DNA from: Branchiostoma floridae
Taxonomy: Eukaryota > Chordata > Leptocardii > Amphioxiformes > Branchiostomatidae
DNA: 64,000 nt
Assembly: GCF_000003815.2 (NCBI RefSeq)
Contig: NC_049983.1
Coordinates: forward strand, 26,566,192-26,630,191
Direction: 5' to 3'
The notes under the pieces are model-generated. The model was given only the letters and a program-made list of their open reading frames with translations, made no database searches and was not told the DNA's origin. The translations under genes and the position numbers were made by a program. Shown here one piece after another: positions 1 through 64,000 of this stretch. The first letter of the stretch is position 1, and every line of letters begins with the position of its first letter.

Positions 1-10
1 GTACCTGCAG

Positions 11-288
11 GTATCTCCATGCACACCTGTCCTACCTGGACGAGGAATGCTCCGCCTGCCTGCTGCTACTATCCGCCGACAGGGACGTTTTCTTCGAGCT
101 GTCGGAGGCGCGACAGAAGATCGTGACGCGTCTGAACAAGTACAACTGCCTGCAGGCCATCCGCGAGTCTCTCGCCAAGGGGTCGTACAAGGTCGCGCAG
201 ATCGGCATCCCGGACCTCAGACACTTCATGTACAAGTCCAAGTCCACCGCTCAGTACACAAGCTCGGAACTAGAGGCACCCTATACAG
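11..288 (+). CDS. MON1: MON1 exon (third from last)
   Basis: Encodes the segment from [12 protein letters not shown] to SSELEAPYT. The exon starts after the AG at 9-10 and ends before the donor gttagt. It contains the family-typical [13 protein letters not shown] motif, roughly residues 68-80 of the visible part. Confidence 0.9.
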
Positions 289-1886
289 GTTAGTATGGTA
301 TAGAGACACTGTACAGGTCACCAAATCTGAACAAGAGGTACTGGAGTATAGACTATAGTGTACAGCACACTATACAATAGAGGCACCCTGTAGTCACTAT
401 TCTGGTCAGTACAAATCAACCTGGCTTGAAGTTTGGATGTCTGTAGCCACAATATGCATCAGCCATCAGACTATGATGCCTGTGAACGATTGATTGATTG
501 TCAAAGGCCTATACAGGTCAGTACACCAGCTCTAGACAAGAAGTACCCTATACTTGTGAGTGTGAGTACACTATAGAGGCACCCTATACTGGTCAATACA
601 CCAGCTTGAAATTAGATCCACCCAATTTAGGCGAGTGGTCCTTGGAATAGCCTGCATATGCAAAGTCATTGACGAAACTTACTGGATTGCTACCTGAAAT
701 ATTTCACCGTTTCCACAATATTATTAGTTGCTCGAGTAACTGCTGTTTTGCATGAACTCTATCCTATTCTTTGTGTTACAGAGGAAGGCGAGAGGCATCG
801 GCTGTTCGGGATGTACCAATACCTGCACCACAGGGTCCACAACTCCGCACGGCCCCTCAAGATTCTCTTCCATGTGGGGTCCAAGGAGACCATGCTGGGA
901 TGGGTACGTACATGGAGGGGTTTGTTTTGCTTAGCCTTTAATTTGCCTCAAGGTAACAGACCAGTTTTGTACTGTAAGACCAATTAATGGTACATGTATG
1001 GTTTGATCCACTCACACATTGCTAGAGCTCAAGGAGACCATGCTGGGATGGGTACGTACATGGTAGTCTGTAATCAGTATTTGACTATACTGCTGCGGGG
1101 GTCCCTGACACGGGTAGGCAGCAGTTGGCTAGTCTTTACACTTTACACTTCCAAGTGGCTCTGTTTAGCATGTTCACCCTAGCAGCTTAGCCATTAATCT
1201 GCCTCAAGGTGTAACACACCAGTTTTGAGTAAGGTTTGATGAACTCACACAAAATTAGAACCTAACAATCATCAGTAAATTCAAGAAAGTTAAAGTCCTT
1301 CCAACACCAAATAATGCATTAGGCTGCACACACCTCTTTTTCTGTAACCCTGGGCCACACAAGTTTGTACAATCACTACAGCAGGAAGTTGTTGTAATAA
1401 TTATTGTGTTCAATGACCATACTCTTTCTCAAATGAGTGCCTAGCTGAGAAAGCAGCATGTACCATTTTTAATCTCTGACTCGACTGGCGATCAAACTCA
1501 CACTTGCATAATTGTACCAGTGTAGATATGTTGGGTTCTTTACTTGAAAAGACTTGAGGTGTGGCTCTTCTCATACGCGGGACCTCCAGCTTAACACCCC
1601 ATCCAAAGGCCATCCCTAGTGAAAGCTACTGGTACTCATAAAGTCGTATTCACCTGAGCAGTGAAGTTTATTCTTTTCAGGTCTAAGAACCGACAAGTTA
1701 ACTTGCTCTTGTCTAACATGTAGGATTTGCTGTTCTTGTTCCCAGATCACCTCAGGGTTTGAGCTGTACGCGACCTTTGGCCCGCTGGTCACCAAACCGG
1801 CCGCCATCAACGCAATCAACAAGCTGCTGCGATGGATCAAGAAGGAGGAGGATCGGCTCTTCATACTCAACTCTTATACTTACTGA
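11..1886 (+). CDS. MON1: MON1 vacuolar fusion protein, C-terminal three exons (5' partial)
   Basis: MON1 partners CCZ1 to form the guanine-nucleotide exchange factor that recruits RAB7 during endosome and autophagosome maturation (family knowledge). Three exons are visible: 11-288, 782-903 and 1746-1886. Together they encode the last 179 residues. Recognisable MON1 stretches are [12 protein letters not shown], a hydrophobic [10 protein letters not shown] strand, VGIPDLRHF-like [29 protein letters not shown], and the C-terminal [17 protein letters not shown]. Exon 1 is entered after one codon is split 2+1, exits in phase 1 and joins GAG at 782; exon 2 exits in phase 0. Acceptors (ctgcag, ttacag, tcccag) and donors (gttagt, gtacgt) are canonical. 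The protein ends NSYTY, close to the TY end of vertebrate MON1. The upstream part lies outside the window. Vertebrate A and B forms cannot be told apart here. Confidence 0.93.
782..903 (+). CDS. MON1: MON1 exon (second from last)
   Basis: Encodes [21 protein letters not shown] through KETMLGW. It is bounded by ttacag and gtacgt. The last 20 or so bases plus the donor are repeated in the following intron at about 1030-1062. Confidence 0.9.
881..1260 (+). repeat. Tandem duplication of MON1 exon end, donor and intron start
   Basis: The block AAGGAGACCATGCTGGGATG plus gtacgtacatgg occurs at 881-913 and again at 1030-1062. Intron sequence after it is also repeated: GCCTCAAGGT...ACCAGTTTTG at about 944 and about 1200, and the text around tggtttgat-ccactcacac at about 1000 and 1228. 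The second copy retains the GT donor but has no acceptor in front of it. Confidence 0.8.
1076..1181 (-). mobile_element. Short LINE 3' relic in MON1 intron
   Basis: Strongly similar to 39640-39740, where the minus strand reads as the C-terminal tail of a non-LTR retrotransposon polymerase. Only the last 35 or so codons' worth remain here (TSQLLPT-like ending). Confidence 0.55.
1746..1886 (+). CDS. MON1: MON1 terminal exon with stop TGA
   Basis: Encodes [17 protein letters not shown] through LFILNSYTY and TGA at 1884-1886. The last 20 bases of this exon, including the stop codon, are the first unit of the minisatellite that fills the 3' flank. Confidence 0.92.
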
Positions 1887-2780
1887 GTAACCTTCATCTT
1901 CATATCTTACAAGTTAAATACTGAGTAACCTTCATCCTGAACTCTTATACTTGCTGAGTACCCTTCATCTTCAACTCTTATACTTACTTACTGTAACTTT
2001 CATCTTCAACTCTTAAATTTGCTGAGTATGCTACGCTTCATTCTTAACTCTTACACTTACTGAGTACACTCTGCTTCATCCTCAACTCTTACACTTACTT
2101 ACTAACCTTCATCCTCAACTCTTCAATACTTGCTGAGTACACCATGCTTCATTCTCAACTCTTACACTTACTGAGTAATCTTCATCTTCAACTCTTATAC
2201 TTACTGAGTAACCTTCATCTTCAAGTTCTATACTTACTGAGTACTAGGGGTGGGTACCAGTGCGGTGTACCAGGGTACCGTTACAGTTTACCAGGTTCAG
2301 CTCCTGACCTGGACCTAATCCTCTGGAGCTGGGCCGGACCTGGACCTGAATTTTCTGTACCATTACTTAGCCCTACTGGGTACTCTTTGTCTTCAACTCC
2401 TATAGTTACTGAGTACTAGGGGTGGGTACCAGTACTGTGTACCAGGGTACCGGTACGGTGTACCAGGTTCAGGTCCGGACCTGGACCACACCTAAACCAT
2501 ACATGGACCTGAATTTCCGGTACCCAGCCCTACTAAGTACTCTTTGTCTTCAACTCGTATACTTACTGAGTACAATTTATTGCAAGCCCGTTTAAGTCCT
2601 TTAACATTGAAAGGATTCCAGACACACTCTGATGCAGTCCATAGCTTTTATTCTTCTCTCTTTGTCTTCTACACACTAAACCATCCTTCCCTGGGGTCCT
2701 TTCCAGTCAGACTCTGACGCTTGTCTCTCTGTCCATCACTGAGGTTGCTTCATCCTCAACTATTTTACTTACTGGGTAGT
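1866..2780 (+). repeat. Minisatellite derived from the MON1 stop-codon region
   Basis: About a dozen imperfect units of 33-45 bp repeat the terminal MON1 codons, the TGA and the first bases after it (CTCAACTCTTATACTTACTGAGTAA-like). The dense array runs 1866-2250. Isolated units recur near 2390, 2540 and 2755, separated by another repeat. Units vary by small indels and by ACTTACT/ACTTGCT. Confidence 0.85.
2245..2530. repeat. Two copies of a GGTACC / GGACCTGGACC dispersed repeat
   Basis: Copy 1 (about 2245-2360) and copy 2 (about 2410-2530) both run from TACTAGGGGTGGGTACCAG through GGTTCAGGTCC to GACCTGGACC. Related fragments occur at 4250-4340, 14545-14580, 14850-14890, 32025-32140 and 63430-63535. 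It is interleaved with the MON1 minisatellite. Confidence 0.7.
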
Positions 2781-2789
2781 TCCTGTTAG

Positions 2790-4239
2790 TCCCTTACATT
2801 GCATTTCCCATTGAAAATCCGATGGACAGTGTTTTTGCCTGGCTGCTGTATAACCATTTTGTTCATTTTGCCTGAGTGGTCACAAAGACATGTTGACTGG
2901 ACACATTAAGGCAGTACAGACCTCCCGAGGCACTTTTAGCTGGTCATGTCTCTCACCAATTAGGGTAATGTCCAAACCGGCGCCCTGGCCGGCAGTTTCT
3001 GGGAACGAAAAGTGTGAACGAAAAACAACAACACAAATGAAACGTAACAAAAATCATGAGCATGATTTGTGTAAATTTCTTGATTTTCATTTTACGTCCC
3101 CACGTCCTCAGTCGGGCATGCGACATACAGCGGCTGCCTCATACTGGTGCAATACAACCTCACGGAGACATCTTTGGCAAGAGAATACGTCAAAAATTGT
3201 TAAATCATTTACACAAATTTTGTCAAAAAGAAGCGTAGCATCAACTTTCTCCAAAATAAGTAAAAGTAATACCTTGATACTTTGCTGAATCCGTCCATGT
3301 GCTTAAAACAAGAAACTGGACACTGCAGATGTCTTTCATATCTGTGTATTGGAACTTAAAACTTCATCTTTTTAGCCTATGTGCAGGTTTTCCTACATCG
3401 TTGAAATCCGTGATATGCCCCACTCTTGTATTATGGTGGTGTTATCTTATAAAGTCATAATTTAGGCATACTTGACTTGCCATCATTGTAACCAAGCAGT
3501 CTTTCAAGGGTAGATTTGGTGCAGTAACTTTTGTCTGTTGATGAAAATGGCTGCTTGGGCTCTAGTGTAACCACCATTTGATACATGCATATTTATATCC
3601 TGAGCTGCCACCACATTTGCCAAAATGAATTGTTCACATTGCAGTGTTTTATATGGCTTCCTTTCTTCAAAAGGAGAATTACACAATCATTCAGATGAGT
3701 TTCTTCACCTTTTGGCAAATCAATGTTAGACATTTTCTTTTTACATATCTTGACTATGTTTTTGTATCCTTGTTTGTGGGCATTGTATCAGTCTTTCTCA
3801 ATTTCTGTTGCCCTCTTTTGTAATACCCCTTTTCCACTAGGACGGCACTTTCCCGGCGCGCTCTCAAATTTGACATATCACTCAACAAATTGTATAGAAA
3901 AGAAACAAATCTTTTTACACTTCGTGTGTTTTGTTGTCTTTTCAGTCACACTTTTAAGTTTTGTATGATATACCCAGTGTGAAAGCGAAGGTTTTACATA
4001 TTCTATTTAGGTCGCAGTGAGAGTGCAGTGCGATCGCCGTCTAGTGGAAAGGGGGCCTTAGCCTGGAAACACCTCACAGTACCTGGACCCTTAGATCCTC
4101 CCTTGCTGTTGCATCAATCCATGACATTTCGTTTGCATTAGCGTCTGTTTTCATGGACAGAAATACACACAAAATTGTAATAGACAAAAAATCAAAGAAC
4201 ATTTGCTTTAGGAAGCGTCTTTACATGGGGATGTGCACT
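2790..4239. other. Non-coding 3' flank of MON1
   Basis: No exon or conserved reading frame recognised apart from the MITE at 3826-4055. It may include MON1 3' UTR; no polyadenylation signal could be assigned. Confidence 0.5.
3826..4055. mobile_element. MITE with CCCCTTTTCCACTAG ends
   Basis: Inverted ends CCCCTTTTCCACTAGGACGGC and GCCGTCTAGTGGAAAGGGGG enclose 230 bp with no coding content. A related element with CCCTTTTCC-type ends lies at 40480-40672. Confidence 0.65.
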
Positions 4240-4499
4240 ACACCTTACGTCAGTACAGATATGAGTTTAGGTGCAGATGTTTCGGTGCAGATGTTTTGGT
4301 GCAGATGTTTAGGTTCAGATCTGGACCTGTATACCTGAACAACTTCAAAAATATCTGGTGGTCTTAAATAATGACAAAAACACGAATTTAACAGTTAACA
4401 GAATTTTTATTGAGACTTCAGATATCTCGTTCAGAGAACACATACTTAGGTGAAGATCTCAGATAAGAATGGTGCTGATTTGGTCTACCATAATAATTA

Positions 4500-4707
4500 C
4501 TGTAAATGCATTTAAGTTTGCGGAGATTTAATTTCGTGGTAGCGGGAAAATGGACTTTTCGCAGTGGTTTTGATTTTGCGGTAGCACCATACACTGTAGT
4601 CTCTTCCTGCCATGGATAAATGTTTGCGGTGGTTTTAAATTCGCGGTGAAGCGGCCGCCGCAAAAACCGCGAACGTTAAACCACTGCAAAAGTTTCTGCA
4701 TTTACAG
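4500..4707. mobile_element. 208 bp TA-flanked MITE (ACTGTAAATGCA family)
   Basis: TA on both sides, inverted ends CTGTAAATGCA / TGCATTTACAG, and internal blocks such as TTTGCGGTAGCACCATACA. Other copies are 27318-27525 (also 208 bp) and 53640-53843 (reverse), with a fragment at 48355-48440. The paralogous site at about 14720 lacks the element. Confidence 0.88.
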
Positions 4708-5224
4708 TATACAATTTTGTCATCTTTTTCCAGGGCTAAATTTTCATCTTTGTTGTAGGGCTATAATGCTCGGATTAACACGTTGTAATTACAAAATAAG
4801 TGAAAAAGTACTTGAATATGAATCATTCTGTTTAGGTACAGTTCCTGTACAATGATGTTTTTACTACTATTTGGTACCTTTTCCTTAATGATCTTTACAA
4901 TACTGTACTGATACTGGGTACTGGTACACATCATCTTACATCTCTGCTTCTTCCAAAGATTCTTCTAAGACAAACACACCTTTGTTTAGACTTAAGCATA
5001 CACAGTGCTCATTTTAACATACATGTATACTAGAACTAGTGGTCATTGAAGAGGTTCATCCGATCACGTATCTGAATACAGTTACAACAAATTTTCTTCC
5101 AACAGTGACAGTTCTTAAAGTTCTTTATTATAAAGATAAATACCTGCAATTTTTATGTCTTACAACACATCTTGTTCACAAAGAGCGACCTAGTCTCACG
5201 AGAGACTAACATGGTGTAATAATG

Positions 5225-6105
5225 ATCTAAAACTTTTGTTTTGATGCTTGTTTCACACTTGAAAGTAATGAAATTGCACCATATTGGTGCAGAAATAGAG
5301 TTGTAAAACTAAGAGTATAAAGATATGAATTATTACTGTAATGGTAGATGAATTGTATATGTCTGAGGTTGTATACAAATGCAATGATATAGTAAATGCT
5401 GTGTTCATACACACTGAAATGATATTTATTATTAAGAAATGCTGTACAGTCTGTAGCCAAATGAAAATAAAACAGAATAAAACTTTGAAGTCTTTCAGCC
5501 TAGTTGTTTTTTCTTCGCTTCTCTGTGTTTTTTTTTGTAACGTTTACGTTCTCTATTAGGCCATGTTGGTTCGGTTATATGGATGACATCCGCACGAGCA
5601 TCAATTTTTGTCCCTTTCATAAAAAGTTTTTGACCATTCTGTGAATTGTGCAAAGCAGATGGAAAATGAGCACATATATGCCGTAAACTTTTCAAAAATC
5701 AATCATTTGTTCAACTTTCTAAAAAATAAACTTTTAAAAAATCAATCATTTGTTCAACTTTCTTGACCACTTACATTCACAATGAAAGCATTTGAGTTAA
5801 TTATGTGTATTCTAGGAGAAGTGTAAATGTACACGTGTTGGCACCAAATGTCAGCTACGCTGGCTGGGTTTGCCATGTATTGCATTGTCTGCAATCTCAA
5901 TGACATAAAAATAAATAATGAAAGCAACTTTTTTGTCAAACTCCTTTTTGCACGCTCGAATCAGTTTCGGGGTTCCCTGACGATGTCGTCCATGTAGTTG
6001 AATCAACATCGTGAAAAAGACCAAATTAAAAAAAAAAACACTTCGATGTCGATGCCTCTACGCTACAAAACACAATAGAGTTAAAAGTACTTAAATTGTG
6101 CCGTT
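5225..6105. repeat. 0.9 kb tandem repeat, copy A
   Basis: Shares long stretches with 6155-6965 (copy B) and 15280-15990 (copy C), including GTATATGTCTGAGGTTGTAT, GCTGTACAGTCTGTAGCCAA and GCAAACCCAGC-type blocks. It contains AATAAA on the plus strand and an A-rich end. It probably belongs to the lectin duplication unit. No coding frame is preserved. Confidence 0.7.
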
Positions 6106-6154
6106 CTGCGACATGGCATGTATGTCTGAGGTGGTATGCAAATGCAATGATCTT

Positions 6155-6965
6155 TGTTTTACACTTGAAAGTAATGAAATTGCACCATATTGGTGGAGGA
6201 AACAGTTTGTAAAACTAAGACTATAAAGATATGAATTATTACTGTAATGATCGATGAATTGTATATGTCTGAGGTTGTATACAAATGCAATGATATAGTA
6301 AATGCTGTGTTCATACACACTGAAATGATATTTATTATTAAAAAATGCTGTACAGTCTGTAGCCAAATGCAAATAAAAATGAACCCAACTTTAAAGTCTT
6401 TCTGTCTAGTTACTTGTTCTTCAATTCTCTGTGGTTTTGTTGTTACTTGTACGTTCTCAATTAGGCCATATTGATTCGGTTAGATGGTTAGATGGCATCC
6501 GCACACGCATCAATTTTTGTCCCTTTCATAAAAAGTTTTTGACCATTCTGCAAATTGTGCAAAGCAGATAGAAATTGAGCAAATATATGCCGTAAACTTT
6601 TAAAAATCAATCATTTGTTCAACTTTCTTGACCACTTACATTCACAATGAAAGCATTTGAGTTAATTATGTGTATTCTAGGAGAAGTGTAAATGTACATA
6701 TGTGTTGGCACCAAATGTCAGCTACGCTGGCTGGGTTTGCCATGTATTGCATTGTCTGCAATCTCAATAACATAAAAATAAATAATGAAAGCAACTTTTT
6801 TGTCAAACTCCTTTTTGCACGCTCGAATCAGTTTCGGGATTCCCAGACGATGTCGCCCATAGAATTGAATCAACATCGTGAAAAATGCCAAAAAAAAAAA
6901 AAAATTATTCTCTACGCTACAAAACACAAGAGAGTTAAAAGTACTTGAATTGTGCCGTTCTGCGA
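6155..6965. repeat. 0.9 kb tandem repeat, copy B
   Basis: Second, directly adjacent copy of the 5225-6105 sequence, offset by about 905 bp. It ends in an A-tract near 6890-6905, as copy A does near 6030. Confidence 0.7.
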
Positions 6966-7196
6966 CATGACAGATTCCACACTTTCGTCACTTGTTAAAA
7001 CTGGCTCAAAAAAATAACATATCTTCAACGAAAACAATCACATCAACATCTACGGTTGGCTAAGATAAAACAGATGTCCTTTCTATATCAAAGTACATGA
7101 GTACATCAAGAAAGTCCCTACATCCTTGCACCTGACCTGACTCCTGCTTCAGTTGACCTGTGAGTTGTACTGCGGGTGGTCAGCTGTGCCACGAGC

Positions 7197-7228
7197 TTAG
7201 CCTGTCGTCTGGCGTGGTCCTGATACTC
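7197..7228 (-). CDS. Lectin 1 terminal mini-exon
   Basis: Follows acceptor cttcccag. Read in phase 1 it adds ten residues ending RQTTG, then TAA. Lectin 2 has the equivalent exon ending RQTTG then TGA, and lectin 3 ends GFG then TAG. The other open frame (35 codons) conflicts with phase. Confidence 0.65.
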
Positions 7229-10200
7229 CTGGGAAGTCAACAAGTGTAGAAAGACTTAAAAAGTTAAAGATTACGTCCCTTCACATGCTGTACATTAAAG
7301 TGGCTGGTAAAACTATATAAAGACCAGATAATGTAAACTATTGCCTTCAGTATGCTACAGGTACCCATGCAGTTAACATCAGTGGTGGCCTGGCAGAGAA
7401 AGTTTACCAAGTACAAGTTACTCTTCAAATCATGTTTGAAATCAAGAGACAACAGATAAGAAATTAAAGTAAGACTACACGTCATAAAGAAATTAGCTTG
7501 AAGAACACTTAGCCATCATTATGATTTGATAAACTTTGACAGATCTCTACATTGTTATCAGTATGATTTCAGCAAATGTCAGCAGGTTTGCACAACGTAC
7601 CTGGAGAGATTTGGCAGATGAACGCATATTGGTAGTAACATCTTCCGTCGACCCACTGGGCTTTTCGGCTGCGAATGTGGATATAAACGCAATCACCGTG
7701 GTAGTCGGGCTGTCCCAGAGCCCAGGGGGTGTACGTGCCCACAGCAGAGCCGTCCAACCATTCAAAGATCCCCTCTCTGCGCTGCAGGCCGATCCAGATG
7801 TTGCTGTCGTAAAAGGAGGCCAACATTGTTGGCAACAAGGCGTTGGTCCGATAGTCTCGGGGCATGGCGAGGGTGCCGCCGTCGTCACGACAGGCCGCGA
7901 CCGCATCGTTGAAGGTCTTACGTGTGTGGAAGACCTTGTAGCAGATTCTACGCCACATTGTATAGCCATTAGGACAAGATGCTGTAATATAGATTTGCAG
8001 TGGTGTGGAAAATATTTTAAAAAGCACCCCAATTTCCCCATTGACAATTTACTGCCTTTCGCTCATTAAAACTACATCCCTTTTGTGCTGATATTTTTTT
8101 AATTCACACAAGCTGTGTTCATCTTCAGAAACGTATTGATTTCCTTATATCATTGAATCCGCACATAAAAGGAGACAAATGGATGCCACAAAATACCCAA
8201 GGAAATGAAAGGAATCAATTTACCTAAGGAAATGAAAAGAAATCAACTTAAAACACACAATGGAACTTTGGACAAATTTAAGAAACTAAAACTATCTCAA
8301 TAGAATTAATGGAATGAATAAACAGATGAACCAACAACTTCCAAGATGTGTTTAAAATAGATAACTGCCTCACCTGCATGTTCAGCCGGTCTGGCAGGGC
8401 TTGGAGATTGGGACATCCCTGTTGGTCCGGGCGGCCCGACGGGTCCCTTCAGCCCTCGGGGGCCAACTGGACCGGGCGGCCCGACGGGTCCCTTCAGCCC
8501 TCGGGGCCCAACTGGACCGGGCGGCCCGACGGGTCCCTTCAGCCCTCGGGGCCCAGTTGGTCCGGGCGGCCCGTCCTTTCCCGCAGGGCCAGTTTGTCCC
8601 ATGGCTCCCTTTTCTCCGGGAGGGCCAGTTGGGCCAATGGGTCCCTTTTCTCCGGGAGGGCCAGGTGGCCCTGTAGACACTGTGCAAGCTGGGCCCATTG
8701 GTCCCTTTTTTACCGGAGGTCCGGATGGCCCAGCAGGCGCAGGTCCTGAAAAAAAGAATACTAGTATTGAGCTTGTTTGTGCAAACACGCCTCATTGCGT
8801 AAAACATGAATGAATGAACTTTCGGGACATACGACAATAAGTGCATCACCTGCATGTTCAGCCGGTACGGCAGGCCTTGGACACTCGGACATCCCAACTG
8901 GTCCTGGAAGCCCGTCCTTCCCTAAACGGTCAGTTGGCCCCATAGCTCCCTTTTCTCCCGGATATCCAGGTGGCCCGACAGACACAGGGCCAGCTGGCCC
9001 CATGGCTCCCTTTTGTCCCGGAGGTCCGGGTGGCCCTGGTAAAGAACAATTATTACAATTAAAGAATCTGTTTACACCGTTCATTGATTCAAAAGCATTC
9101 CAAACTAGTTCGTCCTTTACAAAGACAGGATCTCTAGATCATTACAACTTGCCTGGCGACTTAATCATCTCGAGAAGACGTTGCTCCAAGATCGCACTCT
9201 GGTTTTGTTCCTTGTCCAGGTTCTGTTTTAAGGCGACGGACAGTTGGGTTATCTTGTCCAGGTCGCGTTTCAAGACGTCAACAGTGACGGACAGTTGAGT
9301 TATGTTGTCCAGGTCGCGTTTCAAGACGTCAACAGTGACGGACAGTTGGGATATGTTGTCCAGGTCGCGTTTCAAAACGTCAGCAGTGATTGACAGTTGG
9401 GATATGTTGTCTAGCTCGTGTTTCAAGACGTCAACAGTCATGGTCAGTCCCGAAATATCCTAAAGACCGGTAAGGGTGTCAAACTTCGTTCAAAGTAAAA
9501 TGAACTACAGAAAAAAAGCTTCACAAATATTGATGAAAATGAAAATGGAAGAAAAATATCCAAGAGAAAGGAGAATGGGGACATTTTTAACACACTATTA
9601 TATAGTGTTTACCTCCTTCATCATGAAAATCAGAGGGGCGAGTGCCACGGCAACCAGCACGGCAAAGCCGGCTGCCATCCAGCTGCATTGCGAGCGGATG
9701 GAGCTGCAGAGCGCACGGCGGTCGCCTACTCCACCCGGGTACGTGCGGTCTGTTAAATCAATTGTCGTTTCTGATCAGTGCTTGGTGTCGCAATAAACTC
9801 AAAATATATCATTTCCTGTTCAGTTTCAACAAAAACAAGGCATTCGACACACAATCTACACCCTTCTGATGTAATTGAACATCGTTACGATTCACACTTA
9901 AAATGTTACGGGGAGGTTGTACTTTTAAATCACCCGATAAATTCGGTTTGTGTAAACTGTCTGACTTCAGTCTCTCTCTCTCACCATATCGTTCACATGG
10001 GTGCCTAGTCCAAGACACTGTAGAGTGTCGTGGCAACGTTTGAAAATTTTATATGGACTGAATACATGAATAGCAAAATGGAGTAGAAAGTGATTCTTAC
10101 AATGTGATCAACTTGCCAGGCACTGCACAGCAAATAGAACAGTTGATATGATCATACGGAAGGTCACCGACAATCACACCGTATCTCTAGGCAATATTCT

Positions 10201-13200
10201 ACAGCGGCTACATGACAAAAGCGTCAGCTACCTGCAGACGTGTACGTGTACGTGGCGTAACGTCTCGCCGCCTCGTCTCCCTCGACGGTGTCTGAAGACG
10301 TTTCTCCGTCTCCTTGCAACACGTCAGGTAACCCATTGCCATGGCTGACACGCCCGCGTGAACTGCCCTGGCGGACAGGAGGGGGTTGGGGAGCTTGTGC
10401 CTCGAGCTCCTTAGGCTTAGTTTCCTGTTGCCCCGCATCGCGTAACGACGGTGGGAGATCCTCGTCCTTTATTGTATGGTAAACTCGATCGGCTTCTTTG
10501 CACGTGTCTGAAGACATCTCTTGTCTCTTCTGGCGCTTAGCAGAAGCGCCTTTGCGCTGATCAAGGCGGCTATCGGGGGACATAACCTCTTCGCGTTGAT
10601 AGACAGCACAGGCAACGGGCGTATGGTCTTTATATGTGAAAAAGATTTAGAATGTAGAGAATGATACCATAAGCATAACTAGAATGGCAAAATTTTCGAG
10701 AAAACGCACTGTCAGACCGTTTCTCCTGCCAGCCATTTGCCTTTTGCCAAGCTACTTACACACAATACTTTACATTTAGGCTCGCCCCTGAGGCTTTGCC
10801 AAAAAGGAGCATAATTTATGCAACGTTATTCATTCATTGACTTCATTTGGTTACTGCGCATAATCAATTGTTTCTTCGCAAATTTGACAATTTTAACCTC
10901 ATTATCTGTATTCAGACGGAGGGTGGCTTTGAAGGCCCCCGGTAGCTTCCATGTCGCATAACGTCAAATCGGTTTACACTAGTCGAGTAAACAGATGTGC
11001 ACAATTTTCTTGCAATTACGGTTGCAACAATTTTGCAAAGTTTGGAAAATTTGCCATTTTTCGTGTTTTCCGTTTGATGACAGACATTTTGGACGAAAAT
11101 CGCTAATTTTGCTTCTAACAATGTATTTCTTATATTACTGTGTATATGTTTCAGAATGAAATATGCATTATTATGTTAATTTGATGACGTCATCGGCCCA
11201 AATCCAAGATGGCTGAACATATAGCCAGATCAAGTATATCGAGCTTCTTATCCCTTGAGATTAGTAAGTACCGGGTATTATTCTATAAAAAAAAATCTAA
11301 TGAACGTTTTTAGTCTATTTTCATTATCTTTTATGAGTATTTGTTGAAAAGATGTGTTTTGGGCAAATTTAAGTTGGCGGACCCAAGATGGCTGCTCCCA
11401 AATGGTACTGCATGACGTCATTATCACGTCATTGATGTTGCTCTTGACAAAGAAGTCGTAGCAGACATTATTTATTTGTTATCTACACTTATTGGTACAT
11501 TTCATAGCATGCCTTGAAATTTTCTGGAGTCCCTTAAATTGTTTTTCCATAGTTCTAGCCAATACAATCAAATCAAGGACGTCATATCATGACGTCGTAT
11601 TACGTATTACGATTCTCATATTTTATGTCTTCACCATTCTCAAAAAAAAATCGTAATCATATGACAAGTCGTGAATTAGGTGTTACAAATGCGGTCCTCT
11701 AAAGCCCCCCCCCCCTCCCATCCCAGATTGACCAAAAAAGTCCGATCTGAATAGGGTTTATTTATTTATTTATGTCATTTCAAGACAGTGGATGGCCCCT
11801 ACACGTTTTGAACGTTGATGTCCAAGATGGCTCATCTTACATGTAAACAAAGTAGAACTATATGAAAATAGTCAAGTATTGTATGGTTTCTTCCGTTGAA
11901 CCAACACGGTGAACATGACGAGAAAGTACCAAAATAGGAAAACACATCGTGTGGTAGTTTTGGTTGTACTTGTAAAAGTGACACTAGTGAGGTACATGTA
12001 GCTTTGACCGTAAAAGTAGAACTAGTGCGATAGTAAAAGTGGCACTAACGTGGTAGCCATGACTGTAGTTGTCAACTTGCTAATATTGATACCAGTCTAT
12101 CACACTAGTGTGACTTTGTGTATGACTTGAATACAGATATTAAAGACTTGTTGGCTGCGATACCATGTTTTGTCGCTTCAATTCTGGTAACTATGATTAT
12201 GGTCTCTATTTTGGATTTTTCTTTTTACCCATTCTGTTTTTTCGCCCTAGCCTGCATAAAATTTGGAGTCTGTAGAGGATGGCATCCATGAAATGTACAT
12301 GCTGTCGCCTTATTCTGACGTTATAGTCACATGTACCTTTATATGACTGCGCATGAGGTGATGCGAATGGCATGTTGTTTTTCTGCAATACGTATTAGAC
12401 TAATTTTGGAGGATAAAGAAGTTAATCTCAGCTAGAAGGTACAAACGTCTGACATCAAACAAAGAAACACGGCTGGCATTATGCGTACAGACATCTTGAG
12501 AGACTTCAGATACTTTCTCGGATCACTTTCCCAATATTCCTTACATTTGATTTAAAAGAGACAATTAGGAAGCCAAGATATATCACCACCAAATTGACCC
12601 AGAAAAACACCCAGAAATTTACTTAAGGCCTGTTGAAAAAATGTTGGTTCCGGTTACCGACCAACCCTGTCAAATACCTATCGGCCTTAGGCGTTTTGTG
12701 GTCCAGATATGGCTAATATTAAACTTTAACAGCTCTAGTAATTCTTACAAGATGTACAGTATATCAACTCAGCATGAATTTGTATTAACGTTTCTGTCTC
12801 ATGTAAAATTTGTGACCAAAACAATTGTTTGCGGTTCGAAAACCAAGCTGCACAGCGATAGGCCAAACTTAACAACTTCTTTCCGCAGACTTGACCTACG
12901 ACAAAAATGTCAATACCGGCAACCCATACGCACTTGAATGAATATACGTACGCACACGGTGCACGTACAGTGGCACTTACATGGATGCACCTACATACGA
13001 ACAAGAAAGCGCTATCTGAAACATACCTAGCTACGTGCCTTCTCTTTAAAAATAAGGATTCTTTTGCGCAAAAATCTATTCAGTATTCTCGATAGGCAAA
13101 CCACAAGAGAGTCAGCTACCTGTAGGCATGTACGGACCTTTCCTTTTCACCTCCTCGGCTTCTCCGTACGCGTGTGAAGACGCTTCTCGTGCTTCTTTCC

Positions 13201-13339
13201 TGTCGTCAGGAGCGCCGTGGCCACGGCGGACACCTGCGCGTGAACCCCCCCGATGGACGGGAGAGGGTTGGGGCGTCGACCCGCTGGTTTGGCCGCTGCC
13301 GGACCCCGAGATAGGGACAGTCTCCACTTGCTCGGACAT
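7197..13339 (-). CDS. Lectin 1: type II membrane collagenous C-type lectin
   Basis: Eight exons join to 2031 nt (676 aa): 13339-13120, 10627-10232, 9749-9613, 9459-9153, 9035-8850, 8745-8374, 7981-7601 and 7228-7197. Order in the protein: two cytoplasmic-tail exons rich in Pro, Arg and Tyr; one hydrophobic membrane segment ([19 protein letters not shown]); a coiled coil of four 17-residue units; two collagen Gly-X-Y blocks; and a long-form C-type lectin domain with QPD and WVD motifs. There is no N-terminal signal peptide, so type II topology is inferred. The tail and collagen/lectin exons are phase 1-1. It resembles vertebrate membrane collectins and scavenger receptors in architecture, and a role in pathogen or debris recognition is inferred. 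The intron after the coiled-coil exon uses a GC donor. The upstream exon order (13339 then 10627) is inferred from phase. Confidence 0.78.
7601..7981 (-). CDS. Lectin 1 C-type lectin domain exon
   Basis: 127 codons, phase 1-1. Starts [15 protein letters not shown]. Six cysteines fit a long-form domain. Motifs: [28 protein letters not shown] (QPD, galactose-type in the known family) and QWVDGRC...FICQ. Calcium-dependent sugar binding is plausible but not proven. Confidence 0.9.
8374..8745 (-). CDS. Lectin 1 collagen exon B
   Basis: Gly-X-Y repeats with an interruption ([11 protein letters not shown]). It includes three near-identical 45 bp units encoding [15 protein letters not shown] and ends [15 protein letters not shown]. 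Phase 1-1. Only 104 bp separate it from exon A. Confidence 0.87.
8850..9035 (-). CDS. Lectin 1 collagen exon A
   Basis: Gly-X-Y run such as [19 protein letters not shown] with one break ([10 protein letters not shown]). It ends [15 protein letters not shown], nearly the same end as collagen exon B. Phase 1-1, 186 nt. Confidence 0.85.
9153..9459 (-). CDS. Lectin 1 coiled-coil exon (4 units)
   Basis: Four repeats of a 17-residue unit like [17 protein letters not shown] (51 bp each) precede a conserved tail [19 protein letters not shown]. The exon ends CCAG followed by gcaagt, a GC donor; paralogs have gtaagt. Confidence 0.85.
9613..9749 (-). CDS. Lectin 1 transmembrane exon
   Basis: Begins [20 protein letters not shown], then a hydrophobic helix of about 22 residues, and ends MMKE before gtaaac. 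Phase 1 in, phase 0 out. The same layout is seen in lectins 2 and 3. Confidence 0.85.
10232..10627 (-). CDS. Lectin 1 exon 2, second cytoplasmic tail exon
   Basis: An open phase 1-1 exon of 396 nt. It contains [23 protein letters not shown] and [13 protein letters not shown]. Its second half is homologous to exon 1, so the tail arose by exon duplication. The acceptor reads catataaag, which is poor in pyrimidines. Starting instead at MSPDSRLD (10583) as an alternative first exon is possible. Confidence 0.7.
10628..13119. other. Lectin 1 first intron
   Basis: No further exon recognised. It contains several 'caagatggc' degenerate repeats (11190-11400, 11820), a poly-C tract near 11705 and sequence shared with lectin 2 intron 1 (11870-12380). 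Confidence 0.5.
13120..13339 (-). CDS. Lectin 1 exon 1, initiator cytoplasmic tail
   Basis: Starts [12 protein letters not shown] and ends [10 protein letters not shown] before the donor gtagct. It parallels lectin 2 exon 1 and lectin 3 exon 1 (Pro/Gly/Arg-rich with [10 protein letters not shown] core). It carries a YMPT tyrosine where paralogs have YATYTSAG. Confidence 0.75.
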
Positions 13340-14539
13340 TTGGATTGTACCTTCAAGTTACTGAACTGGCAAGCAACGAGTGCACAGCTACCGTACTAGT
13401 CTTCGACTGAGTCGAATGTTGTTTTTCTACACTGGCAGACGAATTAATAGCTATGGGACCGGCGAGGTGATATGAGACCAATATGCCGTAAACACGAGTC
13501 AATCTGTTGCATGAGTTACTCACATCAAAGTCCTAGCACTCCTTAGAAGGTACATTTGTACTAGAAACGTAGTAATTGAGTGGCTCTTTCAAAAGACAGT
13601 TATGTAGCAGACCCGGCCTTTTGCTCATCCCAAAGCAACAAAACAATCGGTGGGGTGTTATTTTTTCGCATTTGATATTTGCAACTTTTTCAGTGCTTCG
13701 ACACTGTTATTGATAAAACCTCATTGCTTCCTACAATCAACTTCCTTGATTTCTACGACTGTACCTAGGCCTGGTTTGCATTTTTTTTACTCCCTCTCTT
13801 TAATACAGTTAAAGATACTTTTACATACACGTACGTTATTCTAGAGGTGGAGGCAACAACGTTATGTTGTAGCCTTTGGTGCAAAATATCTACAGGTCAC
13901 CCAATGATTATATTTGTTTCCTCCTAAAGGTTACATTGCAACTATATGGTGTATAAGCTTCATGTATAATCGTTGAAAAACAAAAACATTTCAAGTTTTA
14001 TAAATTTTTTTTTTCATCCTGACTCATTGATTAAACGAATATTATAGAATTTATTTTAAATGATGGTCCACTGTACTAAAATCAATCTTTAGCTTTTCGA
14101 TTGATTATTTTGCGAAAACATTGAACCAGCGGTTACTACAGGGAATGGACCCCAGGCTATAGTCTTTTTGCCAAACCCCATATTTTGGGGTAACCTTGCA
14201 ATGCGGTTCATACAAATTTTTTTTTGCTGTTTCTATACCTCTGAGGTTTGCTCTATCATAATCTGGATGATGCCACTCTGTCATCATTGGGCAATCCGCA
14301 CAATATGCAAATTAGGGCAGCCATTAAGGAAAATTTTGTTTTCATCAATATCTCAGTAACTACACATGATATCAAATTGATTTTGGTGTCTATCCCCATG
14401 TTTTGAGGGGAAAAGAATCAGATTAAGTCATTTCAATAAAGATCACATCAATATTTTGTGCCAAATAGGCACAAAATATGCAAATTAATTCCGTTATTTG
14501 TGCGCTTACAAAAGAAAACTGAATGTTCAGTGCTTTTGC
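13340..14539. other. Flank between the two lectin units
   Basis: Upstream region of lectin 1. No gene seen. 13650-13960 is diverged from 23400-23760, which fits the end of the duplicated unit. Promoter elements cannot be assigned. Confidence 0.45.
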
Positions 14540-15279
14540 GTATACAGAGGTTCAGGTACAGATCTTAACCTGAACCTCGACAATATTAAGTTTCTTGTGG
14601 TCTTCAATGATGACAAAAGCGTTAATTAACAGTTAACAGAATGTTTATTGAGACCTTGCCGAGAACCCAGCTTTTAAGAAGATCACAAATGAAAAAAATG
14701 GTGCTGATTTGAATTAAAATAATAAAATTTTTTCATCAGTTTTCAGGGCTAAACTTCCGTCTTTGTGGTAGGATTATAGTAGACTCAAGACGTAACACGT
14801 CTACGATTACAAAATAAGTCCAAACGTTATGTACACTTGAGTGTAAATATGTTCAGGTACAGTACCTGTATACCGATGTTCTGGTATAGGGTACCGGTGC
14901 ACATCGCTGTCTTCTCATCATTTTACCTTCTTACATGTCTGTTCCTTCCAAGGAGATAATCTCACCTTTTTTTTCAGACATAAGTGTCATCAGCGTGCTA
15001 ATTTTGATAAATATGTTTACAAGAGCTACTTGTTATGATAATTATATAAAATAAAAACATGTCGTAAAATTACAACAAACTTTTGTTCTGATGTACTTGA
15101 AAATAATGCAGTTGTCAAAGAGCAAGAATATTAGTTGTAGTTTTACTGTAATGATAGATGAATTGCTGTCCTTAACTTTTAGTGCAATTCTCCCTGGAGG
15201 AGTACATGTAAATGCCAACACAATTCAGACTCGACTAAAAGTCTGCAACATGGTATTTTAATAAAGATTTCAAAGATTT

Positions 15280-15990
15280 CAATTGTATATGTCTGGGGTT
15301 GTATACAGATGCAATTATATAGTACAAGCTGTGTTTATACAAACTGAAATTATATTGATTATTTAGAAATGGTGCACAGTCTATACCCAAATAAAATGGA
15401 ATCAAACTGAAGTCTTTCAGCCTAGTTCCTTGTTCTTTTAGTTTGTTTTTTTGCTTCTCTGTAACGTTAAACATTCTCTATTAGACCATGTCGATTCGAT
15501 TATATGGATGACGTCCTCACGCGCATGAATTTTATGCCCCTCACAGAAAAAGTTTTTGGTCATCTATAATTGTGCAAAGCAGATGGAAAATGAGCAAATA
15601 TGTGTCGTAACTTCAATAAATCAATCATTTGTTCAACTTCCTTGACCACTTACATTCATAATGAAAGCATTTGAGTTAATTATGTGTATTCTAGTGTAAA
15701 TTACGTATGTGTGTTGGCACCCAATACCAGCCATGCTGTCTGTGTTTGCCATGAATTGCGTTGAATGCAATTTCAATAAGATGAAAATAAACAATATATG
15801 ATGCAAGCAATTTTTTGCCAAATTTCTTTTTGCACGCTTGAATCAGTTTCGGGGTTCTCAGACGACGTCGTCCAAATAATTGAATCAGCATCGTAAGAAA
15901 GGTCACATCTTAAAACTTCTCTTCTCTACGCTGCAAACCACAATAGTGTTGAAAGTACTTAAAGTGTGCCGTACTGCGATATGGCATCGA
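15280..15990. repeat. 0.9 kb repeat, copy C
   Basis: Diverged copy of 5225-6105 and 6155-6965, in the equivalent position downstream of lectin 2. Confidence 0.65.
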
Positions 15991-16333
15991 CCAATTCAAA
16001 TGGCAACGACCGTTCCGACGAGTCGAACTTTACTAGCGGTTTGTGCTAACTGGACAGGCCGCGGTAGCTTTGCAGCACTGTCAACAGTGAATGCTTTATT
16101 AAACGTTGTAACAGACTCCTCATCTTCGCCAGTTTAAATTGCTCAAAATAACAGATATTGCCGGGAAAATAAAATAACATTAACATCTACAGCTGGCTAG
16201 GTTACGACACATGAAGTTTCTATTGCAAATTACATCAGAACATCAAGAAAGTCCCTACATCCCCGGACCTGACCTGGCTCCAGCTTCAGATGACCTGTGA
16301 GTTGTACTGCGGCTGGCCAGCGGTGCCAAGAGC

Positions 16334-16356
16334 TCAGCCTGTCGTCTGGCGACGTC
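16334..16356 (-). CDS. Lectin 2 terminal mini-exon
   Basis: After acceptor tttcccag, phase 1 reading gives RRQTTG then TGA at 16334-16336. Confidence 0.65.
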
Positions 16357-19300
16357 CTGGGAAATTAAAGAGTTTAGAAAGACTAAGATTACTATTTTCA
16401 ATCAATCTAATGAATCAAAATTGTAAAACAAGGTTCTAGCAATCAGAGGCTGAATTGCTTCTCGTTGTATCTCTGCATGCGTTGTGCATAAATCTCAACA
16501 TTGAAAATTAAGTTATAATAATTAAGCACACTAAAATGTGATTGTAAGTTGAAATTAAGCTTAAGCTAGTATTGTTGTTACGACATATATTTGTTTTTTA
16601 TGACTAAAAATATAATCAGATAAATAGCTCGTCAGCAGTGTTAATTTGTTTCATTGACGGTACGGGACTGTTGCAAACTCTTGCAGCGTGGATCATGTAT
16701 AAACAGCAATTGTGATTTGATAAACTTTGCCAGATCTATACATAGTCAATTGCAAGCATAGTTGTCAGTATGATTTTTACCGAATCGCAGTAGGTTTGCA
16801 TGACGTACCTGGAGTGATTTGGCAGCTGAACGCAAGACTGTAGTCACATCTTGATTCATACCACGTGACTGTCCTGACGTGATCGCTGTTGTAGTTATAA
16901 ACGCAATCGCCACGGCCATCCGGCTGTCCCGGAGCCCAGATGGGGGACGTGCGTAGTGTAGAGCCGTCCAACCATTCAAAGATTCCCTCTTTGCCCTGAC
17001 GTCTTAGGCCGATCCAGAAGTTGTTTTTGTGAAAGTCGACCAGGAAGTCGTTGGTCGTGGCGTCTCGGGGCATGGCGAGGGTGCCGCCGTCTTCACCACA
17101 GGTCGCGGCCGCATCGTCGAAGGTCTTCCTTGTGTTAAAGGCCTTGTAGCAGATTCCACGCCACATTGCATAGCCATTCGGACAAGATGCTGTAAGAAAG
17201 ATTTACAGGAACAAGGGAAATATTGTGAAGATTCTAATTTCCTCACCGACTATTTATTTCTTGGCGCTCATCAAAATCATATCCCACTTTTTGCGGGCGG
17301 GTTTATGATTATGATTTAGGTAATGAATGAATACATTAAACATTTAGAACTGAGAAACGAAATAGCCTTAAAAATCTTATAGAGCAACATCCGAATGGAA
17401 CCAACTAGCACATGACTTACAAACTGTGAGTACATCCAAGATGTTTAGACAACAGCTAATGAAATGCATGCGAAGCTCAACTAATGGCACATGAAGTACT
17501 TGATAAGGTACATGCGTTTTTATGATATTTTAAATGACATGTTATATGTAGTTCATGTTATGTGTCCAAGTGGTATGTGTAATTATTACCTTCGCCAAGA
17601 AGGTTATATTTTGGGTAGCGTTTGTGTGTGTGTATGTTTGTAGGAAAACACCATAACTCAAGAACGCATGAATGGATTGTATTGATATTTGGTATGTGGG
17701 TAGGTATTGATGAGACCTAGAAATGATTAGATTTTGGGCCTCCTAGCGGCTTGCTATGGTACTGCAGCGGAACTTCCGGGTTGGATATCTCGAGTTCTGA
17801 ACATGCTGTGGCTATAATTTTTGAGTAGTAGACAGGTCTTGATGTCGAGAGTAAGTGGTATAGGTTTGGGCCCCCTAGCGGCTTGTTTTGGAACTGCAGG
17901 GTAGGTTTAGTGTCAGACTTTGAAAGGGAATAACTCAAGAAGGGGTTAACGGATTGTTATGATTTTTGGTATGTAGATAGCTTAAGTGATGCTTCATATA
18001 ATGACATAATGATTATGCAAATTGGTATCTAATTTGCATAATTAATGAGGAAATCGTGTAAACACGCCCAGTTCCATTATAGGTCCATTGCAACATGTGA
18101 CATTTGTAACTGAGAAACAGAAGAATATTGATAGATACATATTATGCAAAATAAAGACCTAATTTGCATAATTAATGAGAAAATGCTATAATGTCATTGT
18201 GGTAAATGACGGGAACTTCTTGCTTGTAGCATTTGGAAGCTATGTACAGGTGAACATCATTGAACATCAATTATGCAAATGAGATCCTCATTTGCATAAT
18301 TAATGACAAACACAATTGATAAGCAGTTGTAAAAGATCAAATCATTTGGCGAAGGTATGGGGTCGTGGAACTCTAGTTACCCCTGAAAAAGTAGATGTTG
18401 CAGTGATAAGCTGTCAACAACTAAAGAAGTCAATAAACAATAAAACAATACATTGACCATTAACTCTCGGGACGTGCTAAACTAAATGCCTCACCTGTAT
18501 ACGTATGTCCAGCCAGTCGGACAGGGCTTGGAGACTGAGACAACCCTGTTGGACCGGGCGGTCCGACGGGTCCCTTCCGCCCTCGGGGCCCAACTGGTCC
18601 GGGCGGCCCGTCCTCTCCCACAGGGCCAGCTGGCCCCATGGCTCCCTTTTCTCCCGGAGGTCCGGGTGGCCCGACAGACACAGGGCCAGCTGGCCCCATG
18701 GCTCCCTTTTCTCCCGGAGGTCCAGGAGGCCCGAAAGACACAGGGCCAGCTGGTCCCTTGGCTCCTTTTTCTCCCGGAGGTCCAGGAGGCCCGAAAGACA
18801 CAGGGCCAGCTGGTCCCATGGCTCCTTTTTCTCCGGGACGGCCAGCTGGCCCCATGGCTCCCTTTTCTGCCGGAGGTCCTGGTGGCCCTGGTAAAGAATA
18901 ATTAGAATTAGAGAGTCTGTTTAGATAGTTTATTGATTCAATAGCATTTCAAGGTAGTTAAAACACAGTTCGTCCTTTACCGGCAAGGAAATGTCATTAC
19001 AACTTACCTGGCGTCTTACTCATCTCGAGAAGACGTTGCTCAAAGACCGCACTCTGGTTTCGCTCCTTGTCAAGGCTGTGTTTTAAGGCGATGGACAGTT
19101 GGGATATGTTGTGCAGGTCGAGTTTCAAGACGTCAACAGTGACGGTCAGTCCCGATATTTCCTAAATACCGTTCAGGGTGTCAAACGTCAAAATAAAATG
19201 AACTACAGAAGAAGGTTCACAAATATTGATGAAAATGAGAAAGAAAGAAAAATTGCAGAAGAGAAAGAAAAATGGGGATTTTTTATACACTTGTGTTTAC

Positions 19301-22300
19301 CTCCTTCATAATGAACATCAGAGGGGCGAATCCCAAAGCGACCATGCTTAGCAGCACAGCAAAGCAGGCCGCCAGCCAGCTGCGGTTGGAGCAGATGAAG
19401 CTACAGAGTGCACAGCGGTTGCTTACTGCATCCGGATACGTGCGGTCTGTTAAAAAAGATATTGGTTAAGGTTAGTGGTTGGAGCAACAATAAAAATAGA
19501 ATATATCATTTCCTGATTACATTAAACACCAAAACAAGGATTATCCAACGAACATAGATTATTGCGCACAATCTACACCCGATGTTATTGAACATCGAAC
19601 GTTACAATTCACACTTCAAATTTAGGGGGGGTGTACACATGTAGTTTAAAATCACCCAATGAACTGTCTGCACTGACACTGTAAAGCATCGTGGCAATGT
19701 TTGGAGCTTTCATATGTGCTAAATGCACGAATGGCAAAATGGAGAGTATAAAGTGATTCTGATAATGTAATAAACTTAAAAGCAAATAAAACAGTTAAAA
19801 CAGACGGAAGGTCACTGAAAATAACACTGCAGTACTCCAGGTAATATTTTTTTGCAGTGGCCACATGTAACATGACAAGATCGCCAGCTACCTGCAGACG
19901 TGTACGTGGCGTAACGTCTCGCCGCCTCGTCTCCCTCGTGCGTGTCTGAAGACGTTTCTCGGTTTCCTTGCCTCGCGTCAGGAGGGCCGTTTCCATGGCG
20001 GACACGCCCGCGGGAACCGCCCTGATGGTCAGGAGGGGGTTGGGGAGCTGGCGACTCCTTCGGCTTGGCTTGCTGCTGCCTCGCATCGCGTACCGACGGT
20101 GGGAGATCCTCGTCCTTGATTGTGTAGTAAACTCGCTCGGCTTCTTTGTGCGTGTCTGAAGACATCTCCTGTCCCTCCTGTCGCTTAGCAGAAGCGCCTT
20201 TGCGCTGATCAAGGCGGCTATCGTGAGACATAACCTCTTTGGGCTGATAGGTAACAGGCGCACGGTTTTTACCTGTGGAAAGATGTAGAATGTAGAAAAT
20301 GATTTCCTAGGAATAACTCGAAAGACAACATTTTCCAGAAAACGCGGGATGCCTTTTGTCTAGCTACTTACACAGCCTACTACATATACCATTAGGCTTT
20401 CCCATTGGGCGTCACCAAAATATTTTGTCCAACTTGCTTCATTCATTGAATTACTGCGATCATAATGAAATGTTCTGTGAAACCTTTTGGCGTACAGTGT
20501 TTATTGTACACAATTTGTTCTTCGCAAAATCAGTTTCTTGGCCATTGTTTAAAGAAAAAGCATAGTTGATTCCGTTGAACCCTCGTGGTGAACATGACAA
20601 GAAAGTGCCAAATTAGGGAAACACATCGTTTAGTAGTCTTGGTTATCCCTTTGTTCATTTGGACCATTTGGCGGCCATCTTATATTTTGACCAATGACAT
20701 AATGAAATTAGCATAAATTATAAATTTTGAATTATAAAGTTACATTGAATTTCACAGGATTTCATTGATGCAAGAAAACAAGTGTAGTTTGCCAAGAAAA
20801 CCTTGTTTAAGTCGAAATTGGCAAATCTTAGCGAAAATATGCCAGGACAACACAAAAAAATGTGAACTCACTTTTTTGATTTGACATTTTTGCTACCAAC
20901 ATTTTGTGATAAATTATTAAGTTTGGTAGCTTTAAGACTAGCCGTTCATTAGTTATGCGACATAAAAGTTGCTGTGAGCCTCAAAATTCCCCTTCCTGGT
21001 CAGAATAGGCTTAGTGCAAAACATGGTCCTTCTTATCTTTTACATAGATTACGATAATGAGATGTAATTTGCAACTCCTTAACATGTCAAAATATTCTTC
21101 TTAAATTGACAAAGCAACGTGCTAGTATGTATACTGGTTGCCGATAAGCATTGCAAAGGAAATTTTTGGGGTCCCCACTCGGTCATTTTAGTCGCAAAAA
21201 AGGTCGGGTGTTTCTTTGAGGGTTTTACTTGTAGAAGTGACAGTAATCAGATACATGTAACTATGACCATAGTTATAGAAATAGTAAATCAAAAGTAAAA
21301 GTTGCAATTTGGTAGTCATGACTGTAGCTGTTCAACTTAGTAATTGATACAGGTCTACCACGATATGTTCACTTTGTATACGTCTTGAATACAGAAATAA
21401 AAGACGCGATGGCTGTGATACCGTGTTTTGACGCTTCTATTCCGGCTACAACATTCATGGTCTCTATTCTAAGTTTTGCTTTCACGCATTCTGTTGTTTT
21501 TCGCCCTCTTTTATTAAATTTGGCGCCTGCAGAGAATGACATCAATAAATCTACTTACTGTGGCCCTAGTCTGGCATTATAGTCACATGTACCTTTCTAT
21601 GACTAACTACGCATGAGGTGATGAGAATGGCATTTTGTTTTTCTACAAGAATCATGCAGACTGATTTGCTAGGATAAATAATTTAATCTAAGTTAGAAAG
21701 TACAAACGTTTAACATCAAATAAAGTTACACGGCTGGCATTATGATTACAGACATCTTGGATCACTTTTCAACATTCCTTATAATTGATGTAGAAGAGAC
21801 AATTAGGCAGCCAAAATACATTACCACCAAGTCAACACGAAAACACCCAGAAATTTAGTACATAACCCCTATATATCAGCAGGTACATTGTAGGACAACA
21901 TACGTAAGGCCTGTGGAAAAATGTATTTTTGGGATGCCGAACGATCCTGGCAAAAACCTGCCTACCTTAGCCTTGTTTGGTCCATATTAAAGGGCATATT
22001 AAACTTTTAAATATGACATCTAGTAATACTTACAATATATAGTATATCAAATCAGCATGAGCTGCGTATTTTTGTTTCTTTCTCAGGTACATTTTGTGGT
22101 ATAAAAGAATTGGTTGCAGTTCGATAACTAGGCTGCACAACGATAGGTCAAGATCAAAAACAGTTCTTTTTCGCAAACTTTACTAAAGAGAAAAAAAATG
22201 TCTATACGTAACGCATACACACTTGATTATACTTAGGCACAAGACTGAGTGGTCCCTTCACACGAGAATCGGAATGAGCCGGAATGCCGTCTGAATACAA

Positions 22301-23134
22301 ATTGTATATTTCCTGGAATTCGTAGTGAATTCTGGAAATTCTCACTGCATTTCAGATATTTATGCCTATTATTTTGGCCGTCCCAAACGGTTTTGCCATG
22401 CTCAGCACTTTTGAGATGGTGCATAAATTTGAGGTAGACAAATATCGAACGGCATTCAAAGTGTATTTTAACTATCTTAACTGCAGTGATCTAATTCGAT
22501 GAAGAACCGGCCGGCCACAAGAATGAACACAAATGTATGGAATACATTGAGAATTCTTAGTATGTACTATAAACACCCGGGAATATACACGGATTTTCAA
22601 TCAGACGGCATTCCCGCTCAGTCCGCCTCTCGTGTGAAGAGCTATTACAAATGTAGATCCATTTGGCATTCCCGCCCGAATGTGGTACGAATTTCGCAAT
22701 TTCTTCATTCCGGCTGGTTCTTCTTGATTCCTGCTGATTCGGTTTCAGTGTGAAGGCCCTATCATTTGGATGTACATACATACATACATACATACGAACA
22801 AGAAAACGCTGACTGAAACAGACTAAGTGCCTGGACTCTTTTACACAAAAATATATTCAGTATTCTAAAGAGGCAAACTACAAAAGCGTCAGCTACCTGT
22901 AGACGTGTACGCAGCGTAGCGTTTCACGGCCTGGGCTTCTTCGAAGTCGTACGTGTGTGCCGAAGACGTTTCTTGTTCTTGTCCGTCGTCAGACGCGCCC
23001 TTGGCACGGCGGACACGCCCGCGTGTGCCACCCCGATGAACAGGTCTAGGCGTGGATTGTGGCGGCGGCCCGCTGCTTCGGCCGCTACCGGGGCCCGAAG
23101 AAGGTGTCCGGACAGGCTCTGCTTGCTCGTACAT
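16334..23134 (-). CDS. Lectin 2: type II membrane collagenous C-type lectin
   Basis: Seven exons join to 1716 nt (571 aa): 23134-22897, 20272-19892, 19446-19301, 19161-19008, 18887-18495, 17189-16809 and 16356-16334. It has the same module order as lectin 1, but with one coiled-coil unit instead of four and one collagen exon instead of two. The lectin domain has QPD ([10 protein letters not shown]), while the second motif is WYE instead of WND/WVD. All internal splice sites are GT-AG. It lies head-to-head with RPN1, with about 1.1 kb between the start codons. Recognition of sugars at the cell surface is inferred from architecture. Confidence 0.8.
16809..17189 (-). CDS. Lectin 2 C-type lectin domain exon
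   Basis: 127 codons. [17 protein letters not shown] start, [29 protein letters not shown] and [15 protein letters not shown]. Six cysteines. Loss of Asp/Asn in the WND position may weaken calcium binding. Confidence 0.9.
17589..18355. mobile_element. TA-flanked element with CCTTCGCCAA ends
   Basis: Terminal inverted repeats CCTTCGCCAA and TTGGCGAAGG are flanked by TA. It is AT-rich inside with repeated AATTTGCATAATTAATGA blocks. It lies in the intron between the collagen and lectin exons and explains why this intron is about 1.3 kb here but 0.39 kb in lectin 1. Confidence 0.8.
18495..18887 (-). CDS. Lectin 2 collagen exon
   Basis: 131 codons of Gly-X-Y, including repeated 60 bp units encoding [19 protein letters not shown] near-perfect collagen run ends [18 protein letters not shown]. 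Phase 1-1. Confidence 0.88.
19008..19161 (-). CDS. Lectin 2 coiled-coil exon (1 unit)
   Basis: [20 protein letters not shown] followed by the shared tail [20 protein letters not shown]. Ends CCAG|gtaagt. Confidence 0.85.
19301..19446 (-). CDS. Lectin 2 transmembrane exon
   Basis: [20 protein letters not shown], then a hydrophobic segment ending [10 protein letters not shown]. Phase 1 in, phase 0 out. Four cysteines sit just before and within the helix. Confidence 0.85.
19892..20272 (-). CDS. Lectin 2 exon 2, second cytoplasmic tail exon
   Basis: 381 nt, phase 1-1, acceptor tttccacag. Contains [26 protein letters not shown] and [11 protein letters not shown]. The 61% or so similar second half to exon 1 (by eye) shows an internal exon duplication. 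Confidence 0.75.
20273..22896. other. Lectin 2 first intron
   Basis: No exon recognised. 20570-22150 is related to the lectin 1 first intron. It contains (ATAC)n near 22775-22797. Confidence 0.45.
22897..23134 (-). CDS. Lectin 2 exon 1, initiator cytoplasmic tail
   Basis: Starts [16 protein letters not shown], very like lectin 3 exon 1 ([12 protein letters not shown]). It ends [10 protein letters not shown] before gtagct. Confidence 0.78.
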
Positions 23135-24234
23135 TTGGACTGTGGCTTGAAGTGGTTGTAGCGGCAGACAACAAATGCAAAGCTACCGTACTAGTCTTCA
23201 ACTGAGACGAATGTTGTTTTTCTACACAGGCGGACTAATATAAATATGGCGTAAACACGAGTCAGTCTGACGTATGTGTTACTCACATCAAAGTGCTGGC
23301 AGACCTTTTAAAAAAAGATATCGCAAAGTAATGCCGTAATTAATATCCCGTTTTAAAAGACTGCTTGTATATCTTTCGGCAAATGAATTGGTCGTTTGTT
23401 TGCGTCTTTAATATTTGCAGCCATTTCAGGGTTTATACGCCTACCCCTAATTGTGCGCGCTTTTTCAAAGATTTGCTCCTGCTCCAATAAAGATAAAGAT
23501 ACACGCATGTGTAGTAGCCTCCATAGAGAGCCTGCTATGGAGGCTACATGTGTAGTATCTTAGTCGGTTAATCCTGGATGTGCTCGCAACAATGTTATGA
23601 TGTAGCCATTGGTGCAAAATATCTAAATATAGTCATTTTACTACTTATACAATATTGGTGCCTCCTCTAGGTTACATTGCAACTGAATATGGTGAATAAG
23701 CTTCACGTGTAGACATTGGAAAACATTCAAATCTTTTTGTAAATCCCTTGCTTCATCTTGGCTCCTCAAATAAACGAATATGACAAAATATATCTTATAT
23801 GATGCTATCAAAATCAATTTTTTTCGCTTAGTAATGTGGTGGAAAGATGATTGAACACTCTTTGGCGGAGTCAGTGGCCAACGTTTAGCGGAATTTTACG
23901 TAGTTTCATCAACTTCATATTAACAGCCGTTGTTATGTAACTTATGTGAAACACCGCAATATAAATAGACACGTTATTGGGGTATCAAGAATATCCGGAA
24001 ACACACACAGACGCCTAGACAAACACACATACACCAGCTTTCATCATAGATCATCATAGTATACTACACAACTACAATCATGCTTTTCACAATATTGTCG
24101 CCAGGCGGCGCTATCAGCGGTGTAATGTTGTTGAAAACGAGGCTGCCGAATCCTCTCCTCCTGTAGCCATTGTTGGTGCAGGTTTACCGGTGAAGTTCCT
24201 CTCACCATCCGCCTCCATCCTCCCTCAAATCACC
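23135..24234. promoter_or_regulatory. Shared upstream region of lectin 2 and RPN1
   Basis: Divergent start codons at 23134 (minus) and 24235 (plus) leave 1.1 kb, which must hold both promoters. No TATA box or other element can be assigned with confidence. Confidence 0.4.
23506..23557. repeat. Tiny hairpin flanked by 11 bp direct repeats
   Basis: Direct repeats CATGTGTAGTA (23506-23516 and 23547-23557) enclose about 30 bp made mostly of the inverted arms GCCTCCATAG / CTATGGAGGC. The related sequence near 13815-13850 has no hairpin. Confidence 0.6.
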
Positions 24235-27200
24235 ATGAATCGCGTAGGTTACGAGCTGGTCATCTTCGGGGCGCTCCTGGCTTCGTGCTGCACGGCTAAC
24301 CAGGGCGCCTTGGGCGGCGATCTCGTCAATACGGCCGTCAATCGACAGATAGATCTCACGTCGCAACTGGCGAAATTCACCACCACCATCACCCTGGAAA
24401 ACGCGGGGAAAACCGCGACGACTTCCTTCGTGCTGGCGATCGACCCTTCTCTGAGAGACAGACTTTCTTTCATTGGAGCGACGGTATGGTTTTTAGACTT
24501 ATTCCCCTTCCGTTATTTGTTCTATCTTCTGCATATTCAGTCAGTGTCGTTCGCTCTAACAGGTTTACAGTTGCAAGGAAACGTGTTGATAAACTTTTGA
24601 TTTTAAACTTGTCGTTTCTTCTCTTATCTTGCAGACAAAAGATGACGATGCAGAGAAACTGCCCGTGACCCAGACAACCGTCCCAGGGCGAACGTAAGAA
24701 GATAAACTTGATATTTCTGTTGTTATTATTAGTGGGGAGGGCGGGGCCGGGTAGTTGTGTGCTGTGTGTGCCACGCAGGCGGTACAGCGAGTTCACCTTT
24801 ACCACAGCATAATTTATGTTTTTTTTTTTTTTTTTATGGTACCCCAGTATGGTATGTGTTAGAAACAGATTGTGCTGTTTTAATTTTGGCCCATGTAGGC
24901 TCACAGTTGAAAGTTTAGAGGACAGAATTTTACATGTAAAAAAAAAAAACGTTCCGGCTCCTGGCGGCCGCCATGTTGTGTCGACGTGTCAGCTGGGCGG
25001 CGGGTCAAGGGTCATCTCCGGGACGCTACAATTTTTTTTGCAATCGTGATTCAATTGTTCTCGCTGTTAACTGCTAAGGTTATAAAACAAAGTATTAAAA
25101 ATGTTTTTCTAAATCGCAGCTATAACTTAGTAATTCAGAGACTGACAGGGGAGAATATTAATTAGTAGATGGATTTTGTAATTTGTCACATAATATTAAA
25201 ATAAGTGTAACGGGAGGGGTCCAAAGTCCGGTAGGGGTCCAAACTCCGGTAGGATTTTAAAATCATTTTTGCGGAGATATGCATAAGTGTCTGCACATGA
25301 TAAGTACAACTTGTTATGGACTAAACCTTGTTGCAAATATCTGAAAAGTCAGAGTGTGTGTCCAAATTGGTAATCCCCAACAGTACGGTTGAAAAAAGTA
25401 AACATGTTTGACGCCTTCCGAGCATGCTGACGAGCGAACTTATCGAAAACATGGCCCGGGAAACTCTTGAATTATTCATCGTCAAATACGAAATGTGAAA
25501 AGATACCACCACAGATGAGAAGGATATCTATAAGACTTCCTAAAGAAGCACAGCTATGCCGTGTCTTTGCTTTTATAGTTTGGAGATCTTTGGATCATCG
25601 GAGCTAAATTATGCCGCATGTTCACGGCCCTGTCACCCACGCCATCTTTGCCAATCACCTATGAAGGAAGCCGAGCGATGCTCAACACGATGGAGTTAGT
25701 CAACTCGTCAGTAGAGTACCGATCATTCAAGAAAATCTATCCCTACCGACTAAAGAAATCCTGTAGTCATTTCTGCTGTTAAAAACGAGGTTGAAGCGGG
25801 AAATTAAGAAGCCGAAAGTGAAAATGTGTAATCACAGGCAGATGTAAACAAATGTGCCGCCATTTTTGGCGACAGGTTGGTTTCGCCGTGAGAGGTAAAC
25901 CTTGTAACTAAACGTATTTAAATATGCAGCGTAATTCAAAATATTGCATATATTTGTGACAAAAAATAGTATTGCAGAAGGTTAGTGTTATTTTGCATGC
26001 ATAGGACGCTTAAAAATATACAGAGATGGCTTGGTTGTTAACTTATCGGAGTTTGGACCCCCTTTTCTTGTTAGAACGTTCCACTGAAACGCAAGTCAAA
26101 ACCTGCCAATAGTTTCGCGCGCTATCAAACTACAGTTCGGTAGTTGCTGCCGTTAAATGAAATGTATGTCTGCACAGCTTCAATCACAGTTATATGGTTG
26201 TTAACAAGATCTTGACTTGTTTTTGATGGGTTCTCAGTAAAATGTACGATGACAAAAGCCATGCGCATTCACTTAGAACAGTAACCGGACATTGGATCCC
26301 CCCCGTTAAGGTAATAATTTGTTATCTTACACATTAAGTCAGAAATGTTCTCTTTAGTGCCGCTATCAATCATTTGAAGAGATTCAATAGCTTTCATGAG
26401 ATTAAGAATCTGTTGATCTTGCTGCCTTATATTAGCTTGTAAAAGGCTGAATAATCAAAAAAGTTTTTATGATTTAGTATTGACAGACAGTTATAAAATC
26501 TCAAAGATGGTAAAAGCTCGTAGCAGCCCTACAGCTAAAGATAAGGCAAAGTTCTCAACTGTGCCTTACATGTGGACAGTTTAAACCTGCGTACACCTAC
26601 ATGTACATGCAAGTATGTCTGAACAACAATAGATTAACCAGATAGCAATAATGAGGTAGTGAAACCATGTCTCCTCCCCCCCTCTCCAGGACAGACATCT
26701 TGTTCCGTGTAGACCTCCCGAAGGCCCTCGGCGCGGGTCAGTCCACCACCGTGAACGTGGAGGAGTCGTACACCCACGCACAGACCCCCTTCCCCGCCCA
26801 GATCACCCAGGTGAGTCGTACACCCACGCGCAAACCCCCTTCCCCGCACAGATCACCCAGGTGAGTTGTACACCCACGCGCAGACCCCCTTCCCCGTCCA
26901 GATCACCCAGGTGAGTTGTACACCCACGCGCAGACCCCCTTGCCCGCCCAGATCACCCAGGTGAGTCGTACACCCACGCGCAGCCCCCCTTCCCCGCCCA
27001 GATCACCCAGGTGAGGCTTTAACTTTTTTTTAAGCCTAAGCTTAAGACATCTTAAGAACACTGCCACTGGCCTTCAAGAAATCTATTGTAATTGTTGTTG
27101 TTGTTTGCCTTGTAACTTAAGTTGTAGTGCGTAGAGGCTCATAGGTCAGCAGGTTTCCTTGCTGTTTCAGTAGCAGGAGATATGTTTTATTGGGACATGA

Positions 27201-30200
27201 ATCTATTGATGCAAAATTTGTAATTCATATGTATACATTTTCATCCTTGCCTGCAAGCTTCAATTTTTAAAAACGATTGATCATCCGATAGTTAGATGTT
27301 ATGCACATCAGCACATACTGTAAATGCGTCTTAATTCGCGGGGATTTAATTTCGCGGTAGCTGGAAAAGGATTGTTCACGGTAGTTTTAAGTTTGCGGTA
27401 GCACCGTGCACTGTAGTGTCTTACTGACATGGAAAAATGTTTGTGGTGGTTTTAAGTTCGCGGTTAGGTATCCACCGCGAAAACTGCAAACATAAAAACC
27501 AATATAATCATTTCTGCATTTACAGTATACTCGAAAACAAATAAGAGTTGTTTGGTTGATTGATTTATCGATTGATTGATTGATTGATGTTTTCCCCCAG
27601 GCCGAGGACCAGCTGGTTCTCTTCAAGGGCAACCTGCACTTCTACTCCCCCTACAAGACCCAGTCGGAGACCACCACCGTCAAGCTGGCCTCCAGCAAGG
27701 TCGAATCCCACACCAAGACTAAAGCCAAGGTCGAGGACAGCTCCATCGTCTACGGACCGTTCGAGAATGTCGAGCCCTTCTCACAGGTAAGGAGCTTTGT
27801 GGTTATTTTAGAAGCTTATAGTTAAGAACTAGAAAGGCCGACATTTGCTTGGGAGCAAATACAGCATATTGCAATCCATCTTCATCCTGGAAAAAAATCC
27901 CAAAATTCATCAATTTGAAGTAATGTTTGCTCAAAGGAAAAATGAAGTACTGTGGGCACTTGTCCTACACACCTTCATGCCAAATTGGTCCAAAAATGAA
28001 AAAGTTAATCCCATTTGAAGATTTGACAGGAGGAGAAACAAAGAAAAAACAGTATAATACAGTCAAACCTGTATTAGGGGCCACCTCTACAGAGGGGCCA
28101 CCTGTCCATAGTGGCCACTTTTTGTCGGTCCCTTGGGTATTTTATCTACAAGTTGCCACCTCTATACAGAGGCCACCTGTCTATAGTGGCCAAATTTGTC
28201 CGGTCCCTTGAGTGGCCGCTATAGACAGGTTTGACTGTAAGTGGATTTGCAAAACTGACTCCCTTAGGTTGTTTTTCTTTGGACCAGTCAAAAGTAGAAG
28301 CAAGCTCCTTGTCAGGTCCGAGGAAAACTAGGGGGACATAAGTTTTTAGTGAGAGGGAGGGGAATTCTACAGCATGTAGTGATTCTGTGAAGATTAGCAG
28401 TAGCAGTAGTGTAGTATCCAGCAGTCAGCTAGTGTGTACGCCAAGAGAATTGCAAAGAAAATAGAAAGTACAGGCTGAGATTGAATCATGGAAGTCAAGG
28501 AAAAAGTGTACAAGTGTGTGTGTGTCAGATTGAGTGTGATAGCTAACTGGATCAAATTTGAATTCTATTTTTAAAAGTTTCTTTCCCCTCCTTGCAGGAA
28601 AAGCTTCAGGTTCACTACGAGAACAACACACCGTTCCTGGCCGTCAGCAGCCTGGTGCGTGTAATCGAGGTCTCACACTGGGGTAACATCGCCGTGGAGG
28701 AGACCTACGACGTGCGACACTCCGGCGCCCGCCTCAAGGGCTCGTTCTCCCGCTACGACTACCAGCGCCAGCTGGACGGAAGGTCATCTGTCAAGTCTTT
28801 CAAGGTCAGGAAATTTCGAGTTTGTTTCAAAACTAACTTCACCTATTTCTTACTCTAATCTAAGTACATGTAAGAAGCACTTTTCAACCAGTTTGTGTCT
28901 GCTCTTATGTTGTCTATGAAGTTGACTCGTTGGAAAAATTGGGGTTGGTTTTTCCACCCGATTTGTTGCAATGCTAGTTTCTTGGCTACAGCTACTTGGC
29001 TACTTTGCAGGCACAGACAAAACTGTGACAATTTGCTGCGATAGTTTCTCTAGTAAGGGAGGGAAGCAGACACATAAGTAGAATTTAGCTGCAGGGTGCA
29101 GAAGAAGGTTTCAGATTGCAGAAAACGATTGTTGAGCACCCGAAAATCATACAGGCTCATTAATGACAGTCGGTGTCTGTGAACTTTGACTTTGACTTTA
29201 TACTACTCCATGTATCCTGTAAGGCTAACATCACATTTCCAGGAAGAGGCCCAGCCAGGCAGTTTTGTGGAAGGAAAAGTATGATATAAAACTTAAAAGC
29301 ACAAAACTGACCAAAAATAATTCAACAGTGTGCCTTGTGCATATTCATTGGTATAAGCTTTGATTTTTTGTTTCCGCAAGCACATTGGGAAATGTGACGT
29401 AGGCCTAAGAAAGAGCAACAAGTAAGCTACATGTGATTCAGCAGCACACACACACTCACCTACCAATCCAGACAGTGTGGTGGGTGGGTGTGTACATGTA
29501 CATGTGTGCGAGAACACAGCCTGGGTTTTTAGACTATGGCCTGCCGTGTTCATGGCTTGGTCATTTGATGGAGCCCAGACAACCTTTTTTTTTAATTGAG
29601 AGATTTGGTTACCCTTCCTCAGTGGTTCTAACCTTACATTCTGTCTCCGGGTTAAAATCTTGAGATGGTGATAGTCATTTGTTAATGTCAAGAAATGTGG
29701 ACTAGACTGATAAATATTTCAAAGTAAAAAAATGATTGGTTACCTGACTCCTTGTTGTGCTAGCACATAGTCTAAGAAAGACATATTGACTAATAGATAT
29801 GAGTGATATAGATGTCACAGTTTGTGCAGTAATGCTTTTGATAAGCTGTTGTGTATAACATGTGCCAGTAGACTCATTCAGAACTCTTCTCTCCCCGGTT
29901 CCAGACGATCCTGCCCGCCGCGGCGCGTGACGTGTACTACCGAGACGAAATTGGAAACATCTCCACCAGCAACCTGAACGAGCAGGACGACGCCGTAGAG
30001 CTCGAGTTACGCCCGCGCTTCCCGCTGTTCGGGGGCTGGAAGACCCACTACTACATCGGCTACAACCTGCCCAGCTACGAGTACCTCTACAACTCAGGTG
30101 GGTTTGTTTGTTTGTTGCTAAAGATCCTCTACTATACCTGAGTACATTTAGAACCTGCCCAGCTGTGTGTTCTAACTCAGGTTTGTTGGTTTTGCATAAC

Positions 30201-33200
30201 TCATGAACCAGATTTAGGCGTAACATTGGGGTTGTGGGGCGTAACTGCAAGGTGTTTGACAGCTTCAGTTGTCAGCTATTTTGTCCAACTTTCTGTGGAA
30301 CCAAGGAACACGCTCGAACGTGGTTGAATACATTTGGTGGTTTGCATGAATTGTTAGTTTGTTGACAGCCTTTTTGATCCCTGTGAAAGTTTGAATTCTA
30401 TCCATATTAGTGGACTTGATCACAGCTGCTTTTGTGTTGCTTATCAATGCTTCAAATGTGAAAAAATGAGGTGACTATGCTTAAAATTAGTTACAAATGT
30501 TAATCCGGAATGGAAGTTTTAAAATTCAGGATATTCACATTATTGGCACCAAAGTTCTATGATACATACATGTATGTATTAAACAGCAGAGCAGGTAAAG
30601 ATTATCGTTTTTACCCTTCCCATCATGCCACAGGTGACGAGTATGCTCTGCAGATGCGATTCGTCGACCACGTCTACGACGATCAGGTGATCGATGACAT
30701 CACTGTCAAGATCATCCTGCCCGAGGGCTCCAAGTGAGTTCTCTCTGCAGTTCTCGCTGTAATTTCTAGGGGGTGCTTGTAAGCTTGTAGCTGGAATTTA
30801 ATCTTTAAAGAACAAGTAAAACCTTCTCTCTAGGTAGAAAACTGAACTAGGTTTCATAGCTGTATTTATGTTGAGATGGAAGAATGCTTACTGCTAATAT
30901 TTGGATATTGTACTTCATGTCATTGCACCATTGTCACCTTTGCCAAGGTTGTAATTTTAAAAAAAATGTATTTTTTGTATCAGTCACGTCAATAAATAAA
31001 GATGTCTGCTCATACATTCCAGTAACATTTCAGGAAAATGAATGTCATTCCAGTAAAATTTCAGGAAAGGGAATGTCTGTTCCTACATTCCAGTAACATT
31101 TCAGGAAAATGAGTGTCTGTTCCTATTTTCCAGGAATGTGGACCTGTCTGTGCCGTTCCCCGTAGACCGCCATCCCGACGAGCTCCACTTCACGTACCTG
31201 GACACGTTCGGCCGCCCTGTGGTGGTGGCACACAAGTCCAACCTGGTGGAGCAGCACATACAGGACTTCACCGTGAGTTTGCTTGTTTGTTTGTTTGTTT
31301 GTTTTGGTCGCACCGTCGTGGTCGCACACAAGTCCAACCTTGTAGAGCAGCACATACAGGACTTCACCGTGAGTTTGTTTGTTTGTTTTTGTCACCCTGT
31401 CACAGAGAGTAACCCAAAAATCTAACATCTGTTATTCGCTTTGTTAAACATCCATGTAATACTAATACTAATAGTAAAGATAATTTTACAGTGACTCAAA
31501 CTTGCATAGATGTTGGGGACAGTCAGACGTTTCCGGGAGCATTCCTACCTTTCACGTAGTCAATGAAACCTTTGATTGTTTTCTATCCAGTTGCTTGTGT
31601 AGCTATCATCTTGTGAATCGAGATTGTAGAGTTAAGTAATTCCGGTACTTAATTGTTGGGCCTAGGGAAAAAAATTTCTATTTCCCAACTTGCCCTAGAA
31701 AAACCTGCTGACCCTATCCTTTTCTTTTGTGGGCAGTGAATTCACATAGTTTCCAGTTGTACCAGTAAGCATAAAATTGTTTTTATCCCCCCCTCCCCCA
31801 GCTGCGGTACTCGTTCCAGAAGCTCCTCCTGCTCCAGGAGCCGCTGCTGGTTGTCTTCGCTTTCTACATCCTCTTCTTCACTGTCATCGTCTACGTCAGG
31901 CTGGACTTTGCCATCTCAAAGGTAACCAAGGCTTCACTGGTGTTCACTGTTAGATTACTGAAAAATGCACTTAGTATAGACTTAGTATGCCATCTCAAGT
32001 AGAGCTAAACGTAACATCAAGTACCAGTACTGATACTGGCACAGAGGTTTAAAGCAGGTCCTTTTACTTACTTTAATAGTGTAAATTTATATAGGTCCGG
32101 TACTGGTACCTCACTATCCGGTATTTTTTTTGGACCTGTATCAAATCAATTTTAGGGCACAGTGCTGTTTCTTATCCCTAATCTCGACAGTAACCAGCTG
32201 TCGTGCTACCAATATTGTGTCCTCGGGATGTGCCTTTCCTCACCCATCCAGGTTTTAAAAATGATCCAAATAAATCCAGTGGAAGTGGAAACAAAGATAA
32301 TGTATAGAAATGTGATGATGAACTCTCTTTACCTGACACTTGTGATGAACCACAATGTCCTCTAAGAAGTACTGAACATTTCTTTAAGACAAATCATCCC
32401 AGTTTTTCCATGCCTTATATCTCTTCTGTATTACAATTTATTCAAATTGTTTCACGCATGACACGGCAAGCGAGTTGTGTATGTGTATTTGTCTGATTAA
32501 GGAGTGATTTAGGCGCGTTATTTTATGCACCACTATTTCAGGACGAGGCAAGTGAGTCCCGTATGCGGATGCAGGGCCTTATGTCTCATTAACGAGTGAT
32601 TAACAAGTGATTAACGAGCAATATTTTGTGCACCACTACTTCAGGACGAGGCCAGCGAGTCCCGTATGCGGATGCAGGGCCTCCTGGACCAGCTGCAGGC
32701 GGCACAGGACAAGCGCACCTCGCTCTACCAGCGCTACGAGGACGCCATCGCCAAGTTCAAGTCCACCAAGGACCTGGCCGGCTTCACCGGCAGCCGCAAG
32801 AAGATTGACGCTGAGCACAAGGAGCTGAGCAGCACCATCAAGGAGCTGCAGGGCAAGCTCAAGCTGGAGAGTACTGATGTGGCTGAGAAGGTAGGCAGTG
32901 AACAGTTTTCTTGTACCTGTACCTGTTTACACTCTTGCTTACCTCGGTCCCATCCACTGTAGCAAGGCAAAAAATACTGTCAAACGTGCACTGCAGGGCA
33001 AGCTCAAGCTGGCGAGTACTGATGTGGCTGAGAAGGTGGATAGCTGTTTTACTTTACCTGTACCTTTACTTGGTCCCAATCACAGTACCAAGGCAGGAAA
33101 TACATGTACATGTACAGTCAAAAATGTACTGCAGGGCAAGCTCAAGCTGGAGAGTACTGATGTGGCTGAGAAGGTGAGCTACAGTTTTCCTGTACCTTTA

Positions 33201-35292
33201 CCTGGTCTCATCCACTGTAGCAAGGCAGGAAATACTGTCAACCAAGGAGCTGCAAGGCAAGCTCAAAGCTGGAGAGCACAGATGTGGCTGAGAAGGTTTG
33301 TAATAGTTTACTTGTACCTTTACCTAGTCCCATCCACAGTAGCATAAGTTATGGTGTCACAAGAAGCTGAGCAGCACCATCAAGGAGCTGCAGGCCAAGC
33401 TCAAGCTGGAGAGCACTGATGTGGCTGAGAAGGTGGGCAACATTTTACCTTTACTCTTACTTTTTACCTAGTCCCGTCCACACTATTAGTAGTAGTAGTA
33501 TCCATCCAGTAGTACAGAAAATACTGTCCAAAACGCCCTATTTGTTACCACCTCATAAGACAAGTAATACATACCTCTACATATAAAGACAAGCTGAATA
33601 GCACCAATGTGGCTGAGAAGGTGGGCAACAGGAGCAAGTTGAAAATAGAGTTAAGACGTTTCCCCTTTGTGCTTAGAAATGACCGCAGTTTGCGATGACA
33701 TCAGTCCTTGTGTATACACCTTTCTCACGCGGCGGCCATGATAGATCGAAGAAGAGGTCAATGAGGCAAACAGACAAAACTTATTTCTAAAATCAGGTCC
33801 CATTTAGTTTTCCCCCAAACCACACAAATTTTCATGATATAAGATAGAATAATAAATATTACAAGAAGTGTTATGCACCAAAAGATGTAGCAATTTAGAG
33901 TAGTGTAGACTGACCCCATAGTCCCTTAAGAGATGCAAAATAAAAACATAATAATGCAAATTTTTAACGAATTTGCAGCCATTCACTTATTGGTCGATTT
34001 CCTAATTGGCAGGCTACCATTGGTCAAACTGCTAATTATGATGGACAGCCTTTTGTTTGCCACATTGAACTCGTTTTAGATCTATCATGGCCGCCGCGTG
34101 AGAAAGGTGTATGAATATACCCAGTTCGTGATGATGTCAGTCCTTTATGTGTAGAATGATTGTGTATGATTGTATAAAAATGTGATGATGATCCTTCTTA
34201 CTCTGACACTTGTGATGAACCACAATGTCCTCTAAGAAGTACTGAACATGTCTTAAAGTTTAACTCAGAGTATTACAGATAACAGCATCAAGCAACTGGA
34301 TAGGTTTTGGAAACACCCAGACATTGGATGTCACTAGAAACATCCAGAATTAATCTTATCTTGTTTTAGAGATTGAACTGTATTGTGTACCTGAATGTCT
34401 AACTTTCAAAAACGCAAATATTGTGTTAATGTGAGCTGCAGAAGCTTACTTTTGGACGATACACGGCCATAGCATTTGTTTTTGCAACTCCTTTATATAT
34501 CAGTTCATACGGAATTAGGGTACAGGGCTCAAAATTCATTTTTGGGATTAGGTGCACTGGTGCACCCAGCTTAAAAATTTGGGTGCACCAAAAAATTTTG
34601 GGGTGCACCACTTAAATTTAAGTAGAATGTCAGACAAAAATTAAAACAAAACTTAGTTACAAGCTATCAAATTCTTAAACAAGTACCATGACAGACATTT
34701 TTATCATCTTTCTAACACTTAGATGTCAAGAATATGATGTATACTTGATATCTTTACATACATAAACCTAAGAAAATATTTGGGTGCACCCTGTGCACCC
34801 ACTGAAAAAAATTGGGTGCACAGTTCCAATTTTGGGTGCACCTGGGTGCACATGCACCCAGTATTTCGAGCCCTGTAAGGGTATAAGACCTACTCTTCAA
34901 CAGATCTGTTCAGTGTCACTGACAAAAAGTAGTGGATCCCACCTCAAACATTAGTTTCCTAAATCATGTCCAGTTGCTTGTACCTTATTACCTTCATCTT
35001 CTTTTTTTTCTTTCTTTTTACCACCGTTTTAGATAGTTCATTGTTCGGCTGTGATGCTGCACAATTAGATGTTTATCACAAACAAACAAACACTTGTTGT
35101 TCTCCCCAGGTTGGTGAGCTGCAGAAGCTGGACACCAACCTTAAGGAGCAGATCGGGCTCTCCATCACGCTGGCTGAGAAGGTGGTGGCTGGGAAGATGG
35201 GAAAGCAGCAGTATGTGGATAACGAGAAGGTCTACTCCGCCAAGCGCGAAGACATCATGGGGAAAACAGAAACCCTCCTCAGCACCCTCTAA
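24235..35292 (+). CDS. RPN1: Ribophorin I, oligosaccharyltransferase subunit 1
   Basis: A complete 600-residue protein (human form 607). RPN1 is the single-pass ER subunit that presents substrates to the STT3 catalytic subunit for N-glycosylation. Eleven exons: 24235-24483, 24635-24693, 26690-26810, 27601-27786, 28598-28804, 29905-30097, 30634-30733, 31134-31272, 31802-31921, 32645-32890 and 35110-35292; they sum to 1803 nt. Landmarks in order: signal peptide (residues 1-20), [88 protein letters not shown], a transmembrane helix in exon 9 and a cytosolic coiled tail. The ATG at 24235 (CACCATGA) is preferred to the in-frame ATG at 24190 because it starts the signal peptide. Exon 3, 8 and 10 ends and the 3' terminus are duplicated in the neighbouring introns or 3' flank. 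Confidence 0.96.
25208..26070. mobile_element. Possible MITE in RPN1 intron 2
   Basis: Inverted sequences GGGGTCCAAACTCCGGTA (about 25231) and TATCGGAGTTTGGACCCC (about 26045) enclose 0.85 kb without coding content. Target duplication not resolved. Confidence 0.5.
26757..27010 (+). repeat. 50 bp minisatellite copying the RPN1 exon 3 end and its 5' splice site
   Basis: The exon end (26761-26810) is followed by four 50 bp units at 26811, 26861, 26911 and 26961. Each contains CAG|gtgagt and the text ACACCCACGCGCAGACCCCC. Five usable-looking donors therefore stand in a row. Because 50 is not a multiple of three, use of the next donor shifts frame and reaches a stop. Confidence 0.95.
27318..27525. 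mobile_element. 208 bp TA-flanked MITE (ACTGTAAATGCA family)
   Basis: Same length and ends as the copy at 4500-4707. Located in RPN1 intron 3, 75 bp upstream of the exon 4 acceptor region. Confidence 0.88.
28060..28237. mobile_element. 178 bp TA-flanked MITE (CAGTCAAACCTGT ends)
   Basis: TA, then CAGTCAAACCTGTATTAGGGG, and the inverse CTATAGACAGGTTTGACTG then TA. Internal GGCCACCTGTCTATAGTGGCC motifs repeat. The ends fit Tc1/mariner-type non-autonomous elements. Confidence 0.85.
31200..31380 (+). repeat. Duplicated RPN1 exon 8 end plus donor
   Basis: The last 60 or so bases of exon 8 with gtgagtttg recur at about 31307-31381, after a (TTTG)n tract. The second copy reads CACACAAGTCCAACCTTGTA...CTTCACC|gtgagt. 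Confidence 0.88.
31802..31921 (+). CDS. RPN1: RPN1 exon 9, transmembrane exon
   Basis: Encodes [18 protein letters not shown], then [17 protein letters not shown]-like hydrophobic residues, the single membrane anchor. Phase 0-0, bounded by ccccccag-type acceptor and gtaacc. Confidence 0.93.
32525..32690 (+). repeat. Duplicated acceptor and start of RPN1 exon 10
   Basis: Upstream copy at about 32530-32580 reads TGCACCACTATTTCAG|GACGAGGC...ATGCAGGGCCTT. The true exon start at 32645 has the same acceptor and first 45 bases. The copy lacks the rest of the exon and runs into stop codons. Confidence 0.85.
32850..33621 (+). repeat. Six-fold array of the RPN1 exon 10 end with splice sites
   Basis: Copies of the exon end ([13 protein letters not shown] plus donor) lie at 32852-32890 (true exon), 32997-33035, 33135-33173, about 33253-33296, about 33361-33432 and about 33585-33621. 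Copies 2 and 3 have CTGCAG in front and GT behind, so each forms a 39 nt, phase 0-0 cassette. Copy 4 has one extra A; copy 6 is degraded. Period about 110-140 bp. Confidence 0.92.
33717..34110. mobile_element. 394 bp MITE with 32 bp inverted repeats
   Basis: Ends ACACCTTTCTCACGCGGCGG and its inverse (34079-34110) are near perfect. Flanks show a diverged direct repeat of GATGACATCAGTCCTT (about 33694 and 34131). In RPN1 intron 10. Confidence 0.82.
34523..34875. mobile_element. 353 bp hAT-type MITE
   Basis: Ends CAGGGCTCAAAATTC / ATTTCGAGCCCTG, with 8 bp flanks TTAGGGTA and TAAGGGTA (one mismatch). The inside is built of GGGTGCACC motifs in both orientations. In RPN1 intron 10. Confidence 0.82.
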
Positions 35293-36140
35293 CTCTCACT
35301 CATTCTAGATTTGTTAAACCAGCGAGCCATCTACATATCGGTTCTGATGTCTGTTACTATGATGAAAATTATAAAAGAAACGAGTCTGATTTCCGAAAAT
35401 AATTTCATCATGTTGTTAGAATATAGGATATAGGAGAATTCTTGTACACAACCAGGATGTGCTTACTTGTAAAAGCACCACCTGCATCGGCTACATATAG
35501 GGACGAGAAGCAGGACTCCTGTCAGAAGCTCTGACGAAGGTGTCTGATAGACACTGAAATATCCTGATTGTATACAAGAATTGTCCTATTTCCAACAAGT
35601 CTGATGTCTGTTAGTACTGTCTAAATGTAAATTACAAGAGAAACAATTGTTACTGCATGTGAAAATCAACTGATGAGAAAACAGAAACACTGCTCAGCGC
35701 ACTCTCACATCCTAGCCTTAAACTAGCCACTTACATATAAATATAGATGTCTGTTAGTACTGTCTGAATGAAAATCACAGTACAAACAATTATGACGGCA
35801 TATAAAAATAAACTGATGGAAAAAGCAGACTCTAAGACTGTCTTAACACAACCTTTTCAACCAGCGTATGACACACCGTAGTCTGCTTTTCTCTGCCCCC
35901 CCTACAGGTTTTTTCAGAGTGTGAAAATAAAAGTCTACTGCAGCCTAGAGGCCAAAGTGAACTTCTGTACTTGTGTCAATTGATGTCTTGTACATTTGAA
36001 AAAAGAACAAGACTGTTAAAGTGTGATTGACTCTCACAGCATAGATTTAAGCCAGCAGCAAACAACCTACGTGTAGATTACGATGTCTGTTGCTTTCTAG
36101 GATGAAAATTATCAGAGAAACAATTGTTATTGCAATTTAT
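35252..36140 (+). repeat. Diverged tandem repeats of the RPN1 coding end and 3' UTR
   Basis: The coding end GGAAAACAGAAACCCTCCTC (35260) recurs as GAGAAAACAGAAACACTGCTC at about 35676. The block GATGTCTGTTAGTACTGTCT plus AAACAATTGTTA recurs at about 35347, 35603, 35746 and 36081. Confidence 0.75.
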
Positions 36141-36546
36141 AAAAGTCTTCAGCATATAGAAATGGTCACCTTTGCAGGGCACAAACCCTGTAATATGTTA
36201 CATGTACAAGTCTAGCCAAAACCAACTAGCCACCTACATGTATATGACTGTCACTGTTCAAGATGACATATAGTACATGGACAACAACTACTGCTGAAAA
36301 TAGCTACTTCATGATGTAACGACCATGTGAAAATCACCACAGTGGCAAAATTTCTACGGACTGAGTTTCTTTTACAGAAGAAGGAAATACAACTTGATTG
36401 TAAGGAGTAGAGAGCTTCACTGGTATCCATTGATGTTTGTATTTTTGTACACACCACATGTGGGATGTGTAGGGCTTGTCAGTAAATCAAGGGAAAACAA
36501 CTTTGGCACATGTACCTTTGTGGAGAACACAAGGCAAGAAAATAAA
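35807..36546 (+). terminator. Candidate RPN1 polyadenylation signals
   Basis: AATAAA hexamers at 35807-35812, 35926-35931 and 36541-36546 follow the RPN1 stop. Which one is used cannot be decided from sequence. Confidence 0.5.
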
Positions 36547-36599
36547 ACTGACCCTTTTATAAACTGTCTTTTGTTCTTGTGCAATTGTGCATTTTTTTT

Positions 36600-37502
36600 C
36601 AGTTAAGATATCACAACAGAAATAGTGTTAGGTGTGATCAATAAGACATAGTGTTTTTATCAGTGTTCGTATATGTATTTGGATGAATAATCTTGATTAT
36701 ATTTTAGAACCCCTAGTGACTTCCTTCGGCACTGCATCAAAACTTCCAGCTTTGATATATCGTGTTCTGATGCTGTTGTTACGATCATGGTTTGTAAATA
36801 ATTCAAATAATCAAATGACAGAAACTTCATTCAAGAGATGTAACTTGGTTCGAGACGAGATAGTGAATTCCTATAAAGTATGCTAATAAGAGCTTCCTTT
36901 GCACACATTTGCATTTTAATGAGACAAAGTTACCTCGCAAAAGGTCGTGGTTCAACTTACATTCGGAATCCAGACAGTATGACTACAGCTGCGCTGTGTT
37001 TTGACGTCCCTGTCCCTCTCAGTCGCTTATTGAGAAATACAAACTGAAATTAAAAGTTCTAAAAACTCTTAATGTCTCTGTTTGAAATATTGTCTAAGTG
37101 AACTGCCAACAAGACAGACAGCGCTATATAATTACTTATGGTACAATATATATATGAATCCATCATATTGTTTTTCCCAAAATAGGAAGGCAGGAGGAAG
37201 GTTTTGCAACGTCTCCAGAAAAACACGGGGATTTAATGACTACGTTCTGAGTTCTCGCGTAGAAACTTTTTGATGTTTCCCCTCCCAGCTCAGATTAACT
37301 TCTTTTCTCAGAAAATTAGTCTGCCACTTGCAGAAAAACAAAATGCCATTCGTACCACCTGATGCCACGTAATCCCTCCAGATAAAAGCAAATGTGGCCT
37401 TACGTCGTCAGACTAATTAAGGTATCATTTGCTATATTCATTTTTTCTTCGCAGTTTTGTATTTACACACTGCGCGGCGGTTGTCTGTACAGTACAGTCC
37501 AA
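36600..37502. other. Intergenic region RPN1 to lectin 3
   Basis: No gene recognised. Must contain the lectin 3 promoter and 5' UTR. Confidence 0.4.
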
Positions 37503-37725
37503 ATGTACGAGCAAGCAGAGCCGGTCCGGTCCCCTTTCCCGCGCCCTGACCGCGGCCAAACTAGAGGACCACCTCCCCAATCCCCTCCTGTCCGTCAGGG
37601 TAGTTCCCGCGGGCGTGTCCGCCATGGCAACGGGACTGACAAGTCGCAAGAAGAGCAAGAAGCGTCTTCACACACGTATGAAGAAGCTGAGGCGGTGAAG
37701 CGTTACGCAACGTACACGTCTGCAG
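37503..37725 (+). CDS. Lectin 3 exon 1, cytoplasmic tail
   Basis: Homologous to lectin 2 exon 1 from the first residue, which fixes the start. Contains [10 protein letters not shown] and YATYTSAG. Donor gtagcc, phase 1. Confidence 0.8.
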
Positions 37726-40700
37726 GTAGCCGACATTTATTTTCATTTTTTGTCAATTGCCCGTTTAAGTAAAACAGGCATTTATTTCCAAAATCAGCAG
37801 AAACTTTTTAATAAGATGTGGTGTGCGATCACCAACCGGTGCATAGACTTTATTTGTCACAACTTAAAGTCAGGATCAGTTCCACGCTAAATCATTACAA
37901 GGCTAAAGTGGGGTTACTTATTGTAATTTTTCAGGCGAGAATATTTAGTGTTTATTTGCCACAAATCCCAAGTGAAAATTGACTCTGCCATATAACGATA
38001 CATATTCACTAGCGATACTTCATTTTCCTACGCAGAGACGAACATGCGTCATAAAATTACCAACGGGCATAGATCGCCCTATTATCATATAAATATTAAT
38101 GAGATTGCCTTATTTGGGTTGGGCACAAGCCAATCAGCGCGCAGCACCAAGATTTCAAATGTCCAATATGGCGGGCATGCAGGATGAAATATTTCTTGTG
38201 AGTTTTATTCGCGTGAGGATGGTTGTTTCTTCATGTTTAAGCACACTATAGATGTCACTATCATCCGTCCTGCTTATGAATATTAAATGAGCTTGCCTTA
38301 TTTGGGTACAACCCAATCAGCGAGCAATGCGAAGATTATAAATATCCAATATGGCGGGCATACAGGCTGATGAAATGTTCTATTTCTATTTAGCGAGAGC
38401 ATAATGGTTTCTTAATGTTTTTGGCTAGTATTTTGTGATACTGCACCCACTACCAACAGATCTTACAGATCTCAACTTTTGGTACCTTTTTTTTACAAGT
38501 TTGTGCGAAGAATGGACTGTCGGGCGTTGGAACGTTGTGATACAATCGCATCGCTCATGAACATCAAGAAGTTTGCCTTACTTATTTGAAGCTTTTGACA
38601 GCAGAAAGGCGTATTTCTGATTGGCTGACAGCTAGCTTGTAGTGATCACCCCCATAATACTATATGATAATTTTACCAACCTGATGAAACTATTTACCGA
38701 CTAAGAGTAGTTCTAAGTTTTTCATAAATATTTCATATGATGCACAGAAGTAACGATGGATAGTATTTGTCAAATTATAAGTTTTGTATGCCATTGTGTC
38801 ACACAATTAAGTTTTCTTGTTTCTGTGCATAAGATTTTTAAAATGTTGTAGTATAGCTTACAACCTATACCCCCATGCAGACCCTCTTTTCAGACTGGAC
38901 AGGGTTTTCCGTTGTCCGGACTGAGCAAGGTTTTCCAAAAATCCGTGTCTCAACTTCCTTAGGAAATAGAAAGTTGTGTGTGAGCGCCAGCATGTACAGT
39001 TTGTCATGACCAAACAAGACTATGTACCATTATAGGGATTTATAGGGAGTTTGCATGAGTCCATTTCACACAGATTTGTGGTCTTGCTCCGGTCCAACTG
39101 AGGGTACAACTTAAATCCTGAAGACTTTTCTAAATCTTCAATTGGAACTTGGTAGTCTGTCAGCTTTGGGTCGGGGTCGGAGCCGATTGGTTGGTTTGGG
39201 ACGATGAAAGCACCAATAGAAGTCGGGGCGTTGTGTCCCTCTGCAACAACGACTTTGTACAGATGTGTTGGAACAGCTACTTCACTCTGTCCTATTACCT
39301 GCAAGAAAGAAAATGGGACAGTCTGATCGGTGTCACAGTCTATAAAGGAATCTACAAGAAAAAAAGTTGCTGATAATGACAAAACTACCCAAGAAGACCA
39401 CTCAGTACTGATAAGATCTGGTTGATGTGATTTCCCTAAACAAGGATTCTTGGTGCTTGATGGTGTCAATTAAAAAATCGTCTGAGGGTCCGTCACAAAA
39501 GTGGTCACATTGGTTAGCTGGACTTGATGTATAGAGTCAGTCACTTGTGCGCTGTACAGGGTTGACCATACGTTATTGATACTTGAATCTACTCCTCACT
39601 CACTCACTCAGTTACACACACTCACTATCCATTATTTGATCATACTGCTGCTGGGATCCCTGACGCAGGGGTAGGCAGCAGTTGGCTAGTCTTCACACCT
39701 CGCTTACATGTGGCTCTGTCCAGTGGGTTCACCCCTGTTAGACCGCACACCTTGATGTCCCACCTGACACACTCCATCCAAGTTTTCCTCGGTCTACCAC
39801 GACCCCTGTTGCCTGACACTCAATATGACAAAATCTGACATGGCAAATCTTACTACGTTACAGAATAAACTATTTTCTGCTGGTAAACCTGCACTTACCG
39901 GGTACTTGACCACTTTCTGTTGGCCTTCCTGGCTGGGAAGGTACAGTGGGCCACTCAGTATGTACACATCCTCAAACCTGCTGGTCAGCTCCCTACAGTG
40001 CAGCTCAATCCTGTACCAGAACTCTTTGTTGTTCTCAATGTCCTGTGGGACGATGTTGGACAGGAGGAAAATATCGTCCATCGCTTCCTGTGATGAAAAA
40101 AACAGGCAGTGGTCGGATCAACGAGTATAGTACAGTATTTTTTATGCGCTGCAGTGAAGACATTTGTAACTTTCTTGCTCATTATTAGACTTTTTTTTTT
40201 ACTTTTACAATATATTCTCCTATTTTGCACATTGACAAAGACCTGCAGCTCACAGCAATGTTTGAAGTGTTTTGCAGCAACTTGTTGCTCATGCAGGCCA
40301 CATGTATTATAACCAATGGCTGTCTACCTCATAAGTAGAGCAAGGCATTTTTGGGGAGGACGAGAACACACCGAAATCAAATTTTACAAATGAGGATTCT
40401 CATGTTAATCAACTTTTATTAAGTGTTGTAACGTCATACTTTGAATTTCTCGAGTCAATTCTGGCTTTTCTTCTGCACCTGACTCAGGCTTTCCAAACCG
40501 GGGCCCGGCCGGGATGTTTGCAGAAACGAAAAATAGACGTGTTTACCAAGGAATATACACAAATTATGCCAATGACAAATTTTGCTTACGTTCTGTGTGT
40601 GTTTTATTGCCTTTTATATTATATTTTTCGTTTCTGAAAGCTACCCGACCGGGCCTCGAGTTGGGAAAAGGGACCTAAGCCTAAGCAATGGTGACTTTTC

Positions 40701-43700
40701 TATGTATACTGCACCTGACTAAACTTGTTGTCCCCGGCTGGTGCCATGTGGCCACAGGACCAGCCACTTTCCCAGTAGTCCTCGTACTGTGCTGTGAACA
40801 TCGGGTCCACGCTGGGGGGGTCGATGAAAGAGCTGGGCTGGGCCCTGGCCTGTCTACCTGGCCTGTCTACCTGGCCTGGCTATCACGTCAGGCCACCAAG
40901 ATCCCCCCCCCCATTCATACCCTCAGAAATTTTCGGCCTCTCATCTAGCTGCGCCCTCTAGTGGAATATAGACAAATTGCCGAGATTGTGTACTTAGTCC
41001 ATTGTCAAGACACCTACTAGCAAGATAAACTGATATCTATTCAATGTTACTTGTCTGAATTCAAATTTCTATTGGTCTGCAAATAGATAAACAACAACAT
41101 TGAGGGAGAAAGAAATGACGCTTGTGGTTTATGTTGATAACAACGATACCATACTCACAGTGTAACATTTGATCTAGTGGCAAATGTTACAAGTCAACAG
41201 TCAGTTTGGCCAAACAAAGGAGGTCATATTTAGGTCACCACGTATACCTGCAGGCCTGGGTATGGCAGAAACGGGTGCTGTCAGAGGATTGCACTTTGAC
41301 TTGACATTTTCCCCTTCACGTTATCAAAGGTTTGAAGATTGAATATTTAGTCTTCAATGTACATAACAAGGACTGACTGCTTTAAAACAAGGCTGTAATA
41401 CAGCAGTTTGTTTTTCATTTAGCAAATGTTAGTTTTACACACTGCTTTAGGGATCTGAGCCATCTGCTGTTTTCTCCCCCAGACAACTCTCTAAGGGAAC
41501 CAAGCATGTGACCCCGGTCATCTCAGACGCTCCACCTGTCATGTCTCTTTTAATAAAGCACGCAGCAACAGGCGCTTGTCCAGGGACAAAATAGTTGATT
41601 GAGAGGCATAGTAATTGCTACTCTTTAGCCCTGTCAGGGATCTCAGCCTGGCCTGTCAGCCCTGCCCCTTGACTGGCCCTTTGAGGAAGTAGAAGTATAA
41701 GACGTATAACTCTGTCTGGGAGGTATTAGGCCTTTCTACCAGCCAGAGATACAAGTACCACAGTTTGTGTCTTTTTGATCTGTCATCGACTAGCCAGTAC
41801 AACAAAAAGAGAAGTAATGTGCATGACGTGCTGTTTAGAGGTAAAAACAACACTTTCCTCTCCCAGTCCCCGAAGCCAACAATCTCCACCCATTCCAACA
41901 CAGAGTTCCCCAGCTGTTTCTCTGACCAGACCAAGGATACTCTGCTCTTCGGAAAACTTTGTACAGAAAGTACTGGAAAGTCTTAAATGACCGACTTGCC
42001 TGCTACGATCCTAGATACATAGACAAGAAGAACAGATTGGATTAGGGAAGTAACGTTAAACCTGGATGGATTAGATGGAAGCAAATGCTTGGTTCCTGGT
42101 AAACACAGTCCAACAGAGCAGAGTGTTAGAGAAAAAATTCCTGACTGTGTCTTATAAAACACAAAGTTACACTAGGTTCAGCAGCACTACCCAAATTTGT
42201 CAAAGGTTCCATAGGTTCCATACAAAGACCACAAGTTCTTCTGAACCATATGTTCTTCTAAACCATTACGTATTGTCAACTTGCACTTGGCCGGCTCTTT
42301 TCGTCACAGTATATATCACACAAGTCTATGGAAAAAATGATGTATTTTGCCCTGAGATTTTTTCACACCATTGTTCTTAGACAGAACGCCGAAAATATAA
42401 GGCTAGTCTAAGAGAATACTTGCCCTTATACCCTAATACTTTCTGCCTGGTGTAAGACGCAGTCTGAGGCATGATTTCTCTGACACTCTGCTCTGTTGGA
42501 CTGTGTCTACCAGGAACCCACATCATAGCAGCTCATATTTACGATCTTGTAGTTTTGTGCTTGTAGTTATGATGGAGACTTTCTTGCCTTTGTGATGTTA
42601 TTTCTATGCTTATCTAATGCCAAATACTGGTGTATATGGCACTTCTTTTTACATTCACAGTTTCTGTTAGCCAGGCCAGTGCGATACATACATAAAGTAG
42701 CTTATCCTAAATTTGTAATGTATTTCATTCAAGAACTGTATTTGATATATAACGTATTTCTTTTAGAATAACCGATGACATTCTCCAATCGGTTAACAGA
42801 CCATAATTTTCATTAGACCATTAAAGATTTTACAGTAGCTGTGGATATGGCTCCTGTCAAAAAAAGGCCTGTACAGCATTTTACCCGGAGGCAGCAGTAC
42901 AAAAGTCATAACTAAAACCTTTACCACCTACAATGCTACATGCAACACTATGGAAAAGGGGCTTTTAGAGTCTGATATTGCAAAACAATATAATGAAAAA
43001 ATATAGAGAACAGTGTGAGAACACTATCAGGCTGTTCTGGGATACAGGGCGGGTTGTGAGGACCAGATGTCAAAGCGTGCAGGGAAGGAGTAATTGCTCT
43101 CTCACAGACTGGCTGTGCCTCGATTTTCTGCTCCAGACAGGAGCATCTCCCCAAGGGCAAGGTGGTGAAGCTGAAAAAGGCTCTCTGGGCGAACAGTTGG
43201 GGGTTTAAACAAAAGAAATTAAGGAAAACGTTGTTTCACCCCAGCTATATAATAAAGGCACAAACTGTGGTACTTTACTATAGACTTGTGTGATAAATAC
43301 TGTGACGAAAAGAGCAGAAAAGTGCGACAGTGGTTTAGAAGAACATACGTATGGTTCAGAAAAACTTGTGGTCTTTGTATGGAACCTTTGACAAATTTGG
43401 GTAGTGCTGCTGAACCTAGTGTAACTTTGTGTTTTATAAGACACAGTCAGGAATGATTTCTCTAATACTCTGCTCTGTTGGACTGTGTCTACCAGGAACC
43501 AAGCATTTGCTTCCATCTAATCCATCCAGGTATAACGTTACTTCCCTAATCCAATCTGTTCTTCTTGTCTATGTATCTAGGATCGTAGCAGGCAAGTCGG
43601 TCATTTAAGACGTTCCAGTACTTTCTGTACAAAGTTTTCCGAAGAGCAGAGTATCCTTGGTCTGGTCAGAGAAACAGCTGGGGAACTCTGTGTTGGAATG

Positions 43701-46700
43701 GGTGGAGATTGTTGGCTTCGGGGACTGGGAGAGGAAAGTGTTGTTTTTACCTCTAAACAGCACGTCATGCACATTACTTCTCTTTTTGTTGTACTGGCTA
43801 GTCGATGACAGATCAAAAAGACACAAACTGTGGTACTTGTATCTCTGGCTGGTAGAAAGGCCTAATACCTCCCAGACAGAGTTATACGTCTTATACTTCT
43901 ACTTCCTCAAAGGGCCAGTCAAGGGGCAGGGCTGACAGGCCAGGCTGAGATCCCTGGCAGGGCTAAAGAGTAGCAATTACTATGCCTCTCAATCAACTAT
44001 TTTGTCCCTGGACAAGCGCCTGCTGCTGCTTTATTAAAAGAGACATGACAGGTGGAGCGTCTGAGATGACCGGGGTCACATGCTTGGTTCCCTTAGAGAG
44101 TTGTCTGGGGGAGAAAACAGCAGATGGCTCAGATCCCTAAAGCAGTGTGTTAAACTAACATTTGCTAAATAAAAACAAACTGCTGTATTACAGCCTTGTT
44201 TTAAAGCAGTCAGTCCTTGTTATGTACATTGAAGACTGAATATTCAATCTTCAAACCTTTGATAACGTGAAGGGGAAAATGTCAAGTCAAAGTGCAATCC
44301 TCTGACAGCACCCGTTTCTGCCATACCCAGGCCTGCAGTTACGTGGTGACCTAAATATGACCTCCTTTGTGACTGTTGCCACTAGATCAAATGTTACACT
44401 GTGAGTATGGTATCGTTGTTATCAACATCAACATCAACCACAAGCGTCATTTCTTTCTCCCTCAATGTTGTTGTTTATCTATTTGCAGACCAATAGAAAT
44501 TTAAATTCAGACAAGTAACATTGAATAGCTCGGCAATTTGTCTATATTCCACTAGAGGGCAGAGCTAGATGAGAGGCCGAAAATTTCTGAGGGTATGAAT
44601 GGGGGGGATCTTGGTGGCCTGACGTGATAGCCAGGCCAGGTAGACAGGCCAGGTAGACAGGCCAGGGGCCCAGCCCAGCTCTTTCATCGAACCCCACGCT
44701 GGGGTCTGGTTTGAACTTTGAGTTACTCCGATCGGCTGGACCTATGAAAACATACATAAACGTGTAAACATGTAAATATTTGCCCTGAGAAAGGTAGGCT
44801 ATTTGAATGGTTAAACCTACCATAAGATTTTAAGAGATTTTGTCCGAACAGTATCTGAACAACTTAGGTCTACATTTACGAGTAAAAAGGTCTTCATTTA
44901 AGAGTAAAAAGCTTGTTGTAAGAGAGTTGATTCCAAAACCCTGTCCCATATTAAAGACCTTTCATTGACCTTTCTCATAACCACTCCTAACTTAATGGTG
45001 CCCAAGAACAGTTCCTTCCATTCTAATCCTGAACGAAAATTTACTTGCTAGGATAAAATATTTCAGTCTATCTGTCCAAAAAATCTCAATTTGACAACAT
45101 GAAATTATATCCAACTTATTCAAGCTTCAGTTTGCTCTTTTGATCACATCAAAGATGGTATTTCTTTCATTTACTGATGCAGAAAACTTGTAGCAAGGAG
45201 CAACCTCGCCGACAAACTTCCAAACAAAAATATCCTTATTAGTAAACTATCAAATCCCAACCATGGTCTGGAGGTCATGTTCAGCTATGCGTGACAGAAT
45301 GCACTACAAGCACAGTAGCTAGCCCCCTTCACCGGCGTCTCTGGGGGCCTTGGCGTAATTATTTTTTTTGAGGGGGAGGTCTATTCGCGATTCTAACCGG
45401 GTGCTGGGGGCCCGTACAAGTTCCCGGTATATATTCCTTTCCCGGCATATCTTCCTTTTTCGGCGTATTCCCGGTTAAAAATCGCGACCCCCCCCCTCCC
45501 AAAAAAAAAATTACGCCAAGGCCCCCAGACACGCCGGTGAAGGAGGATACACAGCAGCACACACAGCTCACCCTGTAAATGCTGACTGGTGATGTGTTCG
45601 GCCACCCACAGTGGAGTTCTTCTGGCCTGGTCGTAAGCTAGAACATGGTTGTGGAGGTAATGCACGGCGGGGCCTCTCTCTGGGACGCCATACTTCAGAA
45701 TCTCTGCCCCTCTCTTAGCCAATGGGTCAACTGGAACTGGTTTGATTTGATTGATTTGATTTGATTTATTGGAATTGCAAACAATACAATACACGTGGGA
45801 CACAGGCAGCGATATGCTGGTGTCGTGGCCCACACATGAATACATACACACATATCAATTTGTACAAATGTTAAGATACAATCATTGCATACAATTTAAA
45901 ATTACAATACAATCTATAAATCTGGGTATCAATCAGTCAGTCCAGTTTGCCAGTCTTCGTTTAAACAATCTGAGACTACCAGCTTGCTTTATTGCCTGGG
46001 GAAGATCGTTCCAGAGGCGGGAAGCGTGCGGAATGAAGCTTGACTGGTAAGTCTGGGTCCTGCAGCGTGGTATGTGGAGATGGGTAGAGTTGCGAAGCCG
46101 TAGGCGTGTGGTTCTGTGCTCGCCTCTTGTGGTGGGTATCAGCGGTTGCAGGTGAGGAGGGACTAAGCCATTCACCAGTTTATACATGAGAACCATGGAC
46201 TGGGAATGTCTTCTAGTTGCTAGGCTGTCCCATCCAAGTTCTTGCATGACGACGCTTGATGGTGTTCGCCTAGCGGCCCCGGTGACAAGGCAGGCGGCTT
46301 GGTAGTGAACTCGCTCCAACATCTTGCTGGATGAAGAAGCCAGGTCCCCTAGCAGTACAGAGGCGTACTCCAGTTTTGGTCGAACCATCGTGTTGTACGC
46401 CATCTCTAGTGCCTCCCGGGATAGCTTGCCTCTGAGTTTCCACAGGAATCCCAGAGTTCTCCTGGCCTTGCTAGATGTAGTCTGGACGTGTTCAGTCCAA
46501 CGTAAGGTCTGGTGGATGGTGGTGCCCAGGTGAGTATAGAACGGCACTTGTTCAACTATCTGTCCAGCTATGTAGATTGTAGGTAGCTGTACTTTACTTC
46601 GAGGGGACTTTATACACATGACCTTGCACTTGTCCGGATGGAGCTCAAGGCCCCAGTCAACGAACCAGGTGGAGACGTGTTGAAGGTCAGTGTTTGTTGT

Positions 46701-49700
46701 GCTGGCCACTTCCTGAGCTGTCGGTCCGGACTTGGAAAGCGACGTGTCGTCAGCGAAGCAATTGATGTTTGAGGAACAAGGTAGGTCTTTGATGTCATTA
46801 ATGTACACAAGGAATAGGAGCGGTCCGAGGATACTTCCTTGTGGGACTCCTGCCTTAGTGTGCCCCCAGGAGGACGCCACGCCGTTAATCACAACTCGTT
46901 GTTGTCGGCCCGTGAGGTAGTCTGCAACCCACATGTTGAGGGCTCCCTTAACACCGTAACGGGAGAGCTTGTAGGTGAGACCATCGTGCCACACGGTGTC
47001 GAATGCTCGACGGACATCCAGGAAGACTGCGGCAGTGCAGGCAATGTTGGGATCGTCAATGGACTTGGCCCATTCGTCAACAAGCCGCATGAGCTGCAGT
47101 ACTGTTCCGTCTCCTTTCTTGAAGCCTGACTGGTTGACGTTAATCAGGTTGTTGTTCATAAGGTAAGCGTACAAGTGATTATGAACAAGTCTCTCCAAGA
47201 CCTTGGGAACTGTAGAAAGTAAGGCGATGGGCCGGTAGTTGGAGGGATTAGTGCGATCACCCTTCTTGTAGACCGGTGAGATGTTGCACCTTTTCCACTC
47301 TAAAGGGAACTGGCCGGTTGACAAGGAAAAATTAAACAGTTCGCACAGGGAGGCGCAGATGATAGGTGCTGCCTCCTTAAGCAGTCTGTTTGAAATCCCG
47401 TCAGGACCAGGGGCCTTGTTGGACTGGAGTGTTTGTAGGGTGCGTTCGACTTCCTCCACCGACACTACGATTGTGTTTAGTTCTTTATTGGTGAACCGAG
47501 GAAGTCGTCTGGTACAGTCAGGGTGGGTTGCTTCACTTGTAACGTTGACGAAGATGTCGTTTAGCAGTTCAGCCTTGTCCTTGTCCTTAGCCACCACTGA
47601 GCCGTTCGCAGAGAGAGCCGGGATTGCAGACTTGCCCTTCCCAGTTGCCTGTTTGAGAACAGACCAGAACTGACGAGCACCTTCCGCGGTTTTAAGTCTC
47701 TCGCTAACGGCAGCGTAGTATCCAGCTTCGGCTTGGCGAAGGTCTTTAGTCAGGCGGTTTTTGGCCTTTGTGTAACTTTTCCAATTTTCATTGGATGGCG
47801 AAGACTTAAAAGTTTTGTACAGTTCGGTTTTGTGTTGGATAGCCTCCAGTAATTCAGAGGTTACCCAGGGTTTACGTGGAGCTGTAGCCTTGATGTTCTT
47901 GTTGGGGATGGTGTTTTTTGCAACATTTAAGAACTTAGCCTTCCAGTTTGACCTCTAGATTACAAAGATGACAATCATAAATGGACCGATCCAGTCGAAC
48001 GCCATATCGAACAAATAGAACCCTATATTCTATTTCGAACACCTCCGTCAAAAACTAGCCCAGTGAGACAGAAATGCCTATTTTTGGCGGAGGTGTTCGA
48101 AATAGAACCATGATCGAACAGGGGGTGGGGTTTTGGGATAGGTTCATTGTATGGAGGTGTCTGTAAAAGCGACATTTCCAAAAAAAGAAAATATTGACAC
48201 ATGACAATGTGTAAAAGTTTGAAGCATTTAAATCTTAATAGCTTTTTCATTCCACTTGCGAACTGTGTGTTTGAACTTGAAATTGATTTTCCCCAAAGAA
48301 CATCTAGGAGATATTTTGCTTAGGATACAGCTCAATCAGGTAGCACAGCAAGTACTGTAGATTTATTTATGCTCGCGGGGATAAAATTTCGCGGTAGGAG
48401 CGGAAATGATTCTTTTGAGGTGTTTTAAGTTCGCATTTGGAACGATATTGTTGTATATTAGTAATACACGACGGGACCCTTACGGACCACAAGTCTGAAA
48501 CCATTATGGCGCATGGCCTCGAAATGTTTATCACGTCTCGAACAGAACGGAAAAGAACCCCTAGTTTATAACGTTATATACACACGTAAATATGATGGAG
48601 AATGGCCTCTATCCTGCCATTGGGAATCGAGTTTTACTACGTGATAGCAGCACATTTCCATTTGATCCCCTTCTGATTTAATTCTAACACTGTATATTCA
48701 TCATACTTAGTTACGTTTGTGATGTTGATTATGAAGTCGAAGTCGTTGTTTAAAAGGGTAACATCGATCGTCTTTTGTTTGTTCAACATATTGCCAAGTG
48801 TATTGAGTTTTACTTTTACTACGCGATAATAAAACGTTTCCAGTAGATCTCCATTAGAAAGATCAGGAAGAAAACCGCGAAAATTTCAAGATTTATAATA
48901 CTTGTGCCAAATTAAGTGAGTCGAGGATAAAGAAACTAAGTAACTGCCACATTTGTACAACAGTAACAATTTTCTATGCAACAATAATTGGAAAGTATGA
49001 AAGTGTTCATAATCACCCCGAACGTGTAAGAAGACCGGACGAAGTGACAAGATCAGTCCACGACAGGAGACGACTCCTTGCAGTTTGCAGGTATGCAAGA
49101 TACGGAACACTGAACAGGTGCGTGTCGTCTCCAACTCAGCTCGATTTGTCAGGTCAAAGGGCCAAGGTCATAGGTTACGATACCTGATGAACAGGTACTC
49201 GTACAACACAGTACTCGTACAACCGACTGTTGATTTCATACGCGATGGTTTGTGTGGTAATCTACGGGGTTATTAGCTCCATGTTACAGGAATTGTACAA
49301 GAATGTGTCCAAAGTATCGCTTTTCCATAGGAATGTTTGGAGCCAGCCACTTGTAGAAAGTGGGCCATGCAGACTGCCTTTGGGACTGGAGACATTTAGC
49401 CTAGAAACCTGTTACTGTCAACTGTCATTGACAGCTGTCACGTTGGCCATAGATAATCTTTGTTAAATTATTACTTTTGTATGCAATTGTGTCACACTAC
49501 AAATTGATGTTGTTGTATCTGTGCATAAGATTTTTTTAAAAGTTGTTGCATAGCTTACAACTTTTACCCCATACAGACCCTCCCTTCAGACCGGACAGGG
49601 TTTTCCACAGTCCGGACTAGACAGGGTTTTCCTAGTCTTCATTCTGAAATCTAAATGGTCAGGAAGGATGAAAAATGGCCAACAAACAGAGCATGGTATA

Positions 49701-52038
49701 CCGAGTAATGGAGGCTTCATTTTTGTTCTTTCACAAATTGTTCTTTGACCTTGGAATTCATGTTGGCATATGCACATTCTATGGCATTGATATATATTTT
49801 GCGATGCATCTGCTCATTTTGCAGTTTTAACATTTACAGTTGTTTTTTTCAAACGGCCGAAAATTGATGCGCGCGGATGTCATCCATATAATCAAATCAA
49901 TATGGCCTATAAGTGAGCATGAGTGGTCAGAAAAACGGAGTCGAACTGAACAGAGAACTATGACTAGGATTTGAATCTGCGCAGGAGAATTCACTTGTTG
50001 AACTGAGGAGACATACGGACCCCCCCCCCCTAATAAAAATGGACTAGGAATGTTGTGTTCCTAAGTTTTTTTGCTTGAACGAACGGGTCTAGCAAACACC
50101 TTCAAATCTTCGTCTACTTTTGGCTGCACCGCTAATTTTTGATCTGACATCTGAGTGAAGAACTTTAAACAGACCCCTTCTAATTTTACACTATGGTAAA
50201 AGATCTATGATTTGAAAAAAAAAATGATGCAAGAATTTGTAACAATGAAGTAAACATTGTACAGTAGAAGCCGCCTAATTTTACACCCCATTTGAAATAT
50301 GCATATCATGTGAATATCCGAATGCTGCAACAAAGCAAAGGTATTAAGCTGGACCGCACCACTACGGGATGTGGGTTTTCATGCAATTAACAGAAGTGTG
50401 CGATTATCCGTTGTACAATTAACTGGCTTGTACTGTTCTTATTTCTTAAGTGATTTTCGTCTTTGTTTACTTTTGTTTCAGCTATGTTGTGATTGTGAGA
50501 TACATATTTGCATACTTACACCATGATGATGAAAAAGCATTTCAATTTTACATTGTTAAACTGTATTTATTGTATCACTGAATTTACTTACCTATTCTTT
50601 ATCCTGTGTTGGACAAAAGGCTGTAAGAAAAGACTATAACATCGAGTGAAGTCCGGGATCAATAGGGAATTTTGAATGACCCTAATCCTTCTTCAGAACC
50701 GTAATTGGAAATACAGCATTAAATTTCAAAGGTGTTAACTATTTCTTTTTTTCTTTGTTAATTCATTAATTTCTTGAGCTGTTATGTGGACGCAAACTCG
50801 TTGTAACCTCTACAGACCGCACCTACCCGGGTGGAGCAAGCGGCCGCCGTACCCTCTGTAGCTTCATCCGCTCCCACCAAAGCTGTGTGGCCGCTGGCAT
50901 TGCCGTGCTGCTGGGCCTGTTAGCAGTGGGACTCGCCCCTCTGACGTTTATCAATAAAGAGGTAAAGACATCTACCAGTAAGCTTTAAACATCTTTGTTC
51001 AAAAATATTTACTTTGTCTATTTTTTTGGTAATTGATGGTTAAGTCAGAACATGCTTCGTCCCACCCACCCACCTTTTTTTAAAGTTTGGTATTTTGACG
51101 TTCGTCTTCAGGAAATATCTCAACTGTCCATTACCGTTAACGCATTGAAGCGCGACCAAGACGACATGCGCCAACTGTCCACCACTGTTGACGCCTTGAA
51201 GCGCGACCAAGACGGCATGCGTCAGCTGTCCACCACTGTTGACGCCTTGAAGCGCAACCAAGATGACATGCGCCAGCTGTCCACCACTGTTGACGCCTTG
51301 AAGCGCGACCAAGATGACATACGCCAGCTGTCCACCACTGTTGACGCCTTGAAGCGCGACCAAGATGACATACGCCAGCTGTCCACCACTGTTGACGCCT
51401 TGAAGCGCGACCAAGATGACATACGCCAGCTGTCCACCACTGTTGACGCCTTGAAGCGCGACCAAGATGACATACGCCAGCTGTCCACCTCTGTTGACGC
51501 CTTGAAGCGCGACCAAGATGACATACGCCAGCTGTCCACCACTGTTGACGCCTTGAAGCGCGACCAAGATGACATACGCCAGCTGTCCACCACTGTTGAC
51601 GCCTTGAAGCTCGACCTGGATAAGGAGCGAAACCGAACCGCTGCTTTGGAGCAGCGTCTTCACAAGATAAGTAAGACGCCAGGTAAGTTGGGTTCGAGTT
51701 TGTTTGTTATGTGTACTGCATTAATTTGTAATGGTCTATTTGCAAGCATCAGGAGAATGAAAAGAGCAAAATATTGGGCACTGACTAATATTATGTCGTC
51801 GTATGATATGATTTTCCTCATCAATACCACTCCTATGCCTGCAGAATTATAATTATCACCGTCAATATCTTCCCCCAGCTTTCGGCTGCTTTCAGGGTTA
51901 CTCGGCATTTATTGATGTCTCTTTGAGGTACATATATGAAATGTTGCGCGGTAATTCCCCAATTTTGTTAGGACTGACCGTATATGCATACATACCAACA
52001 TATATATATATATATATTAAGTTGTTTAGCTTCATTTC

Positions 52039-52099
<61 letters not shown>

Positions 52100-53149
52100 A
52101 GAAATGAAGCTAAACAACTTAATGGGGAGATATGTTCCTCTGGTAAAGTAAATGTGATGGTTGGTTTAGTGATGGAATGCTGGAACATTTTCAAAATCAA
52201 CATTGTCCATCCCAACGTCTGTTTTTGACTCAATTTTCACCCCCAGCTTGCACTAAAGGTTACACGGTGTTCCGTGGATTCTGCTACAAGGCCTTCAAGA
52301 TAGCAAAGACCTTCAACTATGCGTCCGAAGCCTGTGGTGAAGACAGCGGCACCCTCGCCATGCCCCGAGACGCCGAGACCAACGCCTTCCTGGTCTACTT
52401 GGCAAGTAACTTGCACAAGTCCGTGGGCAACAGGTGGTACATTTGGATCGGCCTGCACCGTCAGCGCGATGAGGGGAGCTTCGAGTGGGTGGACGGTTCT
52501 GCACTTGGTGACTACAGCCCGTGGGCCAATGGGAAGCCGTATGACATGGGTCGACGTCATTGCGTTTCTTACTCCGCATTACGGGAAGACAATTGGGTCA
52601 ACTTGCCATGTAGCGACAGGCTTTACTTCATCTGCCAAGTCGCTCCAGGTACGTCATGTAAAACTACCTCTGATGGAAATATGTATTCATATATATATAT
52701 ATATAATATATATCAATGAATATTCGTACTCATTGATATAAAGTATCATGACATATCAGTCATACAAAAATGCAACCCTGTATTTACCTGCAGATATGAA
52801 GAATCCCCCCCCCCCCTCCATTATATGGATGCCTTCATTATGACATCAGGAAGTGGTTAGGAAGGTTGAATAAATAACATAACACACCGAGTATGGCATA
52901 CCGAACCGATTCTTCATTTCTGGTCCTTCACATCTCATACTTTCACCTTAATTGTCATATACGGTCTGGAAGCATATTTTTCGGGGAAGTTGATGAACAT
53001 GGCCATGGAAATATCAAATTATTTGTGTGAAAAAGTGCAATAAACCATTATTAGTAATACTTAGTACTGCAAACAATCTACAATACAAGCCATTCAGCCA
53101 ATGTCACATTCTTTTCATGCTTATTTTGTTTGTTACAGGTTTTGGATAG
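37503..53149 (+). CDS. Lectin 3: type II membrane coiled-coil C-type lectin without collagen
   Basis: Five exons join to 1353 nt (450 aa): 37503-37725, 50816-50961, 51112-51682, 52247-52648 and 53139-53149. The tail exon starts [12 protein letters not shown] and ends [10 protein letters not shown]. The transmembrane exon reads DRTYPGGASGRRTLC...LAPLTFINKE. Then come a coiled coil of nine 17-residue units plus tail and one C-type lectin domain. Compared with lectins 1 and 2, the second tail exon and all collagen are missing, and the coil is more than twice as long. The 13 kb first intron contains the EXOG gene on the opposite strand. All phases match the paralogs. The link between the first exon and the rest is by homology and phase only. 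An in-frame ATG upstream at 37392 is less likely than 37503. Confidence 0.78.
37726..39019. other. Lectin 3 intron, segment before EXOG
   Basis: No exon seen. 38070-38180 and 38270-38390 are a diverged tandem pair (GCCTTATTTGGGT...CAATATGGCGGGCAT). Confidence 0.45.
38765..38945 (+). repeat. Direct repeat flanking EXOG, left copy
   Basis: Shares CTGTGCATAAGATTTTT, ATAGCTTACAACnT and GGACAGGGTTTTCC with 49464-49640, about 10.7 kb away on the other side of the EXOG gene, in the same orientation. Confidence 0.75.
39020..39298 (-). CDS. EXOG: EXOG last visible exon
   Basis: 93 codons with stop. VIGQSEVAVPTHLYKVVVAE ... GFKLYPQLDRSK. Ends CKLPINPYNGT, without the C-terminal wing region known in EXOG. 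Confidence 0.85.
   Translation of the reverse strand, partial: VIGQSEVAVPTHLYKVVVAEGHNAPTSIGAFIVPNQPIGSDPDPKLTDYQVPIEDLEKSSGFKLYPQLDRSKTTNLCEMDSCKLPINPYNGT
39640..39815 (-). mobile_element. LINE 3' fragment (GRPRKTW tail)
   Basis: Minus strand reads GRGRPRKTWMECVRWDIKVC and ends SQLLPTPASGIPAAV-like, the C-terminal tail of non-LTR polymerases. Lies in an EXOG intron. Confidence 0.7.
39899..40087 (-). CDS. EXOG: EXOG exon, central
   Basis: 63 codons, phase 0-0. LSNIVPQDIENNKEFWYRIE and FEDVYILSGPLYLPS are strongly EXOG-like. Confidence 0.9.
40480..40672. mobile_element. MITE with CCCTTTTCC-type ends
   Basis: Inverted GC-rich ends (CTTTCCAAACCGGGGCCCGG and CCGGGCCTCGAGTTGGGAAA) around 0.1 kb. 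Related to 3826-4055 and to a one-ended fragment at about 2957. Confidence 0.55.
40715..40817 (-). CDS. EXOG: EXOG split exon, downstream part with catalytic motif
   Basis: Encodes DPMFTAQYEDYWESGWSCGHMAPAGDNKFSQ (first 20 residues: DPMFTAQYEDYWESGWSCGH). The family motif is SRGHM/DRGH; here the Arg is Cys (TGT), consistent with a CGT to TGT change. The histidine and downstream Asn are retained. Confidence 0.88.
40807..40817. repeat. Target site duplication, left copy
   Basis: CCACGCTGGGG, identical to 44694-44704. It is EXOG coding sequence (minus strand CCCCAGCGTGG). Confidence 0.88.
40818..44693. mobile_element. 3.9 kb foldback transposon inserted in an EXOG exon
   Basis: Left arm 40818-42328 and right arm 43280-44693 are inverted copies, starting GGGTCGATGAAAGAGCTGGG and ending with the inverse. 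An 11 bp target duplication flanks it. The arms carry an identical 92-codon stretch (41656-41934 minus, 43657-43935 plus), so they are very similar. The spacer (42329-43279) has no transposase-like frame, so the element looks non-autonomous. Long arms, terminal G-run and 9-11 bp duplication suit Mutator-like or Foldback groups; assignment is inferred. Confidence 0.9.
44694..44704. repeat. Target site duplication, right copy
   Basis: CCACGCTGGGG, the second copy of the EXOG sequence at 40807-40817. Confidence 0.88.
44694..44741 (-). CDS. EXOG: EXOG split exon, upstream part
   Basis: Encodes PADRSNSKFKPDPSV, then runs into the foldback element and would stop at about 44542, before the catalytic histidine. 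Confidence 0.88.
45326..45543. mobile_element. 218 bp palindromic MITE in EXOG intron
   Basis: Arms CCTTCACCGGCGTCTCTGGG and its inverse (ending ACGCCGGTGAAGG) extend about 38 bp each. The middle is also self-complementary. No clear target duplication. Confidence 0.8.
45572..45730 (-). CDS. EXOG: EXOG exon, N-terminal part
   Basis: Phase 1 in and out. Contains LAYDQARRTPLWVAEHIT, matching the LSYDQAKRVPRWVLEHIS region of human EXOG. The acceptor is near 45731 (ttccag) and the region before it is LINE tail, poor in pyrimidines. Confidence 0.85.
45740..47955 (-). mobile_element. 5'-truncated non-LTR retrotransposon (jockey/CR1-like LINE)
   Basis: Minus-strand frame from about 47950 to the stop at 45933 encodes a reverse transcriptase: NKAPGPDGISNRLLKE, NYRPIALLSTVPKVLE, GVPQGSILGPLLFLVYINDI, catalytic FADDTSL, and the late motif RPKLEYASVLL. 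No endonuclease domain remains. The 3' end has a short AATCAAATC-type repeat tail. The frame is open, so insertion is fairly recent. Confidence 0.92.
48028..48107. ncRNA. Near-perfect 80 nt hairpin, function unknown
   Basis: Arms 48028-48054 and 48081-48107 (27 bp, one mismatch) with a 26 nt loop. Could be a tiny MITE or a small-RNA-like hairpin. Nothing in the sequence proves transcription. Confidence 0.4.
48355..48440. mobile_element. Truncated MITE (ACTGTAAATGCA family)
   Basis: Shares GGGGATAAAATTTCGCGGTA and GTTTTAAGTTCGC with the 208 bp copies; the right half is missing. Confidence 0.6.
48450..50261. other. Lectin 3 intron, segment after EXOG
   Basis: No exon recognised. 49464-49640 is the right copy of the EXOG-flanking direct repeat; 49640-49780 resembles 52820-52960. 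Confidence 0.5.
50262..50435. mobile_element. MITE, CAGTAGAAGCCGC family, copy 1
   Basis: TA then CAGTAGAAGCCGCCTAATTT, with AATTAACTGGCTTGTACTG at the other end. Pogo/Tigger-like ends. Other copies at 59060-59221 and 59340-59478. Confidence 0.75.
50816..50961 (+). CDS. Lectin 3 transmembrane exon
   Basis: Acceptor ctctacag. DRTYPGGASG, then SCVAAGIAVLLGLLAVGLAP as the membrane helix. Donor gtaaag in phase 0. Confidence 0.88.
51112..51682 (+). CDS. Lectin 3 coiled-coil exon (9 units)
   Basis: 571 nt. Nine near-identical 51 bp units encode TTVDALKRDQDDIRQLS, then LDKERNRTAALEQRLHKIS. The units are almost identical at DNA level, implying recent expansion. Hydrophobic spacing V-x2-L-x6-I-x2-L repeats every 17 residues. 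Confidence 0.92.
52017..52122. repeat. (AT)n with flanking 22 bp inverted repeat
   Basis: TTAAGTTGTTTAGCTTCATT(TC) at 52017-52038 is exactly inverted at 52101-52122 around an AT microsatellite of about 50 bp. In the intron before the lectin 3 lectin exon. Confidence 0.85.
52247..52648 (+). CDS. Lectin 3 C-type lectin domain exon
   Basis: 134 codons, phase 1-1. Starts ACTKGYTVFRGFCYKAF. WYIWIGLHRQRDEGSFEWVDG is followed by NGKPYDMGRRHC, where EPN/QPD is replaced by KPY, and by NWVNLPCSDRLYFICQ. The fold is intact, but classical sugar specificity is doubtful. Confidence 0.9.
53139..53149 (+). CDS. Lectin 3 terminal mini-exon
   Basis: After acceptor tgttacag, phase 1 reading adds GFG and stops at TAG (53147-53149). 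Confidence 0.65.
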
Positions 53150-56100
53150 GGAGCAGGCCGACCTCTCGCCACTGACTGAAAATGGCTCTTCGGCAAACTG
53201 CAACCCAACAACTGCCAGGTGAAGTGTTCAAGCTGGAAGGAAACTAAGGGACAATCTAATGCTGTAGATCTTTTAAAAAAAAAACCTTTTCCGTGCACGC
53301 TTACAACGAGATTTTGATCCTCTGGTGGTTCTCAAATGCTACCCGACCTGGACAAAAGCGTGACATCAGGAACGGGTCAAATGTTCGCGGCGACCGGTAT
53401 CGGCCCCCGTCTCGGTTGAGAGATGGTCGATGTGCTCTGATGTAATATCGAGTACCTTTGACCATTTGCTGACGTCACACTTCCGTACATGTCACTTCTT
53501 AAGAACGTCAGAGAAGTAATGACTTTGACAGCCACCGAGGTCTTCTTCTTTCAAACATGTTCAATAACATTTTAAGTCGTGATGGCTCCCATCTTAAGCT
53601 CTGTCTATATTCTTTTGCTTTAGCTCGAACTTCAAGATACTGTAATGCAGAAATGTTCGCGGTGTTTTAATGTTCGCGGTTTTCGCGTTGGCCATTTCAC
53701 CGCGAAGTTAAAACCACCGCGAACATATTTCCTTGGCATTAATACAACAGTGCATGGTGCTACCGCGAACTTAAAACTACCACGAAATGTCCCCTTTCCG
53801 CTACACCGAAATTAAATCCCTGCGAAATTAAATGAATTTACAGTATACTCTTCTTCCTTTCTCGTCTGTTTCCTTCTTTTGCATCTATTTTAACCTACCA
53901 TCCAGTTCTGGTCATTTCAGATTTGGAAGGGCCAGTGGCCTGATTAGAAGCTTGTTTTGTCGGCTTACTTTGTGTGCGGAAATAGCGTTTAAAATCTGTA
54001 CAGTGCTGAGTACCGTCTCAGATTAACTTTCAATTGAAGACGAGAAAGTTTTGCTCTGAAGTATTTAATGTAGAAACACAATTAGCCAACTGAACTATTG
54101 ATGAATACAACACACACTTGTAGAATGTTGATCAAACTTTATTAATAGGCAGGTTTGATGCAGATTTCTTGATTTTACCTGACATTGAACAGGTGCTTTT
54201 GAAAAGCTGTCATTTTTGACTTGAGAGTTTTGTATGGTTATCTTTCTTTGGAAGGCAAGTTGAAGTGATGACTATGTGGCTAAACATATTGCTGTCATAG
54301 GATTAATTGATTGTGTTAGGCGCAAACACGATGTAGTTTGAAGGACAAAGAAGCTGTGGAAATATGTAGTGGGTGACCATGCTGCCCGGTGTCTAGCCAA
54401 ATTTGCTCCTGCCAAGCAATTGTCCCCACACTGCTTGGGGCTTTCTGGAATACCTGATGAGAGAAAATTGTGTCACACCTTAAGGGCATTGTAACTACCA
54501 AGCAGACGTCTGGGGGAATTGGGGAAGACAGGTCGCGCACATGAAGGGTTGCCTTTTTCTTGCCTCAAACAATGTGATGTTCAACAAAGTTATATCTGTT
54601 ACATCGTGTCCCTATATAGTGTAGGACAAGTCTAAATTGTAGAGTCGTGAAATGATACTTGAAACTCTAACATGATCAGGACTAAAAGACGTCACTAAAC
54701 ATGTGATCTTTTATGCTGCGTTTAAGATCTCGAGTTACAGTAATTTATTTGATATTGAACAAGAACAACAAATATGTAACGTAGATGTGCTTTGTACAAT
54801 TGCGTAAGAAATCATTTAGATTTAATGACCACATCTATACATGTAAATATGATATGGTCAGATCATCGTGGTTTTCTATTATATGCTTGAATGATAAGCC
54901 TTTTTAAATCCTCCTTGTATTTTAAACATCGTGTGTATATTTCATCTGTATATGTGTGCCCAGAAATGATGTTCTAACAGGCAGGACTGAATCTGGATTC
55001 TATAACGTTTACAGTTGAATCTATTCTATGAGCACATGTCATTCGTAGGAACATTGAGTGACAATGGAATTTAAATGCACAGAGACCTGCATGGACTCTA
55101 ACTCATATATGAGAGTCGGAAGCTGCATGTAGAAGGAAAAATCTGATAAAAACCACATAACTAATATATGATTTGTAGTCGTGTGTTTCAGTCATACAGA
55201 AAAGTAGATGGGTTTGAGTCTGATCTAGAGTTGAGAATCTGCAAGAAGAAAAAAAAAACAGAAAAAGATATGGATACAAATCCTGTATAACTGGTATAAT
55301 AGGAAAAATACAGTGGTTTTTAGTAATGGGTTTTATATGCAAAAAACTGTATGGATGTTGACATTTATATGAGGCTGTGTATGAGGCCGAAAAGCTACAT
55401 ATAGAAAGAAATATCGTGTGGTAAAAAGAGCGCAACTAATGTAATAGTATGGCTTGTAATAGTGGGTTTCAATGATGATTGATGTAGAAACTTAGATGGA
55501 TCTGAGACTGATCTGATGTTGAAAAGCTGCAAGAAGAAGATCTGGATAAGAAGCATTTTAATAATCTACAGCCTAAATCATATTGAAACTTGAATGGGTT
55601 TGAGTCAGATATGGTGTTGAGAAGCTGCAAGAAGAAGAGAAAAGCTGTATAAGAAGTATGTAACTGATCTAATGGACCAACTGCTCTAAAGATAAGAACG
55701 AAGGTTAATCAAAGATCCGTGTAGAAGGCCGTAGACGCTAATAAAAATGTGTGTTCGTGATGAAAGTTTGTTGGGCCTTTTCTGTTGTTATTGCATACGC
55801 GCATATACATTGTACTGATTCGAACGTAAACTACGTCTTTGTATTTTTCCTGTTCCTTTTTTTTTCGTTTGAACACTAACGTTCGATTATTGTCAGGTTC
55901 TGTAGACAGACACGACCAGCTACTACCTGGCCCGTGTATTTTATACAATATCTGCATGGTCGATAATTACTAGATACAAATGCAAAGTTAACTGTTTTAA
56001 AACACATATTTCTTCAGGATTTATGCTGGTATACATTTATTCTGACGATTTCAATCTTAAATACAAAGTCCAAGAACTCCCCCCTTCCCTTTAGACCGCG

Positions 56101-56322
56101 CCATCTACAGGTCCATGGCTGAACTGCACCATAGTCGTAAAAACTCTCCCTGATGACCAGAGAGATGCTGAGAAAAAAATAAGAAAGGGATAACGGATGA
56201 AGTAATTTTCACAGTTGAAAATCACAGCAAGGCTTTCTGACATGTCCAGGAACACAATGAATGCCTTAGTTCGTAAGCTGTGTTCGAAAACTTGTTTTTT
56301 TATATTTATCGAGCAAACCGAT
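53150..56322. other. 3' flank of lectin 3 and intergenic DNA
   Basis: No gene recognised. 55090-55680 is a diverged tandem repeat: five units of 100-155 bp share GAGAAGCTGCAAGAAGAA-like and CTAATATATG-like blocks. Confidence 0.5.
53640..53843. mobile_element. MITE (ACTGTAAATGCA family), reverse copy
   Basis: TA-flanked, 204 bp, inverse orientation of 4500-4707, with TGGTGCTACCGCGAACTTAA inside. Confidence 0.85.
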
Positions 56323-57417
56323 TAGTCCATGGGCCAGAGGAAAAATCGGTACCTCCGAGGTGGCAAATTCTCCTTGTTATTTTTGAATAGTAGAAGGCCT
56401 GTGGCATATATTTTGACGTGATAGCCATTCTGGTATGGTAGCTTTCTACCGGCTATCACCCTTCAAACCTATCACCACCTAAATGATCTGGAAATTTCGT
56501 GTCTTCAACAAGGGGGAGGGGCAAAAAATTAAACATCAATATTTTTCCACGAAAATTCACAGGCTGGTAGAACCTGCTAAGAGGATCATAAAAATATCAA
56601 TTGATTTTTGATATTGTGATTCAACACGAAATTATGACTGCCTAAAATCATATTTTTTGGTGATTTTCTGGTGAAAAATATATACTTTACTTTCCAATAT
56701 CGTTCATTTATTCACATTACCTATGGGGCCTTGCCTAATGAGTTAGACTTACCGTGTGTATCCTTCTCTGCATATTAAGCTTTAAATGATCGAAATCCAT
56801 CAATGAAATCCGGAGATATGAATGTGTGAAGAATGACACATCTGCCAGCTTATAGTGACAATATTGTTGCTAAGGCCGTTGCTAAGGCTGTTGTTAAGGA
56901 GGTTTCAGATCGTACTCCACAACAAAACTGATGCAAAGAACTTACTTTTCTGTAGTATTTTACTCTGATTACATCAGTAGAAGTACAAGGAATCATGTTA
57001 AAATGTTCAACATGTAACAGATGCAGAAATGTGTTTTTTTACGTCATTTCTTTCAGAATCGTTAGCAAAACTGTTGCTAAGGCCGTTGCTAAGGGTGTAC
57101 TCTGTCATGTTTCAAGCCAAAACAGCAGAGAGTCAAGTTCTCTGACGCGTGATTTTGCTCCTGTCATCTTGTAAATCATACTTAACTGTGAAAAATATCA
57201 TAATTGATTGGAAATGTTAATTTGGGCTCTACATGGGGGTTATAAGGATACCTGAAAATGAATTACCTTGATTGCACACATTTTTTTTACAAATCTTTTG
57301 CTCTTTTTCGTCATTTAGTAGATACCTTACTAAAATTCACAGCGTATATCTAGTATGTCGTACACAATGAAAAAGGCTCTGCATGGGGGTTACCAGGGCA
57401 CCACATATGTGACACCG

Positions 57418-57953
57418 TTTAAAGGGGCATTCCACTCCAAAAGGGGGTGGTGTTTTCCAATAGATAATGTGTCAATGAATAGTATAATCAGCCGAATTTT
57501 GTGGAATTCACCTTGGGATGAATTGCGCGATATGTGTTTTGGAAAACAATATGACACTCAGTAAACCCATGCAGACCCTACACATGCATTCCCTATACGC
57601 ATATTAGACACTTTGTTTATCATGCATATTTTGGAATAAATGAGGATCGCTAAGCACACTGAGAATGCAAATTGCTCATAAGATAGCAAAGAACACATAA
57701 CAAGGCGAGATTTCTTAGCAATCCTGAAATTAGTTTTGTAACCTCACCTAAAAGTTTTGCATTGTATTCAGCCATAGGATTAATTCAATTAGAGGGTACT
57801 TGGGGAGTTTGGTAGAAGACTGAATGCTTTTGAGGCACATGAAGCAACTGGGTACTTTATCATATCATGTGAAGACGTATGCATTTATTACTTCCTAAAA
57901 TCAATATCTATCGGAAAATAACACTCCCGTGTGAAGTGGAATGCCCCTTTAAT
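57418..57953. mobile_element. Nested 0.53 kb MITE in the left arm
   Basis: Ends TTAAAGGGGCATTCCACT / AGTGGAATGCCCCTTTAA. The right arm at about 61383 is the empty site. ACAC flanks both sides of the insert and occurs once in the empty site. Confidence 0.85.
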
Positions 57954-59059
57954 ACACAGGATACGTAGCTGCAGGACTTTGTCATGCATATTGAAAATTT
58001 ATCTAGAAACAAGACCATAAAAAAAGGTCAAGAACAAGGCTACTCTGGGATGAACACGTACAAGTATATTGTACTTTTCTTGATCAAGTTCTCTGACACA
58101 TAATTTTGCTACTCTTATCTTGATAGAATTGTGACAGTCTTTTTCACTTTAATTTGCACATATGAGCACCTTCAAAAATATGATTGTATGAGAAACCAGG
58201 CATACTATGCTGAGGTCGGAAGATTGAAGTCGGCCAAATTGAGTAATCCTTTGTGATAGGTAGGTGGAACTATGAACAGCCATATGATAAACCCTTGAGT
58301 GTTTCCGTTATTGAGGCCTGGGCCGCCCTAAGAGGCCCTTAAAAATCAAACAATTTATTGCCGAAAATTACTGAAATTACGATGGCTACCCTCATAGATC
58401 AAAATTAATATAATAAATGAAGATGTGAAGAAGTTTTGTATTTCCACATAGGAAATGGGATCCTTTCTTTTACAGTCCATCAGGTGAGGATAAAGAGGAT
58501 TGTATTGTATTTGAGAGGATGTAATAGGGGGTTACCTGATTGACTAAAAGCAGAGTTTTAATCTCTCAGAATTTTAGTCATTTCTAAGGCGTAATACCTC
58601 CCATGCTTCCTCTTTACATTGAAGGTAATGCACCTGGTGTATGTATTATTGTTGATGGAAAAAGGAAAATCTACTTAATGAAGAAATATTACTTGTTGTC
58701 TTATTGGGCCACACAGAAGACGAGCCAGATCAGGGTATTGGCGGCTTTTTGGGGGTTTGGGACCATGATAAATCGGGTACTGAGAGGAGGTAAGTTATGG
58801 AGACTTTTGGTATAGCAGTGAAAACCACACATAAACCATCGTGTAAACTTCATATGGTCACAATAATGAGAAGGGCTCTGTATGGACATATAAGATACAG
58901 ATCTTTGATTTCACAACCCTTGTTTTAATTTCACCCCGTTTCGGTGATCGTGTCACAATCCTCAGGGCAATTCTGACTGGTGCACTGTACTGCAGCTATA
59001 GTCGTTGCTACTTACAGATGCAAATACATCATTGGAAATCAAGCAAGGACTGTGAAATA

Positions 59060-59221
59060 CAGTAGAAGCCGCTTAATTGCACACCCCATTTGCCAATTAA
59101 CCGTGTGGTGCAATGATATGCGAAGTTATCCAGCTGGACCGCATCAGTTCGGGATTTTGGGATTCCGTGCAATTAACAGAAGTGTGCAGTAATACATTGT
59201 ACGATTAACTGGCTTCTACTG
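59060..59221. mobile_element. MITE, CAGTAGAAGCCGC family, copy 2
   Basis: TA-flanked, 162 bp. CAGTAGAAGCCGCTTAATTG and its inverse CAACTTAAC-type end ACTGGCTTCTACTG. Confidence 0.82.
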
Positions 59222-59339
59222 TAGCCTTTATAAAAGTACAAAAGATGTTTATTATCTACGTACAAGATGTTTGAGAAGAAGGGCATGGTCACAAAGGAAC
59301 ACAAGCGTCGACTATATTTACCGATAGTTTTGAATAGTT

Positions 59340-59478
59340 CTAGTTAATTGCACGGAATCCCCAAATCCCAAACCTTTAAATTTGCAGTCCGGCTGGATAA
59401 CTTCGCATTATTGCACCATGCGAATAATTGCACAAAATATGCTGGCAAATGGGATGTGCAATTAAGCGGCTTCTGCTG
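59340..59478. mobile_element. MITE, CAGTAGAAGCCGC family, copy 3 (reverse, truncated)
   Basis: Inverse orientation, ending GCAATTAAGCGGCTTCTGCTG then TA; the other end is lost. Confidence 0.75.
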
Positions 59479-62400
59479 TATCAAGAAATAAATGCAAAAG
59501 CTCATGCAAGTAGGTGGGGGAAAAGCAGTGTTCCAACTGCTGCAAAATTGATAGTATCAATGAAGACTCACATAAGACAGTATGTTATGAAAAACATGCC
59601 CAACGTTAAACTAGAGGAAGTCCGACTTGTGACTTCCACACTTGATTCAAGATGTCAGTTCATTCCGACCAAGGACGTTATGTTCTTGCATGGCAGGCAC
59701 TGTGAAATATGTATACACTAACATATTGACTACATTCATCTTGTTGTAATGTTTGAAGACTTCAATTTTTGCGAACTGGCAAAAACCTATTAAAGGCCTC
59801 AAATCGTCAAAGCTATTAAAGGCAACTAAAACGTATATCAGACCATTTTCATATGCCCGTTACACACTCGTTCTCATTGAAATGTCGAATATGGCATTTT
59901 TTTGGTCGAAAAATAAATCGGCTTTATTTTCAGTGAAAACTACGTGGTTGTTTAGGAAAATTCCTCCTTTAACCATAGCCAAAAATGGCAACTTATTATT
60001 TTCGGCCCCATTGGTAATGCATTACAGGGCATGTAACAAACGTTACCGGTAACATTTGTTACAACAGTGAACTTTACCCTGTTTTCTTCGAAAGGACTCA
60101 CCTTATTGACTACATCATTTAGGTATAAGTGGACGTCCCTCAGAGGAACATTTAAAAAGTGGGCAGCTTTTTTACACCAGGTCAAAAAGAAAGCTTAGAC
60201 AGCATCGAACAATCTATGGTGACGTTTGTTACAGTCATTTCTGTACAACATTTTGTTAAGCGAGGTGGGATACAAATGACAGTCAACAACCCTTTCTTGT
60301 TTCTTTAAAAAGCCAGAAAAACTGTACAGCGTCACAAAAACGATCATTTCTAGTCTTATACGTGGATAATATAACCGTGGCAACCATCGTACTCGTGGTG
60401 GTAACGTTTGTTACATAGTCTGGCGACAGGCATGAACCACCTCACACAGCCTCCAAGATCAGTGGCAGTAGTCATATGACGTGATCGGTCAGAAGGCCTG
60501 GACAGCTAGTTTCACCTACCGAACTATCATTCTGGGAACTGAATTGTTACATTTTTGGCTGCTACAGTTGTATTTGAATTCTTCGTTTCTTCTCAGGCAA
60601 CAGCCATATTTTAGGGGGTGAAATCCCACCCGTGGCTATAATAATATTGTAAGCCATCAACCAATACGAATGTTGTTGTGCATCTTTTGTAAAACATTAC
60701 AGGGGTTGTGGAAAAGTGAAGGAACCAGTGATGTTGTCTATAATTTGCTCCATATCAAGGCGTAAAGTCAGGCGACAGCATTTCGACATTTAAATGAGAA
60801 CAAGCCTACAGGCTCAATGACAAAGAAAATTCCCTTAGGCATTGGAGACCATCCTAGTTCTAGGCACATGCACATGTGGAAACTTGTAGGTTGTAAGTTT
60901 TGTAATATTTACAGCAGTGTAGAAAAAGGCATCGGTAGTTTTGTATCCAGTGTGTCAAGTTTTACAAGCCTGCCAGAATCTTCAGTTAGCTACGTTTTAC
61001 ACCAGATATTACACTGCTCCATTCTAATGGGTCTCCATACATGAAAATTTTGTTATAGACTTTGTTTTTGGTTTGCCCTTATGTTAACAAATGAATGGTC
61101 AGGCATAATAACACACCATTAGACTAAGTGTGTTGCAGTTTGTCCAACGCAGCAAACCTGCACTGTACCTGATATATAGTCAATGACGTTATATAGACAT
61201 GTCTAGATATGCCTATATATGTCGATATAACCTCCTTTATAATGTATACCATCATTGATCAAGAAAAGTACAATATACTTGTATTCATCCCAGAGTAGCC
61301 TTGTTCTTGACCTTTTGTTATGGTCTTGTTTCTAGATAAATTTTTAATATGCATGACGCAGTCCTGCATCCACATATCCTGTGTCACATATGTGGTGCCC
61401 CGGTAACCCCCATGCAGAGCCTTTTTCATTGTGTACGACATACTAGATATACGCTGTGAATTTTAGTAAGGTATCTACTAAATGACGAAAAAGAGCAAAA
61501 GATTTGTAAAAAAAATGTGTGCAATCAAGGTAATTCATTTTCAGGTATCCTTATAACCCCCATGTAGAGCCCAAATTAACATTTCCAATCAATTATGATA
61601 TTTTTCACAGTTAAGTATGATTTACAAGATGACAGGAGCAAAATCACGCGTCAGAGAACTTGACTCTCTGCTGTTTTGGCTTGAAACATGACAGAGTACA
61701 CCCTTAGCAACGGCCTTAGCAACAGTTTTGCTAACGATTCTGAAAGAAATGACGTAAAAAAACACATTTCTGCATCTGTTACATGTTGAACATTTTAACA
61801 CGATTCCTTGTACTTCTACTGATGTAATCAGAGTAAAATGCTACAGAAAAGTAAGTTCTTTGCATCAGTTTTGTTGTGGAGTACGATCTGAAACCTCCTT
61901 AACAACAGCCTTAGCAACGGCCTTAGCAACAATATTGTCACTATAAGCTGGCAGATGTGTCATTCTTCACACATTCATATCTCCGGATTTCATTGATGGA
62001 TTTCGATCATTTAAAGCTTAATATGCAGAGAAGGATACGTACGGTAAGTCTAATTCATCAGGCAAGGCCCCATAGGTAATGTGAATAAATGAACGATATT
62101 GGAAAGTAAAGTATATATTTTTCACCAGAAAATCACCAAAAAATATTATTTTAAGCGGTCATAATTTCGTGTTGAATCACAATATCAAAAATCAATTGAT
62201 ATTTTTATGATCCTCTTAGCAGGTTCTACCAGCCTGTGAATTTTCGTGGAAAAATATTGATGTTTAATTTTTTGCCCCTCCCCCTTATTGAAGACACGAA
62301 ATTTCCAGATCATTTAGGTGGTGATAGGTTTGAAGGGTGATAGCCGGTAGAAAGCTACCATACCAGAATGGCTATCACGTCAAAATATATGCCACAGGCC

Positions 62401-62684
62401 TTCTACTATTCAAAAATAACAAGGAGAATTTGCCACCCCGGAGGGTACCGATATGTGAAATTTGGGGTGCTGGCCCATGGACTAGATTACATACAGACAT
62501 AATTTGTCTCGGTGTGGGCGGTGCTACCCAGCTTACATGAGTTGCTTCCATCTCTGGTTTCTAAAGTTTGTGATGTAAGGCTTCATATTTCTTTGAGTCT
62601 GGGGCTACTCTGGAGTCAACAAGCGCCTTGTCAGGAGCAGGACGTGTTTTACCGTGCAGAAACCTGACAAGTACAAGCGGCATC

Positions 62685-63847
62685 ATGCCGGGAGGGCAGC
62701 AGCAGTCCCAGACTGGGGACAACGGTGATGTGTTTCTTGGTTTTCTTAAGATAGTACATTACGTTTCTTTTCTAATTCAGGCCAAACAAATCGGACTTAT
62801 GACTTTAAAGGCCCCTCTACCCTATCGAAAATGTATTTTTCGGCTTCTACTGCTACTACTACTACTACTACTGCTACTACTACTACAAAACCAGCGGAGA
62901 AGTACACTAAATGGTTTAACATTTGAACTAAATTTTTCATGCAACAATGTTTTCAAAAGATAAATTGGTACTTACATTTGAAAAAAAATGATCTTGATCC
63001 ACTGAAGTTGATATGACAAAAGTAATTTGTCGAATTTCTGTTTAGTCTATTGTGAAAATACTGCACGAAACGTGTATTTTACAAAAAGGGGTAAAAGCCA
63101 GGTAAGTAAAAAAACAAACATTACCTGACCTGTTAGCGGTTTTTCTTATTGGACCGGACCTGAAACAATCCGGTGGACCGGATGTTGGACCCATTGGAAA
63201 ATGAACAGATTACATGATCAGGAATTCACACGTTTCGGGGCTTACCGGTCGAGAAAAATAACAAGGGCGAAGTAGAGTAGAGTCTATAATCATTTCTACT
63301 ATGTTTTACAGTCAATGGTACAGAGGCAGTTAGTCTTGTAGGATTTTAAAACGCCTGCGGGAATTGAATACTCCACAAAACAGATTTCTTTGTTGCAAAT
63401 GGACCATTGTCTTGAGTATCGTCCATTCAGATGTTCTGACATACTGAATCAGATCCAGGTTCAGATCCAAACCTGGACTTGATCCTCTGGACCTGAACCG
63501 GACCTGGATCTGGATTTTCTGTACCGGTACCCAATCCTTTCACCAGTCATCAATGGCATTTAGCATACGGGTCATGATGATGACGACGACGATGATGATG
63601 ATGATGATGATGATGATGAATGGCATTTACCGCTAATGGTTAATCCCACTTTTTTTATACAGCGCAAGTCGCCTAAATACTCGCCGTTGCATTTCTGCAG
63701 ATGAGTACGATGATAGCTGTAGACTGTAACATTTCTGTAATTTTCCCCCAGACACCACACCCATGGAGGAGCCTCAGACTAATCATTGCCTGGCACGTGT
63801 TGACGCCGATGCGAGTTTCCCTAATCCTTTGTACGCCTCCGGAGAAG
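62685..63847 (+). CDS. First two exons of a new gene (3' partial)
   Basis: Exon 1 62685-62724 encodes MPGGQQQSQTGDN with donor gtgatg in phase 1. Exon 2 63752-63847 (acceptor ttcccccag, donor gtaaaa) is phase 1-1 and encodes TTPMEEPQTNHCLARVDADA then SFPNPLYASGEG. Short, hydrophilic, with a tyrosine, and using the same phase 1 exon style as the lectin tails, so it may start another type II receptor. Family not recognised. Exon 2's own ATG at 63763 is an alternative start. Confidence 0.55.
62846..62886 (+). repeat. (CTA)n microsatellite
   Basis: About 13 trinucleotide units with two CTG variants, in intron 1 of the terminal gene. Confidence 0.9.
63430..63535. repeat. GGACCTGGACC dispersed repeat fragment
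   Basis: TCCAGGTTCAGATCCAAACC ... GACCTGGATCTGGATTTTCT, related to 2280-2360 and 2466-2530. Confidence 0.65.
63572..63619 (+). repeat. (GAT)n/(GAC)n microsatellite
   Basis: About 15 units of GAT/GAC in intron 1 of the terminal gene. Confidence 0.9.
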
Positions 63848-64000
63848 GTAAAACATAAAATAATCTCTTCTTGTTGCGCTTTGTGTTTCCCGCTTTGGTT
63901 TTAAGTCGACCCTTGTACTTAGGAATCTTTTTTATGTCATCTTAAACTTCAACACGCAGTCAAACGAGTTTGGAAAGACATTGGGAATTAACAGAGTTAA

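Follow-up and report, generated by a model that had tools for sequence, protein, structure and literature searches.

Recent insertion of a foldback transposon into an exon of an EXOG paralogue of Branchiostoma floridae, a duplicate probably already under relaxed constraint

Foldback transposons, called little known in a preliminary description of the locus analysed here, are a described class of element, and the authors of the report on one of them, Tetris of Drosophila virilis, assign the majority of foldback elements to the Mutator superfamily (PMC4079207). In human EXOG, residue R138 is reported to contact the DNA backbone next to the scissile bond, and the enzyme lacking its Wing domain to cut DNA still, with its specificity lost (PMC5418593). 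Both subjects meet in the 64-kb stretch of Branchiostoma floridae DNA that we analysed (the window), where, as first proposed, a foldback element lies inside a coding exon of EXOG, a gene of mitochondrial DNA repair.

The element is 3,878 bp long (40817..44694, no strand assigned) and was delimited by its inverted arms, its termini and a flanking duplication. The left arm (about 1.5 kb; 40817..42335, forward strand) and the right arm (about 1.4 kb; 43274..44694, reverse strand), both with approximate inner edges, pair in blocks of 652, 171, 149, 102, 79, 71, 70, 31 and 30 nt with 92-100% complementarity; aligned as a whole they span 1,531 columns at 90.6% including indels, in agreement with the 1.4-1.5 kb originally given. 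The arms make up most of the element and carry three 13-bp tandem units near each end (40844..40882, forward strand; 44628..44666, reverse strand). The middle, a region that varies between family copies, is non-coding, the longest open reading frame touching the element having 103 aa (judged from reading-frame lengths). The element is a non-autonomous foldback element. Sibling copies begin with GGGTTCGATG, which sets its bounds at 40817-44694, 1 bp outside the ends first proposed (40818-44693). The 11-bp flanking pair noticed earlier does exist, CCACGCTGGGG being found on both sides, but the true target-site duplication is the 9-bp CACGCTGGG (40808..40816 and 44695..44703, no strand assigned) with one chance base on each side: in the sibling register the two copies agree at 9/9 positions, compared with 2-4/9 in four other registers tried.

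The interrupted sequence is exon 3 of an EXOG gene on the reverse strand. Its first part (44694..44741, 48 nt, with the duplication counted once here) and its second part (40715..40806, 92 nt) join to 140 nt once the element is omitted together with one copy of the duplication, so that the exact restoration described earlier stands. The same exon is uninterrupted in two paralogues on contig C211, A (140 nt) and B, which served as empty-site controls, and across the 246 codons compared the window copy is open, with no stop and no frameshift. The assembly showed no second allele of the insertion site, a query with 44694-46200 giving EXOG matches only at the window and the two C211 paralogues. 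We rejected the idea that C211 represents the window locus on the other haplotype, because alignments including introns are only 67-78% alike to paralogue A and Ks is 0.26, which we judged far beyond allelic divergence. Skipping of the exon was likewise rejected as a rescue, because its 140 nt are not divisible by 3.

The window copy and paralogues A and B make three EXOG copies, a count that leaves out further Endonuclease_NS matches on C8 (15.1 and 24.3 Mb); a C8 gene of this kind was set aside as EndoG-like, reading DRGH by eye. Paralogue A is complete, with exon 1, the SRGH signature and the Wing domain, and its best match is human EXOG (374 bits), followed by CG8862 (190 bits) and EndoG (179 bits). 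The window copy retains the Endonuclease_NS core. Its exon 2 is certain in its 3' part (45572..45728, reverse strand), the start being uncertain owing to a young LINE whose reverse-transcriptase frame is open (45746..47947, reverse strand). Exon 3 carries, in its second part, SCGH instead of the SRGH of both paralogues and of human EXOG, a difference of two base changes in one codon that puts Cys at the position of human R138. After exon 3 lies a small palindromic insertion (40485..40706, no strand assigned; AGTCAGGTGCAG on both sides) that duplicates the exon-3 donor. Beyond exon 4 (39899..40087, reverse strand), the last exon (39020..39298, reverse strand) ends CKLPINPYNGT and a stop codon, without the C-terminal Wing domain, whereas paralogue A runs 60 aa beyond CKL; by analogy with the human enzyme, this loss alone need not inactivate the window copy. 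Exon 1 of paralogue A, the exon of the N-terminal (mitochondrial) segment, had no significant match in the whole 64-kb window (best 22 nt, E = 0.084), and that of the window copy may have diverged or be located beyond the window. The lack of a detectable exon 1 and of the Wing domain, the SCGH motif and the LINE at the exon-2 edge suggest that, at the time of the insertion, this copy probably differed from a normal EXOG, and with two further copies in the genome, one of them complete, 'knock-out of a conserved mitochondrial nuclease' overstates the case.

Private synonymous and nonsynonymous changes numbered 14:22 in the window copy, 12:3 in paralogue A and 22.5:18.5 in paralogue B. The window copy differs from A (Fisher p = 0.013) and from A and B together (p = 0.033), but against B alone relaxation is not significant (p = 0.17). 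Its private nonsynonymous changes are nevertheless fewer than expected from the neutral site ratio (p = 0.014), and its Ka/Ks against A is 0.28; together with the 246 open codons, these values indicate a copy constrained for much of its history, without proving the order of the lesions. The arms carry 8 and 11 private substitutions per 1,430 sites (0.56% and 0.77%). This does not date the insertion, as had been claimed, and sets no more than a maximum of about 0.6-0.8% per arm, a divergence that may underestimate the age if the arms convert each other. It is less than one tenth of the private synonymous change of the window copy (14 of about 156 sites), which suggests that most private changes of the gene are probably earlier than the element and, the insertion being recent (no more than about 0.8% per arm), that the copy was probably already relaxed when it was hit. 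Had the element instead knocked out a fully working EXOG, with the other lesions following later, the open reading of all compared coding parts and the Ka/Ks of 0.28 would fit; however, the two base changes needed in one codon of the motif, the youth of the arms relative to the private substitutions of the gene, and the missing exon 1 and Wing domain make this order of events unlikely.

Slightly less likely still is that the element is spliced from the transcript as a new, introner-like spliceosomal intron and the paralogue stays expressed. The 5' site would be formed at the element end (GGG/GTTCGA, intron from 44692) and the 3' site by the duplication and the C-rich element end (CCCCCCCAG/CGTGG, exon resuming at 40811), and the exon would gain CGTGGG, two in-frame codons. 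Both splice dinucleotides are present, with 7 C before the AG (by eye), and the net change of 6 nt keeps the frame, although such a fit is expected by chance in 1 of 3 cases. Introners bounded by inverted ends and duplications have been described, including an Aureococcus case that adds 12 bp to the transcript, but the medians reported for introner families are 30-654 nt (PMC9860276) compared with 3.9 kb and 1.4-kb hairpin arms here. With a donor matrix, the donor scores -3.72 and ranks 86th of 250 GT sites in or near the element, while exon 3's own donor is also weak (0.16); the other lesions of the copy count against the idea as well. In its fullest form, extrapolated from the sequence, the element would be an intron at birth, its sites taken from the duplication and the element end and joined by the 1.4-kb hairpin, and an EXOG variant with an altered motif, no Wing domain and two added codons would persist; this we regard as a degree more doubtful again. 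An assembly error that placed the element, or its arms, wrongly within an intact exon of EXOG is the least credible account, since, although assembling long inverted repeats is difficult and some sibling copies (L010, L020 and L021) contain runs of N, the window element contains no N, its perfect 9-bp duplication in the sibling register is not expected from a misjoin and its arms carry private substitutions.

A search for the same arms elsewhere, proposed in the preliminary description, defined a family that has 124 or more ends genome-wide (reversed-pattern control, 0), copies of about 0.4 to 8.5 kb and duplications of 9-10 bp, but found no transposase in the copies read. Duplications were assessed in 17 insertions, giving 18 end pairings: 11 matched at 9/9 in one register and 3 more had a perfect 10-bp pair, so that 14 of 18 have a duplication of 9-10 bp without mismatch, within the 8-11 bp of Mutator-like elements (MULE). 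One of the 11, that of L009, falls in a CA repeat and carries no information. In a control of 304 cross-pairs the mean was 2.4/9 and the maximum 7, which excludes chance. The count leaves out L014, whose right end lies beyond the stretch examined, L017, L018 and L022-L026, which have no pair of ends in it, and L060, whose 9-bp pair TAAATTTGG was identified by eye. No autonomous partner was found. L009, a near relative of 8.5 kb, has 3.7 kb of extra middle, and the three of its reading frames that were searched had no Pfam match; of the six frames searched from L009, L015 and L017, only two, both of L017, gave matches, to RING/B-box/MATH rather than to a transposase, and these adjoin one arm and are perhaps a neighbouring gene. 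Judged by frame length only, L054 (5.6 kb between ends) has no frame above 142 aa and L060 (4.3 kb) none above 173 aa. The genome has 27 matches to PF10551 (MULE DDE transposase), the nearest family end lying about 63 kb from one (by eye, among about 100 of the 124 ends listed), and the shared family ends are absent from the two of these 27 regions examined (L061 and L062). Because of the 9-10 bp duplications and the long arms, we infer that a Mutator-type transposase probably mobilised the element. The 27 matches contrast with a 2019 review that could not confirm Mutator-type transposases in B. floridae (PMC6446971).

Taken together, these results make it highly probable that a non-autonomous foldback element recently inserted into an already relaxed EXOG paralogue as a late step in its decay, with the complete paralogue on C211 able to cover the function. 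A transposase, Mutator-like by probable superfamily, would have acted in trans, and a cut-and-paste insertion into exon 3 would have duplicated CACGCTGGG. Translation running from the upstream half exon into the element would then end at 44542-44544 in a stop that precedes most of the nuclease domain, for a predicted loss of function. The changed catalytic-motif Arg, the missing Wing and the exon 1 that was not found would reflect relaxed constraint before the insertion, which most likely came late in the degeneration of this duplicate; its complete C211 paralogue (A) could carry EXOG function. The insertion is known to the base, with uninterrupted paralogous exons for comparison, and the case outlines the break-up of a duplicated mitochondrial nuclease through its motif, Wing domain, first exon and mobile elements; with so low a bound on the age, scoring populations for the element would be a direct test. 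The family, of which we found no report in the literature searched, attests to recent activity of foldback elements in a lancelet genome.

Among described systems, Tetris likewise has long inverted arms that contain tandem repeats, a variable non-coding middle and, as in the present family, duplications (8-10 bp there), outer ends common to shorter elements and, in its published account, no autonomous copy; it differs in occurring in flies and seeding satellite DNA, and the likeness is one of description (PMC4079207). MULE, including Phantom and the outgroup Rehavkus, share 8-11 bp duplications and long arms with the present family, a minisatellite near one end of Rehavkus being a further likeness; arm lengths among those listed reach 613 bp, compared with about 1.4-1.5 kb here (PMC6446971), and MULE differ in that the family copies read contain no transposase. 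Human EXOG (structures 7r6v and 5t3v; PMC5418593, PMC6547421), the closest match of paralogue A, differs from the window copy, in which no exon 1 was found, Wing is absent and the signature SRGH reads SCGH. Although the window element is far larger and has a weak donor, it is like introners in being a DNA-transposon-like unit that lies in a coding exon and has inverted ends and duplications, and the duplication could supply a splice site (PMC9860276).

The element that interrupts exon 3 of the EXOG copy in the window (G000:C5:26566192-26630191) occupies positions 40817-44694 and consists of two inverted arms of ~1.4-1.5 kb each and a middle of ~0.9 kb. At each end, GATGAAAGAGCTGGGCTGGGCCC precedes three tandem units of 13 bp; the left end reads GGGGTCGATG, and the right end, like most siblings, GGGTTCGATG. 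The halves of the exon (48 nt and 92 nt) add up to 140 nt, and the element is flanked by CACGCTGGG, identical at 9/9 positions in the register used by its siblings (2-4 of 9 in four other registers that were tried). The preliminary description, in which a foldback element was placed within an EXOG exon, was right and precise. The 11-bp pair that it reported contains the 9 bp of the true duplication, and the remaining base on each side is a chance match, which arises because the element ends in G/C. When 17 insertions were examined, a perfect 9-bp duplication in the same register was found for 11 of the 18 end pairings, a count that includes an uninformative copy lying in a CA repeat (L009). 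Reading by eye gave perfect 10-bp pairs at three loci (L012, L057 and L059) and a 9/10 pair over 10 bp at L015; L058 matched at 7/9, L055 was ambiguous, and the alternative pairing at L057 (L057b) was without a matching duplication. Control cross pairs (304) had a mean of 2.4 of 9 and a maximum of 7. The duplication shows that the window element was inserted by a 9-bp staggered cut.

Read through, the reading frame would leave the exon after KFKPDPSV, continue for ~50 codons of the element and reach a stop at 44542-44544. Alternatively, the element could be spliced out as an intron, from GGG/GTTCGA (from 44692) to CCCCCCCAG/CGTGG (exon from 40811), which would leave the frame intact with CGTGGG added. 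This donor scores -3.72 and ranks 86th among 250 GT sites, but one true splice site of the window gene also has a weak donor (0.16), both values depending on the donor matrix used.

Apart from this predicted truncation, the damage in the window copy goes beyond the foldback element. The frame is open throughout the 246 codons compared. SCGH stands in place of the SRGH of paralogue A, paralogue B and human EXOG, in which, according to PMC5418593, the Arg (R138) binds the DNA backbone next to the scissile bond. The copy ends at CKLPINPYNGT, so that the C-terminal 60 residues retained in A (the Wing domain) are missing; two reports indicate that human EXOG lacking the Wing keeps DNA cutting but loses substrate specificity (PMC5418593) and is largely impaired in 5'-3' exonuclease activity (PMC6547421). 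Exon 1 of A had no significant match anywhere in the window. A young LINE (45746-47947, minus strand) lies at the start of exon 2, where A reads CTAG-TGGTCAAGCCAGTTCCAG-TTGACC; it has an open 673-aa frame with an RVT_1 reverse transcriptase and two other copies that are 99% identical over 2,180-2,190 of the 2,191 query nt. Depending on which of two in-phase acceptors serves, it lies inside exon 2 or ~10 bp before the acceptor, and inspection of B by eye supports the latter. After exon 3, a palindromic insertion of ~222 bp (40485-40706) has the 12-bp AGTCAGGTGCAG on both sides, and since this repeat spans the splice donor, the exon-3 donor is duplicated. Long-period tandem arrays are also present in the window, at 8423-8668, 18619-18888 and 51124-51616, with 36/45/60-bp units of collagen-like appearance and a 51-bp unit (9.7 copies, 96%).

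Ka/Ks was 0.28 for the window copy versus A, 0.33 versus B and 0.18 for A versus B. Private synonymous:nonsynonymous changes numbered 14:22 in the window copy, 12:3 in A and 22.5:18.5 in B (the fractional counts entered in the tests as 18 and 23 after rounding). The nonsynonymous excess of the window copy was significant over A (p = 0.013) and over A and B together (p = 0.033) but not over B alone (p = 0.17), and the copy still shows a deficit of nonsynonymous changes relative to the neutral site ratio (p = 0.014). These results indicate that the window copy was long under constraint and later, on balance, relaxed. In 1,430 aligned sites the left arm had 8 private substitutions and the right arm 11, with 23 further differences unpolarised, mostly at the inner edge, where the alignment is poor. 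Provided that the two arms were alike when the element inserted, its age is at most ~0.6-0.8% per arm, compared with private synonymous change of ~9% in the gene. Assuming such arm homogenisation, the element probably landed in an already relaxed copy.

A complete EXOG, paralogue A, lies elsewhere in the genome (C211:51379-53837, exon 1 at ~C211:50.9 kb), and among solved structures it matches human EXOG best (374 bits; CG8862 190, EndoG 179). What had been called the knock-out of a conserved nuclease is better described as a foldback element recently inserted into a decaying paralogue. Paralogue B (~C211:60.5-62.4 kb) has, by eye, an in-frame stop shortly after the core (L043:8400-8440, on C211) and so appears to be a second copy that has lost the Wing, a loss that would give it an EndoG-like layout; upstream is a stretch similar to A's exon 1 (71.5% over 123 nt). 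Exon 3 is unbroken in both.

Across the 513 Mb searched (431 contigs), a 22-mer from the element end, with up to 2 mismatches, occurred 62 times forward and 62 times in reverse (backwards control, 0). By eye, copies range from ~0.4 kb (L059) through a common class of 1.7-1.9 kb to 4 kb and 8.5 kb (L009). The nearest relatives seen were L009 (left arm 1.45% different, 1,517 sites) and L017 (1.5%, 1,250 sites); in L017:1578-4117 the end of an arm is followed, after ~170 bp, by frames encoding RING, B-box and MATH domains, which could represent an adjoining or a captured gene. A transposase was not found in the family copies read, the Pfam search covering six ORFs. The MULE transposase profile PF10551 had 27 matches genome-wide, two of them in open frames of >1,300 aa; the nearest match lay ~63 kb from a family end (by eye, among ~100 of the 124 ends listed). 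Family ends were absent from the two MULE regions fetched (L061 and L062), the former having its own inverted repeats of ~350 bp. A 2019 review was unable to confirm MULE transposases in Branchiostoma floridae (PMC6446971). The window element, while not a proven MULE, is classed as a non-autonomous foldback transposon that is likely to use a Mutator-type transposase.
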